NCBI GenBank assembly: GCA_013314775.1
Contig: JABUFB010000010.1
Coordinates: forward strand, 62,001-126,000
Direction: 5' to 3'
Source of the DNA: Armatimonadota bacterium
Lineage (GTDB): Bacteria; Armatimonadota; Zipacnadia; Zipacnadales; JABUFB01
DNA: 64,000 nt
Positions 1 to 64,000 of the stretch are shown here, piece after piece. Each line of letters begins with the position of its first letter. The stretch's first letter is position 1. The notes beneath the pieces were generated by a model. That model did no database searches. It was not told the origin of the DNA and worked only from the letters and a program-made list of their open reading frames with translations. Made by a program: the position numbers and the translations under genes.

Positions 1-92
1 GCGCCTTCCCGCGCGTCTCACCCACACCATTCCGCGCCGATCCCCCATTCCCTCCCGGCAGGCAATCCACGGACGACGGGTGAGCATACCCT

Positions 93-121
93 TTGACAAG
101 GCGCACAATCTGAGCCATTAT
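93..121 (+). promoter_or_regulatory. Sigma-70-type promoter of cysK/rrf2
   Basis: A perfect -35 hexamer TTGACA (93-98) is followed after 17 bases by CATTAT (116-121) as the -10 box. Transcription would start near 128, about 33 bases before the cysteine synthase ATG. The spacing and the downstream gene make this a good candidate. It is judged by eye only. Confidence 0.6.
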
Positions 122-139
122 CTACTGAAATTGTCGACT

Positions 140-154
140 AACCTCTGCGAGGTT
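140..154 (+). promoter_or_regulatory. Inverted repeat overlapping the cysK ribosome binding site
   Basis: AACCTC (140-145) and GAGGTT (149-154) form a perfect 6-base inverted repeat with a 3-base loop. The right arm holds the only SD-like sequence (GAGG, 149-152) before the ATG at 161, and a short T run follows. It could be a protein operator, for instance for the Rrf2 regulator encoded next, or an RNA hairpin hiding the ribosome binding site. Both roles are inference. Confidence 0.35.
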
Positions 155-160
155 TTTCCC

Positions 161-1117
161 ATGCGTGTCTATGAGGACAACTCGTACTCAATTGGCAACA
201 CTCCTCTTGTGCGGCTCAACAAGCTGACCCGCGGCTGCGGAGCCACGGTTCTCGTCAAGACCGAAGGCCGGAACCCGGCCTACTCGGTGAAATGCCGGGT
301 GGGCGCGTCTATGATCTGGGATGGCGAGGCCCGCGGACTTATCAAGCCCGGCACGCGCATCGTCGAGCCCACCAGCGGCAATACCGGGATCGCTCTGGCG
401 TTCGTCTGCGCAGCCCGGGGCTATGACTGTGTGCTGACCATGCCCGAGACCATGAGCCTCGAGCGCCGCAAAGTGCTCCAGGCCCTGGGGGCTGAGATCG
501 TGCTGACTCCCGGGGCGGAAGGCATGCGCGGGGCGATCAAGCGGGCCGAGGAAATCGTGGCCGAAGACCCCGACCGCCACTATCTGCCCCAACAGTTCAA
601 GAACCCGGCCAATCCGGCGATCCACGAACGCACCACCGGGCCAGAAATCTGGCACGACACCGAAGGCCGCGTGGACGTGGTGGTTTCGTGCGTGGGCACC
701 GGCGGCACAATCACAGGGATTGGCCGGCACCTGAAGAAGATCTCCCACCACCCCGTCACGATGGTGGCCGTTGAGCCGAAGAACAGCCCCGTGATTGCCC
801 AGACGCTCGCGGGTGAAACGCCGGTACCCGGCGCTCATAAGATCCAGGGAATGGGTGCGGGATTCGTCCCTGACGTCCTCGATCTGAGCATCATCGACCG
901 TGTGGAGCACGTGGTGGACGAAGAGGCCTTCGAGACTGCGCGCCGCCTTGCAACCGATGAGGGGATACTATGCGGGATCTCATCGGGCGCCGCTGCGGCT
1001 GTTGCGATCCGGCTTGCAGGTATGGAGGAATTCGCGGGGAAAATGATCGTGGCGATCCTTCCCGACCTTGGTGAACGCTACCTCTCGACCGATCTGTTTA
1101 AGGTGGCAGCCGACTGA
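161..1117 (+). CDS. cysK: Cysteine synthase A (O-acetylserine sulfhydrylase), CysK type
   Basis: Makes L-cysteine from O-acetylserine and sulfide with pyridoxal phosphate (PLP) in the cytoplasm. The 318-residue product aligns along its length with the E. coli CysK type. It has the NTPLVRLN start, the PLP lysine in the SVKCR motif (K44), the substrate loop TSGNTG (71-76), a GTGGT phosphate loop and the ISSGAA motif near the C-terminus. The reading frame stays open upstream to 80, but the ATG at 161 matches the family start and has GAGG 8 bases upstream. The Rrf2-type regulator begins 15 bases downstream, so the two are probably co-transcribed and sulfur or redox controlled. Confidence 0.93.
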
Positions 1118-1132
1118 AACGGAGAGCCGACT

Positions 1133-1600
1133 ATGCCGCTGCTATCGCGAAAAGCCACGTATGGACTGCGCGCCATGTGCGCGTTGGCGGACGCTGCCGA
1201 GAGGGGGGAAGCGGTGACCATCGCGAGCCTCGCCAACTCCGATGGTCTGCCCCGGAAATACCTGGAACGCATCATCGGCCAACTCGCGGCTGCCGGCTTG
1301 ATTCGGGGAAAGCCGGGACCCGGCGGAGGCTGCCGCCTGACCGCGCCGGCAGATCAGATCAGCGTCCTGGCGATTGTGGAAGCGCTGGAGGGGCCTACCG
1401 CTCCCGCACCGTGTTTCAGTCCAGAATCCGAGGCCAGCGGCGAAGGGTGCGAGGGTTGTCGCGGGCTTACTCGCTGCGCAGTCCACGAACTGCTATCTCG
1501 GGTGCAGGCTTCCGTCGACCGCGAGCTCTCGGGCGTCACTCTCGCCCAACTGGCGTCGCGCCAGAGGGAGATGTCGGTGCGACGCGATCAGGCGGGCTAG
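1133..1600 (+). CDS. Rrf2/IscR-family transcriptional regulator
   Basis: 155-residue Rrf2-family DNA-binding protein. The N-terminus (LSRKATYGLRAM, then ASLANSDGLPRKYLERI) is the winged-helix typical of the family, with the wing at GKPGPGGG (59-66). Cysteines at 94, 106, 109 and 115 lie in the loop where IscR-like members bind a [2Fe-2S] cluster, so it may sense Fe-S status or redox. SD GGAG sits 7-8 bases before the ATG. It follows cysK in the same operon, and CymR/CysR-type members of this family regulate cysteine synthesis, so control of both flanking cysteine synthases is a reasonable inference. Its TAG stop overlaps the stop of the convergent gene. Confidence 0.88.
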   Translation: MPLLSRKATYGLRAMCALADAAERGEAVTIASLANSDGLPRKYLERIIGQLAAAGLIRGKPGPGGGCRLTAPADQISVLAIVEALEGPTAPAPCFSPESEASGEGCEGCRGLTRCAVHELLSRVQASVDRELSGVTLAQLASRQREMSVRRDQAG

Positions 1601-2499
1601 ATCAGCGCAGTGCTGAAGTACCTTTCAGCGCGATCCGGCAAGATCGTGACGATCTTGCGCCCCGGTGGCAGGCGCCGGGACAGTTCCAGCGCCGCCCAGA
1701 CATTAGCCCCCGATGATGTGCCCACCAGACAGGCCTCCTTGCGGGCAAGCATTCGGGCCGTCTCCACCGCGTCCTCGTCGGTGACCTCGATCACCTGATC
1801 CACGTATTTCACGTCCAGCACTGCCGGGATAAACCCGTCGCCGATCCCCTGGATCTGGTGCAGGCCGGGTTCGTGCCCGAGAAGCGCCGATGCATTCGCA
1901 GGTTCCACCGCCACGCACAGGACGTGGGGATTGCGCTCCTTCAAGTAGCGCGCCACGCCCTGAAATGTCCCGCCGCTGCCAATTCCCGCCACGAAAGCGT
2001 CGACGTGGCCGTCCATTTGCTGCCAGATTTCCGGCGCGGTCTGCCTGTAGTGGATGTCCGGGTTGTGTGGGTTCTCGAACTGCTGGGGCATGAACACGCA
2101 GGGGTTTGATTCTGCGATCTCCCGCGCCTTGTCTACTGCGCCCTGGATACTGAGTTCCGCGGGTGTGAGAACCAGCTCGCCGCCAAGCGCGCGGATGAGC
2201 TTCTTGCGCTCTTCGCTCATGTTCTCGGGCATCACAATCACCACGCGGTAGCCTTTGTGCACGCCGACCAGGGTGATGCCGATGCCGGTGTTGCCACTGG
2301 TGGGCTCGCAGATGATGCACCCCTCTTTCAGCTTCCCCTCCTCCTCAGCCCGGGTGATCATGTTCAGGGCCACGCGGTCTTTCACGCTGCCGCCGGGGTT
2401 GAGGAACTCGGCCTTCGCATAGATGTCGATATCGCTGATCCGCGACAGTCGTACCATCGGCGTGTTGCCGATGGTCTGCAGAATGCTGTCAAGCCACAT
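1597..2499 (-). CDS. Second cysteine synthase, CysK/CysM family
   Basis: 300-residue PLP-dependent cysteine synthase of a different subtype from the gene at 161. It has the PLP lysine in GGSVKDR (K40), TSGNTG (67-72), GIGSGGT, GTSSGA and the C-terminal PDRAERYFST signature common in thermophile and archaeal O-acetylserine or O-phosphoserine sulfhydrylases. Substrate preference (O-acetylserine, O-phosphoserine or thiosulfate) cannot be read from sequence. The open frame runs upstream to 2856, but the ATG at 2499 fits the family N-terminus and has GGAGG 11 bases upstream. It converges tail-to-tail on the Rrf2 gene and shares a CTAG tetranucleotide in which both genes read TAG. Confidence 0.92.
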   Translation of the reverse strand: MWLDSILQTIGNTPMVRLSRISDIDIYAKAEFLNPGGSVKDRVALNMITRAEEEGKLKEGCIICEPTSGNTGIGITLVGVHKGYRVVIVMPENMSEERKKLIRALGGELVLTPAELSIQGAVDKAREIAESNPCVFMPQQFENPHNPDIHYRQTAPEIWQQMDGHVDAFVAGIGSGGTFQGVARYLKERNPHVLCVAVEPANASALLGHEPGLHQIQGIGDGFIPAVLDVKYVDQVIEVTDEDAVETARMLARKEACLVGTSSGANVWAALELSRRLPPGRKIVTILPDRAERYFSTALI

Positions 2500-2563
2500 G
2501 AGCGGGTACGCCTCCGTGCGGGTGGGGAGCCGGCGGGTCGAACCGAGGCTCGCATGAGTTGCG

Positions 2564-2592
2564 ATGATACTACCGGGCGGCGGCGCGGTCAA
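2564..2592 (-). promoter_or_regulatory. Promoter of the second cysteine synthase
   Basis: On the minus strand TTGACC (2592-2587) is followed after 17 bases by TATCAT (2569-2564). The predicted transcription start is near 2557, leaving a leader of about 58 bases. That leader contains the small inverted repeat CGAG-G-CTCG (2544-2552), a possible operator. Confidence 0.5.
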
Positions 2593-2662
2593 ATGCGGGG
2601 AGGGCCGGATACGCAGAGTCGGGAACTGCAACCCGTTCACGCTATGTAGGGGGCCTGCGCCC

Positions 2663-4258
2663 ATGCCTGAAGTCTCATACTTCGACTGCCACTGCTTCCT
2701 CGGGCTGCCGATCAACGTGCCCGGCGACCGACCGCGCGATGTCTCATCTCTGCTGGCCGCGATGGACCATTTCGGAATCACCGAAGCGCTTGTCATCGAC
2801 CCGATGGCCGCGTACAACGACGTGCGCGCTGGAAACGCGCGCATCGTGGAAATCACGCGCCATCAGCCGCGCCTGCACCCAGCCTGGTGCGCGGTCATGA
2901 CCCGGAGCCGCGAGACCCCGTCGCCGGGTGAGCTTGTGGGCCGGATGCGCGAGCAAGGCGTGGGTGCTTTGTTCCTGTTCAGCGGGCAGTTCGGCATTCC
3001 CTTGGAAGACTGGGCGATCGGCGACCTGGCCGCGGAACTGGAACGTCATCGGGTCCCGCTGTTCATCTGTCCCAACCCCGCGCTGGACCACTCGCCGGAT
3101 CAAATGGACTGGTCGGGCATGGTCCGCATCTGTCTGGATCACCCAAATCTGCCCGTCATCGCAACCGAATGTCGTATCTACGGTGGCCAGCGCCGCATGT
3201 ATCAGGCCCTGGCCGCATGCCCGAATCTCAAGGTGGACATGGGCGCTCTGTGGCTCCACAAGCGGGTTGAGTTCATCTGCCGGGAGTTCGGCGCCGACCG
3301 GCTCCTGTGGAGTTCCCGCCTCCCGTCACACACCCCGGCCGCGAGCAAGGCGCAGCTGGACTACTCCGACATCGCCGAGGATGATCTGCGGGCAATCGCC
3401 GGCGATAACCTGAGACAATTGCTCTCGTGGAACCCAAACATCAGTTTCGCCGAAACGCCCGCATGGCCAGAACCTGTTGACAGCCTGCACCAGATGGCAC
3501 GCAACCGCAAGCCCCTTGCTGGGCAGGGGTTCGCGGACTGCCACGGACATGTGGGGTGGGGCAGCAGACGGCACGTGATCCAGGATGCGCCCGCGGATGT
3601 GGTGGCGGAAATGGATCGGCTTGGGGTGGATATCTGCTGCCTTTTCCCCTTCGCCGGATCACAGCCCGATGAAGCGTTTGGCAATGATACCTGTGCGCGC
3701 ATGATTCGTCAGTTCCCAGGAAGGTTCGTGGGCTTCACACTGGTCAACCCCAGCCACGGCGAGCAGGACATGATCGCGGAGATGGAGCGCGGCCTTGCCC
3801 GGGGGATGCGTGGGATCAAGCTGGCCCCCGGCTTCCAGGGATACCCGGACGAGGGCCCGCTGGTGGACGTGGCCTGCCGGTTCGCCCACGAACATGGCCT
3901 GCTCATGCTCCACCATAACTGGGGCTCGGCGCAGCAACTCCGGCGGCTTTGCGAGACGTATCCGAAGGCGGTTCTTTTCACGGGCCATGCAATGGCGCAT
4001 CTCACCGAGGTCGTCAGGGATTGCCAGAACCTGTTTATCTGCACCTGCCCGTTCCTCGACTGGGGACAGACCGAGCGCTTCGCCAACCTGTATGGTGCGG
4101 ATCGTCTGCTCTTTGGCTCGGACCTCATGGACCTGCCCATCGCCTGGGGATTGGGGCCGATCCTGTACGCGCGGATCCCGGAAGAGGACAAGCGGCTAAT
4201 CCTCGGCGGAAATCTGCGACGGATACTGACGGCACGCGGCTTTCTGCCCGAAGGATGA
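2663..4258 (+). CDS. Tandem amidohydrolase-related (TIM-barrel) protein
   Basis: 531 residues made of two amidohydrolase-2-like barrels (roughly 5-255 and 290-530). Domain 2 keeps the expected catalytic set: CHGH (H294, H296), LHHNW, FTGHAMAH and GSD (D487). Domain 1 has degenerated at the same places: CHCF instead of HxH near H10, no histidine in the LFICPNP strand, and WSSR (R219) where GSD is expected. Domain 1 is therefore probably a non-catalytic partner. The family includes decarboxylases and hydrolases such as ACMSD; the substrate is unknown. The open frame extends to 2564, but the ATG at 2663 with a G-rich SD fits the domain start. It heads a plus-strand cluster with an aldo/keto reductase and a UroD-like protein. 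Confidence 0.8.
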   Translation: MPEVSYFDCHCFLGLPINVPGDRPRDVSSLLAAMDHFGITEALVIDPMAAYNDVRAGNARIVEITRHQPRLHPAWCAVMTRSRETPSPGELVGRMREQGVGALFLFSGQFGIPLEDWAIGDLAAELERHRVPLFICPNPALDHSPDQMDWSGMVRICLDHPNLPVIATECRIYGGQRRMYQALAACPNLKVDMGALWLHKRVEFICREFGADRLLWSSRLPSHTPAASKAQLDYSDIAEDDLRAIAGDNLRQLLSWNPNISFAETPAWPEPVDSLHQMARNRKPLAGQGFADCHGHVGWGSRRHVIQDAPADVVAEMDRLGVDICCLFPFAGSQPDEAFGNDTCARMIRQFPGRFVGFTLVNPSHGEQDMIAEMERGLARGMRGIKLAPGFQGYPDEGPLVDVACRFAHEHGLLMLHHNWGSAQQLRRLCETYPKAVLFTGHAMAHLTEVVRDCQNLFICTCPFLDWGQTERFANLYGADRLLFGSDLMDLPIAWGLGPILYARIPEEDKRLILGGNLRRILTARGFLPEG

Positions 4259-4354
4259 CCTGCACTCTTGCCCGCAAGGGCGAAGGTTACGGTATTCCGC
4301 GCGGCGAAAGAGCATGGTGGAGGGGCATAGGACAGCCTGCGAGAGGTGAGTGAT

Positions 4355-5308
4355 ATGAGACGACGCGAGTTCCTGTCCACGGTCGCAGCAGCGGGGGTCG
4401 GCGCGGCAGCGGCCGGCAGCCTTGCGCGTGCCGATGTCGAACCCCAGAAGCGCCTGCCCACCCGACCACTTGGCGATACCGGCAAAGCCCTGTCAATCGT
4501 GGGGCTGGGCGGCCTTGTGGTCGCGAAAGTGCCCCAGCAGGAGGCCAACGACATTGTTGCCTGGGCCTGGGACAGGGGGGTCAACTACTACGACGTCGCT
4601 CCCACTTACTACGACGCCCAGGACCGCCTCGGGCCGGCTCTCGAACCCTATCGCGAAAAGGCGTTCCTCGCCTGTAAGACAGTTCGCCGCGACGCCGCAG
4701 GCGCACTGGCAGAACTGGAAAACAGCCTCAAGGTGCTGCGCACCGATCACTTCGAGCTGTACCAGTTCCACGGGGTAACGAAGACTGAAGAAGTGGACCA
4801 GATCATGGCTCCCGGCGGGGCTATGGAGACGTTCCTGAAGGCCCGCGAGCAGGGGAAGATCGGGCTGATCGGCTTCTCGGCGCATTCCATCGAGGCCGCT
4901 CTGCTTATGCTGGACCGATTCAACTTCGACACGGTCCTGTTTCCCCTGAACGTGGTCTGCTGGGAGAACGGGGATTTCGGCCCGCAACTCGTGGCCAAGG
5001 CGAAGGAGAAGGGCGCGAAACTCCTGGCGATCAAGGCCATGGCGTGGACCCCACTCCAGCCGGGGGAAGAGAAGAAGTACCCGAAGGCCTGGTACCGGCC
5101 CAACGACGACCCGTACCTGTCTGGCCTGGCGATCCGCTACACGCTGGACCTGCCGGTCGTGTCCATCGTGCCTCCGGCCGATGACCGGCTGTTCAAGATC
5201 GCCGTGGACAAGGCCATGGATTACCGACCGCTGACACAACCTGAGCGCGATCGGCTTATCGCGTCTATCGAGGGCGTAAAACCGATCTTCAGCACCCGGG
5301 AGGCTTGA
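4355..5308 (+). CDS. Tat-exported aldo/keto reductase
   Basis: 317-residue aldo/keto reductase with a twin-arginine signal (RRREFL at 2-7, then an alanine-rich h-region), so it is probably folded in the cytoplasm and exported. The catalytic residues are visible: YDVAPTYYD (Asp and Tyr), FLACKT (Lys) and LYQFHG (His). It is shorter than some family members but ends normally with a predicted last helix. The ATG at 4355 is preferred over the in-frame GTG at 4346 because GAGAGG lies 8 bases upstream. It overlaps nothing and is followed 4 bases later by the UroD-family gene, so the two are likely co-translated. The substrate is probably a sugar or sugar acid (inference). Confidence 0.85.
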   Translation: MRRREFLSTVAAAGVGAAAAGSLARADVEPQKRLPTRPLGDTGKALSIVGLGGLVVAKVPQQEANDIVAWAWDRGVNYYDVAPTYYDAQDRLGPALEPYREKAFLACKTVRRDAAGALAELENSLKVLRTDHFELYQFHGVTKTEEVDQIMAPGGAMETFLKAREQGKIGLIGFSAHSIEAALLMLDRFNFDTVLFPLNVVCWENGDFGPQLVAKAKEKGAKLLAIKAMAWTPLQPGEEKKYPKAWYRPNDDPYLSGLAIRYTLDLPVVSIVPPADDRLFKIAVDKAMDYRPLTQPERDRLIASIEGVKPIFSTREA

Positions 5309-5312
5309 AGCG

Positions 5313-6419
5313 TTGCCAATGACCTTCCGCGAACGCTTACTTACAGCGCTGAGGGGTGAGCGTCCCGATACCTTCCCGTGGTTTGCGGACCTCACCTACT
5401 GGCGCCATGCCAGGCAGGCCGATGGTGATTACCCGCCCGAATACGAGGGCGAGGAGGGATTCATCGCCCTTCATCGGGACTACCACGTAGGGTATTTCCT
5501 TGGCTATGCCACGGTTTGGCGCAATACCCTTGACAACGTCACCGTGGAGCATGAGACCCACGACGGGCTCACCACCACGCGGTGGATCACACCGGTGGGC
5601 GAAATCTGGGGCCAGACCAGGTACCTGCCCGAAACGTACAGCGGCGCACCCGTGCGCTGGCCGGTGCGCGATCTCGATGACTTGCGGGTGCTGCGATACA
5701 TTGCCGACGCCACCCGCACCGAAGCGGACCAGAGCCAGTTCCTGGCCCTGCGCGACCTGTGCGGTGACCAGGGGCACCCCACCGTGCTGCCGCCCAGATC
5801 GCCGGTCTCGCAGATGCTCGCCCAGTGGACGGGAGCGACCGCGCTGGTGTATCTCGATGCCGACGCTCCCGAGGAACTCAAGGCCACCCTCGATGCTCTG
5901 GGCAGGGCCGCCGACGGCGCTTACGCGGCCATAGAGCAGTCGGAGGCGCCCTTCACCGAGCTGCCTGACAATCTCAGCGGGGAAATCATCACCCCGCTGT
6001 TCCGGAAGTATCAGTTCGAGTACTACGTGCAGCGCATCGAGAGCCTGCACGCGGCCGGCAAGCTGGTGGGGACCCACCTCGACGGCACCATCCGAGGCAT
6101 CCTGCCACTGCTCGTCGAGACCGGGCTGGACTACATCGAGTCTATTACGCCCGCTCCAGTGGGTGACGTCCCGGTGGATGAGTTGCGCGAACTTGCCGGG
6201 CCCAACGTCGTACTCTTCGGCGGCATGCCCGGCGCCATGTTTGCGCCCCAGTTCCCCCGGGATCAGGTGCGCCGGCATTTCGACAGTATCGTCGAACACC
6301 ACTGGGAGCATGGGCGCTTCGTGCTGGGGAGCGCCGATCAGATACCGCCGGACGGCGACATGAACCTGGTGCGCGAGGTCGGTTTGTGGTGCGAGGAACT
6401 CTGCGGCCGCGGCGCATGA
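5313..6419 (+). CDS. Uroporphyrinogen decarboxylase-family protein (MtaA/CmuA-like fold)
   Basis: About 368 residues of the UroD/MtaA fold. The N-terminus ([15 protein letters not shown]) is typical of the large uncharacterised UroD-like group found in heterotrophs. GTHLDG and LFGGMPG near the C-terminus match the metal and corrinoid or substrate side of methyltransferase-like members. It lacks the context of haem synthesis and is unlikely to be HemE. The TTG at 5313 has GGGAGG 9 bases upstream and is favoured; the ATG at 5319 is the alternative. It lies between a reductase and a secreted glycosidase-like gene, which suggests a catabolic demethylation or decarboxylation role (inference). Confidence 0.8.
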
Positions 6420-6447
6420 GCCGGGCCGTTTCTGGAGGTCTGATGCA

Positions 6448-9132
6448 ATGAACGGTTGCCCTGTAAGCTTTCTAGCTACATTGATGCTGCTGGCGTGCGC
6501 CGGCCTGTCACTGGCGGTGACGGTGAACGTCTCTCCCGACGGGCCGATCAACTCCCTCGAGTCCGCCCGGGACGCCGTGCGTGCGCTCAAGGCTCAGGGG
6601 GACCTCACCGAGCCCGTGCGGGTCGTGATCGCCGACGGTACGTACCCGATGACGCAGGCGCTGGAACTCACCCCGGCCGACAGCGGCACTGAAGTCGCGC
6701 CGGTGATTTACGAAGCCGCACCGGGGGCCCGGCCGATATTCACCGGAGGCCGCCGCATCACCGGTTTCCAGGCGAATGCTGAGGGACTGTGGGTCGCGAA
6801 AGTGCCCGAGGTCGCCTCGGGCGACTGGTACTTCGAGCAGCTGTGGGTCAACGGCAACCGCGCAACCCGTGCGCGCACGCCCAATAGGTTCTACTACTAC
6901 TCCGCGGGAAAGGTCGCCCACGGTGTGGACCCTCAGACCGGAGAAGTGACGCATCTTGCAAACCGCGCTTTCATCGCCCGCAAGGCCGACATCGCGCCCC
7001 TGCTGGATATCCCAAAGGACCGGATCACCGACGTGACCATGATGTGTTACCACTCCTGGGAAGCCTCGCGCCACCGCATCGCCGGCGTGGACCCGCAGAC
7101 CAATATGCTCGTGGCCACCGGGAACGCGCCGTGGGAGATGGGTTGGTGGGGTGGCCCGCTGCGGTACCACCTTGAGAACTTCCTTGCAGCCCTGGATGAG
7201 CCCGGCGAGTGGTTCCTGGACCGCAACGGCACCCTTTACTACATGCCTCTGCCCGGCGAGACCCCGGAGACCGCCGAAGTCTGGGCACCCGTGGCCGAGC
7301 AATTCGTCCTCGTCAAGGGCGATCCGAACCTGGGGCTGTTCGTGGAGAACATCACTCTCCGCGGCCTGCGCTTTCTACACGGGCAGTACATCCTGCCTGA
7401 GCGCGGTCACGGTGACGGGCAAGCGGCTCAGAGCATCCCTGGAGCGATCACCGCTGATGGTGCCCGCAATTTCCGCATCGAAGACTGCGAGATTGGTCAT
7501 ATCGGCATCTACGGCGTGTGGTTCCGGCAGGCATGTCAGAACTGCGCCATAGTACGCTCATATCTGCATGATCTTGGCGCGGGCGGCATCCGCATTGGTG
7601 TGGGCTGGAACGTGCCGCTGGATGACCCGACCACGCACACCGGCTTCTGCGTGGCCGACAACAACATCATCCACAAGGGTGGGCGCATTTTCCCCGGCTG
7701 CGTCGGGGTCTGGATCGGTCACAGCGGGAACAACCAGGTCACCCATAATGACATCTCCGACTTGTTCTACACGGGAGTTTCCGTGGGCTGGAGCTGGGGA
7801 TATCGCCCCACGTTGTCCCACAACAATCACATCGACTTCAACCATATCCACCACATAGGCCAGGGCGTTCTCAGCGATATGGGAGGAGTCTACACCCTGG
7901 GGATATCTGACGGTACCACGGTGAATAACAACGTCATCCACCACGTCTACTCTTACGACAAGTATGGCCGCGGCGGCTGGGGCCTGTACAATGACGAGGG
8001 CACCAGCAACATCACCATGATGAACAACCTGGTCTACAAGGTGAAGACCGGGACCTATCACCAGCATTACGGCGAGAACAACCGCATCGAGAACAATATC
8101 CTCGCCTACTCCATGGACGGACAGCTCCAGCGGTCGCGGGTAGAGGACCACATCTCCTTCATCTTCCGCCACAACATCGTCTACTGGGACGAGGGCGAGT
8201 TGTACACCGCCGGTAACTGGCGCGACGAGAATGTGGTCAGTGAGTACAACCTTTACTGGAATGCCTCCGGCGCACCCGTGAAATTCCACGAGTTTACCTT
8301 CGAGCAGTGGCAGGAGAAGGGCAAGGAGAAAGGGTCGATTGTCGCTGACCCGAAGTTCGTGGACCCGCAGAACTTTGACTTCCGCCTGCAGCCGGACTCC
8401 CCCGCGTTCCAGGTGGGCTTCAAGCCTTTCGACTACAGCCAGGCCGGCGTTTACGGCGATCCGGAATGGAAGGCGCTGGCAGCGAGTTTCGAATACCCGG
8501 AAGTGGAGTTCGCACCGCCCCCCCCACTGCCGCCCCCGATGGCCTTCAAGGACGGCTTCGAGTTCACACCGGTGGGTGCGCAGCCGGGCATCGCGAAAGT
8601 CCACACCGAGGGCAAAGGCGATGCGGTTGCTGTGACGGACAAAGTGGCCTGCAGCGGCAAGCAAAGCCTGATGGTTCAGGACGCGCCCGGCCTGCAGTTC
8701 GGCTTCAACCCCCATTTCTACTACTCGCCAAACCACACGCGGGGCGTGGCAACCTTCAAGTTCGACCTGCGGCTCGAGACAGACGTGACCATGTATGTCG
8801 AGTGGCGCGACAACAGCGCACCGTACCGCGTCGGGCCCACATTCTGGATCCGCGGCACCAGGTTGCAGGTGGGCGGGGAGACCTTCCTGGAGCTCCCGAA
8901 GGACCAGTGGGTGAACTTCGAGACATCCGCGGGGCTCGGCGAAGACAGCACCGGTACCTGGACGCTGACAGTGACACTCCCGGGTCAGGAGCCGCAGAGG
9001 TTCGAGGGCCTGAAGTGCCCCAGTGATGGCTGGAAGACCCTGACCTGGCTGGGATTCAGCAGCAGCGCTGACACCACCACCGTCTTCTACGTGGACAATG
9101 TCGAGCTGTCGAATACGTGGATGCCCGAGTAG
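6448..9132 (+). CDS. Secreted right-handed beta-helix protein, GH141-like
   Basis: 894-residue exported protein. A signal peptide (about 1-24, hydrophobic core [15 protein letters not shown]) is followed by the N-terminal pattern seen in GH141-like proteins: [10 protein letters not shown], then IADGTYPM, then a DSGT segment and [11 protein letters not shown] long run of parallel beta-helix coils follows (about 290-620, many NNxIxHxG-type turns such as DNNIIHKGG and [12 protein letters not shown]). A beta-sandwich of about 170 residues at the C-terminus (about 710-890) resembles a carbohydrate-binding or LamG module. GH141 members act on fucose- or xylose-containing glycans; the actual substrate here is unknown. 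GGAGG lies 9 bases before the ATG. Confidence 0.82.
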
Positions 9133-9194
9133 AGGCGCGTATGCTCATGCACTCAGACCGCGCCCAGGCGCGGCGAAGACAGGAGTTGGTTCCC

Positions 9195-10250
9195 ATGTCC
9201 GGACTGTCACGCACCACGGCGCTGATGGTTGTGCTGGGTCTTGGCTGCCTGGCGGCCGTCTCAGCCGATCTGAACGTGCCGATCACGAACATGAAGCTGG
9301 TGGGTCTGCCGGGCGTGAAAGCCACCGCCGCAGCCGAGTGCCCCGCCGGGGTGGTTTTCTCAGCGGCTTTCGCCAAGACCACCGAAGAGCGCCGCCTCCT
9401 GGCAATCAGCGGAGTGGCTGACGGCGACGCATCCGGCGCCAAGGCGCTCGCCGTGAAGCTGCGGTTGAAACTCGCCGAAGGAAACGCGCCACGCCTCGCC
9501 GTGGTGGCCTTCGACGACGACGCCGGAAGCTGGTACAAAGTAAGTGGCCAGCCGGTGCCACTGGACGAAGTCACCGAGAGCCGGGTGTCCATGGCCGCTC
9601 TGCGCCAGACTGCCTTCAGCGACAGTGCTGACCCTGCGCCGGACCTGGGCCGACTGGAGCGCCTCTGGTTCGGTCTCGTGCTGGATGGTCCGGCTACCGG
9701 TACGCTGGAGATCATGGAAGCGCGTCTCACGGACGAGCCTTACCGCCCTACGAAGCCGCTGCGAGTGACGGGGGATGGCCCCGGCAAGTGGTCGGCCAGC
9801 GAGAACGAGGCCGTCACGAGCACCCTCACCACCCCCAACGAGGGCCCGGAAGGCCAGGCGTGCATGAAGTATGAGTTCACAGCGCCCACCGGCAGCCATC
9901 GTTGGATGATCCCCTCGACCCCGATTCTGGCCTCCGATCTCGAGGGTTACACGGCCCTCCGGTTCAAGTACCGGGCGGAGCTGCCCGAGGGAATACCCGG
10001 ACTTCTCGTGGTGGTGCAGGAGCGGGGCGGCGGCGGATGGTTCGCTGATCCTCCCCCGCCGGCCAGCGCGGAATGGCGCGAGGTCACGATCCCGCTGGAC
10101 ACCCTGAAGTTCGCGACCTGGACTAAGGACGACAACGGGAAATTCGATCTGGCGTTGGCAAGCAACGTCCAGATCGGCGCGCATGGCACCCCCAAAGGCG
10201 CGGGCGGCCCGAGCCTCATCATGGTTGCCGACGTCGAATTCGTGCCCTGA
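9195..10250 (+). CDS. Exported protein with predicted carbohydrate-binding-like C-terminus
   Basis: 351 residues with a signal peptide (ALMVVLGLGCLAAVSA, cleavage near 24). No family was recognised for the N-terminal two thirds. The last 130 residues (LEGYTALRFKYRAE, then EWREVTIPLDTLK, then MVADVEF) read like a jelly-roll of the CBM11/CIA30 type. The ATG at 9195 has AGGAG 9 bases upstream and starts the signal peptide. The longer open frame from 9117 overlaps the previous gene and looks untranslated. It directly follows the beta-helix protein, so it may bind the same polysaccharide (inference). Confidence 0.7.
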   Translation: MSGLSRTTALMVVLGLGCLAAVSADLNVPITNMKLVGLPGVKATAAAECPAGVVFSAAFAKTTEERRLLAISGVADGDASGAKALAVKLRLKLAEGNAPRLAVVAFDDDAGSWYKVSGQPVPLDEVTESRVSMAALRQTAFSDSADPAPDLGRLERLWFGLVLDGPATGTLEIMEARLTDEPYRPTKPLRVTGDGPGKWSASENEAVTSTLTTPNEGPEGQACMKYEFTAPTGSHRWMIPSTPILASDLEGYTALRFKYRAELPEGIPGLLVVVQERGGGGWFADPPPPASAEWREVTIPLDTLKFATWTKDDNGKFDLALASNVQIGAHGTPKGAGGPSLIMVADVEFVP

Positions 10251-10309
10251 TCAAGTTGCCGGAGACGCGTCTGAATGCCGGGAGTTCAAGGAACACTCAA
10301 GATTTGTGT

Positions 10310-10337
10310 TTGAAGTGCGACTGCAGTGTGATATTAT
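10310..10337 (+). promoter_or_regulatory. Candidate promoter of the S-layer-homology gene
   Basis: TTGAAG (10310-10315) and TATTAT (10332-10337) are separated by 16 bases in the 180-base gap before the ATG at 10431. The gap is locally AT-richer than its surroundings, as expected for a promoter. Confidence 0.45.
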
Positions 10338-10430
10338 GTGTTGGTGCGACGCTGTCGCGCGCTGCTGGAGAGTGCCGGCCAACGGTCGGCGCCTGTGGCG
10401 GCGCTACTCTGTCCGCAGGAGCGTTGAGCC

Positions 10431-11036
10431 ATGAGACTCTGGATCCCCGGTATTCTCGCAATGGTTACGGCAACCTGGGTCGTTGCGGCGCCCGATAGGG
10501 GCGTGACCCTGGATCAACGGCAAATGGAGTACGAAGCGGCCATCCAGAATCTGCTGCGGAGTCACTTGATGGTTGGTTACCCGGACCTGTCCGTCCAGCC
10601 CGAACTGCCGGTGACGCGGTACGAATGGGCCGCAGTGGCCAGCAGATTGGTCTGGCATTTTGACCTTCCTCTTCCCTCGCGCGGTTACAAACCGCCGGAC
10701 GTTCCCTGGGACCACTGGGCCGAGGATGCCTGCCGGGTCCTGACCGCAGCGCGACTGTGCCCTGCGCCACCCGGAGTCTATTTCCGGGGCGACCAACTCA
10801 TCACCCGCGGCGAACTGGCACTCATGGCCTGGAACCTGGTTCGCGCAATCGACGGCATCACGCCGCCTGCCCGGTTGGCTGACATCGACCGACCCTACGA
10901 GAAGGCAGCGGCTGAACTCCAGCGCATGGGTATACTTATAGGGTATCCGGATGGCGAGTTGCATCTCGAAGACGCCATGCCGCGCTGGCAAGTGTGCCTG
11001 GTGGCGCACCGCATCGTGACCTGTAAGAACCAGTAA
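10431..11036 (+). CDS. Small exported S-layer homology (SLH) protein
   Basis: 201 residues: a signal peptide (about 1-20) then three SLH-like repeats. Their diagnostic pieces are GYPDLSVQPELPVTRYEWAA (about 48-67), DHWAEDACRVLTAA with ITRGELALMAWNLV (about 100-142), and LADIDRPYEKAAAELQRMG with IGYPDGELHLED (about 145-180). SLH modules bind secondary cell-wall polymer or peptidoglycan. With no other domain, this may be a periplasmic wall-binding or outer-membrane-tethering protein. AGGAG precedes the ATG by 9 bases. The next gene begins 11 bases after the stop. Confidence 0.78.
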   Translation: MRLWIPGILAMVTATWVVAAPDRGVTLDQRQMEYEAAIQNLLRSHLMVGYPDLSVQPELPVTRYEWAAVASRLVWHFDLPLPSRGYKPPDVPWDHWAEDACRVLTAARLCPAPPGVYFRGDQLITRGELALMAWNLVRAIDGITPPARLADIDRPYEKAAAELQRMGILIGYPDGELHLEDAMPRWQVCLVAHRIVTCKNQ

Positions 11037-11047
11037 ACCAGCCCAAT

Positions 11048-12013
11048 ATGAGCATGGGACTGATGTCCATGTCGCGCCTCCTGATCGCGGCGCTGTGCGT
11101 CATCGCGACCCTCTGCCCCGCGCAACCGGAGGACTGGCCCTCAGCCGGCGAGGTTTCGCGTATCCTCAGCGCGGTGCCCGGTGACCTGCCAACGGTCTCT
11201 CTCACCAGCGGCCCGGATTCGTACACGCGCGCTGACGTGGAGAAGGTTGCGGGCCCATTCGCCAAAGAGCTGTTTGCGTATGACTACAACTGGTCGGTGG
11301 CGGCCACGTACCGTATCGACGGCAACGAGGTGCGTGCGGAACTGCACCGTTTCGCCACTGAGCTGGACGCATTCGGGGCTCACAGCGCGATCCGCGATCC
11401 CAGAGTGCCGGGCCAGGTCATCCCGCTCGATCGCCCCACCAATGTAATCGCCGCCTTCTGGGCGAAGGATGTCCTGCACGTCTGGCGAGGCCCTTTCTTC
11501 GCCCGCTTCGTTCCCGTCTCGGTGGGCGACGCCGGACGCAGCGCCGTCTTGCGGCTTGCTCCGGCGGTGCTGAGTAAGCTCCCATCAATGCCGGCCTCGC
11601 CGCGCCTGTTCAGCATCCCACCTGACCGCGGGATGGTAGTGGAATCGGTGAAGTACGTGCGCAAGGACGTGCTCGGTCAGCCCGCTCTGCGCAACGCTCT
11701 AAGCGCCACTTACGGCCGCCGCCTGCCAGGCAAGATCGACGCTGAGATGCAGCTGTGGTTGATCGACGCGCTCAATGCCAGCGGCGCCTCGCAGGCTTTC
11801 GCTACTGTCCGGGGCTATCTCATGCAGGCGGCGATCCCGCGGCCCGTGGGCGCGCTGGGGGAGGAAGCAATCGTCCTGCGCCACCCGAAACATGGGCAGA
11901 CCTACGTCATGCGCGAGGGCGCGTATGTGGCTGTGCTGGAACAGGTGAAAGACGCACAGGCGGCCGAAGCGGTGCTGCGCACCATCGGCAAGAACGTGCG
12001 CACCGGCCAGTAA
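11048..12013 (+). CDS. Exported DUF6599-like protein
   Basis: 321 residues with an N-terminal signal peptide (SRLLIAALCVIATLCPA). The pattern of Tyr-rich strands (KELFAYDYNWSVAATYRI) followed by DAFGAHSAIR is what I associate with the DUF6599 family, whose function is unknown. Start choice is uncertain: in-frame ATGs at 11048, 11063 and 11069 lie close together with no strong SD; the first is given. The gene ends just before a strong terminator, closing the plus-strand cluster. Confidence 0.65.
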   Translation: MSMGLMSMSRLLIAALCVIATLCPAQPEDWPSAGEVSRILSAVPGDLPTVSLTSGPDSYTRADVEKVAGPFAKELFAYDYNWSVAATYRIDGNEVRAELHRFATELDAFGAHSAIRDPRVPGQVIPLDRPTNVIAAFWAKDVLHVWRGPFFARFVPVSVGDAGRSAVLRLAPAVLSKLPSMPASPRLFSIPPDRGMVVESVKYVRKDVLGQPALRNALSATYGRRLPGKIDAEMQLWLIDALNASGASQAFATVRGYLMQAAIPRPVGALGEEAIVLRHPKHGQTYVMREGAYVAVLEQVKDAQAAEAVLRTIGKNVRTGQ

Positions 12014-12040
12014 CCGCCTGATCTTACGTTATTCACGAAG

Positions 12041-12073
12041 CGGCCCCCGAAGATCATCTCCGGGGGCCGTTTT
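12041..12073 (+). terminator. Rho-independent terminator
   Basis: A perfect 9-base stem, CGGCCCCCG (12041-12049) with CGGGGGCCG (12061-12069), encloses an 11-base loop and is followed directly by TTTT. There is no T run on the other strand, so it terminates the plus-strand cluster only. Confidence 0.9.
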
Positions 12074-12094
12074 GTGCGCGCCGTCAGTCGGCCA

Positions 12095-13393
12095 TCATCC
12101 ACCGCACAGCGCCCGTGCCCGCAGGTCTGCGTTACGGTAGACCTCGTCCGCATCCTGCCCCGGGAACTGCCCGTCCTCCATGACCACAGCCCCATCCACC
12201 ACGGTCATCCGCACATCCGAAGCACCCGCGGAATACACCAGGTGGGAGCATATGTTGTGCACCGGATTCAGGTGTGGCGCGGCGAAGCTCACCAGGGCCA
12301 GGTCAGCCCGCTTTCCGGGTTCCAGTGTGCCGACCAGATGATCAATGCCCAGCGCTTTCGCCGCGTCGCGGGTGGCCATTTCCAGAGCGCGCCGGGCAGG
12401 AACCACCGTGGGATCGCCCGTGCGACCTTTGTGGATGAGAGCAGCGAGGTGCATTTCCTCGAACATGTCCAGGTTGTTATTCGAAGCCGCGCCGTCGGTC
12501 CCGAGCCCGACCACTGCACCCGCTGCCAACAGATCGGGCACGCGGGCGAATCCGCTGCCGAGTTTCATATTGCTGCTTGGGCAGTGCACCACACCTGCCT
12601 GCCGCTCAGCGAGTATCTCGATGTCTCTGTCATCCAGCCAGACGCAGTGGGCCAGCGCCGTCTTCACCTGCAGGAAACCGAGGCTGTCCAGATACTGGAC
12701 GGGGCTCATCCCGTGCTCGCGCTGGGAATCATCGTACTCCCGGCTGGTCTCGGCAACATGAATGTGCAGAGGCAGGTCGTGCGCGATGGCTTCCTGCAGC
12801 GCTCTTTCAAGCAGTGGGCGCGGGCAGGTGTAAGGCGCGTGGGGGCCCAGCATGGGATGCAGCCGGCTGTGGCCCTCTTCGCGAATGCTGACCACGAACT
12901 CCATAGCCTTCTCCAGCATCCCGAAGGGGTCATCGAGAAAGCCCAGCATCACCCCGGATGGGCAAGCCCGGATCAGGCCATCTTCAGCCGCCTGTGCCGC
13001 GGTGCGGTCGAAGTGGTACATGTCATTGAAACAGGTGCAGCCGCCGCGCAGGAGTTCGAGCACACCCAGACGCGTACCCCAGTAGACATCATCGGCAACC
13101 AGCTTTTTCTCGGCCGGCCAGATGCGCTCTTCCAGCCACGGCTTGAGCGGCATATCATCGGCGAATCCGCGGAACAGCGTCATCGCAAGATGGGTATGAG
13201 CGTTGATAAGCCCGGGCATAACCACACAGCCGGAACCATCGATCACCCGGTCCACGGGGACCTCCGGCGCAGTGGCCGCGCAGCCGGCATAGGTGATCTC
13301 TCGCCCATCCCATTGGACCACGCCGCCGGGGACCGGGTCCTGCCCCTCCACCATGGTCAATACGGCAGCGCCCTCAATCCGTACCACTGACAT
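12095..13393 (-). CDS. mtaD: 5-methylthioadenosine/S-adenosylhomocysteine deaminase
   Basis: 432-residue amidohydrolase of the MtaD/TrzN/AtzA group. It deaminates S-adenosylhomocysteine, methylthioadenosine and sometimes adenosine. Zinc ligands are visible: HTH (H66, H68), the HIHVAE motif, AHCVWL and GTDGAASNN. A beta-sandwich made of the first 55 and last 60 residues flanks the barrel. The alternative within the family is 8-oxoguanine or guanine-type deaminase; the AHCVWL and CPSSNMKLGSG motifs favour MtaD. Its ATG lies 3 bases after the stop of the polyprenyl synthase, so the genes are co-transcribed. The role is methyl-cycle salvage. Confidence 0.87.
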   Translation of the reverse strand: MSVVRIEGAAVLTMVEGQDPVPGGVVQWDGREITYAGCAATAPEVPVDRVIDGSGCVVMPGLINAHTHLAMTLFRGFADDMPLKPWLEERIWPAEKKLVADDVYWGTRLGVLELLRGGCTCFNDMYHFDRTAAQAAEDGLIRACPSGVMLGFLDDPFGMLEKAMEFVVSIREEGHSRLHPMLGPHAPYTCPRPLLERALQEAIAHDLPLHIHVAETSREYDDSQREHGMSPVQYLDSLGFLQVKTALAHCVWLDDRDIEILAERQAGVVHCPSSNMKLGSGFARVPDLLAAGAVVGLGTDGAASNNNLDMFEEMHLAALIHKGRTGDPTVVPARRALEMATRDAAKALGIDHLVGTLEPGKRADLALVSFAAPHLNPVHNICSHLVYSAGASDVRMTVVDGAVVMEDGQFPGQDADEVYRNADLRARALCGG

Positions 13394-13396
13394 GCT

Positions 13397-14476
13397 TCAG
13401 AATTCCCTCTCGATCATGTACTGGGCCCATCCACCGAGCCAGCGGGTGTACCGGGACTGTGGCAGGCGCGCGAGCGCCGAGTAAGCGGCGTCAATTCGCT
13501 CACGGGCCATCGCGGCCACTGCGTCCACCGCGCCCAGACGAACCATGACTTGGGTGGCCCGGGCGACATCCTCCGGCGCCGCTGAAGGATTTCCTACCAC
13601 CGCATCGAGCACCGCGCGGTCCGCCGGACCGGCGGCTTCGCAGGCCTTGAGCAGAACGGGGGTGCGCTTGCCCTCGAGGATGTCGCTGCCTACCGGCTTA
13701 CCGAGCTTCTGCTGGTCGCCCACGATACCCAGGATATCGTCCTGCAACTGGAAAGCAATGCCACAGTTCGCGCAGAACTCTCGTAATGCTGATACGTATG
13801 GGTGGCCCTCTTCCAGAGTGCCCAGGCCCAGCATGGCGCCGGCTTTCCCGGCGAACTCGTACAATACCCCGGTCTTCAGGTAGAGCATGCGAAGCACGTC
13901 GTCCAGCGACACTTCGTCCAGTGGCATGTCCTCGAGCTGCACATCCAGGGTTTCGCCCTCGACCAAGTCGCAGACCACGTTCAGTTCGAGGTCAGCCACA
14001 AGGTGCGCGAGCAGGGCCGGGTCCACATTGCGGGTGCGCAGGAAGAGGGTGACACACAGCCCGTGCTGGACATCGCCGGCCAGCATTGCGAGGCTGATGC
14101 CGTAATCGAGGGAGTCCGCGCCGACCAGGCCAAGATCGCGCGCTCCCAGTTGGGCGCCCAGGGCATGTCCTGACGGTCCCCCGCGGCGCATGTCGTCATG
14201 GTCGATGATGTCGTCGTGAATCAGCGTCCAGGTATGGAACAGTTCAAGGGCCGCCGCGGCCGGCAGCACGTCCTCTTCCCTGCCCCCCACAGCGCCGCAG
14301 GCCAGGAGCAGCACCGCAGGGCGCAGCCGCTTACCTCCCCGCGCCAGGTAGGCACGCACGACCTCTCTCAGATGCACGGGCGCCACGCGGTTCATCAGCG
14401 CCGGATCGAGCAGCAGCTCGTCCACTCGCGGGGACCATCTATCGAGTGCGGCTAGGAAATCAGCCACATCAGACAT
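13397..14476 (-). CDS. Polyprenyl (geranylgeranyl/farnesyl-type) diphosphate synthase
   Basis: 359-residue trans-isoprenyl diphosphate synthase that elongates allylic diphosphates with isopentenyl diphosphate. It has GGKRLRP near the N-terminus, the first aspartate-rich motif DDIID in LIHDDIIDHDDMRRG and the second as DDILG in FQLQDDILG. Product length cannot be fixed from sequence. The start is set by the ATG at 14476 with GGGAG 9 bases upstream, not by the longer open frame to 14536. A GC-rich nested inverted repeat (14501-14527) sits in the gap before it but has no T run. Confidence 0.88.
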   Translation of the reverse strand: MSDVADFLAALDRWSPRVDELLLDPALMNRVAPVHLREVVRAYLARGGKRLRPAVLLLACGAVGGREEDVLPAAAALELFHTWTLIHDDIIDHDDMRRGGPSGHALGAQLGARDLGLVGADSLDYGISLAMLAGDVQHGLCVTLFLRTRNVDPALLAHLVADLELNVVCDLVEGETLDVQLEDMPLDEVSLDDVLRMLYLKTGVLYEFAGKAGAMLGLGTLEEGHPYVSALREFCANCGIAFQLQDDILGIVGDQQKLGKPVGSDILEGKRTPVLLKACEAAGPADRAVLDAVVGNPSAAPEDVARATQVMVRLGAVDAVAAMARERIDAAYSALARLPQSRYTRWLGGWAQYMIEREF

Positions 14477-14532
14477 ATGCTGGACTCCCTGATCCTCGTC
14501 CTCCCCGGAGCCCCTCGGGGCGGGGAGATGTG

Positions 14533-16032
14533 TCAATCCTCGTCCTCGGTCTGCTCCCCGGGATGAGAGCTGCGCCGCAGCATTGCCCCCATCTCATCGT
14601 TCGTGGCGGCAGTGAGGGCATTGATATCCCGGGGGCTGAGCAGGTCTACGACGTCCCCCAGCGTGGGGACGCTCACGGGAACGCCGACTTGCTTCGAGAG
14701 CAGGCTTGCGAGGGTGAAGGCGCTGTGCGGCTCGCCGTGGGTCACGAAGATCGCGCGCGTATCACGAATGTGCCCGGCCCACTTCAGAAGGTTCTCTTGG
14801 TCGGCATGAGCCGACAAGCCCTGCACCTGGCGGATGCGCGCCCGTACACGGTGCCAGCGGCCGAACAGCTTGACCTTCTGCGCCCCACTGAGAATGATGC
14901 GCCCCAGGGTGCCTTCGGCCTGGTACCCCACGAAGAGGATCGTGTTGTTCCCTCGCTCCAGGCGCTGGTGGAGATGGTGGCGGATGCGCCCCGCGGTACA
15001 CATGCCGCTGGCCGCGATGATAATCGCCGGCTCCCGAAGATCGTTCAGCTTCCTGGACTCATCCACCGAGCCGGTGAACTTGAGCGTCGGGAAACTGATC
15101 GGGTCGTCACCGCGGGCCAGTAATCCCAGGGTCTCCGTGTCGTAACATTCCTCGTGCTCAGAGAAAACCTCTGTCGCCTTACGGGCCAGTGGGCTGTCCA
15201 CGAATACGGGAACCCGCGGAATCCGCTCCAGAGCCATCAGGCGGTCCAGACGATAGAGCAGCTCCTGGGTGCGCCCCACAGCAAAGGCAGGTACGATCAT
15301 CTGGCCCTTCTCGCGCACCATTCTGTTCACAGCTCGCTCCAGGTCCGCGAATATGTCCTGTTCGCTCGGATGCAGCCGGTCGCCGTAGGTGGACTCAAGA
15401 ACCACGAAATCCGCGGAATCCAGGAGGGTCGGGTCGCGGAGGATCGGCCGGCCGGGACTCCCGACATCGCCCGAGAAGACAATCTTGCGGCTCACGCCGC
15501 TCTCGGTCGCCCACACTTCGATGGAAGCTGCCCCGAGAATGTGCCCGGCATCCTGCCAGCGTGCCGACAGGCCCGGGGCCACCTGGACGTCATCCCCGTA
15601 TGCGAGGGCCTCGAACTGGTCCATGACGCGGTCGACGTCCTCAATCGTGTACAGGGGGGCCGGTGGCGGGGTATTCTGTTGGCCGCGGCGCCATTTGCGC
15701 ATCTCCCACTGTGCGTCCTCCTCCTGGATATGGGCACTGTCGGCCAGGAGGGCTGCGCACAGGTCGCGCGTCGCGGAAGTCGCGAAAACTCTGCCGCGGA
15801 ACCCGAGTTTGGATAATCGCGGCAGAAGCCCGCAGTGGTCGATATGGGCGTGGGTAAGCAGGACGAAGTCGATCTCAGACGGGTCGAACGGGAAGCTGGC
15901 CTGATCGCGGTTGCGATCCTCGTCCACCCCCTGGTAAAGACCACAGTCCACAAGAACCCGCACGCCAGGCACGGACAGCAGATAGCGCGACCCGGTGACA
16001 GTCCGCGCCGCTCCCTGGAACTCGAGCCTCAA
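14533..16032 (-). CDS. Metallo-beta-lactamase/beta-CASP ribonuclease-like protein
   Basis: 499-residue enzyme of the CPSF73-like beta-CASP family, which cuts or degrades RNA with two zinc ions. It has the TVTGSRYLL start, HAHIDHCG (metal site), DAGHILGAAS, the beta-CASP motif VPAFAVGRTQELL, ASGMCTAGRIRHHL, and the late SAHAD and VTHGEP motifs. This is the bacterial YsH1/MBL-exonuclease group, not RNase J. The C-terminus is a short acidic tail. The start is TTG at 16032, with GGGAG 9 bases upstream and a family-like N-terminus. The gene begins 27 bases after the LOG-family gene. Confidence 0.88.
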   Translation of the reverse strand: MRLEFQGAARTVTGSRYLLSVPGVRVLVDCGLYQGVDEDRNRDQASFPFDPSEIDFVLLTHAHIDHCGLLPRLSKLGFRGRVFATSATRDLCAALLADSAHIQEEDAQWEMRKWRRGQQNTPPPAPLYTIEDVDRVMDQFEALAYGDDVQVAPGLSARWQDAGHILGAASIEVWATESGVSRKIVFSGDVGSPGRPILRDPTLLDSADFVVLESTYGDRLHPSEQDIFADLERAVNRMVREKGQMIVPAFAVGRTQELLYRLDRLMALERIPRVPVFVDSPLARKATEVFSEHEECYDTETLGLLARGDDPISFPTLKFTGSVDESRKLNDLREPAIIIAASGMCTAGRIRHHLHQRLERGNNTILFVGYQAEGTLGRIILSGAQKVKLFGRWHRVRARIRQVQGLSAHADQENLLKWAGHIRDTRAIFVTHGEPHSAFTLASLLSKQVGVPVSVPTLGDVVDLLSPRDINALTAATNDEMGAMLRRSSHPGEQTEDED

Positions 16033-16059
16033 GGTAACCGTCTCCCGCTGACGCTGGGG

Positions 16060-16632
16060 TCAGCTTTCGTTGATGCGGTAGGCCGTGCCCTGCCGGATGC
16101 GCCTGTCGTGGCACTCCAGTGTCAGGTCCAGCAGTTCGCGCGGGTCCTCCGAGTAGAAGATCTCGGCGCCCGTGTCCTTGTGAATGTATTTCACGATCTC
16201 ATGCAGCCGGTCGGATATCCCACCAGTGCCCCTCAGCACACCGATCACATTGCCGTCATCGTATGCGATCGCGAACTCTCCGAGGGTGCCCGAGCGTCCG
16301 CCAACGGTGATCACGATATCAGCCGTGCGCACCACCTCGACTTCGCGTCCCATCAGCCCGCTGCCGGTGAATATCAGAGCGTCATACTCCTCATAGGGCG
16401 ACCGGTAGCGCTCTCGGTGCTCGTCCAGGCACAATGCCGGAGAGATGCCGATGGCAATCGTGCCCTGTTCGGTCGCGCCCTGCACTGCCGCGTGAGGCAG
16501 CCCGGGACATGCACCGGTAACGATGATGCAGCCCCGCCTTGCGATCTCTCGACCCAGTTCCCTACTCTTGCTAAGTGCGTGTTCGGGGAGTTCCCCCCCG
16601 GCTGATCCAACGACACCGATCTTACGTTTGAT
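16060..16632 (-). CDS. LOG-family/TIGR00725-like protein with an ATC start
   Basis: 190 residues with the Rossmann-like LOG/SLOG fold. It has KIGVVGSAGGEL, TGACPGLPHAAVQGA and TVGGRSGTLGEFAIA, the last being the GGxGTxxE nucleotide-binding signature. Relatives bind nucleotides, and some are cytokinin riboside 5'-monophosphate phosphoribohydrolases, but this subgroup has no assigned function. The gene has a perfect SD AGGAGG (16647-16642) 9 bases before an ATC codon (16632-16630), exactly where homologues have ATG. No in-frame ATG, GTG or TTG exists nearby. Rare ATC initiation or a point change or sequencing error must explain this. First gene of a four-gene operon. Confidence 0.75.
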   Translation of the reverse strand: MKRKIGVVGSAGGELPEHALSKSRELGREIARRGCIIVTGACPGLPHAAVQGATEQGTIAIGISPALCLDEHRERYRSPYEEYDALIFTGSGLMGREVEVVRTADIVITVGGRSGTLGEFAIAYDDGNVIGVLRGTGGISDRLHEIVKYIHKDTGAEIFYSEDPRELLDLTLECHDRRIRQGTAYRINES

Positions 16633-16674
16633 AAGAGTGTACCTCCTGGTGCGACGGTAAGCCCAACAGCGCCC

Positions 16675-16703
16675 ATTATAGCAGCTTGGGCGCGGGCTAT
16701 CAG
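16675..16703 (-). promoter_or_regulatory. Promoter of the LOG-to-mtaD operon
   Basis: On the minus strand CTGATA (16703-16698), a 17-base spacer, then a perfect TATAAT (16680-16675). Transcription would start near 16668, about 20 bases before the AGGAGG of the LOG-family gene. Confidence 0.65.
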
Positions 16704-16786
16704 CCCTGAATCGCGGGATTCCGTCTGGATTGTGGAACCCGGTGACACCCGGATGCGTCAAACAGGTCGGCGCGTGCCAAAGATGT

Positions 16787-16815
16787 TTGCCAGGGATTGC
16801 CGGAACGGATACAAT
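16787..16815 (+). promoter_or_regulatory. Promoter of the FN3 lipoprotein gene
   Basis: TTGCCA (16787-16792), a 17-base spacer and TACAAT (16810-16815) lie about 110 bases before the lipoprotein ATG. It is divergent from the LOG operon promoter, and nothing else coding is convincing between them. Confidence 0.6.
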
Positions 16816-16927
16816 CTGGGCATTCCGCGCCCCCCAGGACACCCGTGGCACCGTCCCGGCCCAAGGACGGCACTTCCATGGGTCCGGCGCGGGATTGCTG
16901 GAAGACCACCTTGTGAGAGGGACCCCC

Positions 16928-17875
16928 ATGCGAGATCGGATTCTCTGGACGAATGCGGCAATCATTATCGGGCTCATGGTCTGCCTGGCCGGGTGTGGGG
17001 GCGGAGGCGGAGGCGGCAGCACGACCCAGACACCGGTTGCTCCCACCAACCTGCAGTCTCAGGCGGCCACATCAAGCACCATCACCCTCAGTTGGACCGA
17101 TCGCGCCACCAACGAGACGGGCTATGAGATCCAGCGACGCACAGTCGGGGGAACCTGGATCACCGTGGGACAGACAGCCGCGGGTGCCACACAGTTCGTA
17201 GACGCCGGGCTGACGGCCAATACCACCTATGAATACCGCGTGCGCGCACTGGGCACTTCGGGAAACTCCGACTACACGGCCGCTATTACAGCATCCACCA
17301 CTTCGGGCGAGACGGGCGTTCCCAACGCCCCGTCGGGCCTGCGCGTGACTGCGACCACGAGCACATCAGTGTCCCTGGCCTGGACGGACAACTCCAGCAT
17401 CGAGACGGGTTTTGAGCTCCAGAGGCGAAGCGGTGGCAGCTTCTCCACCATCGCCACCTTGAGCGCCAATGTGACAACCTACACCGATACGGGCCTGAGT
17501 TCGGGCACCGCCTATGAGTATCAGGTCCGCGCTCTTGGAGCCAGCGGGAACTCGGCCTACTCCGCGACGGTCGTTGGTGTCCCCGGCAATACCGGCGGCA
17601 CGGGGACGGTTACAGGGCGCGTGGCAAGCCTCCTGGGCGCTGTGCCCATATCCGGTGCCCGCGTGAGCATCGGTGGCGCTTTCACCACCACGACGCTGGC
17701 GGATGGGACGTACACCATCGCCAACATACCCACCGGAAACTACCAGCTCGAGGCAAGCGCCAGCGGATACCAGACCAACACGGTGCAGATATCGGTCAAA
17801 GCCGGCGCTAACAATCTGGGCGACATTCTCCTGACCGCCACCGGCGACGGTCCGCCGCCCCCGCCCATCTTCTGA
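16928..17875 (+). CDS. Lipoprotein with two fibronectin-III domains and a CarboxypepD_reg-like domain
   Basis: 315-residue surface or periplasmic lipoprotein. The signal peptide ends in LAGC (lipobox), followed by a poly-Gly stretch. Two FN3 domains follow (about 38-125 and 133-220), each with the SxTLSWTD/SVSLAWTD and YEYRVRALG/YEYQVRALG signatures and closely similar to each other, as from a recent internal duplication. The last part (about 225-305: VTGRVASLLGAVPISGARVSI, then LADGTYTIANIPTGNYQLEASASGYQ) is a carboxypeptidase-regulatory-like beta-sandwich. It ends in a poly-Pro tail. It is probably adhesive or glycan-scaffolding. The open frame extends upstream to 16730, but the ATG at 16928 with GAGAGG begins the signal peptide. 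Confidence 0.85.
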   Translation: MRDRILWTNAAIIIGLMVCLAGCGGGGGGGSTTQTPVAPTNLQSQAATSSTITLSWTDRATNETGYEIQRRTVGGTWITVGQTAAGATQFVDAGLTANTTYEYRVRALGTSGNSDYTAAITASTTSGETGVPNAPSGLRVTATTSTSVSLAWTDNSSIETGFELQRRSGGSFSTIATLSANVTTYTDTGLSSGTAYEYQVRALGASGNSAYSATVVGVPGNTGGTGTVTGRVASLLGAVPISGARVSIGGAFTTTTLADGTYTIANIPTGNYQLEASASGYQTNTVQISVKAGANNLGDILLTATGDGPPPPPIF

Positions 17876-17908
17876 GCCGGAGCGAGACCAAACAGGTCTG
17901 ACAAACAC

Positions 17909-17957
17909 ACTCGCCGGAACACCGCCCGAAGCATCCGGGCGTAGTTCCGGCGAGTTT
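17909..17957. terminator. Nested hairpin terminator between convergent genes
   Basis: A 12-base perfect outer stem (17909-17920 with 17944-17955) encloses a second stem, GCCCG (17924-17928) with CGGGC (17936-17940), and TTT follows on the plus strand. It lies between the convergent lipoprotein and proline-rich-protein genes. The minus side has only a weak T-rich tail, so it probably serves the plus strand best. Confidence 0.7.
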
Positions 17958-17980
17958 CGTCTGCGCCGATTGGCCTTCCG

Positions 17981-20605
17981 CTACTTCTCCAGCCATACCT
18001 TGCAGCTCGCTGCGGCCCGGTCGATCGGCAGCGCGGCCCAAACCTGATAGCGCCCGGCCGAGGGGGCGGTCCAGGTGGTCAGTGCGGAGACCCCGCGTGC
18101 CTCGAGACCCGCAACAAAAGCGCCTGGGTCGTCGACGGGGAGGGCCTGGGCACCTTCAATGGATGGCGACAGCGCCGCGCAGAGCTGAGGGGTAACGGTG
18201 GAGGGCGAGATGCGCTGCCCATTGGGCCCAATCAGCACGCACTCGGGTCGGCCCGTGGCTTGGTAGAACTCGGGCACGCGCCGCGAGCGGGTGAGATCAC
18301 AAAGGCAGGCAGTGACGCTCTGCCCAATGGAGAGGTCCACCTGGCGGACATACCACATCCACCGCCAGTCCCGGGCGGTCTCGAGCCATGCCTGCCGTCG
18401 TTGATCAAACATATCGCGGCTTACATAGAGCAGCGCGGCGTCGTTCTCCCGCACCGCGTGCAGCATCGCCTCACCCCTCGTGACCTCGTACAACGGTGTG
18501 ATCCCGTCCACATGGTCGGAATAGAGCAGCAATGTGGACGGATCAGGATCGGGGCTGTCTCCCGCGAACAAGCCAAGCTGGGTGGGCATTCCAGGCGGCC
18601 AGAGACGCCCGTCCGGCGCTCGGACGATCCACATTGGCTGCAGACCGGCCGGTTCAGGAGTCGCGGTCAGTTCCACGTAGTGCAGCTTCACAGCGGTGTC
18701 AGACAACTCCACCGGCGGAAGGTCCTCGGCGGCGATGCCGGCGATCAGCGGCGCCTGCAGGACAAGATCCCGCGGGGCCGTCGCCGGCGGCGTGGTGGGC
18801 GTCTCAGCCAGTGCCCCTGCTGGTTCGCGGGCACCGTCGCCGTCAGGCGTTGGAGCTTTGGGTGGAGCTGTCGCCGCCGCGCCGGGTTCAGTGCTCTCCT
18901 CATGGGCGTCCGCGCCGGCCTGTGGAACAACGGGCACCGGCACTTCCGGGGCAGGCGGCGCGGTAACCGGTGCCGGTCGTTCCACCGACGGCACGCTCTC
19001 GCCCGGGGCCGCCGGAGGCACCGTGATCGGCACGTAGTCCCCCACTGCAGCCGTGGGCTCTGCAGAACCGCTTGAGCCGCATGAGGCCAGGAGCGGCTTT
19101 ACCTCCGCCGGCGGGGCTTCCACTATGGGTTCATCGGGTGCCGGACCACCCGGGATCGGCCTCGCCTTGGGGCGCGTGGGCAGGAGAAGCGTCGACCCAC
19201 TTCGCTGCGAATCACCGGCGTCCGATTCTGGTCGCCGCGCACTGCGGGCCGTAGGCTCGCGGCCTGAGGCACTGCGGGAAATCAGGGGACGCGAACCAGC
19301 GTCGTCCGCGGCTGCCTCGGGCTCATCCACACGTACCGGGGTAATTGGTCTCGGGATGGACGCCCCCGACACAGTTGAGGGAACCACGGAGGGACCGGCA
19401 GGGGTAGATGCGACCTCATCGGCCGGACGTGGCATGACCACGGGTTGTGCACCGCCTGACGGCTGCGTGCGCGGGCCCAGTGGCGCGCTCAAAACCGAAG
19501 CTGCCGTGGGCGCGGCCGCGTCGGGCGCCGGCCCCGCAGGCTGCGGAGAAGCCGGCGGCACCGTGCCCGTCGCTTCGGGAACCGTTCCCGCAGGAGCCAG
19601 GACGGGCGGGAAGAAGGTGACAACACCGGGCCCAGCTTCGGGAATGGTGATCGCGGGACCCACAGGGGCTGCTGCGACCGGCGCCGGAGTAGTTGCCTGC
19701 GTCGGCTCCCCCCTTGGCACAATACCGGCCCCTGCGGTCCACGTGGTCGCCGAAATGGCGGGGGCTGGGTCTGTGACGCGCAGAACCAGGGAATCATCGA
19801 CCACGGCAGGGGTTTCGGGAGCGATCCGGACCGCCAACTCGGGGGCCCCGACGGTCGGCCTCGCCAGAATGCCGGAAGGGGGCGGCGGGCCGGCGGGAGG
19901 CGCATCCGCGAGACTTGGGCCGGTGACCACCACCGGCGAGGGCGCGGCTTCCTCAGGAGCAATGGCGTCCACAGCCGGTGTGACCACTGCGGGTACTGGC
20001 ATGCCCACTGAGGGCGAGCTGGGAGCCGGCGCTGACGGTCCGATGACCGGGGCCACTGGTTCGGGCGATGCTGCCCGTGCCAGGCGCGCGCCACCCGCAG
20101 GCTGAGCAGAAGCGCGGTCGGACCGGCTCAGCGCGGAGACGCCAGTGGGCGAAGCAGGTTCAGTCGGCTGCACCGCTCGCGTCTCATCGGCAAGTGGCTC
20201 GTCGCCACCCACCCGGGCTGAGACGCGGACGGGGGCGCTGTCGCCCACTGTGACCTGCGCCTCATAGCGGCCAACAGGCAGCGGTTCGCCCAGAGCGATC
20301 TCGTAGCGACTCCACGCGGGGCGACCCGCGTTCAGCACCACTTCGTCCGTCTTGAGTGTTCCACCGTTCAGGCTCCAGCGAATCTGAGCCCTAGTTCCCG
20401 GCGGGACGTCACCTGCCCGAAACCATACGTAAATCGCCCGGGCGCCTTTGGGGAACCAGGAGGTCGGCGAGATTGGCTGGCCCTTCGGGGTGACCCCATG
20501 GCAGACAACAGCGCCTGTGACGGGCTCCGGAGCGGCCTGTCCGAAGCCGGCAGACAGCACCACCACGGCCAGCCCGGCGATGGCGGTCAGCGGCAGTCTC
20601 CTCAT
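17981..20605 (-). CDS. Large exported protein with a long Pro/Ala-rich linker
   Basis: 874 residues; no family recognised. It has a signal peptide (about 1-25: LPLTAIAGLAVVVLSAGFGQA). A beta-rich module follows (about 30-135: YVWFRAGDVPPGTRAQIRWSLNG, then YEAQVTVGDSAPVRVSARV). A low-complexity linker of roughly 450 residues is rich in Pro, Ala, Val, Thr and Ser. The globular C-terminal part (about 620-874) has many Trp and Tyr (ARDWRWMWYVRQVDLSIG, ALTTWTAPSAGRYQVWAALP). The linker suggests the two ends act on opposite sides of a wall or periplasm (inference). The ATG at 20605 has a GGAG-type SD 9 bases upstream; the longer frame to 20836 overlaps mutM. Confidence 0.75.
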   Translation of the reverse strand: MRRLPLTAIAGLAVVVLSAGFGQAAPEPVTGAVVCHGVTPKGQPISPTSWFPKGARAIYVWFRAGDVPPGTRAQIRWSLNGGTLKTDEVVLNAGRPAWSRYEIALGEPLPVGRYEAQVTVGDSAPVRVSARVGGDEPLADETRAVQPTEPASPTGVSALSRSDRASAQPAGGARLARAASPEPVAPVIGPSAPAPSSPSVGMPVPAVVTPAVDAIAPEEAAPSPVVVTGPSLADAPPAGPPPPSGILARPTVGAPELAVRIAPETPAVVDDSLVLRVTDPAPAISATTWTAGAGIVPRGEPTQATTPAPVAAAPVGPAITIPEAGPGVVTFFPPVLAPAGTVPEATGTVPPASPQPAGPAPDAAAPTAASVLSAPLGPRTQPSGGAQPVVMPRPADEVASTPAGPSVVPSTVSGASIPRPITPVRVDEPEAAADDAGSRPLISRSASGREPTARSARRPESDAGDSQRSGSTLLLPTRPKARPIPGGPAPDEPIVEAPPAEVKPLLASCGSSGSAEPTAAVGDYVPITVPPAAPGESVPSVERPAPVTAPPAPEVPVPVVPQAGADAHEESTEPGAAATAPPKAPTPDGDGAREPAGALAETPTTPPATAPRDLVLQAPLIAGIAAEDLPPVELSDTAVKLHYVELTATPEPAGLQPMWIVRAPDGRLWPPGMPTQLGLFAGDSPDPDPSTLLLYSDHVDGITPLYEVTRGEAMLHAVRENDAALLYVSRDMFDQRRQAWLETARDWRWMWYVRQVDLSIGQSVTACLCDLTRSRRVPEFYQATGRPECVLIGPNGQRISPSTVTPQLCAALSPSIEGAQALPVDDPGAFVAGLEARGVSALTTWTAPSAGRYQVWAALPIDRAAASCKVWLEK

Positions 20606-20721
20606 GCTCTCATCTCCGATTCGCGGCAGACACCGCCTCACGTCCCCGAGTAGCGGAGTCTCATCGGGAGTATTGTAACACGAACCCGAGGCAACCGGGC
20701 CGACTCCGTCAGTGTGACCAG

Positions 20722-21579
20722 TCAGTCTTGCGGCTCCACGGTCCCGTGCTTTGCCTGGCAGCATGGGCAGTAGTAGGTGCTGCGCTGGGCCTGAACCAGT
20801 CGCCGGACCACACCCCGGCATCCGCGTCGCAGGCACCTGTCGCCTTCGCGCCCATATACCTGGAGACTGCGCTGGAAGCCTCCCGGTTCCCCGGTTCCGG
20901 TGCGATAATCACTGATGGTGGTGCCCCGAGACCGGATCGCCTCCCGGATCACCCACCGAATTGACCGCGCCAGCCGCCGCAGATCCGCCTCCGCCAGGCG
21001 ATTGCACGGCGTCCGCGGGTCGATACGGGCCCGAGACAGGATTTCGCAGGCGTAGATATTCCCAATACCTGCGATGGCGGTCTGGTCCAGGAGGAACTGC
21101 TTCACGCTGACGGTGCGCCGCGAGACAAGGGATGCAAGACTTCGCGCAGTCGGGGGCGACTTGAGCGCATCCGAGCCCAGCCCAACCAGCGTGCGCGCAG
21201 TGGTCTCACCACGGGTAGGGATCAATTCCAGCGTGCCAAGCCGCCTCGGGTCCACGTGCAGGAGCAGGCGCCCGTCATCCAGCGCGAATACCGTGCGCGT
21301 ATGCGGTGGAATGTCCTCGCCAGCAGCTATCGGATACAGTTTGCCGGTCATGCGAAAGTGCACGACCAACGACCAGCCTCCGGTGAAGCGCAGGATAAGG
21401 GCCTTCCCGTGCCGGTCGACCTCCAGAAGCTGCGCCCCGGTAAGGGCGTCGCGAAAAGCGCCGGGCGTTGCGCCCACCAGCATTTCCGGCTTGAGCACGC
21501 GAACGGACACTACCCGGCATCCGAGGATGCTCTCGGAGAGGTCGCGGCGTACAGTCTCGACTTCAGGGAGTTCGGGCAT
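20722..21579 (-). CDS. mutM: Formamidopyrimidine-DNA glycosylase (Fpg/MutM)
   Basis: 285-residue bifunctional glycosylase/AP lyase that removes 8-oxoguanine and other oxidised purines. The catalytic PE at residues 2-3 (MPELPEVETV), the beta-hairpin lysine in GKALIL (K59), the H2TH region LDQTAIAGIGNIYACEIL and the C-terminal four-cysteine zinc finger (CLRRGC then YYCPCC) are all present. The start is unambiguous because Pro2 must follow the initiator Met. It starts 21 bases after the stop of the MrfA-type helicase and is likely co-transcribed with it. Confidence 0.95.
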   Translation of the reverse strand: MPELPEVETVRRDLSESILGCRVVSVRVLKPEMLVGATPGAFRDALTGAQLLEVDRHGKALILRFTGGWSLVVHFRMTGKLYPIAAGEDIPPHTRTVFALDDGRLLLHVDPRRLGTLELIPTRGETTARTLVGLGSDALKSPPTARSLASLVSRRTVSVKQFLLDQTAIAGIGNIYACEILSRARIDPRTPCNRLAEADLRRLARSIRWVIREAIRSRGTTISDYRTGTGEPGGFQRSLQVYGREGDRCLRRGCRGVVRRLVQAQRSTYYCPCCQAKHGTVEPQD

Positions 21580-21600
21580 GATGTGATGGCCCGGTGCAGG

Positions 21601-24096
21601 CTACTTGCCGTCTTTGCTTTGGTCGCGCAGGCGGCGTCGGAGTCGTGCCTCAATCTTTTCAGGCAACGGGCGGATCTCCAGGGGCTGAGGGTTGTGTGCG
21701 GGCGCCCTTTCGGGAATAGGGCCCGTTGCGGTCTGGCGCAACTGGTACATGCGCCCCGGCGGCTTGGGCTCGTACGGCTCCAGCTGCAGCAGATCATGCA
21801 AGATACACAGCGCGGCTTCCTTGTCCGGGATTTTCCCCCGGGTGTCGATCTCACCACCACCGGGCTCGTAGGGTGGCAGCGGCGATCCCACACAGGATGG
21901 GCACCCTTCTTCGCAACCGCAGCGGGTGATGAGGTCGAGCGCCGCGGTCACCACCTGCTCGACGATCTCGAAGAGGCGCTCCGAGTAACCGACCCCGCCC
22001 GGGAAGCGGTCATAGATGAAGATTGCAGGCGAGGACAGGTTGCTCGAGTCCACCACTGAGCCGATGTCCGCCGGGTCGCACATCACGTAAGCCGGGAGCA
22101 CGCCCGCCATGGCGTTGGAGATGCCCAGAAGCCCCTCGTCCGGGATGCGCCCATACTCGCGCACTTTCTGTAGTACGTGGCGCGGCGGCATGAGCCAGAA
22201 GGCCACAGTGTCCAGGTCGATCGGAGGCAGGTCAAGATTGCCGAAACCGATGGAATCGTTCTCGTAGAACTTCACCTTGCGGAACATGTAGACGAGATCG
22301 GTGACCTCGGCCGGACCGTTGCCGATCTCGCTGATGCGCCACCGCGAGGTGACCGGCGGCTCGTCCGGGTCATCCACCAGCTTGATCGAGGTCTTGTCCA
22401 CGGACATCGTAAAGTAGTCGATATCCCGCTTGCGCACATAGGCGATGCGCTGGGTAAGGTTCAGCTCTTCGACGAAGTAAGTCTCGCCATCGTGCATGTA
22501 GATGGCTTCGGTATGAAGCTGCGTGAAGGCTCCCCATTCGTCCATCTCGCCAATGACCTTGCCGCTGTCCAGCTCCTGGATCACATAGTTGTGCTCGTCG
22601 GCCGACCGCAGGCTGACATCCCCAGCCGGGTACGCCGGACCGCGCCAGAACCAGCGCCCCTTGATCTCCTGTACCTCTCGCCTGTCCTTGAGAATCTGCA
22701 TGATTCCACCGAGGTACTCTCCGAAGAACTCTACATCATCGCCCGTAACCGGCAGCTCCTGGGTCGCGCAACGTGCATGGCCGTAGAGGATGTAGGGGTT
22801 CTCCTGGTCGATAATCGCCTCTTCGTGGGGCTGGTCGAAAAAGTACTCGGGATGCTGCATGAGGTACTGATCGATGGGGTCCTCGCGAGCGATGAGAATC
22901 GCGATGGAATCTTCCTGCGTACGCCCGGCGCGCCCTGCTTGCTGCCAAGTGCTCGCGATGGAACCGGGATAGCCCACCATGAGGCAGGCGTCCAGAGAGC
23001 CAATATCGATTCCCAGCTCCAAAGCATTGGTCGTCGTCACGCCCATCAATTCGCCTTCGAACAGCCGGCGCTCGATCTCCCGGCGCTCCGAAGGCAGATA
23101 ACCGCCCCGGTACGCGCGTACCACATTGGCCAGCCGGCGACTGCGGTGCTCCAGTTCATCTTGCACGTATCGGTAGAGGATCTCCGCGGTCGTCCTGGCC
23201 CGCACGAAAGCGATGGTCTGTACCCGGTAACGCTCGATGAGCTCGCACATGAGCCATTGAGCTTCACTGTTGGCGCTGCGGCGCGAGAGCCGGGCAGCAT
23301 CCACATACGGCGGGTTCCACAGCACGAAACGCTTTCGTCCCCGGGGAGATCCGTCGTCGTCCACAAGGCGCATCGGCCTGCCCACGATAGCCTGGGCGTG
23401 ATCCGCGGGATTGCCGATCGTGGCGCTGCAGCAGATGAATACGGGGTCAGCGCCATAGTGCCGGCAGATTCGCCTGAGCCTGCGGATCACGTTGGCCACG
23501 TTACTGCCGAAGATGCCCCGGTACGCATGGACTTCGTCGATAACCACAAAACGCAGCGCCTGCAGGAAATGGGCCCAGCGGGCATGGTTCGGCAGGACGC
23601 CACTGTGGAGCATGTCCGGATTGGTGAGAATGACATTGCCCTCATCGCGCAACTGTTTTCGCAGGTCCCGCGGGGTGTCCCCGTCGTAGGTTCCGGCGTG
23701 GATGGGCAGATCCGGTTGGGCCTCGCGGTAGCGCTTCAGGGTCTTCAGTTGATCCTGTGCAAGGGCTTTCGTGGGGAACAGGTAGAGCGCTCTCGCGGTC
23801 GGGTCCTCAATAAGCGCCTCGAGCACCGGGACGTTGTAGCAGAGCGTCTTTCCGCTGGCCGTGGATGTTACGACGACGAAGCTCTCGCCCTGTCGGGCAG
23901 CAGTCACCGCGGCGGCCTGATGGGTGTAAAGACGCTGGATACCCTCGGTCGCGAGAGCTGTTGCGACTGGCTCGGGAAGAGGCGGGGCAAGGTCGGCGAA
24001 CCGCGCCTCCCGGGCGGGCAACTGCTGCACCCACACGATCTGGTTGCCGTAATGCCGACTGCTGCGTATTTCGGACAGGAAGCGTTCGACGTCCAA
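21601..24096 (-). CDS. mrfA: DEAD/DEAH-box helicase with DUF1998, MrfA/YprA type
   Basis: 831-residue superfamily 2 helicase. The first RecA-like domain has THQ, the Walker A motif STASGKT (K83), PTKALAQDQL, DEVH and SAT. The second has TTNALELGIDIG and QQAGRAGR. The C-terminal third carries DUF1998, including CGCEEGCPSC, the zinc-binding cysteine cluster. B. subtilis MrfA with this layout is a 3'-5' helicase excising mitomycin adducts independently of UvrABC. The length agrees with the family. The adjoining mutM supports a DNA-repair role. Confidence 0.9.
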   Translation of the reverse strand: MDVERFLSEIRSSRHYGNQIVWVQQLPAREARFADLAPPLPEPVATALATEGIQRLYTHQAAAVTAARQGESFVVVTSTASGKTLCYNVPVLEALIEDPTARALYLFPTKALAQDQLKTLKRYREAQPDLPIHAGTYDGDTPRDLRKQLRDEGNVILTNPDMLHSGVLPNHARWAHFLQALRFVVIDEVHAYRGIFGSNVANVIRRLRRICRHYGADPVFICCSATIGNPADHAQAIVGRPMRLVDDDGSPRGRKRFVLWNPPYVDAARLSRRSANSEAQWLMCELIERYRVQTIAFVRARTTAEILYRYVQDELEHRSRRLANVVRAYRGGYLPSERREIERRLFEGELMGVTTTNALELGIDIGSLDACLMVGYPGSIASTWQQAGRAGRTQEDSIAILIAREDPIDQYLMQHPEYFFDQPHEEAIIDQENPYILYGHARCATQELPVTGDDVEFFGEYLGGIMQILKDRREVQEIKGRWFWRGPAYPAGDVSLRSADEHNYVIQELDSGKVIGEMDEWGAFTQLHTEAIYMHDGETYFVEELNLTQRIAYVRKRDIDYFTMSVDKTSIKLVDDPDEPPVTSRWRISEIGNGPAEVTDLVYMFRKVKFYENDSIGFGNLDLPPIDLDTVAFWLMPPRHVLQKVREYGRIPDEGLLGISNAMAGVLPAYVMCDPADIGSVVDSSNLSSPAIFIYDRFPGGVGYSERLFEIVEQVVTAALDLITRCGCEEGCPSCVGSPLPPYEPGGGEIDTRGKIPDKEAALCILHDLLQLEPYEPKPPGRMYQLRQTATGPIPERAPAHNPQPLEIRPLPEKIEARLRRRLRDQSKDGK

Positions 24097-24166
24097 GTGC
24101 TGCGATTCTCCTTGCCCTGCCGCGCCGGGCGGGCTGTTTTCGGGCGTTGTCGTCGTTCAGAACGGC

Positions 24167-24475
24167 TCACGAGCTGCCATTCGCAGGGGGAAACTTGCCT
24201 GACACATCCGGCGGCTGCTTCTCATCCAGTGAGGGCTTCCCGCCACGGGCTTCGTCCTCCGCCTTGCGCCTCGCATCCATCATCATCTCGCTCTCGCGGA
24301 AGCCGTCATTGAGCCGAGACAAACGGTTCCGGAAAATCACGATGAGCGAGACGGCGGACACCACATAGAGCGGGTATCGATAGAACGGGGGCGCCCAACC
24401 CGCGAAGACCACAGGCCACCACAGGAGGATGATTGCGATCATCGTAAGCCATTCCAGCAGTTCGACACGTGTCAT
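24167..24475 (-). CDS. Small two-helix membrane protein
   Basis: 102 residues; no family recognised. Two hydrophobic segments (about 7-28 and 33-50) are followed by a charged tail of about 45 residues (RKAEDEARGGKPSLDEKQ) that is probably cytoplasmic. The ATG at 24475 has GAGG 8 bases upstream. The longer frame to 24697 has no translation signal and a non-protein-like composition. It lies 70 bases upstream of the MrfA-type helicase on the same strand. The 277-base gap from here to 24752 is AT-rich for this genome and probably holds divergent promoters, for example TTGAGA at 24612 and TATAAA at 24638, but no spacing is ideal. Confidence 0.6.
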   Translation of the reverse strand: MTRVELLEWLTMIAIILLWWPVVFAGWAPPFYRYPLYVVSAVSLIVIFRNRLSRLNDGFRESEMMMDARRKAEDEARGGKPSLDEKQPPDVSGKFPPANGSS

Positions 24476-24752
24476 TACATGAACCTCGCACCCACCGCCG
24501 GGGCAGTTGAAGCACCAAGTTTGTATAAATGGACTATAGATGAATGGGCACAGAGCGTCAACGCCCGCTGAACGGCGGTCAAACGCAGGGCGCGGAGCTC
24601 GATCACTGGGATTGAGAAAAGCCGATGGTGGGTAGACTATAAAATTGACGGTACGTCTTGTCGAGCGGTCTTTCACAACTGTGCCGAGCGGGTCCATCCC
24701 GTTTTGCCGCGGTCATCTGTCCGCGAAGGTCCGAGGATTGGGGGCTACAGGG

Positions 24753-25112
24753 ATGCAAAAGGACATTCTGCGACTGATGGGCTTGAAGGACATGCGTACT
24801 ACGCTGTGGACGGCAGTGATCTGCGTGGCACTGGCGATAGTGCTCGCCGCCGTCATCCACTCCCCGGCAGGGCGATGGACCGTTCTCGTGCTGTTTGGGG
24901 GCATCGGCGTGGGCGCAGCCATTTCCCTTTTGACCAAGGCGCGGTTCCGCTACCGGGAGCTGTGCAAAGGTCACTGCCCCAACCCGCTGTGCCACGGCGT
25001 CGTTGTCCACAGCGAGAATTTCCCGCGCGACGTGGTTGTCTGCCCGGTGTGTGGACGGGTCTGGCCGGCCCTGAGCCACATTGAGTTCAAGGTGACATCG
25101 AGACAGTGGTAG
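24753..25112 (+). CDS. Small membrane protein with C-terminal zinc ribbon
   Basis: 119 residues. Two transmembrane stretches (about 15-37 and 42-60) are followed by a cytoplasmic four-cysteine ribbon: CPNPLC (Cys-x4-Cys) and CPVC (Cys-x2-Cys) about 25 residues apart, with a further Cys just upstream. The knuckle spacing fits a structural zinc site. No known family. The ATG at 24753 is preferred because it begins the soluble N-terminus; the frame is open from 24645. It converges on the large hybrid kinase. Confidence 0.6.
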   Translation: MQKDILRLMGLKDMRTTLWTAVICVALAIVLAAVIHSPAGRWTVLVLFGGIGVGAAISLLTKARFRYRELCKGHCPNPLCHGVVVHSENFPRDVVVCPVCGRVWPALSHIEFKVTSRQW

Positions 25113-25178
25113 CCGCGGCGCGGATACGGGCAGACGGCGGCGTCTTCCAGGCGCCTCTTCATCCGGCTGAGTGGCTCG

Positions 25179-28100
25179 TCAGGCACCCAGCCCGCAGGAT
25201 GAGAGGGTTGCCACGAGCTCGGAAATGCTGAAAGGTTTTCTCAGACACGCAGAAGCCCCTTCTGCGAGCAGGCTGGCGGCAATCTCGTTTTCCGCACGCC
25301 CGGTGATTATCACCACGGGCGGTGGACTGTCCAGTTCCCGGGCGGCCTCCAGTACCGCTCTGCCCCCGCCGTCCGGCATGAGCAGATCACACAGAACCAC
25401 GTCAAACTGATCTCGGGCCAGCGCTTGCAGAGCTTCCTGAGTACCACCAACGGACACTACCGTACATCCGCGTTCAGACAGCGCATCAGACAGCAGCTCG
25501 CACAGGTCAGGCTCATCATCCGCCAGCAGGACGCGGATTTGCTGGTTTTCCGGCTCAGCGACCGCTGCCTGCGGCGCTGGAGAGGACTCTCCCTCCGTTC
25601 CATCTGCTAGCGCCCTGAACCGAAGTTCGAATGTGGTTCCGACTCCGACCTCGCTGTCCACAGCGATCGTACCGCCGTGTGCCTCAACGATCCCGTGTGA
25701 GACAGACAGTCCAAGGCCACTCCCTGGCAAATCACCGCCCCCAAGACTGCCCTTGGTGGTGAAGAACGGCTCGAAGATCCGGGGCAGATGTTCGGGTGGG
25801 ATGCCGATGCCCGTATCGGTGATCCTCACCACGATCTCACTCTCACCCGCTGTGTTCTGTTCGCAGAATGTGCGTAACTCGAGAGAGCCGCCCGCTGGAG
25901 TGGCATGGCAGGCGTTGATGATGAGATTGAGAAAGACTTGCTCAAGCTGGCCGATGTCCCCCGCCAGTCGTTCGCGCCCTGTGGTGTATATCCGACGCAC
26001 CTCAAGCCCGGCATTCTGCAGCTCGCGAGAGGCCATGTTCAACGCCGCATCCAGCGCGTCCTCAACCGCTACCGCGGACTTCTTGGGCACTTGCGGTCGT
26101 GCGAAACTGGTGAGGTTCGTGCAGATATCTGCGCCACGTTCCGTCGCTTTGAGGGCCACATCGGCCAGCTTCTCGTACGCAAGAGGGTCCCCCGTCCCGA
26201 TTGCCAGTTGCGCCCTGCCGCTGATGATCGCCAGCAAATTGTTGAACTCGTGAGCGACCCCCGCCGCAAGCTGACCCACGGCAGAGAGGCGCTGAGCGGC
26301 TTCAGCGCGCTTGCGCTCGGTGATATCTTTCACAACAGCAAAGCTGCCGGTGCACCGGCCTTCAGCATCCGTGGTTCGCCCGGCGTGAAAGACCACCGGG
26401 ATCTGTCGCCCTGAGCGAGACACCAGCGCAAGCTCGAACTCCCGGTGCTCATCGGCGGAGCAGCTCGAGCGGATCCACTCAGCCAGGCATTCGCGGCTGA
26501 ACTCCTCGCAGTAGCTCAGGGCATCGGCGCCGCGCAGGTCATCTGGTTCAACTTCCAGCATCCTCCCCAAAGCTGGGTTCGCATACTGGATGATGCCTGC
26601 GTCATCCATGGCCAGGAGGCCGTCCGCCATGCTCTCAACCAAATTGCGGTATCGAACCTCACTCGCCCGAAGCGCCTCTTCAGTGCGCTTGCGGTCGGTG
26701 ATGTCTGTGAGGATGCCCAGAGACCCGATATGTTTGCCCGTGACCGGATCAGCCAACCGCGTTGCACTGTCGCTGAGCCACCGGAGCTCACCCCACGCCG
26801 TGCGGACCAGATGGTCCACACGGTATCGCGGGATCGCGCCCTCCTTGAACTGTTCCGTGTACTGACGCAGGTCCTGCGGCGCGTCTGGATCGGCGACGCG
26901 GGACTCGATGATCATGCTCTCGAACTGCCCGGGACTTAGCTTGTTGGCAGGGATCCCGATAAGTGCCGCGATGCCTTCGCCGATGAAGTCGTAGCGTTTG
27001 TCGGAAAAGCTCCTGCGGTAGGGTACACCGTGGGCCGCCTCGATCGCCAGACGATGCAGTCGCTCGGACTGAGCAACCATCTCCTGGGCGTCGTGCTGGG
27101 CCGTGACGTCACGGAAGACCCCGCCGACTATGGGGCCTGCGGCGGTCTCCAGACGAAAAGGCGTCTCATGGATGACTCGGCGCTTCCCCTTGACCTCGAC
27201 GACTCGCTCCCGGCGTCCGTTGGGTCGCTGCTGCAGTTCGCCGGTCTGCAGGTAGCGCTCGACGGAACGCCTGAGCCGCTCCTCATAGCCTTCGGTCCGC
27301 TGTTCGGGGTGCATCAGGCGCGCCTGAACCTCCCACACCGGGCGTCCGATGACCTCGTCAGGCCGGAATCCCAACGTCCGCTCCGCAGCCGGATTCCACA
27401 TCACGATGTTCCCATGAACGTCGGAATAAGCGATACCGTCTGAGGTCTCCTCGAAGATGCTCCGGAAGAGGCGCTCACTCTCCTCCAGCGCCTGACTTGC
27501 ACGCATGCGCTCTGTGATGTCCTGGATGATGCCCAGGGATGCCACCACCGCGCCCGTGCTCGGATCCCTCACCGGGGTGGCGCAGTCGCTGATCCATTTC
27601 TCCTCGCCTGTGGGGGTGACAATCCGGTGGTCGACGCGCAGAGTATCCAATTCGCCCCTGCGGAATGCCGCCAGTGTCTCCTCGTAGGGTGCACCTTCAG
27701 TGCGGGTTTCCTGGATCATTGCGCGGAAGTGGCGCGGAGTGAACTCGTCCGCCGGGACGCCAAAGAGGTCAACGACGCCATCGCCCACGAAATCATAGAC
27801 GTCACTATTCAGCGGGAGGCGGTATGGTACGCCCCTACCGGCCCGGATCGCCTCGCGGTACAGGCGCTCAGATTCGACCAGCGCGTCCTCCGCGTCGCGG
27901 CGCGCCAGGATCTGCTCCCACTGCCGTAGCGCGGCCTTAGCGAAGCGGGGGGTCTCCGTGAGCAGTTCGCTGCCTTTGACCCAATAGTCTACGGCGCCGC
28001 GCTTCAGAGCGTCGACGGCCACTTCCTCACTGCCCTGACTGCTGATGACCACCAAGGGGGGGCCATACCGGGGATCAGTATCCTGCAGAAGCGCGTCGCC

Positions 28101-28295
28101 GTCCCCGTCCGGCAAGCGCCAGTCGGCGATGATCAGGTCCGGCGTCTCTCGCGCAAGCGCTTCGCGGGCCTCCGAGAGATTGCTGGCGACGGTCACTCCG
28201 AAGGGCTCCGCTGCCCTCTCGAAGGCGTCGCACATCAGCGCGACGTGGGCTTTCTCGTCCTCCACCAGGAGAATGCGCACCGGTTGAAGCGTCAT
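25179..28295 (-). CDS. Hybrid sensor histidine kinase: REC-PASx4-HisKA-HATPase-REC
   Basis: 1038-residue soluble two-component phosphorelay protein. Domains in order: receiver (about 4-125, phospho-Asp D58 in IIADWRLPDGDG); four PAS or PAC units (about 145-265, 270-395, 400-520 and 530-645); HisKA with H682 in GVAHEFNN; HATPase (NLIINACHA, TDTGIGIPPEH, GSGLGLSVSHG); and a C-terminal receiver with D970 (VVLCDLLMPDGG). No transmembrane segment is evident, so the signal is cytoplasmic. PAS 1 and PAS 3 are clear duplicates (GVPYRLPLN/GVPYRRSFS, then YDFVGDG/YDFIGEG). The ATG at 28295 with AGGTG is preferred over GTG at 28307. No dedicated output regulator lies next to it. Confidence 0.9.
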   Translation of the reverse strand: MTLQPVRILLVEDEKAHVALMCDAFERAAEPFGVTVASNLSEAREALARETPDLIIADWRLPDGDGDALLQDTDPRYGPPLVVISSQGSEEVAVDALKRGAVDYWVKGSELLTETPRFAKAALRQWEQILARRDAEDALVESERLYREAIRAGRGVPYRLPLNSDVYDFVGDGVVDLFGVPADEFTPRHFRAMIQETRTEGAPYEETLAAFRRGELDTLRVDHRIVTPTGEEKWISDCATPVRDPSTGAVVASLGIIQDITERMRASQALEESERLFRSIFEETSDGIAYSDVHGNIVMWNPAAERTLGFRPDEVIGRPVWEVQARLMHPEQRTEGYEERLRRSVERYLQTGELQQRPNGRRERVVEVKGKRRVIHETPFRLETAAGPIVGGVFRDVTAQHDAQEMVAQSERLHRLAIEAAHGVPYRRSFSDKRYDFIGEGIAALIGIPANKLSPGQFESMIIESRVADPDAPQDLRQYTEQFKEGAIPRYRVDHLVRTAWGELRWLSDSATRLADPVTGKHIGSLGILTDITDRKRTEEALRASEVRYRNLVESMADGLLAMDDAGIIQYANPALGRMLEVEPDDLRGADALSYCEEFSRECLAEWIRSSCSADEHREFELALVSRSGRQIPVVFHAGRTTDAEGRCTGSFAVVKDITERKRAEAAQRLSAVGQLAAGVAHEFNNLLAIISGRAQLAIGTGDPLAYEKLADVALKATERGADICTNLTSFARPQVPKKSAVAVEDALDAALNMASRELQNAGLEVRRIYTTGRERLAGDIGQLEQVFLNLIINACHATPAGGSLELRTFCEQNTAGESEIVVRITDTGIGIPPEHLPRIFEPFFTTKGSLGGGDLPGSGLGLSVSHGIVEAHGGTIAVDSEVGVGTTFELRFRALADGTEGESSPAPQAAVAEPENQQIRVLLADDEPDLCELLSDALSERGCTVVSVGGTQEALQALARDQFDVVLCDLLMPDGGGRAVLEAARELDSPPPVVIITGRAENEIAASLLAEGASACLRKPFSISELVATLSSCGLGA

Positions 28296-28367
28296 GGTGC
28301 CTATCACCTCTGGAACGGGCTCGCCCCGGCCGAGCTGCCCCAGGCTGGTCGGTGTGCAAGACAGCCG

Positions 28368-29426
28368 TCAGAACCGGCAGGGGGTGTCTCCTAACGGGAA
28401 TGTAATCCTCTGCCCGGTCCGCTGGGATTCATACACTGCAAGGTTGAACTCCACGGCTCGGCGGGCTTCCGGCCCATCCACCAGCGGGAGCCCGGTCCCT
28501 TCGATCCACCTCAGGAAAGCCTCGATCTGGACGGCATGCGCGCCGACGCCGTCAGCCAATCCCGCCGTCGGGTCGGCGGCGGATGTCTCGGTGGGCGCAG
28601 CCTGCTGAGCTAGACTTGGTTCACCCTCCACATCCCAGTGCGTAATCTTGTCCGCCTCAATCACCACGTTCCCTCGCGAGCCGTGGACTTCCAGCCGCGT
28701 GGCCATACCTTTGTAAGTGAGCGTTGTGCCCTGAAGCAAACCTTGGGCGCCGCTGCGGAACCGGATGACCGCCGAACCAATGTCCTCGGTCTCCATTTCG
28801 TGAGCCATGGTTGCGGCATAACCGCTGAGGCTCTCCACTTCACCCATCATCCACAGAAGCAGATCCACCCAGTGCACCGACTGGTTCATGAGCGCTCCGC
28901 CACCGTCGAATTCCCAGGTGCCTTGCCAGCGGCCCGTATAGTAGCTCTGCTCGCGCCACCACGGTACGAAGGCGTTACCGTAATAGATCTCTCCCAGCCT
29001 GCCCTCCTCGATAGCCTGGTGCAGGGCCTGATAGCTCGCATACGCGCGGAACTGGTGCACTGCCGCAAGCTTGGTTCCGTTCTCGTCGGCAGCTTTGATC
29101 ATCGCATCGATGTTTGCGAGGGTCACATCGATGGGCTTGGTCACGAAACTGTGCTTGCCGGCCTTTGAGGCCGCGATGCTCGCCACGTGGTGGTGGCTGC
29201 TGGGCGTTGTGATATGCACATAATCGATGTCATCTCGCGCCAGCAGATCGTTTAGGTCGGTGTACCAGGCCTCGGCTCCGTGCTTTTCGGCCGCCGCACG
29301 CGCCCGATCCTCAATCACGTCACACGTAGCAACCAGGCGCACATTGGGTACACGCTCAAGCGCCTGGAAATGGGTGGGGCTGATGACCCCGCAGCCGATG
29401 AGTCCGACGCCGTAAGTCTTCGACAT
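28368..29426 (-). CDS. Gfo/Idh/MocA-family oxidoreductase
   Basis: 352-residue NAD(P)-dependent sugar or inositol dehydrogenase-like protein. The Rossmann start GVGLIGCGVISPTHFQAL, then VHITTPSSHHH, the active-site lysine in FVTKPID, and the C-terminal beta-sheet domain with GGGALMNQSVHWVDLLLWMMGE are typical of the family. The ATG at 29426 has AGGAG 8 bases upstream. It begins 49 bases after the sulfatase-fold gene on the same strand, so a shared role in breakdown of a modified sugar is likely (inference). Confidence 0.9.
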   Translation of the reverse strand: MSKTYGVGLIGCGVISPTHFQALERVPNVRLVATCDVIEDRARAAAEKHGAEAWYTDLNDLLARDDIDYVHITTPSSHHHVASIAASKAGKHSFVTKPIDVTLANIDAMIKAADENGTKLAAVHQFRAYASYQALHQAIEEGRLGEIYYGNAFVPWWREQSYYTGRWQGTWEFDGGGALMNQSVHWVDLLLWMMGEVESLSGYAATMAHEMETEDIGSAVIRFRSGAQGLLQGTTLTYKGMATRLEVHGSRGNVVIEADKITHWDVEGEPSLAQQAAPTETSAADPTAGLADGVGAHAVQIEAFLRWIEGTGLPLVDGPEARRAVEFNLAVYESQRTGQRITFPLGDTPCRF

Positions 29427-29475
29427 GGGCAAGCTCCTGTGTCTCAATGCGCTAGGCCCGATTCCGGGCGGCTTC

Positions 29476-30888
29476 TTACTCGAGCGTCGGCAGGGCGGCG
29501 AAGCTCTGCGCTTCATCAGTCGTGGCGCAGCTCTGGAAGGACCCGGTGGTCAGCGGCGCCATGCGTTTGATGTGCTCCTCCAGTCGCTGCTTCAGCTCGG
29601 CTGCAACTTCGCGGTTGTCCGCCAAGACATTGGTCAACTCTTGTGGATCATTCTCGAGATCGTACAGTTCGAACCGCGCACCGGCATTCTGCGGTGTTTC
29701 CGTCCAGGGCTGCACATAGTTCCACTTCGCGGTGCGGATGCATGCGTGGCTCCCGAAGGCGCTGACCACATAGTCGGGAGCATCGCCTTCTCCCTTCGTC
29801 TGCGGCCAGATGTCCCGGCCCAGGCAGCGCTCCGGCACGTCGAGCCCCATGATCTTGAGACAGGTCGGCATGATGTCCTGGTGCTGGCAGAACCCGGCCA
29901 CCCGCTGACCGGCCGCCTCGCCCTTTGGATGCCGAATAAGCAGCGGCAGTCGCGTACACTGGTTGCGCAGGCGGTTGACGCCTTTGTGGATCTCCCCCTG
30001 CTCTCCCATCATGCAACCGTGGTCCGACGTGAACACGATCACCGTCTCTTCAAGAATGCCTTTGGCTTCGATGCGATCCAGCAGGTATCCGACCCACTTG
30101 TCCACCAGGGTGACTTCGGCGGCGTAGGCAGTCTTTACATTGCGCACCTGCTGCTGTGTCATGTGTTCGGTGGACAGCGGCGGGATACACCCGTCCATGC
30201 CCGCGTATTGCGGGTCATACAGCCGCGCGAAATCAAGGGGCGGGTCCCACGGCTCGTGGGGGTCGAAGCAGTCCACGTACATGAAGAAGGGGTTATCCAG
30301 GCTGTAGTCGTCCACATACTTTGCGGCCTGGAGCATCACCTTGGCCACGGAGGTGTCGGCGTCTGTTTGCCAGTCTTTGCGGTTATTCAAATGCTGGACG
30401 ATCCAGGGGCGGTCGCGCATCGGCCCCTCGCCGTATCTGCACTGGTCCAACAGTGCACGGACTCGATTTGGGTCAGTGAGGGCATACGGGTCTCCCTCCT
30501 GGCCGCGGATCCAGAACCAGTTGTCATAGCCACGGTGGAAGTTCTTCCCGGGCTTCATCATGTGATACACGTCGGTGACGAAGCACGAGTAGTAATCGTA
30601 TTGCCGCAGGTGTTCGGACAGGGTGACGTCCTCGTCGAACAGAGGGTGCCAACCGGGGAGCTGCACCATGTCGCTGGCCTGGGCGCGGTAGGTGAAGGGG
30701 AAGATCGGGCGTCCGGTCTTGATCACCCGGCGGACAGGGATTGTCGGCAGACCTTCGGCGTAGGCGTCCGTGAACACTGCGCTTTGTGAGGCGAGACGAT
30801 CGAGGTTCGGCGTCTTGATCCATTCGTTACCGTACGCGCCGAGGTAATCCCAGCGGAACGTGTCGCTGACAATGATGACGAGGTTCAA
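29476..30888 (-). CDS. Sulfatase-fold hydrolase with Thr at the nucleophile position
   Basis: 470-residue alkaline-phosphatase-superfamily enzyme. The metal-site pieces IIVSDTFRWDYLGAYG (D9) and FTSDHGCMMGEQG, and the YDLENDPQELTN C-terminus, are sulfatase-like. The sulfatase consensus C/S-x-P-x-R is T49-I-P-V-R53 here. Threonine cannot be converted to formylglycine by known maturases, but Thr is the nucleophile in phosphodiesterases of this superfamily. A phospho- or phosphono-esterase role is therefore as likely as sulfatase. No signal peptide is present, so it is probably cytoplasmic. The start is TTG at 30888, with GGGAG 8 bases upstream. Neighbours are a DUF3604 protein and a Gfo/Idh oxidoreductase. 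Confidence 0.82.
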   Translation of the reverse strand: MNLVIIVSDTFRWDYLGAYGNEWIKTPNLDRLASQSAVFTDAYAEGLPTIPVRRVIKTGRPIFPFTYRAQASDMVQLPGWHPLFDEDVTLSEHLRQYDYYSCFVTDVYHMMKPGKNFHRGYDNWFWIRGQEGDPYALTDPNRVRALLDQCRYGEGPMRDRPWIVQHLNNRKDWQTDADTSVAKVMLQAAKYVDDYSLDNPFFMYVDCFDPHEPWDPPLDFARLYDPQYAGMDGCIPPLSTEHMTQQQVRNVKTAYAAEVTLVDKWVGYLLDRIEAKGILEETVIVFTSDHGCMMGEQGEIHKGVNRLRNQCTRLPLLIRHPKGEAAGQRVAGFCQHQDIMPTCLKIMGLDVPERCLGRDIWPQTKGEGDAPDYVVSAFGSHACIRTAKWNYVQPWTETPQNAGARFELYDLENDPQELTNVLADNREVAAELKQRLEEHIKRMAPLTTGSFQSCATTDEAQSFAALPTLE

Positions 30889-30966
30889 AGCATCGGCTCC
30901 CTTCGTAAATGAACTCGATTGAATTCGCGTCCGGGTCGCGAATCCCCTCTCTGCGCTCTCCTGCCG

Positions 30967-33750
30967 TTAGTTGATGGGGCCCGGCTCGCCCAGCCAGACC
31001 GGCGAAGACCAGGCGATCTCCCCGTCTTCCTGCATCACCCGGACGTAGTAATAACATGGCCCGGCAGGTGGGGTGTTGTCCACGAACCGCATCTCGGTTG
31101 CTCGCCCGTCGACGTCACGGGAATGAATGAAAACATTGTTGCGGCAGATCTCGACCTTGTCAATTTCCGCCGGACAGTCCACTCGCACATCCACCGTGAC
31201 CGGCCGCCCTTCGTGGGCGGGGGCCTTCTCCCCCATCAGGTGCCCGTTGACCCGGACATCAAGGAGTATCTTGGCCGCCGTGGTTCCGTAGGTATGCCGG
31301 GCGCGCATGGCATCAAGAATAGCGCCCCGCGTCAGTTCCGGTGCGTAGACCGCGGCTTTGCCGTAGCCGCCACCGTGGTCCGGTGCCGCAATGACGCCGA
31401 TTACAATGCCACGCGCCCAGGCATCTTGAAGAAACCAGCCTTCGGGAGTGGTGGATCCTGCCATCCTGGGTGCGCCTTTGTACTCGTACGAGCCCCGCGT
31501 CTGGAAAATCTCGGCCACCGGCTGGTTCCGTTCGTCAATGAATTCCCAATCGGTGGGGACGTTCCCGGTGTCCGCAAGCTGGTGAGGGATGTGTACATAG
31601 CTGGCGTTCTCACGCGCCAGAGCGTCCCACACTTCGATGGGCTTCTTGCGGTCGCGGGCATTGAACCACAGTGGGAAGTAGGGGTCCTCCAGGATCAGGT
31701 TCCTGTGTCCGTAGAAACCATAGGGATACTTCTCATCGTACTCTTCGAAGGAGGACGTCCACTCCTCGGCCAGAAAACCGAGGAATCGTCCGACATCGGT
31801 GTTTGAGCGCGCCATCTTGCCGGCATGAGACCAGAGGTACGCATTGAGGTTGTACCCGTGATCGGTGATCGCTGCGAAATCGTAGCAGGCAACGTCCCGC
31901 ATGCTCTGGTAACTCTGGTCCTGGGTCTGGTCTCCGGTCCGATTGCACACCGAGGTGTCACTGTGTTCATGCAGGTCACCGAAGTACAGGTTCAGCCTCT
32001 GCCCATTGTAGTCGATGCTCCAGCCTGACCGGTCTTCTCCGCGCTCCCTGCGAATCTCTGCCGCCTGATACGGCTCCTGTGGCGGCGAATAAGGCTCAAG
32101 TGCCAGCTGGGCCGGCTGGGGAGCCGACGAGGTATCCAGGGCGGCAGCAAGAATGCGGCTGGTCGCTGACGCCGACTCCTCCGGAGAGTCCCAGGCACTG
32201 GGGATATCATCAGCCTGGAACAGTACCACCGCCCTGTCCTCCACGACTGCCAGCTCTGCTCGCCTGCACAGCCCCTTTTGTGCCGACACACGCAGGCGCT
32301 GCGTCCATGTCTGTCCGCTGTAGCAGAGCACGGTCACGTCCCAGCCAGCCCGTCCCCGGGGCTCCCGGCAAGTGACCCAGAGGCGACCGGAGGGGTCGAT
32401 ACACGGGGTCACGAACTCCGCTCGGGCCCACAGCGGGGTCTCGCGCAGTCCAATGGGACACCGCAGACCATCAGGGGTAATCAGCCCAATCTGCGAACGC
32501 TTCAGGTTCGCGGAACCCACATGGTACTGTGCGGAGCCGGCTACATCCCAGGTCAGCCAGAGCCCCTGCGGGCCACTAACCAGCCGGGGTTCGCGGTCCA
32601 CAAGGGAACACGTCGTGAGACGCTGCTCGCCCGCGCGCGGATTGCTGCCGTCCCACGCAAACAAGTCGGCATTGCCGTCCCGGAAACCGTGCCAGACCAC
32701 GTATGGATTCCCATCGGCCTGAAGTGCGAGGGTCGGTGAGTAGTTGTTAGTGCCGGGTGTGGACAGCCGGACAGGCTCGGTCACACTGTCGCCCCGCACC
32801 CGCGCCAGATAGACCTGCCGCCGGGACTGGTCGCGGTTGGACTCCCAGGCGACCCAGACGCCATCAGCAGTCACCCCACAGGCGGGCTTTACATCAACAG
32901 CCGGATCCGCGGTGACGCGCACAGGCTTCCCCGGGCCACTCTCGTTGAGCGGGGCCGCAAAAACATCCCAGTTCCCATCGATTTCCTGCGCATACGCCAA
33001 CCAGACCCGCAAGCCGTCCGTGGCCAGTGTGGGCCCAAGGAGGTACCCCTGCGCTCCCTCCACCGGCCACCTCCGCGCCACAGTCAGCGTGCCTGCCACC
33101 AGATCGCCCACCGCAGCCTGGAGCGTGTCTCTTCCGTCCCGGAAGGATATCCACGCCATCCAGACCCGCCCGTCACTGGTCACGGCAAGCACAGGTGCGT
33201 CGTTGAAACCGGTGCCGCCGGATATTTCGACCGCCGGCGGCGTGTCATACTCGAACAATCGCACGTCGTCGATCCACATCTTCCCGACGGGCTCGCCGTA
33301 CGATGAGGGGGCCACAATCTCAAGGGTAGTCAACCCCGGCTCCTCGACGCTCACCGGGACGGTGTACTGGGTCCACTTCCCGGGGACGCGCTGCCAGGCA
33401 TCCACCATGATTCTCTTGCCCGCAGTGGTGCGCCACAGAACCAGTTTCGTCTGGTTGGTAGCGCGGGCCCAGATACTGAACTCATAGAGACGATCGGGAC
33501 TCATCTCCACCTGGCGCTTGAGCACTCGAGCTTCGCTTGGCTTGGTCACTTCCCCGAACAGGCAGCGTTCGCCGGAATGTGCCTGTTCGACATCCTCGAT
33601 AAGCACGTGTTCGGGGTGAGGTTCCCAGTTGACGAGGCCCTGTTCAAAACCACCATTGTCGAGGATCTGTCGGCGCTGCCCAGTCTGGGCCGGCGCCGGC
33701 AGGGCAAGAACGACGCTGAGTGCCAGGAGCAGGCGGACACGGTGAGCCAT
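30967..33750 (-). CDS. Exported DUF3604 (PHP-like) protein with N-terminal carbohydrate-binding domain
   Basis: 927 residues. Signal peptide (about 1-23). A CBM4/9-like jelly roll follows (about 28-165: ILDNGGFEQGLVNWEP, then WIDDVRLFEYD). A central beta-propeller-like region (about 170-560) has recurring VWMAWISFRDG and VWVAWESNRDQ blades. The C-terminal DUF3604/PHP-type metal domain (about 600-850) has GDLHEHSD, ITDHGYN, YGHRN and APDHGGG. A small beta-domain ends the protein. DUF3604 is annotated as a PHP-related hydrolase with unknown substrate. GGAGG lies 8 bases before the ATG. It lies upstream of the sulfatase-fold gene (78 bases), so the three form a probable saccharide-processing unit. 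Confidence 0.85.
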   Translation of the reverse strand: MAHRVRLLLALSVVLALPAPAQTGQRRQILDNGGFEQGLVNWEPHPEHVLIEDVEQAHSGERCLFGEVTKPSEARVLKRQVEMSPDRLYEFSIWARATNQTKLVLWRTTAGKRIMVDAWQRVPGKWTQYTVPVSVEEPGLTTLEIVAPSSYGEPVGKMWIDDVRLFEYDTPPAVEISGGTGFNDAPVLAVTSDGRVWMAWISFRDGRDTLQAAVGDLVAGTLTVARRWPVEGAQGYLLGPTLATDGLRVWLAYAQEIDGNWDVFAAPLNESGPGKPVRVTADPAVDVKPACGVTADGVWVAWESNRDQSRRQVYLARVRGDSVTEPVRLSTPGTNNYSPTLALQADGNPYVVWHGFRDGNADLFAWDGSNPRAGEQRLTTCSLVDREPRLVSGPQGLWLTWDVAGSAQYHVGSANLKRSQIGLITPDGLRCPIGLRETPLWARAEFVTPCIDPSGRLWVTCREPRGRAGWDVTVLCYSGQTWTQRLRVSAQKGLCRRAELAVVEDRAVVLFQADDIPSAWDSPEESASATSRILAAALDTSSAPQPAQLALEPYSPPQEPYQAAEIRRERGEDRSGWSIDYNGQRLNLYFGDLHEHSDTSVCNRTGDQTQDQSYQSMRDVACYDFAAITDHGYNLNAYLWSHAGKMARSNTDVGRFLGFLAEEWTSSFEEYDEKYPYGFYGHRNLILEDPYFPLWFNARDRKKPIEVWDALARENASYVHIPHQLADTGNVPTDWEFIDERNQPVAEIFQTRGSYEYKGAPRMAGSTTPEGWFLQDAWARGIVIGVIAAPDHGGGYGKAAVYAPELTRGAILDAMRARHTYGTTAAKILLDVRVNGHLMGEKAPAHEGRPVTVDVRVDCPAEIDKVEICRNNVFIHSRDVDGRATEMRFVDNTPPAGPCYYYVRVMQEDGEIAWSSPVWLGEPGPIN

Positions 33751-33831
33751 GCGCGTGACCTCCGGCGCGGTTGGTGTATCTCTGCCGGTTCGCCCTGAAA
33801 GGACTCTATTCCTGCTCAAACCACGGGGGCG

Positions 33832-35454
33832 TTAGTCGAGCACCGGGGCGCAGCTGATACTGAGGGTGTCGTCGGGGCCGCGCTGGACCACGATGTGCTT
33901 GCGCCATTCATCGCTCTGCTCAGGGTAATCGGTGCGGAAATGGCCGCCGCGACTTTCGGTGCGCAGAAGGGCCGCCTGAGTGATGAGCCGGGCCGCGCGG
34001 ATCATCATGGCCGTCTCGACTTCCTCCGGCTTCCCAGCCGCTGAGTGACCAATCTGGCGATGCAAATCCTCCAACTCGCGCCCTGCATGGGCGAGCCCAT
34101 CACCGTCACGCAGAATACCCACGTAATCCCACATGAGGTCGCGGACGCGGTCTCGCCACGCAGGGTCGGCAACCAGGAGATCATGGGCAGGCATGGATGC
34201 GGCCGAGGAGACCTCGGCGTCGGTCAGATCCGGCGCGCCGGCCATGGCTTTCGCCGAACGTGCGCCGAAGACCAGACCATCCAGCAGGGAGTTGGAGGCC
34301 AGCCGGTTAGCGCCGTGCACACCGCAGCTGGCTGCCTCTCCGCAGGAATAAAGGCCGGGCAGGGAGGTCTGGCCGTTCACGTCCGATCGGATGCCGCCCA
34401 TGCAGTAATGCGCGGCCGGGGTCACCGGAATGCGGAATGTGGTCTCATCCCAGATCCCGCGCTCCTTGAGCTCCGCGGTGATGCCCGGGAACCGGGCCTG
34501 AATCGCCGCGGCGTCGCCGATGGGGGTCAAGTCCAGGTAGACATGGTCGGCACCGTCACGGTTCATTTCTGAAAGGACCGCGCGGGAAACTTCGTCCCGG
34601 GGAGCCAGGTCCTTGAACTCCTTGGAATACCGGACCATGAATGCCTCGCCGGCACGATTGCGCAGCACCGCCCCCTCACCCCGCACGGCTTCGGAAATGA
34701 GGAACTTGGGGTATCCGGGCGCCGCCAGCGCGGTAGGGTGGAACTGGACGAACTCCAGGTCCTGCAGGCTTGCACCTGCTGCCCAGGCAACGGCCCAGCC
34801 GTCACCCAGGGTCACAGGAGGGTTCGTGGTTACCCTGTACAAGTTCCCCGCCCCTCCGGTAGCCATGAGAGTGCTGCCGCCGAGGATGCGCACGCGCTCG
34901 CCCGATACCGAGTCCAGTGTCTCGATGCCTACGCACTTGCCGTGGAGAAGGAGAATCTCGGTGACAAAGGTGTGCTCCAACACCCGAATGTTGGGGGAGT
35001 TGATGACCGCCTCTGCCGCCGCGCGCTCCACTTCCGCGCCGGTTGCGTCTCCCTGTGCGTGGATGATCCGGTGGCGGCGGTGAGCGGCCTCGCGGCCCAC
35101 GATCAGCTTCCCGTCGCGGCTGTCGAACTGCGCTCCGATCCCGATGAGCGCACGGACCGCATCGGGGCCTTCGCGAGTGAGAATCTCCACCGCAGGCCTA
35201 TCACACAGCCCATCGCCCGCCGCCAGGGTGTCCTGTTTGTGCAGCTCGGGGGAATCCGCGGGCAGCAGGGCCACGGCAATGCCGCCCTGAGCGTATTCGG
35301 TGTTGCTTTCGTGCAGGAGGCTCTTCGTGACGAGAGTGACATCGCCGTGGGCACTCAGGTGCCAGGCTGTCCAAAGGCCCGCGATGCCTGAACCGACCAC
35401 AATGAACCGGCTGCGAATCGTAGTCCTGCCCGGACCAGCTTCAGAGGACCTCAT
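33832..35454 (-). CDS. nadB: L-aspartate oxidase
   Basis: 540-residue FAD enzyme oxidising L-aspartate to iminoaspartate, the first step of de novo NAD synthesis. It has the dinucleotide motif VVGSGIAGLWTAWHL, the NTEYAQGGIA motif, HRRHRIIHAQGDATG, EFVQFHPTAL, HYCMGGIRSDVNGQT and the GANRLASNSLLD motif, all characteristic of NadB rather than fumarate reductase. The ATG at 35454 has GGGGAG 7 bases upstream and lies inside the end of larE (14-base overlap), implying translational coupling. nadA and nadC are not in the window. Confidence 0.92.
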   Translation of the reverse strand: MRSSEAGPGRTTIRSRFIVVGSGIAGLWTAWHLSAHGDVTLVTKSLLHESNTEYAQGGIAVALLPADSPELHKQDTLAAGDGLCDRPAVEILTREGPDAVRALIGIGAQFDSRDGKLIVGREAAHRRHRIIHAQGDATGAEVERAAAEAVINSPNIRVLEHTFVTEILLLHGKCVGIETLDSVSGERVRILGGSTLMATGGAGNLYRVTTNPPVTLGDGWAVAWAAGASLQDLEFVQFHPTALAAPGYPKFLISEAVRGEGAVLRNRAGEAFMVRYSKEFKDLAPRDEVSRAVLSEMNRDGADHVYLDLTPIGDAAAIQARFPGITAELKERGIWDETTFRIPVTPAAHYCMGGIRSDVNGQTSLPGLYSCGEAASCGVHGANRLASNSLLDGLVFGARSAKAMAGAPDLTDAEVSSAASMPAHDLLVADPAWRDRVRDLMWDYVGILRDGDGLAHAGRELEDLHRQIGHSAAGKPEEVETAMMIRAARLITQAALLRTESRGGHFRTDYPEQSDEWRKHIVVQRGPDDTLSISCAPVLD

Positions 35455-36271
35455 TGGCGCTCCCCGACCGAAAACCCTCAAGGTCGAGGGTAACGTAATT
35501 GTAGCCTGCCAGTTTCACGCGGCGAACGATCTCGCCGCGCAAGTGTGGATCTGCCAGCCGCGCAATCTGGTCTGCAGGGACCTCAATGCGCGCTGCCGGG
35601 CCGTGATGCCGCACTCGCAGTTGGCCCGGTTGCACCTCGCGCAGGGCTTCCTCCGCCCGCGCTATCTGCTGCAGCACTTCGAGCGTCAACGGTGTGCCGT
35701 AAGGCACGCGAGATGCCAGGCAGGCCATAGAGGGCCTGTCCCAGTTTGGCAGCCCGATTTCCCTGGACAATTGGCGGATCTCCCGGCGCGTGAGCCCGAC
35801 TTCCGCTAGCGGAGCCGCTATCCCCATCTCCGCAGCCGCGCGCTTGCCCGGCCGGAAATCCCCCGCGTCGTCGGCGTTCTCACCGTGGGCGATGTGCGCG
35901 ATGCCCCGGTCGGCCGCGATCTGTCGCAGGCGACTGAAGATGGCGCGTTTGCAGTGGTAGCAGCGGTCAGGAAGGTTATTGACGACACCTTCATCGGCCA
36001 ATGGGTCAAGATCGACAAACAGGTGTGGGGCGCCGATGTGGGCCGCCTGCTCGCGGGCAATCGCCATCTCCGATTCGGGGTTGAGAGGTGAGCGAACGGT
36101 GACTGCGAGCACTTTCCCAGGCAGCTCTTGAGCGGCAACTGCCAGCAGGAACGAACTGTCAACGCCTCCCGAAAATGCGACGAGGAGGCTACCGCATGCC
36201 GACAGCCGCCTGCGCAGGGCATCCATGCGCTCTTCGGTGGTCTGCTCGGTGTCAAACTCTGAGTTAGCCAT
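35441..36271 (-). CDS. larE: ATP-dependent sacrificial sulfur transferase LarE
   Basis: 276 residues, the usual LarE length. LarE adenylates the carboxylated pyridinium dinucleotide and donates its own cysteine sulfur to build the nickel-pincer cofactor of lactate racemase-like enzymes. It has the PP-loop SGGVDSS (34-40), RCYHCK (C104, C107) and the PSMACLASR motif, whose C184 corresponds to the sacrificial Cys of the family. The ATG at 36271 overlaps the kinase gene by 8 bases, which sets the start. larA, larB and larC are not seen here. Confidence 0.88.
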   Translation of the reverse strand: MANSEFDTEQTTEERMDALRRRLSACGSLLVAFSGGVDSSFLLAVAAQELPGKVLAVTVRSPLNPESEMAIAREQAAHIGAPHLFVDLDPLADEGVVNNLPDRCYHCKRAIFSRLRQIAADRGIAHIAHGENADDAGDFRPGKRAAAEMGIAAPLAEVGLTRREIRQLSREIGLPNWDRPSMACLASRVPYGTPLTLEVLQQIARAEEALREVQPGQLRVRHHGPAARIEVPADQIARLADPHLRGEIVRRVKLAGYNYVTLDLEGFRSGSANEVL

Positions 36272-37031
36272 TGCCCGGGAACGGGAAGAAAATGATGACC
36301 GCCATGATTGTGCCAAGCGCCGCGCCAATGACCACTTCTTGCATAGAGTGGATTTTCGCCTGAACCCGGCTTTGCGACACCAGCAGAGCCATCGCGAGCA
36401 CGAGGCAGGCGACCGACAGGTTGCGGGTCATGATGACCAGGCTGGTGCCGATCAGGAAAGCCAGCGCGGTGTGACCGGAGACCACGCCACCCCTCCAGAA
36501 GGTGCCTGACTGGGTCTTCGCCTTGAGCCAGGCGATGATGACGCCCAACAGGATACTGCCGATCAGGACCCCTTGCACCACTCCGAGGTGCGGGGTGGCC
36601 ATGCTCTCGGGGAGCGAGCGTATGACCCGCCAGAAGGTCTCGCTTGTAGTGATCCCGATGATACCGACCGCGACCGCATAGGCAGCTGCAAGGAGGACCG
36701 CGCCGGCTGCGACGTCCTTGGCGATCTTCGCGCTCGGGTCGTAGGTCTTCACGGTCAGGTCAATGGTTCGCTCCAGTGCGGTATTGATCATTTCGGTAAT
36801 GAGCACCAGAGCGAAGGCGGTCATCAGGTGGAGCAGTTCGTAGGGAGTGACGCCAAATCCCGCCGCCGCCATGAGCACGAGGCTCATGATGGTGACGTGG
36901 AACTGCATGTGCTTTTCGGTACGCAGGACGTACGACAGACCATCCCACGCGTAGCGGAAGCTCCTCCAGACCGACTTATATTCACGGGGCGAAGGCGTCG
37001 TGCGCTCCAGATTCTCCGGCTTTTTTCTCAT
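36264..37031 (-). CDS. Diacylglycerol/undecaprenol kinase fused to a PAP2-type phosphatase
   Basis: 255-residue integral membrane fusion. Residues about 17-130 are a DgkA-type kinase (FRYAWDGLSYVLRTEKHMQFH, then EMINTALERTIDLT, then AKIAKDVAAGAVLL). Residues about 140-250 are a PAP2-like phosphatase with KTQSGTFWRGG, VSGH and SRVQAKIHSMQE matching the three catalytic motifs (Glu in place of the last Asp). The kinase in this pgpH-ybeY-dgkA order is usually undecaprenol kinase. The fused phosphatase could recycle undecaprenyl phosphate or act on phosphatidylglycerophosphate (inference). ATGA overlap with ybeY. Confidence 0.85.
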   Translation of the reverse strand: MRKKPENLERTTPSPREYKSVWRSFRYAWDGLSYVLRTEKHMQFHVTIMSLVLMAAAGFGVTPYELLHLMTAFALVLITEMINTALERTIDLTVKTYDPSAKIAKDVAAGAVLLAAAYAVAVGIIGITTSETFWRVIRSLPESMATPHLGVVQGVLIGSILLGVIIAWLKAKTQSGTFWRGGVVSGHTALAFLIGTSLVIMTRNLSVACLVLAMALLVSQSRVQAKIHSMQEVVIGAALGTIMAVIIFFPFPGNG

Positions 37032-37456
37032 GGGTGAATCTGCAGACCCATCCTTTTCATGGTTTCCAGCTGCAAGTCAATCATCCTGCCAAGCTCGTCC
37101 TCGGTGGCATCGTCCATCCCTGCCACGTGCAGCAGACCGTGGGAGACCAGCCAGGCTAACTCCGTGGCCGTGTCGTGCCCCGCCGCCTGCGCCTGCCGCC
37201 GCGCCGTGGGCAGGGAGATGATGATCTCGCCGCCGGTTTCGTCTTCGTCTCGGTCCGCCTCAAATGAGATAACGTCTGTTGTGCGGTCGCTGTTTCTGAA
37301 ACGCAGGTTGAGTTCGTGCATGCGCTCGTCGTCCACGATCACCAGGCTGAGAAGGTCCAGGTCGAACCCGATGAGTGCAGCGGTCTCCCGCGCGGCGCGG
37401 ATCATCACATCGGCGTCGAAGGGCTCAAACTGCAGATTGCGGATCTCGATCTCCAC
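37028..37456 (-). CDS. ybeY: Endoribonuclease YbeY (rRNA maturation factor)
   Basis: 142-residue YbeY, a metal-dependent RNase for 16S rRNA 3' maturation and ribosome quality control. It has ELNLRFRNSDRTTDVISF and the zinc motif region SHGLLHVAGMDD. The first two zinc ligands, H106 and H110, are kept, but the third (His in the classic HGxLHxxGxDH) is D116. The metal site may still form with Asp, or activity may be weakened. The start is GTG at 37456 with GGGAGG 10 bases upstream. It lies between pgpH and the dgkA-type gene, a widely conserved order. Confidence 0.88.
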   Translation of the reverse strand: MEIEIRNLQFEPFDADVMIRAARETAALIGFDLDLLSLVIVDDERMHELNLRFRNSDRTTDVISFEADRDEDETGGEIIISLPTARRQAQAAGHDTATELAWLVSHGLLHVAGMDDATEDELGRMIDLQLETMKRMGLQIHP

Positions 37457-37479
37457 CGGCTACGGGCCTCCCACTTGCC

Positions 37480-39669
37480 CTAAGGCTGGCGCCCGCCACT
37501 GACCGCACTCTCCCGGGGGCGCCCGTTGTGCCTTCCGGATGAGTGGGCGCTCTCGTGCTCACGCAGGACCTGTTCCGGATATTTTACCCGGTGATGGTAC
37601 ATGCTGGCGATAGTGTTCACGAAACTGCGCTTGATGGTGGATAGATCGCGGAAGGACAGGGGGGCCTCGTCGAGCTGGCCATCCTCGATCTTGTGCTTCA
37701 CCAGGCGCTCCACCATTTCCTCAATCTCATAGCGTGACGGGTTCTCGAGGGTGCGCGCCGCGGCCTCAATCGTATCAGCCAACATGAACAGCGCCGTCTC
37801 GCGCGACTGTGGTTTCGGGCCGGGATACCGGAAACTGATCTCTGGGATTGCGTCGGGGTCGTCTGCCTGTTCCTGGGCTCTGCGATAGAAGTACTCCACC
37901 AGCGTGGTGCCGTGATGCTCTGTGATGAAAGCCGTGATCTCCGGCGGCAGCCCGTACTCGTGGGCCAGCTCCACGCCCTCACGCACATGGTTGGTGATGA
38001 TGAGTGCACTCAGGTGTGGCGACAGCCTGTCATGAGGGTTGTCTGTCCCAAGCTGGTTCTCCACAAACATATATGGGCGCTTGAGCTTGCCGATGTCGTG
38101 GTACATCGCGGCAACCCGAACCAGGAGCGCATTAGCCCCGATTGCTTCGGCGGCAGGTTCCGCGAGATTTGCCGCCATCAGACTGGACTGGTAGCTGCCG
38201 GGAGCCTCGCGGATCAACCTCTGCAGCAGGGGCTCGTGGGGGTTGGCGAGCTCGATCAGGCGGAACTCAGTGGTCACGCCCAGGAGGCGTTCCAGGGCCA
38301 CTGAAGCGCCCATGGCAAGCAGTGGCGACACCAGGCCCCCGACCGCCGCGATGCCCAGAAGCCGCGGGGTGACGGTGATGCTGAACACTTCGGAGCAGAT
38401 GAGCATCACCAGGGCCGCCCATGCCGCCATTGCCGGGGCCGCCAGGGCGATCACTCCGCTCTTGCGCCCCGTGCGCGACACCAGGAAAACGCCCACCGTG
38501 GTGCACAGGATCAGCACCATGACCATCCGGGTGTCGCCGCCGCTGGCGAGGATCGGCAGAAGCAATCCGCTAAAGATACCCACAGCCATGCCGATCGAGA
38601 CACCCATCAGCAGGGCCACGATCATCGAGAAGATGATGGCGACCGTCAGGCTTCCCGCCTCGAACCAGGTGGTGGTGCCCAGCGCGCGGAAGGCGAATGT
38701 CGTGGCCACTAGCAGCGCGGCCACGGTGACCAGCTGGTCGAAATTGCCCCAGACACGTGTATTGAACCGTCTGATAAACAGGCCCAGAAGGAAGACCATG
38801 ATCGTCGCCACCGCGAGTACACCGAGGGCTCGCGTGTAGTCGATGGTCTCCTGCATGAGCCCCACGGCCTGGAACGCCGCGATGTGCCGCGGCCGAACTT
38901 CCTCGCCCGCCAGGATAATGATATCCCGGGGCTGGATGGGGTGGACGACATCGGCCACGCTGTCTCGCTTCTGCTTGCGAGCCTCTTCCGTGGCGTCACG
39001 GTCAAGTATGCGGTTGGGGACGATAACGGCCTGCCCAATCTCTCGGGCCATCGCCGTAAACGGGCTGGTGAGGCGCAAGCCGCCTACAGCTTCAGCGATT
39101 CGCTGCCGCGCCTGCTCGAGGTCCGTGGCATTGTCCCGTATCTCGCCGGCCATCTCACGGCGGACCAGGTTCGCCAGACCGTCGTGGACCCTGGCAAGCG
39201 CCGCGTCGGACGTCGTCTCGCGGACGGCAAGCGCAAGGGTCTCATCGCTGAGACTGATGTCCAGCGAGTTGCGGAGTTCAGTGACCTTTGCGAGAGGGTC
39301 TGCAAGAGCCGGGTTCGCACGCACATCCCGAAAACGGCTGAAGATGTCACTCAGTGCTGTAAGGGCTTTCTCCGTAGCCCCCGGGATCGGGTCATAGATC
39401 TCGGGCACGTCCTCGGCGGCATCTGCCCTCAGCCGTTCCATCTCTTCCGGATCCACATAGACGCCGCTGCGGGGTGCCCGGATAGTGCGGTCAGCTCTAT
39501 CGCCCTCGACGTAATCCAGTTTCTGGGGGAGTATACGTGCCCAGGCAGCGATGAAGACGCATCCCGCCGTAACGAACCCGAGCAGGATGCGGCGCCCGGC
39601 TCCACGAGGGAGGGAGACGAGGAGCTTCGACCGGGCTGCCTGTTTCCTACCCCTGGCCTTAGTCTTCAT
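37480..39669 (-). CDS. pgpH: 7TM-HD family c-di-AMP phosphodiesterase, PgpH-like
   Basis: 729-residue membrane protein. An N-terminal transmembrane helix (about 27-45) is followed by an extracellular 7TMR-HDED domain (about 60-270), seven transmembrane helices (about 280-470) and a cytoplasmic HD domain with MYHDIGKLKRP, LSALIITNHVREGVELAHEYGLP and ITEHHGTTLVEYFY. L. monocytogenes PgpH with this layout hydrolyses cyclic di-AMP. The ATG at 39669 has GGAG about 11 bases upstream; GTG at 39690 is the alternative. First gene of the pgpH-ybeY-dgkA-larE-nadB operon, served by a strong promoter. Confidence 0.9.
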   Translation of the reverse strand: MKTKARGRKQAARSKLLVSLPRGAGRRILLGFVTAGCVFIAAWARILPQKLDYVEGDRADRTIRAPRSGVYVDPEEMERLRADAAEDVPEIYDPIPGATEKALTALSDIFSRFRDVRANPALADPLAKVTELRNSLDISLSDETLALAVRETTSDAALARVHDGLANLVRREMAGEIRDNATDLEQARQRIAEAVGGLRLTSPFTAMAREIGQAVIVPNRILDRDATEEARKQKRDSVADVVHPIQPRDIIILAGEEVRPRHIAAFQAVGLMQETIDYTRALGVLAVATIMVFLLGLFIRRFNTRVWGNFDQLVTVAALLVATTFAFRALGTTTWFEAGSLTVAIIFSMIVALLMGVSIGMAVGIFSGLLLPILASGGDTRMVMVLILCTTVGVFLVSRTGRKSGVIALAAPAMAAWAALVMLICSEVFSITVTPRLLGIAAVGGLVSPLLAMGASVALERLLGVTTEFRLIELANPHEPLLQRLIREAPGSYQSSLMAANLAEPAAEAIGANALLVRVAAMYHDIGKLKRPYMFVENQLGTDNPHDRLSPHLSALIITNHVREGVELAHEYGLPPEITAFITEHHGTTLVEYFYRRAQEQADDPDAIPEISFRYPGPKPQSRETALFMLADTIEAAARTLENPSRYEIEEMVERLVKHKIEDGQLDEAPLSFRDLSTIKRSFVNTIASMYHHRVKYPEQVLREHESAHSSGRHNGRPRESAVSGGRQP

Positions 39670-39815
39670 TCGCGATATGTCTCCAGGCACGCAGTGCGAC
39701 GCGGACAGCCACCACCTTCGCCCCGACTCCGTGCGTGGCTGTAGTGCGCTCCGTCAGCCGCGGCCCTGGGTGACCGCGGAGATTCTCGTCCCGCACGTGA
39801 CGCGATCTGTGCAAG

Positions 39816-39845
39816 ATTATATGGCCGCCCCGGAGTGGGTGTCAA
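39816..39845 (-). promoter_or_regulatory. Consensus promoter of the pgpH-to-nadB operon
   Basis: On the minus strand both hexamers are perfect: TTGACA (39845-39840), an 18-base spacer and TATAAT (39821-39816). Transcription would start near 39809, giving a leader of about 140 bases before the pgpH ATG. A 12-base palindrome, GGTCCGCGGACC (39848-39859), sits directly upstream and could be a regulator site. Confidence 0.75.
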
Positions 39846-40278
39846 ACGGTCCGCGGACCAGAGGGCCCTAGGGGGACAAGCCCGCAAGGCATGTAACGGA
39901 CAGGACCGTCGGTTCTGTGAGAAGAGTGCCTGCTGATGCCGAATCGGCGTTCAGCGTGCCCCTGGCCCTGAGCCGCTGCCCCACCAGCCCGCCGGGCAGG
40001 CGATTGCTTTTGGTCGGGGGGCGGAAGCCCCCGGATTGCCGCCCCGGGATGCGCCTTGAGCCCCCGGACGGGGCAACAGACGGCCGGCTCCGTCCGGAGC
40101 CTGACACGACACGGCACGGCGCGGGCAACGGACGCAGGGCGCACCTCAGGCCGGCATGCATCCCCCGGAACCGATGCTCCTGGTGTAGCGGAGACCGTTG
40201 CATTCCAATCGCCCGGATTTTGTGATATGGTGAGTACTCATGGCGCCTCGCAATGGTGGTTTCGGAGAAGCATGGGCA
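39846..40278. other. Non-coding gap with several GC-rich hairpins
   Basis: The longest stretch without a convincing gene. Frames open on both strands but have Arg/Pro/Gly-rich composition and no SD. Visible structure: a 6-base stem with GGAA loop (40017-40032), a 5-base stem GCCCC/GGGGC (40060-40074) and a 6-base stem GGCTCC/GGAGCC with GTCC loop (40086-40101), all within 90 bases. A structured RNA, or remnants of a terminator for an earlier transcript, are possible. I could not match it to SRP RNA, RNase P, tmRNA or a riboswitch. Confidence 0.4.
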
Positions 40279-40878
40279 ATGCTCCCCGTGGGCCGTACAG
40301 GGCGCGCGGCTGCCGTCCTGCTCCTGTCCCTGTCGTTGACCGCGGTCCTGGCCGGGAGCCTCGCAGCGCGATACGGTCCGGGCTGGCCACGCAGGCTATA
40401 TTGGCCGCGTCCGCCCGGGGTGGTCATCCACCATTCCGCCTCGCCGGGGACCAGGGGTGAAACGTCCATCAGTGCGCAAGACATAGATCGCTGGCATGAA
40501 AGCCGGGGCTGGGGCGAAGAGACGCTGGGGCCGAAGTACCACATTGGCTACCACTACGTGATTCTGCCCGGGGGAACGGTCCAGCCCGGCAGGCCCGAAT
40601 GGATGCGGGGAGCCCACTGCAAGGGTCACAACGACATGCTGGGCATCTGCCTGGTGGGCAATTTCAGTTCCCAAGACAATCCCGGCGGGGCAATGCAACC
40701 CGCGAGGCCCACGAAAGAGCAAATGCAGGCGCTGGCGGATCTCCTGAGGAAACTGATGAAGCGCTATGACTTCGGTCCCGAGGCGATCCACCTGCACAGG
40801 GACCTCGGGCAGACACAGTGCCCCGGCGACCGGTTCGACGTAAAGGAGCTCGATAGAGCATTACAAGCGGACGAGTGA
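40279..40878 (+). CDS. N-acetylmuramoyl-L-alanine amidase (PGRP/Amidase_2 type)
   Basis: About 199 residues. An N-terminal signal anchor (AAAVLLLSLSLTAVLAGSLAA) is followed by a zinc amidase domain. The ligands are visible as VVIHHSAS, HLHRD and TQCPG, and YHYVILPGG and GICLVGNF are typical strands. It cuts the amide between muramic acid and the stem peptide. The ATG at 40279 has GGAGAAG 8 bases upstream; an in-frame ATG at 40240 would add 13 residues and has a weaker, closer SD. A small membrane-protein gene follows 20 bases downstream. Confidence 0.87.
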   Translation: MLPVGRTGRAAAVLLLSLSLTAVLAGSLAARYGPGWPRRLYWPRPPGVVIHHSASPGTRGETSISAQDIDRWHESRGWGEETLGPKYHIGYHYVILPGGTVQPGRPEWMRGAHCKGHNDMLGICLVGNFSSQDNPGGAMQPARPTKEQMQALADLLRKLMKRYDFGPEAIHLHRDLGQTQCPGDRFDVKELDRALQADE

Positions 40879-40898
40879 GTTCTCGGGAGCGCAAGCCG

Positions 40899-41177
40899 AT
40901 GAAGGACGCACAAGACATGACCGCGTATGACTGGGCACCCCACATCGCGCCGGGCGTCCGGGCCTTTCGGCCCGGCGCCGTTGTCGCATTGTTCGCACTA
41001 ATCCTGGGTATAGTCGCCACACTCTACGCCTGGACCAACGGAGAGCGGCTGGCCGAGGAAGCCGCGGCTGAGGCAGCTGATCCCGCCGTGTCCAAGGAGA
41101 TGTTGATTGACCCTGTACCGACCGGCGCACCTGAGGCGCCGGCCAAGACCGGAGCAAGAACAGGTCTGCCGCACTGA
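40899..41177 (+). CDS. Small single-span membrane protein
   Basis: 92 residues; no family recognised. One transmembrane helix (about 29-47: AVVALFALILGIVATLYAW) lies between a short N-terminal part and an acidic, Ala-rich C-terminal part ending in a Pro/Thr-rich tail. The ATG at 40899 has GGGAG 9 bases upstream; a second ATG lies at 40917. Its position between the amidase and the first DUF6785 gene, with short gaps, suggests one transcript. Confidence 0.6.
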   Translation: MKDAQDMTAYDWAPHIAPGVRAFRPGAVVALFALILGIVATLYAWTNGERLAEEAAAEAADPAVSKEMLIDPVPTGAPEAPAKTGARTGLPH

Positions 41178-41230
41178 CCCGCTGCTGCCGAAACCGCTCC
41201 GCCACACCACAGAGCACCACGGGCGATCGC

Positions 41231-43147
41231 ATGAAGCAAGGAGCCGCTCTGCCGCTCCAACCCGGCGCCACCTGGCGGGCCGTCATTCTCGGCCTGCTCC
41301 TCATCGTCCCCCAGGCCTATTTCAGCCTGCACGGGTTTACCTGGGGGCAGAGTCACCCCGCAACGGTTTCACTGTACTTCAACGTCGTGGTTACCCTCTT
41401 CCTGCTGGCACTGGTGAACATGTTACTGCGCAGGTTCGCACCCCGCCTGGAACTCGGGCGAGGGGAACTCGTGGTCGTATACGGGATGCTGGCGTTGGTG
41501 ACCGCCCTCTACGGTCACGACCAACTGCACAACATGGTTCCGGTTGTGGCCCACCCCGTGTGGCACGCCACGCCGGAGAACGACTGGGAAGAGCTTTTCG
41601 TCAACGAGATCCCCGAATGGCTGACTGTCAAGGATCCGCAGGCCCTGTACGCGTATTTCGACGGCCGCGAGCCTTTCTTCGCGTCGCCCCACTGGCGGCC
41701 CTGGGTTATCCCCGCCCTCGCCTGGTCTGGCTTTATGCTGCTCATGACCTGGATCTTCCTGTGCCTGAACACCCTCTTCAGGCGCCAGTGGACGGAGGAA
41801 TCCAAGCTCTCCTTCCCCATTGTCCAGTTGCCGCTGGAGATCGTCTCGCCGCGTTGCACCCTTTTCCGCAACAGACTCTTCTGGATCGGATTTGGTGTCG
41901 CGTTCTTCATTGACGTGGTCAACGGCCTGCACGTCTTGTACCCCACGATCCCTAGCATTCTCGGGGAATACTCCGGGAAATACGATCTCGGCGTTCAACT
42001 TCGCACCATGCCCTGGCGGGCCATCGGCTGGACGCCCCTGGGCGCATTCCCCTTCGCCATCGGCCTGGGGTTCTTCATTCCGCTGGACCTGTCCTTCAGC
42101 ATGTGGTTCTTCTATATCTTCTGGAAGTTTGTGCGCATCTTCACGGCCGGCGTGGGCATCCAGCAGTTGCCCCGGGCGCCCTGGGTAGATGAGCAGAATT
42201 TCGCCGGGTATGTGATCCTTGCGCTGGCCTCGGTCTGGACCACCCGCAAGCATCTCGTGGCGGCCCTGCGCAGCGCTCTGGGTGGGGTGCGCATCGATGA
42301 CCAGGGTGAACCCCTCCCCTATCGATGGGCGCTGTGGGGCGCCATCGCCGGGGTCGTGGGCATCATCGTCTTCTGCATGTACGCGGGGATGAGCTTCTGG
42401 GGAATCTGTACCTGGCTGGCGGCGTATCTGCTTATTTCCGTGGGGATCGCGCGTATCCGGGCCGAACTGGGCTCGCCGGTTCATGACCTGCACTTCATGG
42501 GACCGGAGGTGGCGCTCATCGAGTCTGCCGGCGTCGATGTCTGGGGTAAGAAGAACCTGGTGATGTACAGTTTTTTCTTCGCCTTCACCCGGGCCCACCG
42601 AAGCCACCCCATGCCAACCCAGATCGAGACCATGAAAATGGCGTCCGAGGCCAGGATCAGTCAGCCGGGAGTGTCCGCCGCGCTCATGCTGGCCGCCGGT
42701 CTCGGGTTGGTTCTCGGCTGGTACGTAATGCTCGACGCCTACTTCCGCTACGGCGGCCAGCCCTCGTACCCTGGAGTAGGCGCATGGAGCCGTCTGCAGG
42801 GATGGCTCGAAGCTCCGGCGGGCACTAACTGGTACGCCGTGGCCGCAATGATCATCGGCGGCCTGGCAACTCTCGGCCTGCAGGTCCTGCGCAGCCACTA
42901 TGCATGGTTCCCCTTCCATCCCGCGGGCTTCGCGGTGTCCGGAACATGGTCCATGGCGCTGTTTGCGCCGTCGATTCTGGTGAGCTGGCTGGTGAAGTCG
43001 GTGATCCTGCGGTATGGGGGCATGTCCTCGTACCGCCCGGCCTCGTTCTTCTTCATGGGGCTCATACTGGGTGAGTTCGTGGTGGGTGCATTCTGGGGAA
43101 CTTACGGGATCATCACGCACCGGGCGATGTTCAATTTCCTGCCGTAG
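41231..43147 (+). CDS. DUF6785/DUF6784-type polytopic membrane protein (copy 1)
   Basis: 638 residues with about twelve hydrophobic segments. The N-terminal part (WRAVILGLLLIVPQAYFSLHG, then TVSLYFNVVVTLFLLAL, then RGELVVVYGML) and the motifs KLSFPIVQLPLEI and GSPVHDLH are the hallmark of the DUF6785 family. I know this family mainly from Armatimonadota, Planctomycetota and relatives. It looks like a secondary transporter of the OPT type, but substrate and mechanism are unknown. It is followed 29 bases later by a full-length paralogue. Confidence 0.85.
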   Translation: MKQGAALPLQPGATWRAVILGLLLIVPQAYFSLHGFTWGQSHPATVSLYFNVVVTLFLLALVNMLLRRFAPRLELGRGELVVVYGMLALVTALYGHDQLHNMVPVVAHPVWHATPENDWEELFVNEIPEWLTVKDPQALYAYFDGREPFFASPHWRPWVIPALAWSGFMLLMTWIFLCLNTLFRRQWTEESKLSFPIVQLPLEIVSPRCTLFRNRLFWIGFGVAFFIDVVNGLHVLYPTIPSILGEYSGKYDLGVQLRTMPWRAIGWTPLGAFPFAIGLGFFIPLDLSFSMWFFYIFWKFVRIFTAGVGIQQLPRAPWVDEQNFAGYVILALASVWTTRKHLVAALRSALGGVRIDDQGEPLPYRWALWGAIAGVVGIIVFCMYAGMSFWGICTWLAAYLLISVGIARIRAELGSPVHDLHFMGPEVALIESAGVDVWGKKNLVMYSFFFAFTRAHRSHPMPTQIETMKMASEARISQPGVSAALMLAAGLGLVLGWYVMLDAYFRYGGQPSYPGVGAWSRLQGWLEAPAGTNWYAVAAMIIGGLATLGLQVLRSHYAWFPFHPAGFAVSGTWSMALFAPSILVSWLVKSVILRYGGMSSYRPASFFFMGLILGEFVVGAFWGTYGIITHRAMFNFLP

Positions 43148-43176
43148 CGGGCAGGCCAACTCCTGCCGGGGCGCCA

Positions 43177-45105
43177 ATGCAAGAGCCGAACGCCAAACAC
43201 TTACGGGAAGCCGACGCCCCTCGCCCCGTCACCGCAAGGGCGATTGTGCTGGGCGCATTGCTCATCCCCCCGAACGTACTCTTCATCATCCACGGGCTCT
43301 TCTGGGGGCAAAGCCGCCCCACAACCGTCAGCCTGATCTTCAACGTCGTCATCTCCCTGCTGTTGGTCACCCTCGCCAATCACCTGATCCGTCGGGCAAA
43401 CCCGCGCTGGGCACTGAGTCAAGGCGAACTGCTGGTCATTTACGGGATGCTCAGCGTCGCTTCGGCAACCGCGGGGCTGGACCAGGTCCAGACCATGATG
43501 GAGGTGGTGGCACACCCGATCTGGGGCGCAACACCGGAGAACAAGTGGGAAGAGCTGTTCCTGGAGCAGATGCCCACGTGGGTAACCGTCACCGATGAGC
43601 GCGCCCTGGAGGCCTACTTCGACAGCCGCCTGCCTCTTTTCGCGACCCCGTACTGGCGGCCGTGGGTGCCCGTGGCCCTGGTCTGGGCGGGTTTCAGTTT
43701 CACGCTGTTGTTCGTGATGCTCTGCCTGAACACCCTGTTCCGCAAGCAGTGGACCGACGAGGCGAAACTGAGTTTCCCCATCGTGCAACTCCCCCTGGAG
43801 ATGACCCGGCCCCGGTCGGCATTGTGGACCAGCGGCCTGTTCTGGATCGGCTTCGGCGTCGCGTTCGCCATCGACGCACTCAATGGGCTGCACTTCCTTT
43901 ACCCGAAGGTGCCCCACATTCTGGGCGAGTCCAGCTCGGCATGGGACCTGGGGACCCAGATCCGCACCATGCCGTGGCGAGCCATCGGCTGGACGCCCAT
44001 GCGAGTCTTCCCCTTCGGCATCGGCCTGTCGTTTTTCATCCCCTTGGACCTGTCCTTCAGCCAGTGGTTCTTTTACATCCTGTTCAAGCTCATGCGAGTG
44101 GGCTCCGCGGCACTGGGATGGGGAAACCTGCCGAAAGCGCCGTGGATCGACGAGCAGATCCATGCAGGCTATCTGGTGCTGGCAGCGTTCTCCGTATGGT
44201 CCACCCGCAAGCACCTGCTTGAGGCAGTGCGCGGGGTCTTCGGCCGCCACCACTTCGACGACCGCAATGAACCGATGCCCTACACGTGGGCGCTGTGGGG
44301 AGCCATCGGGGGCTTCGCGCTGCTTATGATCTTCTGCCTGCGGGCGGGGATGACCCTCTGGGCGGCGGGGGCCTTCATGCTCATCTACTTCGGCCTGTCT
44401 ATCGCCATCGCAAGAATCCGGGCGGAACTTGGCTCGCCGGTGCATGATCTGCACAAGATCGGCCCGGAAGCGGTGCTGACAGATGTGCTGGGGCCGCGCC
44501 CCCTTGGCGTCCAGAATCTCATCATGTTCTCGTTTTTCTGGTCCTTCAACCGGGCCCACCGCAGCCACCCGATGCCCCACCAGATCGAGGCCATGAAACT
44601 CGCGGATGAAACGAAAACCAGCCAGCGCGGGCTGTCGTGGGCGCTCACGCTGGCCGGTGCACTGGGAATCGCCCTGGGCTGGGGGATCATGCTGGATGCC
44701 AACTTCCGCTACGGCGGGCGGTCCTGGAAAGGGCAGGAGGCCTTCGGGCGCCTCCAGGGGTGGCTCACGAGTCCCGGCGACACCAACTGGTACGTGGTCG
44801 TTGCGCTTCTGGGAGGCGGTGCCTTTACCTGGTTCCTGGCTGTGATGCGCTCCCAGTTCGCCTGGTGGCCCTTCCACCCGGCAGGCTTCGCGGTTGCAGG
44901 CGGGTGGTCCATGGCTCTGTTCGCGCCCTCGATCCTCGCCGCCTGGCTCATCAAATCCATCGTGCTCAGATATGGCGGGATGAGCGCCTTCCGGCCGGCA
45001 TCCCGCTTCTTCCTGGGCATGATTCTGGGCGAATTCCTGGCAGGCGGCGCCTGGGGCGTGCTGGGAATCCTTATGAAGCGCCCCATGTACAACTTCCTGC
45101 CGTAA
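43177..45105 (+). CDS. DUF6785/DUF6784-type polytopic membrane protein (copy 2)
   Basis: 642-residue paralogue of the preceding gene, similar along its full length: ATPENKWEELFLEQMPTWVT against ATPENDWEELFVNEIPEWLT, KLSFPIVQLPLEM, GSPVHDLHKIGPE and FRYGG near the end. Divergence is spread over the whole protein, so the duplication is old and both copies are presumably used, perhaps as two subunits or two substrate specificities (inference). The stop codon abuts the stop of the convergent small gene. Confidence 0.85.
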   Translation: MQEPNAKHLREADAPRPVTARAIVLGALLIPPNVLFIIHGLFWGQSRPTTVSLIFNVVISLLLVTLANHLIRRANPRWALSQGELLVIYGMLSVASATAGLDQVQTMMEVVAHPIWGATPENKWEELFLEQMPTWVTVTDERALEAYFDSRLPLFATPYWRPWVPVALVWAGFSFTLLFVMLCLNTLFRKQWTDEAKLSFPIVQLPLEMTRPRSALWTSGLFWIGFGVAFAIDALNGLHFLYPKVPHILGESSSAWDLGTQIRTMPWRAIGWTPMRVFPFGIGLSFFIPLDLSFSQWFFYILFKLMRVGSAALGWGNLPKAPWIDEQIHAGYLVLAAFSVWSTRKHLLEAVRGVFGRHHFDDRNEPMPYTWALWGAIGGFALLMIFCLRAGMTLWAAGAFMLIYFGLSIAIARIRAELGSPVHDLHKIGPEAVLTDVLGPRPLGVQNLIMFSFFWSFNRAHRSHPMPHQIEAMKLADETKTSQRGLSWALTLAGALGIALGWGIMLDANFRYGGRSWKGQEAFGRLQGWLTSPGDTNWYVVVALLGGGAFTWFLAVMRSQFAWWPFHPAGFAVAGGWSMALFAPSILAAWLIKSIVLRYGGMSAFRPASRFFLGMILGEFLAGGAWGVLGILMKRPMYNFLP

Positions 45106-45429
45106 CTACCCCCCAGGCACTCTCTCGGTCTTCACAGTACCGTCGGCATACAGGACAACAACGGTCTGCACCTTGGTGCGCGTGCGGCGGATCCGGTCGG
45201 GGTTGAAAGGATCTTCTTCATTGTCCGTGATGTAGGACTGGGGAGTGACGGCCACAGCCGGGTTGTTCGTCGGCTTCGACACTCCGGCGAGTTCCGTGAG
45301 GGTCGGCGGAGCAGGCGGGGTGTCGTTCTGGGCCTGCGCGGAGGGCATCCACCCATATTGTCCCCAGAGCGCACCCAGAACGAAAACGGCCAGCACGCCA
45401 GCGGCGATCAGGACGGATCGAGCAGTCAC
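45106..45429 (-). CDS. Small exported protein, function unknown
   Basis: 107 residues. A signal peptide or anchor (SVLIAAGVLAVFVLGALWG, then SAQAQN as a likely cleavage site) is followed by an about 70-residue mature part ending VVVLYADGTVKTERVPGG. No family recognised. GTG at 45429 is preferred: AGGAGG lies exactly 9 bases upstream, whereas the in-frame ATG at 45438 touches that SD and could not use it. Confidence 0.6.
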   Translation of the reverse strand: MTARSVLIAAGVLAVFVLGALWGQYGWMPSAQAQNDTPPAPPTLTELAGVSKPTNNPAVAVTPQSYITDNEEDPFNPDRIRRTRTKVQTVVVLYADGTVKTERVPGG

Positions 45430-45612
45430 GAGAAACATCCTCCTCGGGCAGCCCAGGCACAATGAATGCGGCCGTGCCCGGTGGGTTGGCTTCGCTATAA
45501 TGGACACCCATCGCCCGCGAGGGTTGCGTTGGTCTGCCGCCCTCGTTACCCCATGCGCCGGGGTCCGCCCCCGCTCCGCGCGGCCACCCGGCACCCATGG
45601 GAAGGCGCTGCC

Positions 45613-46701
45613 TCACGCCATCGCCATGACCCGCTCCTTCAATGCCCGGCAGTAGTACTCGTAGTTGCTCCACGACACATCATCCGGCACGAGATGGTCC
45701 AGGTCGGGGATGTACCGGCCCTTCTCCACCGCGGGCCAGATCCTGTCCAGTTCCGCATCGATGGCCGCCGGGTCCACCGCAAGCACGCGCTTGTCGATCC
45801 CGCCCATCAGCGCCAGTCCCGGGAAACGCTCGCGATAATCGTTCACATCGCACCCCGCCGCGACTTCCATTGGGTACAGGTAGTTCACCCCGGCCTCCAT
45901 CATCGGCGGGACGATATCGTCGGGCTTGCCATCAGTATCCACGGACAGCAGCGGGATATTGTTCTCGGCCATGAACTCGCCGACCCGGCGGTAGCACGGA
46001 CCCATGAACTCGCGCCAGTGCGCCGGCGAGATGAGCGGGCCCTGCCGGCCGCACATATCCTCCCAGATATGCACCACATCCACCCGCACCTGCCGGACCA
46101 CCTGCCGCGCAACGGTTATGAAAATGTCGGTGAGGTGATTCATGATGTCATGCACCAGGTCGGGGGCGTCGTAGAAGGCAACCAGGCACTCCTCGTCGCC
46201 CAGAAGCCAGCGCACGCCGCCGAAAACCGTCACGTGCGGATAGTGGCCAAGCTGGATCGGGATGCCCATCTCCTGCCACTTGCGCGCATCCTCCAGCCAG
46301 GGCCCCGCGACGCGCGCAGGGTCATTGGGGTCGAGGCGCTCAGATTTGAACTTGCGCCAGTCGTCCCATCCAGACACCGGGAACTTGATGAACTCCGACA
46401 TGGACTCGCCATGCTTGTAGTCCCGGCGGATGATGCCCCAACTGTCTCTGGTGACGATGTAATCCTCGTCCTCCGAGATCACCTCGCGCTCGAAAGCCGG
46501 GCTTGGGCCGAAGTTCACCGGGATCGCGGCCGGCGGGTGGTCTGGCTGCATGAAGGAGCGGTGATCAGTGACGTAGGCGGGCTTGCCCTCCTGCTCCCAC
46601 CGAGCCCAGGTGCGTCCCCAGGGTGACCAGAAGAGCCAGTACGGCGGCCTGTCCACGGGCTTGCCCAGCATGCAGTTGAGGAACCGTTCGCGGTCGTTCA
46701 T
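45613..46701 (-). CDS. Uroporphyrinogen decarboxylase-family protein (second)
   Basis: 362 residues of the UroD/MtaA fold, distantly related to the gene at 5313. The N-terminus NDRERFLNCMLGKPVDRPPYW, the central VDVVHIWEDMCGRQGPLISPAHW, VDTDGKPDDIVPPMMEAGVNYLYPME and LALMGGIDKR are typical of the large non-haem UroD-like group. The Asp/His pattern would allow metal or corrinoid binding, but no function is established. The ATG has only a distant SD. It stands alone between a small exported protein and the VWA operon. Confidence 0.83.
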   Translation of the reverse strand: MNDRERFLNCMLGKPVDRPPYWLFWSPWGRTWARWEQEGKPAYVTDHRSFMQPDHPPAAIPVNFGPSPAFEREVISEDEDYIVTRDSWGIIRRDYKHGESMSEFIKFPVSGWDDWRKFKSERLDPNDPARVAGPWLEDARKWQEMGIPIQLGHYPHVTVFGGVRWLLGDEECLVAFYDAPDLVHDIMNHLTDIFITVARQVVRQVRVDVVHIWEDMCGRQGPLISPAHWREFMGPCYRRVGEFMAENNIPLLSVDTDGKPDDIVPPMMEAGVNYLYPMEVAAGCDVNDYRERFPGLALMGGIDKRVLAVDPAAIDAELDRIWPAVEKGRYIPDLDHLVPDDVSWSNYEYYCRALKERVMAMA

Positions 46702-46897
46702 GGGGTGGGAGTCACCTCTCAGGGGGTGGTCTGAGCCACACTGATGTTCCCTTTGTCAGTGGGAGAAACCTCCGCTGCGAGAAGTTGGTCTACCGGCCCG
46801 ATGCCAACGTCATCCGCGCTTTCCTACGGTGAGGCGCGCCCAAGGCGTGATATTCTGCACCAACTTCGCTGCAGAACACCGGCGCACAGACACGACG

Positions 46898-46926
46898 GGG
46901 AAACCCAGGCCGGGTCGCGCGCCTGG
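46898..46926 (-). terminator. Weak terminator candidate downstream of the VWA operon
   Basis: On the minus strand CCAGGC (46926-46921) pairs with GCCTGG (46910-46905) over a 10-base loop, followed by GTTT. It lies 7 bases after the stop of the last operon gene. The T run is short, so termination is uncertain. Confidence 0.35.
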
Positions 46927-46932
46927 TGATCC

Positions 46933-49824
46933 TCAATCTTCCGGCCGTTTGTCGCCTTGTCGTAGGCTTCTCTTGCGCTCAAGAAGGCGCGAGGTGGTGC
47001 GTTTCGGCTCGCCGGATGGGCGTGGGCCCGGCTGAGCGGCTGACCGGGGCTCTTCGGGTAAGGCAGATGGCGGCGAAGTGGGTGGCATCGGCGTCTCAGG
47101 CGGGACCAGGCCGGGGATGGTCTCCGGCTTCGGCGCTTCCTCGGCTTGCGATTTGCGCGCAAGAAGCCGGTCCATGGTGGCGGTATGCTGGCGCTTCGCA
47201 CCCCGGTGGGTGGAACGACCGATAGCACCAACGAGAGCCAGGAAGGGCGCCAGGTCTTCACGGGTGATGATCAGCCGGCGCACCGCAACGTCAAGCGGCA
47301 GCAACAGCGCGACCGCCCACAGCAGCGCCGCCCAGATGTCATGACTCGTCGTGGGCAGGCGCGAGGGCGGCTCGAACACCCCATCCGGGTTTTCCAGTAC
47401 GCGCCCGCCGGTCTCCCTCGCAAGACGTCGCAGGAGTGCTTCGTCCGGCTCCGTGTCCGCAAGGTCTGGGGGATACGCCACCGCGAAACCCACTGTGGTG
47501 CGGGCCGCGAACCCTCCCGGGCCCTGAGCCGAAACTCCCGCAACGTAGGCGCCGGTGGCTGGCGTTGGCACGTCAACCTCATAACGCCCCGGCCCGGTCT
47601 GTTCCAGCAGCATCTCCGCTTCAGACCCATCCGGTCGGCTCACCGCCGCCCGCAGTTCCAGGCCGTTGATCGCCCGCTCCGACGGGTCCAGCGCGTCCAC
47701 CACCAGCCGCGCGCGGTTTCCCTCGATTTCCACCGACGGCCGCAGGGATGCGTCGGGTTCGCGCCGCAAGCACCAGCGAACCGTCTGGCTCCAGAAGCGC
47801 GGGAACTGGGGCCAGTCCAGCCACGCCGCGCTCCATCTGTTCGAGGCGTCTGATGTGAAGGCCACGCTGCGCCCAAGCCCGTACTGCCAATGCGCAAGAA
47901 GCGGGTCATCCTTATGGGTAACCAGCGGAACGGAGGCCAAGTCCCGCGAGCTTGTCATCACATAACCCAGCAGTGGCGGAGCGCTCTTCCACGGAAGGCC
48001 CGACGTGACCGGGCTTGCATCCCCCAGTCTGGCCTGGAACGGCTCCTCGACGATTGCCGACTTCGCGACGGTCAGCGTCTCGCGGGTGAAGATGCGCTTC
48101 AGGTCGTGAGCCGAGCGGGCCAAATAGAACTGCCCTTTCCCCGACGCCGCGACGCCTTTGAGGAAGGGGACGTCCACTCCCTCACCGATTGAGACCGCGG
48201 TGGTTGTGATGCGCTTCGCCCGAAGCGCCTTGACCACGTCCATCGCGCCCTCCTGCTGCTCGGAGTCGTTTCCGTCGGCCAGCAGGATGACATGGCGGAT
48301 CGCCGCCGGGTAGTCCTTCAGCACACCGTACGCGGCCTCCAGCCCGGTGCGCACGTAGATTCCGCCGCCACCCGCCCGCAGCGAGCGGATGTCTGCCTTC
48401 ACCCCGCTGCCCGACTCGATTCTCCGCAGGGGGCAGACTTGCGTGGGTTCGGTATCCACTGCGATGACCCCAATTGAGTCATAGGGCTGCAGCAACTGCA
48501 CCACGGCTACCGCGGCTTCGGCGGCAAGCTGGATCTTCTCGACCCCGCCCTCGATCATCCCCATGCTGCCAGATGTATCGACGACGATCACAACCGCCGA
48601 TGCCGGGAAGACCCGGCGGCGCGAGATGTCCATGGTCACCGGCAATGCTTCCTCGATGGGGGTCTGGAAGTAGCCGCCGGGCCCGAAAGAGTAGTCTCCG
48701 CCGATCATACACAGCCCCGCACCCATGTCCCGAACCGAATTGCGCAGAAGCATCATCTGTCGGGATTCCATCTGGTACGCCGGGATGTTGGCCAGGATCA
48801 CTGCATCATAGCTCTCGATCTCGGCTGGGCTGGTGGGCAGAGCGGAGGCGTTTCCGGTGCGCACGTCGATGCCCTGGACCTCCAGCGCGCGGGCGAGGTA
48901 CTCCAGGTCCTCGTCCACCGAACCGGCCAGGAGTACCCTTGGGCGCCCGGAGACGCGCACGAAACTGGTGCCCGAATTGTTCTCCTGCAGACCGTCCTCC
49001 GGGCTCTCCAGAAGGACATCCACCCGGTGGAAGCCTGGTTCATCCAGCTTGAGGGGGACCCGTACCCCACTGCGACCGGCCGCGAGGGGCGCCTTGTTGC
49101 GGGAAACAGGCTTACCGTCCACAAGCACCGTGACGCGACCCGAAACAGGTGAGCGGCTGTCCAGATCAATGGTCACATCGAAGGGCTCGCCCTGCCTGGC
49201 ATCCGAGGGTGTACGTACCCCACGCACCAGAGCGTCGCGGGTCGCCCTGGTCTTCAGAGGGACCACATCCACAGGCACCCGCCGCGATCTGGCAAGCAGC
49301 GCTTCCTGTTCGGCTGCCCCAACGTTCTCATTGCCGTCACTCAGCAAGACAATGCGCCCTGCACGGTCCGGCGGGATGAGCCCCACCGCGAGCCTCAGTA
49401 CTCTCGCGATATCGGTGTGCCCGGGGTCAGGATTGGATGCAGGCCTCAGTGTGGCTCCGCGCCGCAGCGCCTCAGACTCGACCTGCGCATCGCGCCCGAA
49501 CATCACCAATGCAGCGCGATCCTGCGGGCGCGATGAGAGCGTGGCCTTGCGGATGAACTCGAGGGCCCGATCGCGCGACTCCGCGGCGACGCTGTGCGAA
49601 CTGTCCAGCGCAAAGACGACCACGAGGTCCCGGTTCACGCGTACCAGCTGAAGGCCGGCCAGCGCCAGGATCAGCGCGAGCACCAGCAGGCACCGCAGCA
49701 CCCACGCAGTCCAGGCGCGCAGCCCGGAAAGCGCCGCGAATGACCCGCGCGCAGCCCACCACAGGAGGGCCGCACAGACCGGCAACAGGAGCAGGTACTC
49801 GGGACGAGTCGCGGTAATCGACAT
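46933..49824 (-). CDS. Membrane protein with two VWA domains and a GATase1-like domain
   Basis: 963 residues. N-terminal helices (about 12-24 and 35-58) are followed by VWA 1 (about 65-210, MIDAS motif DSSHS), a beta domain, a class-I glutamine-amidotransferase-like domain (about 305-430: RVLLAGSVDEDLEYLARAL, then AGLCMIGGDYSFGPGGY), VWA 2 (about 440-590, MIDAS motif DTSGSMG), a beta-rich region, a late transmembrane helix (about 835-855) and a basic, Pro-rich cytoplasmic tail. Both MIDAS sites are intact. The closest known design is the large VWA membrane protein following MoxR/DUF58/BatA genes. The ATG at 49824 is 17 bases after the previous stop. Confidence 0.85.
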   Translation of the reverse strand: MSITATRPEYLLLLPVCAALLWWAARGSFAALSGLRAWTAWVLRCLLVLALILALAGLQLVRVNRDLVVVFALDSSHSVAAESRDRALEFIRKATLSSRPQDRAALVMFGRDAQVESEALRRGATLRPASNPDPGHTDIARVLRLAVGLIPPDRAGRIVLLSDGNENVGAAEQEALLARSRRVPVDVVPLKTRATRDALVRGVRTPSDARQGEPFDVTIDLDSRSPVSGRVTVLVDGKPVSRNKAPLAAGRSGVRVPLKLDEPGFHRVDVLLESPEDGLQENNSGTSFVRVSGRPRVLLAGSVDEDLEYLARALEVQGIDVRTGNASALPTSPAEIESYDAVILANIPAYQMESRQMMLLRNSVRDMGAGLCMIGGDYSFGPGGYFQTPIEEALPVTMDISRRRVFPASAVVIVVDTSGSMGMIEGGVEKIQLAAEAAVAVVQLLQPYDSIGVIAVDTEPTQVCPLRRIESGSGVKADIRSLRAGGGGIYVRTGLEAAYGVLKDYPAAIRHVILLADGNDSEQQEGAMDVVKALRAKRITTTAVSIGEGVDVPFLKGVAASGKGQFYLARSAHDLKRIFTRETLTVAKSAIVEEPFQARLGDASPVTSGLPWKSAPPLLGYVMTSSRDLASVPLVTHKDDPLLAHWQYGLGRSVAFTSDASNRWSAAWLDWPQFPRFWSQTVRWCLRREPDASLRPSVEIEGNRARLVVDALDPSERAINGLELRAAVSRPDGSEAEMLLEQTGPGRYEVDVPTPATGAYVAGVSAQGPGGFAARTTVGFAVAYPPDLADTEPDEALLRRLARETGGRVLENPDGVFEPPSRLPTTSHDIWAALLWAVALLLPLDVAVRRLIITREDLAPFLALVGAIGRSTHRGAKRQHTATMDRLLARKSQAEEAPKPETIPGLVPPETPMPPTSPPSALPEEPRSAAQPGPRPSGEPKRTTSRLLERKRSLRQGDKRPED

Positions 49825-49841
49825 GTTCAGACCCTGAGGCC

Positions 49842-51689
49842 TCAAGTCCCTCGGTGATAGATTCGCCACTCGAGCAGCAGCACGACCAACCCCACCAGCG
49901 CCAGCCACGGCCACACTCGCCTCTCTCCCACAGGCGAGATGAGGCTGGCGGGCACCTGTTGGCCCGACAACTCCAGCGCCCTCGCAGGCTCCAGATCGGA
50001 CTCCGTGGGTGACCGAAGATCCACCGCCCAACGACGGATATCTTCACCCACCTGCAGCCGATAGGCGCCCACGAGAGCGGTGTCAGCAACAGTCACCTGC
50101 CCCTCGCGCACTTCCAGCTTCCGGGACCTGTTGCCGGGAGCAGTGAGCATCGCGGTGGCCGTGTCCCCCGCAACCGCGAAGCGCAACAGGGTCCCGGGGC
50201 GAACCACCCGCGCCTTCTGGCGTGCACCAGGGGCGGTGAGCCAGTTGACCGCGTTGCCGAGGAACACCGGGAAACTCACACGCAGGGGCAGGTCTGAATC
50301 CAGCAGACTGAAGCCGACCGAAAGCGCTCGCAAGCCTGCTTCATCCAAAGTAACCAGCACCGGCCGCATCCCGCAACGTGCCAGAACGTCCGCTTCGGCG
50401 CAGGGCACCAGTTCCCGACCCACGCTGATGGTGGGCAGCGACAGGTTCACGTGCCGGCACACCGGATGTTCGCGTTCCCACGAGGTGATCTTCGCGGCCT
50501 TGTACGCGCTCGCGAGGGTGGCCGGAGCGCCCGGGGCGTCCGCTGAGATCATCAGGTACGCGCCTCGCGAAAGCGCCGCCGGAGGGTCCACGCGGTCGAA
50601 GACCACGAGGTCAAACGCGGACGCAGCGGCCGCCTGCTCTTCCGCTGTCAAGGTCGCGGCGCGGTGGACTTCGACCTCGGGCAGTACCAGCAGCCCCTGC
50701 TCGAGGAACAGGTTCCCCGGCGTCACCAGCAGCACTTTGAGCCCCGCGGAAGGCCCCCCGAAGGCATGAGCAACATTGTCCACCGCCAGGTCATCCGTCA
50801 CATCCAGTTCGGCCCGCAGCAGCCCGGGCGACGGCAGCCTCATGCCGAAAGTGAAGACTCGATCCGACGAGGGCGCGAGGGAGACGCGTTCGGCCAGCAC
50901 CAGCCGGTCTTCGAGAGTGATTGAGACGATACCCTCGCGCGCCGCGCCGTGATTGGCAATGCGCAGGAACGCCTCGTCCTGCCCGCGCGCGGAACGAGAG
51001 GCCTCAAAGGCGACGATCGCCGCGTTCTCGTTGCGCTGCCCGACCCGTGAGAACCGTACCCGGGCCGTCCCGGGCACATCATCCAGCGGCGGGAAAGCGC
51101 CGTCGCTGATCACGTGGACCTCCGGCTCGGGGCGATTGACGCACAGGCTCTGAGCCAGCAGAAGGGCGTCTCGAATCGCCGCTTCGGCGTGGGTGCATCC
51201 AAGGGCCTGCAGTACCCGGTTGGCGGCGCGGCGGTCGCTGGAGAAGGGCAGTGCGACCCAGGCACGGGTGCCTGCAACCACGATGGCACAGGAATCGCCG
51301 CGCTCCATGCCATCGACGATCCGCGCAGCCATGCCCCGGGCCTTCGCGAACCGAGAGCCGGGCTCATCCTCCGCGAGCATACTGGCGGAGGCGTCCAGCA
51401 CGATAACCGTGCTCTTTCCCCCGGCGCGTTTTGCGGTGACCACCGGGTTCGCCAGCGACACGATCACCAGGAGGAGTGCCAGGAGTTGCAGGATCAACAG
51501 GAGGTTCTTGCGCAGGCGCTGGAAAGGTGCGTTCGCGGTCACATCCTCAATCGCCTTGCGCCACAGGAACACTGAGGGCACAACCACGTCGCGGCGCTTG
51601 AGCTTCAGCAGGTACAGGAGGACAATCAGGCCGGCAAGGGGGATGGCAGCCAGGAGCAGCATCGGAGACAGAAAATGGAACCCGGTCAC
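49842..51689 (-). CDS. BatA-like VWA membrane protein
   Basis: 615 residues. The N-terminal BatA module (FLSPMLLLAAIPLAGLIVLLYLLKLKRRD, then VPSVFLWRKA, then a second helix about 62-82) is followed by a VWA domain (about 90-260, MIDAS motif DASASM). A long beta-rich extracellular or periplasmic part and a C-terminal helix (about 590-610) complete it. Related to BatA/BatB of the Bacteroides aerotolerance operon. The start is GTG at 51689, overlapping the DUF58 stop as GTGA, with AGGTG 6 bases upstream. Confidence 0.87.
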   Translation of the reverse strand: MTGFHFLSPMLLLAAIPLAGLIVLLYLLKLKRRDVVVPSVFLWRKAIEDVTANAPFQRLRKNLLLILQLLALLLVIVSLANPVVTAKRAGGKSTVIVLDASASMLAEDEPGSRFAKARGMAARIVDGMERGDSCAIVVAGTRAWVALPFSSDRRAANRVLQALGCTHAEAAIRDALLLAQSLCVNRPEPEVHVISDGAFPPLDDVPGTARVRFSRVGQRNENAAIVAFEASRSARGQDEAFLRIANHGAAREGIVSITLEDRLVLAERVSLAPSSDRVFTFGMRLPSPGLLRAELDVTDDLAVDNVAHAFGGPSAGLKVLLVTPGNLFLEQGLLVLPEVEVHRAATLTAEEQAAAASAFDLVVFDRVDPPAALSRGAYLMISADAPGAPATLASAYKAAKITSWEREHPVCRHVNLSLPTISVGRELVPCAEADVLARCGMRPVLVTLDEAGLRALSVGFSLLDSDLPLRVSFPVFLGNAVNWLTAPGARQKARVVRPGTLLRFAVAGDTATAMLTAPGNRSRKLEVREGQVTVADTALVGAYRLQVGEDIRRWAVDLRSPTESDLEPARALELSGQQVPASLISPVGERRVWPWLALVGLVVLLLEWRIYHRGT

Positions 51690-52588
51690 CGGATCACCTG
51701 CAGGCGGCGCAGGTCACGCAGGACCACGTCCTGCTCCGGGGCAGTGGTGAGCCGCAGAAGGTAGGGAAAACCGTAACGGAAGCACGCGCGCCGCACCGAC
51801 TCGAGGAAGGCATCGCGCTCCTGGACATACCGGCGCATCACCCCGGCGCCCATGGTCAGTTCCCGGGCCGAGTGGGTCTCAGAATCCACCAGCCGCAGGT
51901 CCCCCTGGAATCCCGGCGAGTACTCATCAGGACTCATCACCTGCAGCACGCAGGTCTCGCAGCGCGCCGCCGCCAGTTTCGCAAGTGCCGGCTCCCAGCC
52001 ATCGGTGAGCAGGTCTGAGACCAGAAACACCACACCGGGGGAAGGCGTGGTCGCCAGAAGCCCGTTCACCAGAGCCGGCAGGTTCGTCTCCCCGGAGGGC
52101 TCCAGCGAGGCCAGCCACGCGAAAGCCTCCGTAGCCGCAGGGCTCCCGCGCAGGAGGCGAGTGCGCCGGGTTTCCTCGCCCGCTCGGCAGAAGGCTTGCA
52201 TGCGGTCGGTGGACGAGAGCGCCAGATATCCCAGGGCTGCGCAGATACGGCGGCCCCAGCGGAACTTGTTCGGATTGCCGAAGTTCATGGACTGCGACCC
52301 GTCCAGGAGGAGGCTGACGGTCAAGTCCTCTTCCTCGACGAACAGCTTCACGAACATCCGGCTCAGGCGCGCGTAGGCGTTCCAGTCCACATAGCGCAGG
52401 TCATCACCCTGGGTGTATGAGCGGAAATCGGCGAACTCAACGGACGCCCCGCGGCGCGGAGACCGGCGCTCACCCCGGGTCTTCCCGGCCTTCACCCGAC
52501 GCGAGACCACGGCCGCGCGCTCCAGCCGGCGGAGAAACTCGGGCTCGAGGAGATTGGCAGCGGCGACTCGGGCGGATTCTTGAGGCAT
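51686..52588 (-). CDS. DUF58-domain protein
   Basis: 300 residues, full length for the family. The signature RRGASVEFADFRSYTQGDDLRYVDWNAYAR (about 45-75) and the VWA-like LLLDGSQSMNFG (about 92-103) are clear. No membrane segment. DUF58 proteins occur between MoxR ATPases and VWA proteins and are thought to be their soluble clients or adaptors. It begins 37 bases after moxR. Confidence 0.9.
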   Translation of the reverse strand: MPQESARVAAANLLEPEFLRRLERAAVVSRRVKAGKTRGERRSPRRGASVEFADFRSYTQGDDLRYVDWNAYARLSRMFVKLFVEEEDLTVSLLLDGSQSMNFGNPNKFRWGRRICAALGYLALSSTDRMQAFCRAGEETRRTRLLRGSPAATEAFAWLASLEPSGETNLPALVNGLLATTPSPGVVFLVSDLLTDGWEPALAKLAAARCETCVLQVMSPDEYSPGFQGDLRLVDSETHSARELTMGAGVMRRYVQERDAFLESVRRACFRYGFPYLLRLTTAPEQDVVLRDLRRLQVIR

Positions 52589-52625
52589 GCGTGGTCACAC
52601 CGGGCTCGGGCAGTCGCCCGGGCAT

Positions 52626-53657
52626 TCAGATCGGCAGGTCGCGGCCGGCGCCGGCTTTCACAGCCTCGATCATGTCCTGGATGAGATCATCCGGCGAAAC
52701 GCCTTCGGCCTGTCCCTCGAAATTGAGCACCAGGCGGTGGCGCAGGGCGGGCAGGGCAGCGGTTTCGATGTCCTCCACTGACACATTGTAGCGCTGGTCC
52801 ATGAGCGCCCGCACCTTCCCCGCGAGCAACAATGCCTGGGCCCCGCGCGGGCTCGAGCCGTAACGCACGAACTGCTTCACGCGGTCGGTCGCAAGGTCGC
52901 TCTCGGGGTGGCTGGACAGGACCAACCGCAGAGCGAAATCCCGCACATGGTGGGCCACCGGAACCGCCCTCACCGTCTTCGACAGCGCCAGCACCTCGGG
53001 CCTGGTGGCGACGCGCTCCACCGTGGGCATCATCGCACCGGTGGTGCGGTCCACGATTTCGTGCAGCTCATCCAGACTGGGAAACTTCACCAGCAGCTTG
53101 AACAGGAATCGGTCCAACTGGGCTTCGGGCAGAGGGTACGTGCCCTCCATCTCGATGGGATTTTGAGTTGCGAGAACCAGGAAGGGTTCCTCGAGACGCC
53201 TCTGCTCGCCCGCAACTGTCACCGAGTGCTCCTGCATTGCCTCCAGCAGCGCCGACTGGGTTTTCGGCGTGGCACGGTTGATCTCATCGGCGAGCACCAC
53301 GTTCGCGAACACCGGGCCGGGCTGGAACTGGAACTCCCGGCCACCGTCAGGCCGCTCCCACAGAACTGTCGTCCCGGTGATGTCCGCCGGCATGAGGTCC
53401 GGGGTGAACTGGATGCGCGCGAACCGCAGGTCCAAGGCACTGGCGAGAGAGTTCACCAGCAGCGTCTTGCCCAGTCCCGGCACGCCCTCGAGCAGCACAT
53501 GACCGCCGCAGAGGAGGGCGATGAGAGTGTCTGTGACCACATCATCCATGCCCACGATGACCTTGCCGACCTCGCCCCGAAGGGTCTGCACCAGGCGCCG
53601 GAACTGCTCCGCCTGCTGGACCGCCTGCTCGTGTGAATCCGCACTGTGTGGGAGCAA
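52626..53657 (-). CDS. MoxR-family AAA+ ATPase
   Basis: 343-residue AAA+ ATPase. Walker A GVPGLGKT, Walker B VVLADEINRA, sensor region ATQNPIEMEGTYPLPEAQLDRF and the lid domain are present. MoxR ATPases act as chaperones that mature or remodel partners through VWA proteins. The frame is open to a GTG at 53708, but TTG at 53657 has GGAGG 6 bases upstream and lies 1 base after the previous stop, so it is the likely start (the first residues are otherwise non-conserved). Confidence 0.9.
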   Translation of the reverse strand: MLPHSADSHEQAVQQAEQFRRLVQTLRGEVGKVIVGMDDVVTDTLIALLCGGHVLLEGVPGLGKTLLVNSLASALDLRFARIQFTPDLMPADITGTTVLWERPDGGREFQFQPGPVFANVVLADEINRATPKTQSALLEAMQEHSVTVAGEQRRLEEPFLVLATQNPIEMEGTYPLPEAQLDRFLFKLLVKFPSLDELHEIVDRTTGAMMPTVERVATRPEVLALSKTVRAVPVAHHVRDFALRLVLSSHPESDLATDRVKQFVRYGSSPRGAQALLLAGKVRALMDQRYNVSVEDIETAALPALRHRLVLNFEGQAEGVSPDDLIQDMIEAVKAGAGRDLPI

Positions 53658-53658
53658 C

Positions 53659-54042
53659 TCAGTCCTCCGTTTTGTCCCGTTCGCTTGCTGCGCGGGGCTG
53701 TTTCGCACCGTCCTGCAGCGCCCGGAAATAGTCCTTCACGGGCTCGCGGTACCCGGGCGGGACTTCCTCGCGCTCCACGGCTTCCTCGGCGGTCTTCGAA
53801 TACTCGCCGATCACTTCGTAATACGGGACCTTGCTGGCCGGGGTTGCCCCGGGCGCGCCGCGCTCCTCAATGGACAGCATCTCACCCTCGGGGTCTACAT
53901 CCACCGGGACCCGCAGCATCTCGCCCTCGGAGGGCGTCTCTCGCGGCGTGTACAGGTTCACCGGCGACGACGGGATCGGACTGCCATCCTGCCCGTGTGA
54001 GTCATACCCGGCGCCCTTTCCGGGCATCGTGCCTGTCGCCAT
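53659..54042 (-). CDS. C-terminal part of the interrupted coiled-coil protein
   Basis: 127 residues from the first ATG after an in-frame TGA. It is in the same reading frame as the gene at 54115-55452: between them lie one TGA (54117-54115) and 24 codons of Gly/Ala-rich linker. The piece has a Gly-rich start, VNLYTPRETPSEGE (about 28-42) and the globular end VPYYEVIGEYSKTAEEAVEREEVPPGYREPVKDYFRAL. From memory of such operons this end belongs on the coiled-coil protein itself (not verified). It may be made by readthrough, by reinitiation at 54042, or not at all. Confidence 0.6.
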   Translation of the reverse strand: MATGTMPGKGAGYDSHGQDGSPIPSSPVNLYTPRETPSEGEMLRVPVDVDPEGEMLSIEERGAPGATPASKVPYYEVIGEYSKTAEEAVEREEVPPGYREPVKDYFRALQDGAKQPRAASERDKTED

Positions 54043-54083
54043 TCCCTGCCCCGGTCCGCCGGAGCCTGCCGCACCGCAGCCCT

Positions 54084-54103
54084 GACCGCCGAAACCGGCG
54101 GCC
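54084..54103 (-). promoter_or_regulatory. Hairpin just downstream of the in-frame TGA (SECIS-like position)
   Basis: On the minus strand a 7-base stem, GGCCGCC with GGCGGTC (one G-T pair), closes a GGTTTC loop. The loop starts 19 bases after the TGA, the same distance as the GGUC loop in E. coli fdhF. Gly codons make such hairpins easily by chance, so this is suggestive only. Confidence 0.25.
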
Positions 54104-54114
54104 CCACCACCCAG

Positions 54115-55452
54115 TCACCCTGCGCCGTCCTTCGCCATCTGGGCCATCCGCAGCTTCAGCCTGCCGCTTGAACAGGCTTTCTCGGCCTTCTCAAGGGCCT
54201 TCTGCGCCCCTTCCCTGTCCCCCGCCTTCATCTTCTCGACGGCCTCAGAGAGTGCCTTGCCCAGCTCGTCCAGGTTGGTGTCCTTGAGGGCTTCCGCGAG
54301 CTTCTCGAGCTGCTTCGCCATCTCCTCAAGGTCCTTCTTCGACATCTTCTGCATTTTCTGTCCCGACTGCTTCGCAAGCTCCGAGAGCTTCTCCATGGCC
54401 TCCTGCATGTCCTCATTGGTCATGGCCTTCGCCAGCGCGGCTGCAGTTTCGGGCGATACCGGGATCTGCTGGCCCATGCGCTGGGCTGCCTGACGCAGGG
54501 CCTTCGCCGCCTTCGCCAGCTTCTCGGGACTGTCGGCCTCGCGCGCTTCGTCAGCCAGGCGCTCGAGTTCCTTCGCCTGGTCCAGCTTTCCGGCCCCGCG
54601 CGCCTGCGCCGCCAGCTTCTCAGCCTGCCGCGCCATGTCCTCGGCGGTCTTCCCAGTCAGTTCCTCGCCTGCCTTGCTCGCGGGCTTCATGGCGGGCGGC
54701 TGGATCTGTCTTGCGTACTTCTCGAGGTCCTTCTCCAGGTCGCGCATCTTCAGCAGCGCCTGCTTGCGGGGCAGCGACCCCCGGTCCAGCTCCTTCGCCA
54801 GCTTCTTCAGCCGCCGGGCAAGCTCGAACGCGTCCTCATCTTTCGCCTCGCGGGCCGCCTTCTCCAATTCCTTCGCCCGGGGCTTCATAAGCTTCGCGTG
54901 CTCGCGCAGGGCAGTCTTATCCTCGCGCTCGCCCGCGGCCGTGAGCAGCGGCGGGATCGGCAGGTAGAGCGCCAGGGCCAGGGCAACGAGGCTCCACGCG
55001 CCCACCTTTCCCGCGCGCGAGAGCCGCAATGGCAGCGCCTCGGCGGGCTCAAGGCGCGAGATCGCCTGGGATGCGTCGGCAATCGCCGCCCGCTCCATGC
55101 CCGAGACTTCAGGGCGCGCCAGCAGGTCGGCGGCGGTGGAGATGCGGTCCCGCAGGCCCAGGCGATGGTCGAGGGTCCGCGCCACGCGCTTCTCGGGGAG
55201 GGGCCAAAGGAGTGCAATCAGCCCCGCAGCGGCCACCGGAACCAGCGCGGGCCACAGTCCCCCGGGAGCGGGCTGGACATCATGCAGTCGCAGCCAAAGG
55301 ACCCACGCCGCCAGCGGCGCGGCAATGAAAGCGCAAGCAATCTGCACCCCGCGCGCCCCCAGCAGGAACCGGGCGCGCAGGCTCATGCGCCGCAGTCCCT
55401 CGCGGACGACGTCGGCAGGCGTCAGTGGGTTGTCCCGTGCGAGAGTGCTCAT
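54115..55452 (-). CDS. Two-helix membrane protein with long coiled coil (DUF4175-like), interrupted by TGA
   Basis: 445 residues to the TGA. Two transmembrane helices (about 36-55 and 66-83) are followed by a soluble stretch, a third hydrophobic segment (about 150-172) and a very long Lys/Glu/Ala-rich coiled coil (about 180-440: KELEKAAREAKDEDAFELARRL, then EMAKQLEKLAEALKDTNLDELGK). The frame continues after the stop for 151 more sense codons to 53659, so the intact protein would be about 596 residues. The start overlaps the upstream permease as ATGA. Similar coiled-coil proteins stand beside MoxR-DUF58-VWA genes; the role is unknown, perhaps a periplasmic or cytoplasmic scaffold. Confidence 0.82.
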   Translation of the reverse strand: MSTLARDNPLTPADVVREGLRRMSLRARFLLGARGVQIACAFIAAPLAAWVLWLRLHDVQPAPGGLWPALVPVAAAGLIALLWPLPEKRVARTLDHRLGLRDRISTAADLLARPEVSGMERAAIADASQAISRLEPAEALPLRLSRAGKVGAWSLVALALALYLPIPPLLTAAGEREDKTALREHAKLMKPRAKELEKAAREAKDEDAFELARRLKKLAKELDRGSLPRKQALLKMRDLEKDLEKYARQIQPPAMKPASKAGEELTGKTAEDMARQAEKLAAQARGAGKLDQAKELERLADEAREADSPEKLAKAAKALRQAAQRMGQQIPVSPETAAALAKAMTNEDMQEAMEKLSELAKQSGQKMQKMSKKDLEEMAKQLEKLAEALKDTNLDELGKALSEAVEKMKAGDREGAQKALEKAEKACSSGRLKLRMAQMAKDGAG

Positions 55453-56540
55453 TGGGTGTCAGCCCCGAACATCAGGATGCGCCAGATGCGGCTGCGCGCC
55501 TGGCCCTCGTACCCCATAGCGGCCAGGGACTGGAAGAACGCGGACCCCAGCAGGCTGAACACCAGCGCAGCCAGCCAGACCAGGGGAGCCGCTGATTGCT
55601 CGTCGGGCGCGGAGAACACGCCCATAACGTATCGGCTCCCGAGGAGCATTCCGGAAGGTGGATACAGGAACTGTATGATGGTGGCTCTCGTGTCAGTCTG
55701 TGATGCCAGCAGAAACGCCAGCAACAGTCCGGCGAAGAGACACGAGACCACCAGTGCCCCGACGAGACGCGCCGTGCAATCCGCCGCGTACCGGGCGATC
55801 CGCGCCAGGGCCCGGTATGCCACCGGAAGAGCCAGCAGGGCGGCCACAACGGCCACGAAGACCGCGCCGCGCACTCCAAGGGCGTCCTCGCTGCCCACCA
55901 CCCAAGTGCTCAGTGCCATCCCCAGAAACGGGACCACGCGCAGCAGGCCGAGGATCACGAAGGCGCGGATGACGGCCGACACGGTGTTCAGCGAGATCGC
56001 CGAGATCGCCGTGCCCAGGCACGACGCCCACACCACCAGGCCGACCAGCAGCACCACGCCCCCCAGCCACTCCCCGGGAGTGGGCCCACCAAGGAGCATC
56101 GCCCAGAACTGGAGCGGGACCAGGATACACAGCAGCACCAGGCCCGCATCCACGGTGGCGATGATCTTCCCGGTGACCACGTCGCCCGAGGTCAGCGGTG
56201 TGGCGCGAACATGCTCCAGCGTGCGTTTTTCGTGCTCAATCACGAGGCCCAGCGCCGAAGGGATCACCAGCAAGAGCGTGAGCAGCGACGCCGCGCCCGA
56301 GGTCAGCAGCATGCAGCTCACAGGACGGAGATGATCCTGCGCATTGCCCGCGACCAGTTCCGCGGTAACGCTCACCAACATGGGGACGGGACCAATCCCG
56401 GCCGCAACCGCGCCGATGCCGATGAGCCAGCGGGTCCAGGTGACGCGCTGCCGCGACCGCAGTTCGCGCACGGCCACGCACGGGTTGAACCCGTGTTTCG
56501 TCAGCCAGTCCTCGTGTTTGATGAGCAATCCGAGCAGCAT
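55449..56540 (-). CDS. ABC-2-type permease (second)
   Basis: 363 residues with about six transmembrane helices. It starts with the same type of N-terminal motif as its neighbour (NPCVAVRELRSRQR), has the coupling segment EHEKRTLEHVRATPLTSGDVVTGKI and ends in a predicted cytoplasmic tail. Together with the permease upstream (22 bases away) and the ATPase it forms a heteromeric exporter. The substrate is unknown. Confidence 0.87.
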   Translation of the reverse strand: MLLGLLIKHEDWLTKHGFNPCVAVRELRSRQRVTWTRWLIGIGAVAAGIGPVPMLVSVTAELVAGNAQDHLRPVSCMLLTSGAASLLTLLLVIPSALGLVIEHEKRTLEHVRATPLTSGDVVTGKIIATVDAGLVLLCILVPLQFWAMLLGGPTPGEWLGGVVLLVGLVVWASCLGTAISAISLNTVSAVIRAFVILGLLRVVPFLGMALSTWVVGSEDALGVRGAVFVAVVAALLALPVAYRALARIARYAADCTARLVGALVVSCLFAGLLLAFLLASQTDTRATIIQFLYPPSGMLLGSRYVMGVFSAPDEQSAAPLVWLAALVFSLLGSAFFQSLAAMGYEGQARSRIWRILMFGADTQ

Positions 56541-56562
56541 ATGTGCGCCTCGGATGTGCAGG

Positions 56563-57675
56563 CTAATTCGTCTGGCGATCGAAAATACGTATGGTCAGTG
56601 CCCAAAGCCCCAGGGTCAGGAGCAAGGCCGCGGATGAACCGACGCCCCAAAGGTACGGCTGCGGGTCGAGCCCCGGATGGGCGGTGGTCAAGGCGCTCAG
56701 GGCATCGCGGGCAATGTCGGAGAAGATCAGCGCCGCAAGGAGCATCGCCGGGTGGAGGACCATGGGCGTCTCCGGCGCCATAGTGATCAGGAACCCGGCC
56801 ACCGGCTCCAGCACGTAGATCGCCCCCACAGCGCACACGGCAAGACCCACAAGAATCGAGAACAGGGTAACCGTTGAACTGCCACGCCAGGACTGTTTTA
56901 GCGAGAGCAGCCAGCGCACGATCAGCCCCGCGAGGGCGCCCAGGATGAAGAGCGGGACCAAGGTCAGGGTGAAGGCCACAGGAGCGCTCACATGGGGGGT
57001 GCCGCCCGACGAGTACGTGCTGTACCGAGTACTCTCTATAACGATGAACCACAGGACCGGCAGCGCCGCAAGGACGAGGAAGATCACGCCGTACGCCGAC
57101 ATCACCGCTCCCACCATGCGCTTCACACTGGCCGAAGTGAAGTACCCGATGGCTGAGAGCAGAGCCCCGGCGGAAAAGAGATAGGTGTAGACATAGAACA
57201 GGTCCATCGGCTGGATGCCGCCCAGCATCAGGCTCCAGGCTGCTACCGGCAAGGACGAGATCAGCAGCAGAATTACGAAACCCAGGGTGACGATCATCTT
57301 GCCGGTGATGATGTCGAAGGAGGTCAGCAGCGTAGCGCGCAGCATCTCCAGGGTGCGCTTCTCGCGCTCTAGGGTCACCGCCCCCGCCGACAGACCGGGC
57401 AGGAGCAGGGCCATGAACACAAGCTGCACATAGGCCAGAACCGAAAAGCTCATGCGGCCGATCTCGGCGCTGTCCGCGGGCGCTCCGTAACTGTATTGCC
57501 CGGCCTCGCTCATGATTAGGTAGGTGATCAACACCGACGCCGACGCCACCAGCGCGTACCCCAGGAGTAGCCAGAAAGGGCGCGCACCCCGCATCCGAGT
57601 GCGCAGTTCGTGGGTGCCCACGCAGATGTTGAACCCCATCCGCTGCAGGATTGCCCAGCCGAGATTCGTGAACAT
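56563..57675 (-). CDS. ABC-2-type permease (first)
   Basis: 370 residues with about six to eight transmembrane helices. NICVGTHELRTRMRG at the N-terminus and LEREKRTLEMLRATLLTSFDIITGKMI mirror the second permease, so the two arose by duplication and form a heterodimer. It begins 22 bases after the ATPase stop. The layout resembles GldF-type components of gliding-motility transporters (inference). Confidence 0.87.
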   Translation of the reverse strand: MFTNLGWAILQRMGFNICVGTHELRTRMRGARPFWLLLGYALVASASVLITYLIMSEAGQYSYGAPADSAEIGRMSFSVLAYVQLVFMALLLPGLSAGAVTLEREKRTLEMLRATLLTSFDIITGKMIVTLGFVILLLISSLPVAAWSLMLGGIQPMDLFYVYTYLFSAGALLSAIGYFTSASVKRMVGAVMSAYGVIFLVLAALPVLWFIVIESTRYSTYSSGGTPHVSAPVAFTLTLVPLFILGALAGLIVRWLLSLKQSWRGSSTVTLFSILVGLAVCAVGAIYVLEPVAGFLITMAPETPMVLHPAMLLAALIFSDIARDALSALTTAHPGLDPQPYLWGVGSSAALLLTLGLWALTIRIFDRQTN

Positions 57676-57697
57676 CAGGCGGTGTTCGCCCTCTTTC

Positions 57698-58624
57698 TCA
57701 CGACACGATTCCCCGGGTCAGCCGCATGTAGACTTCCTCCAGGTTCACTTCCTGCTCGCTGAATGACTGGACCACGAACCCGCCGTTCACCAGCGCCAGA
57801 AGAAGCTCATGCTGCGCCGACTGGTCACCCGTATATACGGCATGGATCGCGTCATCCACGATCTCCGAACTCACTACGTTCTCGCACTGCGCCAGGATCC
57901 TGCACGCATCTTCGGAGCGCTCCCGGACTTTCACCACGATTCTCCGGCCACCCTCGAGTTGGGCAGCAACTTCCTTCGGCGACCCCGCGTACACAAGCCT
58001 GCCCTGCTCAATGATGACCACCTTATTGCACAGGTCGGCAAGCTCGGTAAGGATATGGGAGGAGATCAGGATCGTCTTCTCCATGGCGCAGAGCTCCTTG
58101 AGAAGCTCCCTGATCTCAATGCGCGCCCGGGGGTCGAGACCGGACGCGGGCTCGTCCAGTAGCAGCACTTCGGGGTCATGCACGAGAGTCTTCGCCAGAC
58201 ACAAGCGCTGCTTCATGCCGCGGGAGAGTGTGTCCACGTAGTCGTTTCGCTTGGCGGTAAGGTCGGTGAGTTGCAGCACATCGTCGATAAGCCCCGGACG
58301 GTCGCTGGGCGGTACGCGGTATGCAGCGGCGAAGAAGTCCAGGTACTCGGTGACCTTCATATCGTCGTACACGCCGAAAAAGTCGGGCATGTAACCCACG
58401 CAGGCCCGCACCTTCTCCGGTTCCTTGAGCACGTCGTGGCCGTTGATGATCGCCGTGCCGCTGTCCGGCCTCAGGAGCGTGGCCAGCATGCGGATCGTGG
58501 TGGTCTTCCCCGCCCCGTTGGGCCCGATGAACCCCAGGGCGTCGCCGCGTTCCACCGAAAACGTCAGGCCGTTCACTGCGGTCAGCCCGCCGAAGCGCTT
58601 GGTGAGCCCGTTGACCTGGATCAT
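57698..58624 (-). CDS. ABC transporter ATP-binding protein
   Basis: 308-residue CcmA/GldA-type ATPase. Walker A GPNGAGKTT (about 34-42), signature TLSRGMKQRLCLA, Walker B VLLLDEPASGLDP and the H-loop SSHIL are intact. A C-terminal extension of about 80 residues (VVKVRERSEDACRILAQ, then VNLEEVYMRLTRG) is normal for ABC-2 exporters. It is followed by two permease genes and preceded by the 834-residue membrane protein. Confidence 0.93.
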   Translation of the reverse strand: MIQVNGLTKRFGGLTAVNGLTFSVERGDALGFIGPNGAGKTTTIRMLATLLRPDSGTAIINGHDVLKEPEKVRACVGYMPDFFGVYDDMKVTEYLDFFAAAYRVPPSDRPGLIDDVLQLTDLTAKRNDYVDTLSRGMKQRLCLAKTLVHDPEVLLLDEPASGLDPRARIEIRELLKELCAMEKTILISSHILTELADLCNKVVIIEQGRLVYAGSPKEVAAQLEGGRRIVVKVRERSEDACRILAQCENVVSSEIVDDAIHAVYTGDQSAQHELLLALVNGGFVVQSFSEQEVNLEEVYMRLTRGIVS

Positions 58625-58656
58625 CGTGGTGACGCCCCCTGTACGGAGGTGCGCTC

Positions 58657-61161
58657 CTATCGTGTGCTCAACTTCGCGGCAAGCCGCAGGTTCTCGAACT
58701 GCATCTGCTCCCCATGAGGGGTGGAAAGCTCCACGACTACACGGCCGTCGGGTGAGATGAACTCCTCGGGCCTGCGGAAGACGAAGTTGGTGCGGTTCAT
58801 CGTGTCCATGCTCACGTCAGCACAGACGGTGCCCGCTTCCCAGGTACCCTTTACATGGTTCCAGGCACGGCACCACTCACCCCGCGCTGTGGCAGGCGGC
58901 AGCCCGACCTGCGATTCGTTGAAGATCGTGTGGTGGGCGAAACGCAGGAAATCGACGCGCTGGCCCCTCGGTCCCACGGGCACCCGAAACTGGAGCGTCG
59001 CCTGCCCGCCGATCAAGGTGATCGCCTGTCCGGAACCGTTGGGGTGGGGCATGATCCCGCCCACCCTCGGCTGCCCGGTTTCCACATCGCCCTGGGCCTG
59101 GATGCACTCCTGCCTGACCAGCCAGTAGGGCACGTCCACCGACGCGTTTCCTTTGAGCCTCACAGGAAGATTCGCCAGGAGCAGATTGCAGTCCTGTGTG
59201 CGCGGCGAGGCCCTCCGGAGCTCCGCATCGACGAGCGGCGCTTCACAGATCGCCGCAACGCAAGGCCAGCGCATTTCCGGAGCACCACTCATTCCTGTCG
59301 GCCCGTAGTAGCCGAACCGCGATGTGAACCGGGGTTGGCCCAGGAGCAGGCCGTCGAAGAGCAGTTCGTCGAGCTTCACGTCAGGTCTCGGAGGGCTGTA
59401 CCCGGGCGAACTCACGGGGGCAGTGGCCGGGGTGCAGGTCAGCTCCTTCTCCGCGCCCGGCGCCAGATCAACCTGGGCGCTTTGGCCGCCCGCGCCCAGA
59501 AGCGTGACTCGGCGCAGCGCCTTCCCGGTGTTGTTCCGCACTGTCGCCGACAACTCCCGGCCGTCATACTCGATGACCCCGTCCAGCCCTTTGCCGAGGT
59601 CCGCCAGCGTCTCCACGCTGAAAGCACGGGTGGACCACATGTTCATGGACACGTCCGACAGCAGTGGCGGGTCCTGGCAGAGGACCTCGAGACGCGAGGG
59701 CACTGAGGGGTCGCTCACGTCATCGGCGGCGCGTTCGGGAATGCTGATGTCATAGGACCTGCGGGTGGGCGAGAACAGGCCGATATATGCCCTTGCCCGG
59801 GCAAGTCCCTGCCCGGCGGCACAATCCACGATGCTGACCCGGTTGAGGATGATCGAGCCACCGCGGATTCCGTAGCCGATCCCATACGCCCCCACGGTGA
59901 AAACCGCTACGATCACCGGGGTGGTGAGCCAGGCCAGTTCCCGTCGATCGATTCGCTTCAGGAACAGATAGTTCACAGGCGACAAGCACAGCACGTAGAC
60001 CACCAGGAACCCCACCACCAGCCAGATCGAGGGCAGCCGGGCCTCTGGCGTGTGCTTGGCCAATTCGGCCGGAGCAAGCTCCAATGAGCTCCGGGACATG
60101 TATTCGGGGTGCAGTGCCGGTGCGCCGGGCCGGCAGCAGGCAGCGGCGCTCTCGGCAAACACCCGCGTGAGCAGATCGCCTGTGCCGGACCAACCCTTGA
60201 CCGGATCGGCGAAGGGGTCGAAGCGGGTCATCACGATGCGTCCCGCGCCCAGTGGACGCGCGGCGATCATCGGGTCGCCGGAAGTCGCAGGCATGCCGAC
60301 AGCGCCGGGCGCCAAAGCTCCCTGTGTCAACAGCCCCACGGATTCCGGCGGTCGCTTGTCCACCCACCGCGCAAGAGTCTCGATGCTGCCCGCGTCCGTG
60401 GTTCCGCTCACTGCGTAAGGCAGGTAGGGCCCAACGGCGCCAGATGCGTGGACCAGCGCCTTCATTCCTCCGGGGACGAACAGCACGCCGCCGGATCGCA
60501 CCCACTGCAGAAGGGCGCTGATGGTAGCGGGGTCGGCCGGCGATCTGCCGTCGTCCGCCAAGACCACCACATCCGCGCTCTCCCACCCCAGCCAGTGCCG
60601 GGGCGCACTTCGGGACAGGACCTGCGCAACGTGGATCGTGCCGGCGGCCGAGGGGTGTCTCGCGTGGCCCGAAATGACAAGCTGGCCGAACCGGGCGCGG
60701 TTGCTGGTGAGAACCGGCTGCCCGTGCAGGAACCGCAGCAGCCCCGGTTCGCCGCCCAGGACGGCAATCAGCAGGTCATTAGAGCCGACTTCCTTCGCAA
60801 GCGTCGGGACTTCGATGGGGTGGCCCCCCGAGTAACGCACGAGGGCCTTTTCGAAGGCCCCGAAACGGGCGAAGATGGTCTCGGACTTGGCAGAATCACG
60901 GGGAATCTCGACTTCGGCGCTGTAGACCACGCGCCCGGGTCCCTGCGAGCCGGAGCTACTGGGCGCGTTCGCGACGAGGGTGATCTCGGCGGTTGTGGAT
61001 GGGCCCTTGTTGGTGGCGAATTGGAAGCAGATGGGCGTCCAATCCCCCGGACGTGCGGCGCCACCGATACCCACCACAGCAGCACACTGGGGCACCTGCG
61101 CCCACACCGGGGGCGCGGCAAGGACGGCCCCACATAGGACGGCGAGACAAAGCAGGCGCAA
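58657..61161 (-). CDS. Large exported membrane protein, GldG/DUF4350-like
   Basis: 834 residues. Signal peptide (about 1-21). An extracytoplasmic region contains a GATase1-like alpha/beta module (about 125-330: LLIAVLGGEPGLLRFLH, then ADVVVLADDGRSPADPATISALLQWVRSGG, then PLGAGRIVMTRFDPFADP). Two transmembrane helices follow (about 384-405 and 417-437: WLVVGFLVVYVLCLSPVNYLFLKRI, then a basic loop). A beta-rich C-terminal domain of about 390 residues ends the protein. GldG-type proteins next to ABC exporters have similar architecture. The start is TTG at 61161, with GGAG 7 bases upstream. Confidence 0.8.
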   Translation of the reverse strand: MRLLCLAVLCGAVLAAPPVWAQVPQCAAVVGIGGAARPGDWTPICFQFATNKGPSTTAEITLVANAPSSSGSQGPGRVVYSAEVEIPRDSAKSETIFARFGAFEKALVRYSGGHPIEVPTLAKEVGSNDLLIAVLGGEPGLLRFLHGQPVLTSNRARFGQLVISGHARHPSAAGTIHVAQVLSRSAPRHWLGWESADVVVLADDGRSPADPATISALLQWVRSGGVLFVPGGMKALVHASGAVGPYLPYAVSGTTDAGSIETLARWVDKRPPESVGLLTQGALAPGAVGMPATSGDPMIAARPLGAGRIVMTRFDPFADPVKGWSGTGDLLTRVFAESAAACCRPGAPALHPEYMSRSSLELAPAELAKHTPEARLPSIWLVVGFLVVYVLCLSPVNYLFLKRIDRRELAWLTTPVIVAVFTVGAYGIGYGIRGGSIILNRVSIVDCAAGQGLARARAYIGLFSPTRRSYDISIPERAADDVSDPSVPSRLEVLCQDPPLLSDVSMNMWSTRAFSVETLADLGKGLDGVIEYDGRELSATVRNNTGKALRRVTLLGAGGQSAQVDLAPGAEKELTCTPATAPVSSPGYSPPRPDVKLDELLFDGLLLGQPRFTSRFGYYGPTGMSGAPEMRWPCVAAICEAPLVDAELRRASPRTQDCNLLLANLPVRLKGNASVDVPYWLVRQECIQAQGDVETGQPRVGGIMPHPNGSGQAITLIGGQATLQFRVPVGPRGQRVDFLRFAHHTIFNESQVGLPPATARGEWCRAWNHVKGTWEAGTVCADVSMDTMNRTNFVFRRPEEFISPDGRVVVELSTPHGEQMQFENLRLAAKLSTR

Positions 61162-61276
61162 GGCTCCACTCCCCCCAGCAGGGAATGCGGGCTGCCAGCG
61201 TGCACGTACTGCGGATACTCATTGAGGAATACGTTTTCGGCGCCGGACAAGTTCCCCTCGCTCCGGCGCCGATTGC

Positions 61277-63721
61277 TTAGGGCGGGCCCTCCCCGGCGGG
61301 CCCGGCTGACTGGTCGCGCTCGGCCAGCAGTCTCTGGAGAGTGTTCGTTAGTTCGCTGAAGGGGGCGGGCTTGTCGAACCACGCGTCCGCCTTCATCCAG
61401 TCCAGCACTTCCTCGGGGTTGCGGTGGTAGTCGAACCCGGTCACCTGTACGACCGACGTGAGCATGATGATGGGTGCGGTGCGGAAGCGTGGGTCCCGGC
61501 GCAGGGCTCTGGCCAGACGCGCGCCCGAGTCGGTGCGTTCCATCATCATGTCCAGCAGGAATGCGTCGGGGATTTCGCGGTTGGCTACCTCGATGGCCTC
61601 ATCGCTGCGCTCCGCCGTGACAACGTCGAACCCCTTGCTTTCCAGGACGATGCGGTGCTGCTCGATGAAGTCCGGGTCGTCGTCCACAACCAGCACTTTC
61701 ATGGATTCACGCGCGGCTCGTGGCGGGGTGTCAATGGGCAGGCGAATGGTGACGCGGGTGCCTTCTCCCGGTTCACTCTTGATATGAATATCTCCACCGT
61801 GGGCCAGCACCACCCCGTGTGCCACGGCAAGGCCCAGTCCGGAGCCGGGACGGTCGGTCTTCGTGGTGACGAAGGGCTGAAACAGCCGGGGCATGAGCGC
61901 CGGATCGATCCCGTGCCCGTCGTCTTCGATGATGATGTCCACATTCCGGCCCTGATCGTGCAGTTCAGCAGTTACGCTCACGTGCCCGCCTGGCTCCACG
62001 GCTTCGATGGCGTTGGCCAGAATGTTGCTCACGACCTGGGTAAGCTGAGACCCATCAGCTGTGATGGTCGGGATATTCTCGGGGATGTGCACCGAAAGCT
62101 GAACATTGGCGGCGGCAAGTTCGGGCTCGAGCTCCTTCAGGGCCGACTGGACGAAGTCGGCGACCCGGGTGTCCTCCCACACCGGCTCGCGCTGGCGCGC
62201 AAAGCCCTGCAGGCCAGACACAACGTGACGTACCTGGCGGGCCTCGGCGATTACGGTCTCCAGATCGTCCCGCCGCACGTCGTCCTCGGGCAGACTGTTC
62301 CGCAGGAGCTGGGCGAAGGCCACGATCTTTGCAAGTGGGCTGCTTATCTCCTGGGCCACATCCGCGGCAAGCTCGCCCATGGATGCCAGTTGCTGGGAGC
62401 GGGTGGCCAGATCGCGGGCACGCTCGATCTCGCCCTTGCTGGAGCTGAGCTTCTGAATGTTCACCTCAAGCTGGTCGATGAGATAGGGCAGGCACATCTC
62501 CGGCTCTGCAATTCCCTGGTACACCGCGATCGCTTTTTCGCGGCAAGTTGGGTATCCGCATGCGCCGCAGTTCAGCTCGTCCTGCCGGCCATGCTTGTTG
62601 GTGCGCGCGAGAATGTCCCGGATCTCCGTCTCGTTGGGCACATTCAGCTCAATCGCCCGCGGCGAGAATCCCCGGCTGAGGTCGATGGCCGCGAGCTTCT
62701 CCAATACGCACTCCGGCGCTTCCTCCCCGGATACCAGGGAGCGCACGTGCTCGGTGACCCGGGACTTACGCGACAGGGGCGATACATTGTCGGCGAACCC
62801 TGGTCCCGCAATACAGCCCTCGCAGAAGAGCATGTCCAGGAATTGAGCAGGGAACTCGCCCCGCGCCAAAGCCTGCAGGGCCGACCGGCAGCTATCGGGG
62901 CCCTCGATGATTTCGATGCGATCGTCCATGAGGTCGGCATCGACGCTGGCGGCCCTCAACAGCCCGCCGGCCACCGGGAACAGAGCCCCAAAACCGGGCA
63001 GCGGCGGGTCCGCTCGTGACGGTTCCACGGCCGACGGATCCACCCCGCGCGCTTGGAACAGGTCCTGGAGCTCGCGGAAAGTCAACACCGCATCCACGGA
63101 GCCGGCCACGTCGGGATCGCGCACCTCTTCCTTCTTCGCGATGCACGGCCCGATGAAGACCACGGATGCGTCCGGGTAGAACTCTTCGCGCACCGCCCGT
63201 CCAAGCGCGATCATGGGCGAGACAATGGGCGCCATCCAGGGCACCAGGTCTGGCATGTGCTTGGAGATATAACTGACCAGCGCCGGGCACGGGGTGGTGA
63301 TGACGGGATGATCGGGGGGATCGGCAATAAGCTTCGCATACTCGGCGGCGACCATGTCGGCGCCGAAGCCCACCTCCAGCACGCGGTCGAAGCCCAGCGC
63401 GCGCACGGCGCCCACAACCTGGTCAGCCGAGAGCTCACTGTAGGCCGCGGCATAGGAGGGCGCGAGTATGGCCACGGTCGGCCGCTCCTCGTTGAGGAGC
63501 TGTTCCACCGTCGGCCCCCCGGGCTGTACCTGCTTGGCGTTCTGAGCGCAGACACGCACGCAATTGCCGCAGCCGATGCAGCGTTCGGCAATGACGGTTG
63601 CCTGTCCGTCCTGCACCCGGATCGCCTTCGCCGGACAACTGCGCACACAGTTATAGCACCGGCGGCACTTGTCCGCGATGGTGGTGACGACGCTGTCGAT
63701 GTGGCCGGCTGATGAGTCCAA
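61277..63721 (-). CDS. FeFe-hydrogenase-derived sensor with degenerate kinase and receiver
   Basis: 814 residues, cytoplasmic. Two [4Fe-4S] ferredoxin clusters (C19/22/25/29 and C48/51/54/58). A hydrogenase large-subunit-like domain (about 80-350) has TTPCPA (C145), GPCIAKKEE (C193) and CEGC (C300, C303). A 4Fe-4S knot follows (CGACGYPTC, C410). The dimerisation helix reads DVAQEISSP with Gln457 where the phosphoacceptor His is expected. HATPase motifs NILANAIEA, DDGHGIDP and GSGLGLAVAHG are intact. A receiver domain (about 690-800, LLDMMM) ends the protein. The proton-transfer Cys of active hydrogenases is Pro144 here, so sensing rather than turnover is likely. The start is TTG at 63721, with GGGAG 6 bases upstream. 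Confidence 0.83.
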   Translation of the reverse strand: MDSSAGHIDSVVTTIADKCRRCYNCVRSCPAKAIRVQDGQATVIAERCIGCGNCVRVCAQNAKQVQPGGPTVEQLLNEERPTVAILAPSYAAAYSELSADQVVGAVRALGFDRVLEVGFGADMVAAEYAKLIADPPDHPVITTPCPALVSYISKHMPDLVPWMAPIVSPMIALGRAVREEFYPDASVVFIGPCIAKKEEVRDPDVAGSVDAVLTFRELQDLFQARGVDPSAVEPSRADPPLPGFGALFPVAGGLLRAASVDADLMDDRIEIIEGPDSCRSALQALARGEFPAQFLDMLFCEGCIAGPGFADNVSPLSRKSRVTEHVRSLVSGEEAPECVLEKLAAIDLSRGFSPRAIELNVPNETEIRDILARTNKHGRQDELNCGACGYPTCREKAIAVYQGIAEPEMCLPYLIDQLEVNIQKLSSSKGEIERARDLATRSQQLASMGELAADVAQEISSPLAKIVAFAQLLRNSLPEDDVRRDDLETVIAEARQVRHVVSGLQGFARQREPVWEDTRVADFVQSALKELEPELAAANVQLSVHIPENIPTITADGSQLTQVVSNILANAIEAVEPGGHVSVTAELHDQGRNVDIIIEDDGHGIDPALMPRLFQPFVTTKTDRPGSGLGLAVAHGVVLAHGGDIHIKSEPGEGTRVTIRLPIDTPPRAARESMKVLVVDDDPDFIEQHRIVLESKGFDVVTAERSDEAIEVANREIPDAFLLDMMMERTDSGARLARALRRDPRFRTAPIIMLTSVVQVTGFDYHRNPEEVLDWMKADAWFDKPAPFSELTNTLQRLLAERDQSAGPAGEGPP

Positions 63722-63769
63722 TTCACTCTCCCGGTCAGATCAACGCTGGGGGTAGAGGCCCCGATCTTG

Positions 63770-64000
63770 TCAGAACATCTGTCCGCGCAGGCCGGCTTCC
63801 GCTTCCTCCATGAGCTTCAGAGTCATATCGCGCAGGTCCGCCGGCAGCCGGACGAGTTCGCGCTGGATGATTGCCTCCCCGATGCGTACGGTGTCCGGCG
63901 ATGCGTAGTCCATCAAGTACTCGCGCAGGGCCAGCAGAGAGTTGGCGGATCGGCGCTCCGGCGTTGTCAGCTCCTCGCCGGGCGGGCGCGGGAGCGTCAC
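63770..64000 (-). CDS. Unidentified protein, C-terminal part (may run past the window edge)
   Basis: 76 residues visible on the minus strand, ending at 63770. A GTG at 64000-63998 could be the start, but the frame reaches the window edge and may continue. The sequence is charged and helical (LRDMTLKLMEEAEAGLRGQMF) and has no motif I recognise. It lies 48 bases upstream of the hydrogenase-derived sensor and may share its transcript. Confidence 0.45.
   Translation of the reverse strand: MTLPRPPGEELTTPERRSANSLLALREYLMDYASPDTVRIGEAIIQRELVRLPADLRDMTLKLMEEAEAGLRGQMF

Follow-up and report, generated by a model that had tools for sequence, protein, structure and literature searches.

The window, a 64,000-nucleotide stretch of Armatimonadota DNA, carries on its minus strand a gene (55452-53659) in which an internal TGA codon (54117-54115) is very probably read as selenocysteine (Sec). 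With high confidence, the gene would encode a single selenoprotein of 597 residues, its UGA decoded via SelA, SelB and tRNA-Sec together with a hairpin at 54103-54084, and would belong to an uncatalogued Armatimonadota family. Comparison among homologues establishes a conserved UGA, exchange of Sec with cysteine (Cys), a SECIS-type hairpin, decoding machinery, coding constraint and a shared operon, and from these sequence comparisons we infer that Sec is inserted in vivo.

An in-frame TGA in a conserved coding frame

The gene starts with an ATG at 55452 and runs through 445 codons, the TGA, a further 151 codons and a terminal TGA (53661-53659), placing the putative Sec at residue 446. An earlier note on this DNA had described a lone in-frame TGA that splits one reading frame inside a Gly/Ala-rich linker. 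Both points are confirmed on the minus strand, where the surrounding sequence is a Gly-rich linker, DGAG-stop-LGGGAAGFGG. Homologues align end to end across the TGA, and coding constraint is equally strong on both of its sides: dN/dS between the window and a congener is 0.14 upstream and 0.11 downstream. The coding character that the earlier note saw retained past the stop had thus been seen correctly. In the same comparison, synonymous change drops across the 44 codons that follow the TGA (dS 0.12 versus 0.31, from just 4 changes), as expected of an RNA element within a coding region.

The read-through protein was searched for in close relatives, then in the order and then in the phylum, and homologues were re-read with TGA open. 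An in-frame TGA lies in the same Gly-rich linker in 40 of the 291 Armatimonadota genomes searched, covering about 20 families and 43 TGAs, while Cys forms of the family occur in many more. Among the TGA-bearing homologues are one from a congener at 92% identity, one from a second genus in the same family at 58%, and numerous distant ones. A recent nonsense mutation (GGA to TGA) or an assembly error, both listed in the earlier note, would suit a TGA that lies among Gly codons and one base from a Gly codon. However, the same TGA in the congener, an independently assembled MAG, and in 38 more genomes, with purifying selection continuing downstream, leaves a broken gene next to no probability; recurrence in 40 genomes excludes both mutation and misassembly.

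All 43 interruptions at the linker site are TGA, with TAA or TAG in none. In comparison, terminal stops of the TGA-bearing members are mixed (20 TGA, 13 TAG and 6 TAA in 39 genes; binomial 4e-13, kinship ignored), which speaks against pseudogenes and unspecific readthrough. Terminal stops also bear on an organism-wide reassignment of UGA to an ordinary amino acid. In genetic codes 4 and 25, UGA is Trp or Gly, and a Gly-rich site would fit UGA as Gly. However, TGA is the terminal stop in seven of the ten window genes examined, as it is in 20 of the 39 TGA-bearing family members. Because TGA is a normal terminator, a reassigned code is refuted and carries negligible weight.

The earlier note had also raised the option of two proteins, with termination at the TGA and reinitiation at ATG 54042. 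This in-frame ATG lies 24 codons past the TGA and is kept in the congener (G001). However, G002 has no Met at that position, the stretch from TGA to ATG is conserved as protein, and most homologues are one uninterrupted ORF. Reinitiation was rejected on the lack of Met conservation and is scarcely credible.

The residues preceding the TGA are GGT or GGG in 30 of 43 cases, and the base following it is C in 20, A in 13 and G in 10. In three genomes, the linker holds a pair of in-frame TGAs separated by 7 or 15 codons (G059, L137; G102, L165; G105, L172), and GFV instead of GG precedes the first TGA of G105. In G050, which is related to G059, the first position is Cys and the second Sec.

Exchange of selenocysteine and cysteine

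In alignments of close relatives, the TGA column is occupied by Cys in several independent clades, with clear pairs in at least five. For example, G221 has KACRSC (KACRSCQQAGAC) versus KAGGTU (KAGGTULSAGAC) in seven congeners, G244 has AGGTC (AGGTCQS) versus AGGTU (AGGTURA) in G245, and G286 has GKGC (GKGCSMC) versus GGGU (GGGUQGC) in G287. Elsewhere, G186, G109, G162 and G170 carry Cys versus Sec in G182 and G169 (CEGAC in G186 and CEGGU in G182, for instance), as do G201, G213 and G215 versus G102 and G105, and G006 and G018 versus the window sequence (G000). The Cys of G050 aligns to the first Sec of G059. On the tree, the Sec label changes at least 11 times on well-supported branches. The TGA column is not always Cys, since some non-Sec members have Gly on it with Cys one or two places off, and some lack the motif. 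Examining homologues at this codon had been proposed in the earlier note; the Cys or identical TGA found there supports recoding.

A SECIS-type hairpin after the TGA

A bacterial SECIS-type hairpin lies on the minus strand at 54084..54103, with an 8-bp stem (arms 54103-54096 and 54091-54084, including one G-U pair) and a GUUU apical loop that begins 19 nt downstream of the TGA (E -14.7; p 0.01 in synonymous shuffles). The 7-base stem with a GGTTTC loop reported previously is real, and can be described either as 8 bp with GUUU or as 7 bp with GGUUUC. This hairpin would direct Sec insertion at the UGA. By folding alone, it is not significant (z = -1.15); the region is GC-rich, which makes the hairpin unremarkable by this measure, and comparison therefore had to decide.

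The bacterial SECIS model has a loop of 3-9 nt, a stem of 4-16 bp and a G in the first two loop positions, lies 16-37 nt from the UGA and has E <= -7.5 kcal/mol (PMC13188914). The window hairpin falls within these limits in both energy and distance. Across the family, 37 of 43 TGAs pass the model and six fail, versus 7 passes at 61 terminal TGA stops (Fisher 7e-15), and the background among 3089 Gly-adjacent linker codons of non-TGA homologues is 7.3%. Shuffling synonymous codons within the TGA-bearing genes gives a combined p of 4e-17, with the reservation that related genes are not independent, and p for single genes is often > 0.05. The position is also regular: in 38 of 42 cases, the distance from the TGA to the start of the apical loop is 19-23 nt. 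Between +15 and +30, 24 of 43 show a GGU[CU] loop signature (8.3 expected, with a maximum of 17 in 500 synonymous shuffles), and relatives of the window gene have the hairpin at the same position with the same GGU[C/U] signature. It is the recurrence of TGA and SECIS-type hairpin together in homologues that makes the hairpin significant by comparison.

Selenocysteine machinery

The genome that contains the window encodes selA, selB, tRNA-Sec (selC; anticodon UCA) and selD, and thus all four genes that the earlier note had suggested looking for. This machinery would decode the UGA at 54117-54115 as Sec. The selD match (TIGR00476, 388 bits) adjoins the tRNA-Sec gene. As a separate observation, this selD (L020:353-1396) is itself a selenoprotein gene, with a TGA in place of the catalytic codon (RLTKMASAAGUAAKL) and the hairpin CUCGCA-GGUCC-UGCGAG downstream of it, and automatic annotation would therefore cut selD too.

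Among scorable genomes, selA is present in 36 of 39 with the TGA versus 44 of 92 without it (Fisher 6e-7), matches weaker than E 1e-20 being left out of these counts. For tRNA-Sec, RF01852 cross-matches below about 60 bits were treated as ordinary long-armed tRNAs. Two selA-negative TGA genomes, G001 and G044, carry selB and a 72-76 bit tRNA-Sec, so that Sec machinery is found in 38 of 39 full-length TGA-bearing genomes and only G250 is without evidence of it. G250 (L082; 88% complete) yielded no selA, selB or high-scoring tRNA-Sec, though it bears the TGA; either the genome is incomplete or the gene is decaying. The eight non-TGA members of the same order as the window genome were found to be without selA (G006, G008, G018, G022, G025, G029, G031 and G035). 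In a kinship-controlled sign test on independent pairs, selA tracks Sec in 3.3 and opposes it in 0.3 (median p 0.25), which is the right direction but not significant, there being too few pairs.

These results also weigh on regulated readthrough by an ordinary tRNA, another option of the earlier note, in which a long product would appear beside a short membrane-bound one, without selenium. In its favour, both parts of the protein are conserved, an optional extension could conveniently attach at a flexible linker, and the base after the TGA varies, including C, the usual leaky context. However, TAG or TAA never stands at the site, sister lineages have Cys and not a random near-cognate residue, and the Cys forms give one uninterrupted protein. 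Together with SECIS-type hairpins at a fixed distance and the near-complete presence of Sec machinery, this makes selenium-free readthrough very unlikely.

Sec had been among the five options of the earlier note but was ranked low. The option itself is upheld by the Cys and TGA homologues, the sel genes and the exclusive use of TGA; its low rank is not. The argument behind that rank, that a linker location speaks against a redox Sec, is judged wrong.

Predicted architecture of the protein

The product would be a membrane-anchored helical protein with Sec (or Cys) in a flexible Gly-rich linker before a C-terminal helix pair. Its N-terminal part (54118..55452, minus strand) has three hydrophobic segments by hydropathy (about residues 36-54, 64-82 and 155-173), followed by long helices in an AlphaFold2 model (mean pLDDT about 68). 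The C-terminal part (53662..54114, minus strand) comprises the Gly-rich disordered linker and a conserved SKVPYYEVIGEYSKTAEEA...VPPGYREPVKDYF helical end, and most of the invariant columns of the family alignment fall within it. The model (pTM 0.39) places Sec 446 where the last long helix ends and confidence drops, and the disordered linker is predicted from about residue 456 to 544, followed by the conserved helix pair.

A fold search of this model against the PDB returned nothing (best E 0.43), as expected for a long helical model of such pTM. Searches of Pfam and NCBIfam gave no family match for the selenoprotein; one of 12 members matched DUF4175 (PF13779) weakly (E 0.005), below the Pfam gathering cut-off.

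In three lineages, Sec lies within or beside CxxC or DnaJ-type CxxCxGxG-like motifs, with contexts such as CPECAGGGUQGC in G287, CKICQGMGKLGKDGKPUATC in G044 and CPTHGNQCPNPQPGGGU in G007. The repeats around the Sec/Cys site in G286 (L056), G287 (L095) and G044 (L079) are like those of the DnaJ zinc domain; they read CPHCGGKGCSMCQGTG in the Cys form, and Sec takes the place of one cysteine. The position of Sec in or near CxxC-type motifs favours a redox or metal-binding site.

Operon context and possible function

The selenoprotein gene sits in a conserved ABC-transporter/MoxR/DUF58/BatA operon on the minus strand. Upstream of it are an ABC transporter ATPase (57698..58624; 50-70% identity in relatives) and two ABC-2 type permeases, one at 56563..57675 (weak match, 8e-6, and synteny) and one at 55449..56540 whose stop overlaps the selenoprotein start codon (ATGA). 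The next gene downstream encodes a MoxR AAA+ ATPase (52626..53657; AAA_3, E 7e-64, and synteny), followed by a DUF58 protein (51686..52588), a BatA/VWA protein (49842..51689) and a VWA plus GATase1-like protein (46933..49974), the last three assigned by profile match and synteny. The selenoprotein would share its operon with an ABC transporter and a MoxR-DUF58-BatA/VWA system.

MoxR is beside the selenoprotein gene in 9 of 13 neighbourhoods examined; in G225 and G221, which share a genus, and in G287 and G047, no MoxR was detected close to it. The order DUF-ABC-permease-Sec protein-MoxR-DUF58-BatA/VWA is kept in the distant members G120 and G169 and largely in G102 and G268, likewise distant, and the Cys form in G006 keeps the same operon order. 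Elsewhere in the window, a single ORF at 61277-63721 encodes an FeFe-hydrogenase-like sensor, in which ferredoxin-type clusters and the C-terminal domain of an iron-only hydrogenase large subunit are combined with a histidine kinase and a response regulator receiver.

We tentatively suggest that the Sec/Cys site may act together with the MoxR/VWA proteins as a redox or metal-binding centre. With the same reserve, Sec, which is repeatedly swapped with Cys and sometimes doubled (G059, G102 and G105), could provide a selenol/thiol site for redox chemistry or metal transfer, carried on a flexible arm and serving the MoxR AAA+/VWA chaperone system. If true, the MoxR/Bat systems would gain their first selenium-dependent example, and Sec use in Armatimonadota would be sustained in part by a MoxR-linked selenoprotein.

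Comparison with known systems

Bacterial selenoproteins, such as E. coli FdhF and FdnG, and SelD, rely on decoding by SelB and a SECIS hairpin just after the UGA. The window gene resembles them in its in-frame UGA, a hairpin 16-37 nt downstream whose loop opens with G, pairs of Sec and Cys homologues, and selABCD, and its own genome's SelD has the same hairpin type. However, FdhF, FdnG and SelD are enzymes with Sec in a folded active site, whereas the window protein, membrane-anchored, helical and lacking any recognised domain, would carry Sec where a predicted disordered Gly-rich linker begins. In eukaryotes, selenoproteins K and S are also membrane-anchored, with Sec in a disordered segment that is Gly-rich in K; this resemblance is architectural only, and no sequence relation is expected.

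A 2026 inventory lists 119 prokaryotic selenoprotein families (PMC13188914, Table 1). Some of these share Gly-Sec motifs with the window protein, e.g. 'GxGU', 'GUxG' and 'UGSC', but none of the 119, compared by description, is a membrane coiled-coil or MoxR-linked (PMC13188914). The families of Haft and Gwadz 2023 and Haft and Tolstoy 2025 were compared only through that table and NCBIfam. The NCBIfam selenoprotein models gave no match at E <= 1 to the window protein and three distant members, nothing fitting appeared in the 2022 list (PMC9312934) or deep-Sep (PMC12013277), and a full-text literature search returned no paper on Armatimonadota selenoproteins. Within the catalogues checked, the gene is best read as a new selenoprotein family, SelB-dependent Sec insertion itself being already known. 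This widespread family was apparently missed by catalogues, presumably because annotation pipelines cut the gene at the UGA. With Sec next to a disordered linker, it brings in a membrane-anchored, non-thioredoxin architecture, and the natural Sec/Cys swaps within one genus (G221 versus its congeners) make the cost and benefit of Sec testable.

MoxR-DUF58-BatA/VWA operons are found in MoxR AAA+/VWA systems of the Bat, CoxDE and NorQD type. We found no published link between MoxR/VWA systems and selenocysteine; the family described here ties selenium to the poorly understood MoxR/DUF58/BatA systems. The window operon is like these operons in its downstream genes, which encode MoxR (AAA_3), DUF58, BatA and VWA proteins, and unlike the named examples in carrying, between the ABC permeases and moxR, a gene without a named family.
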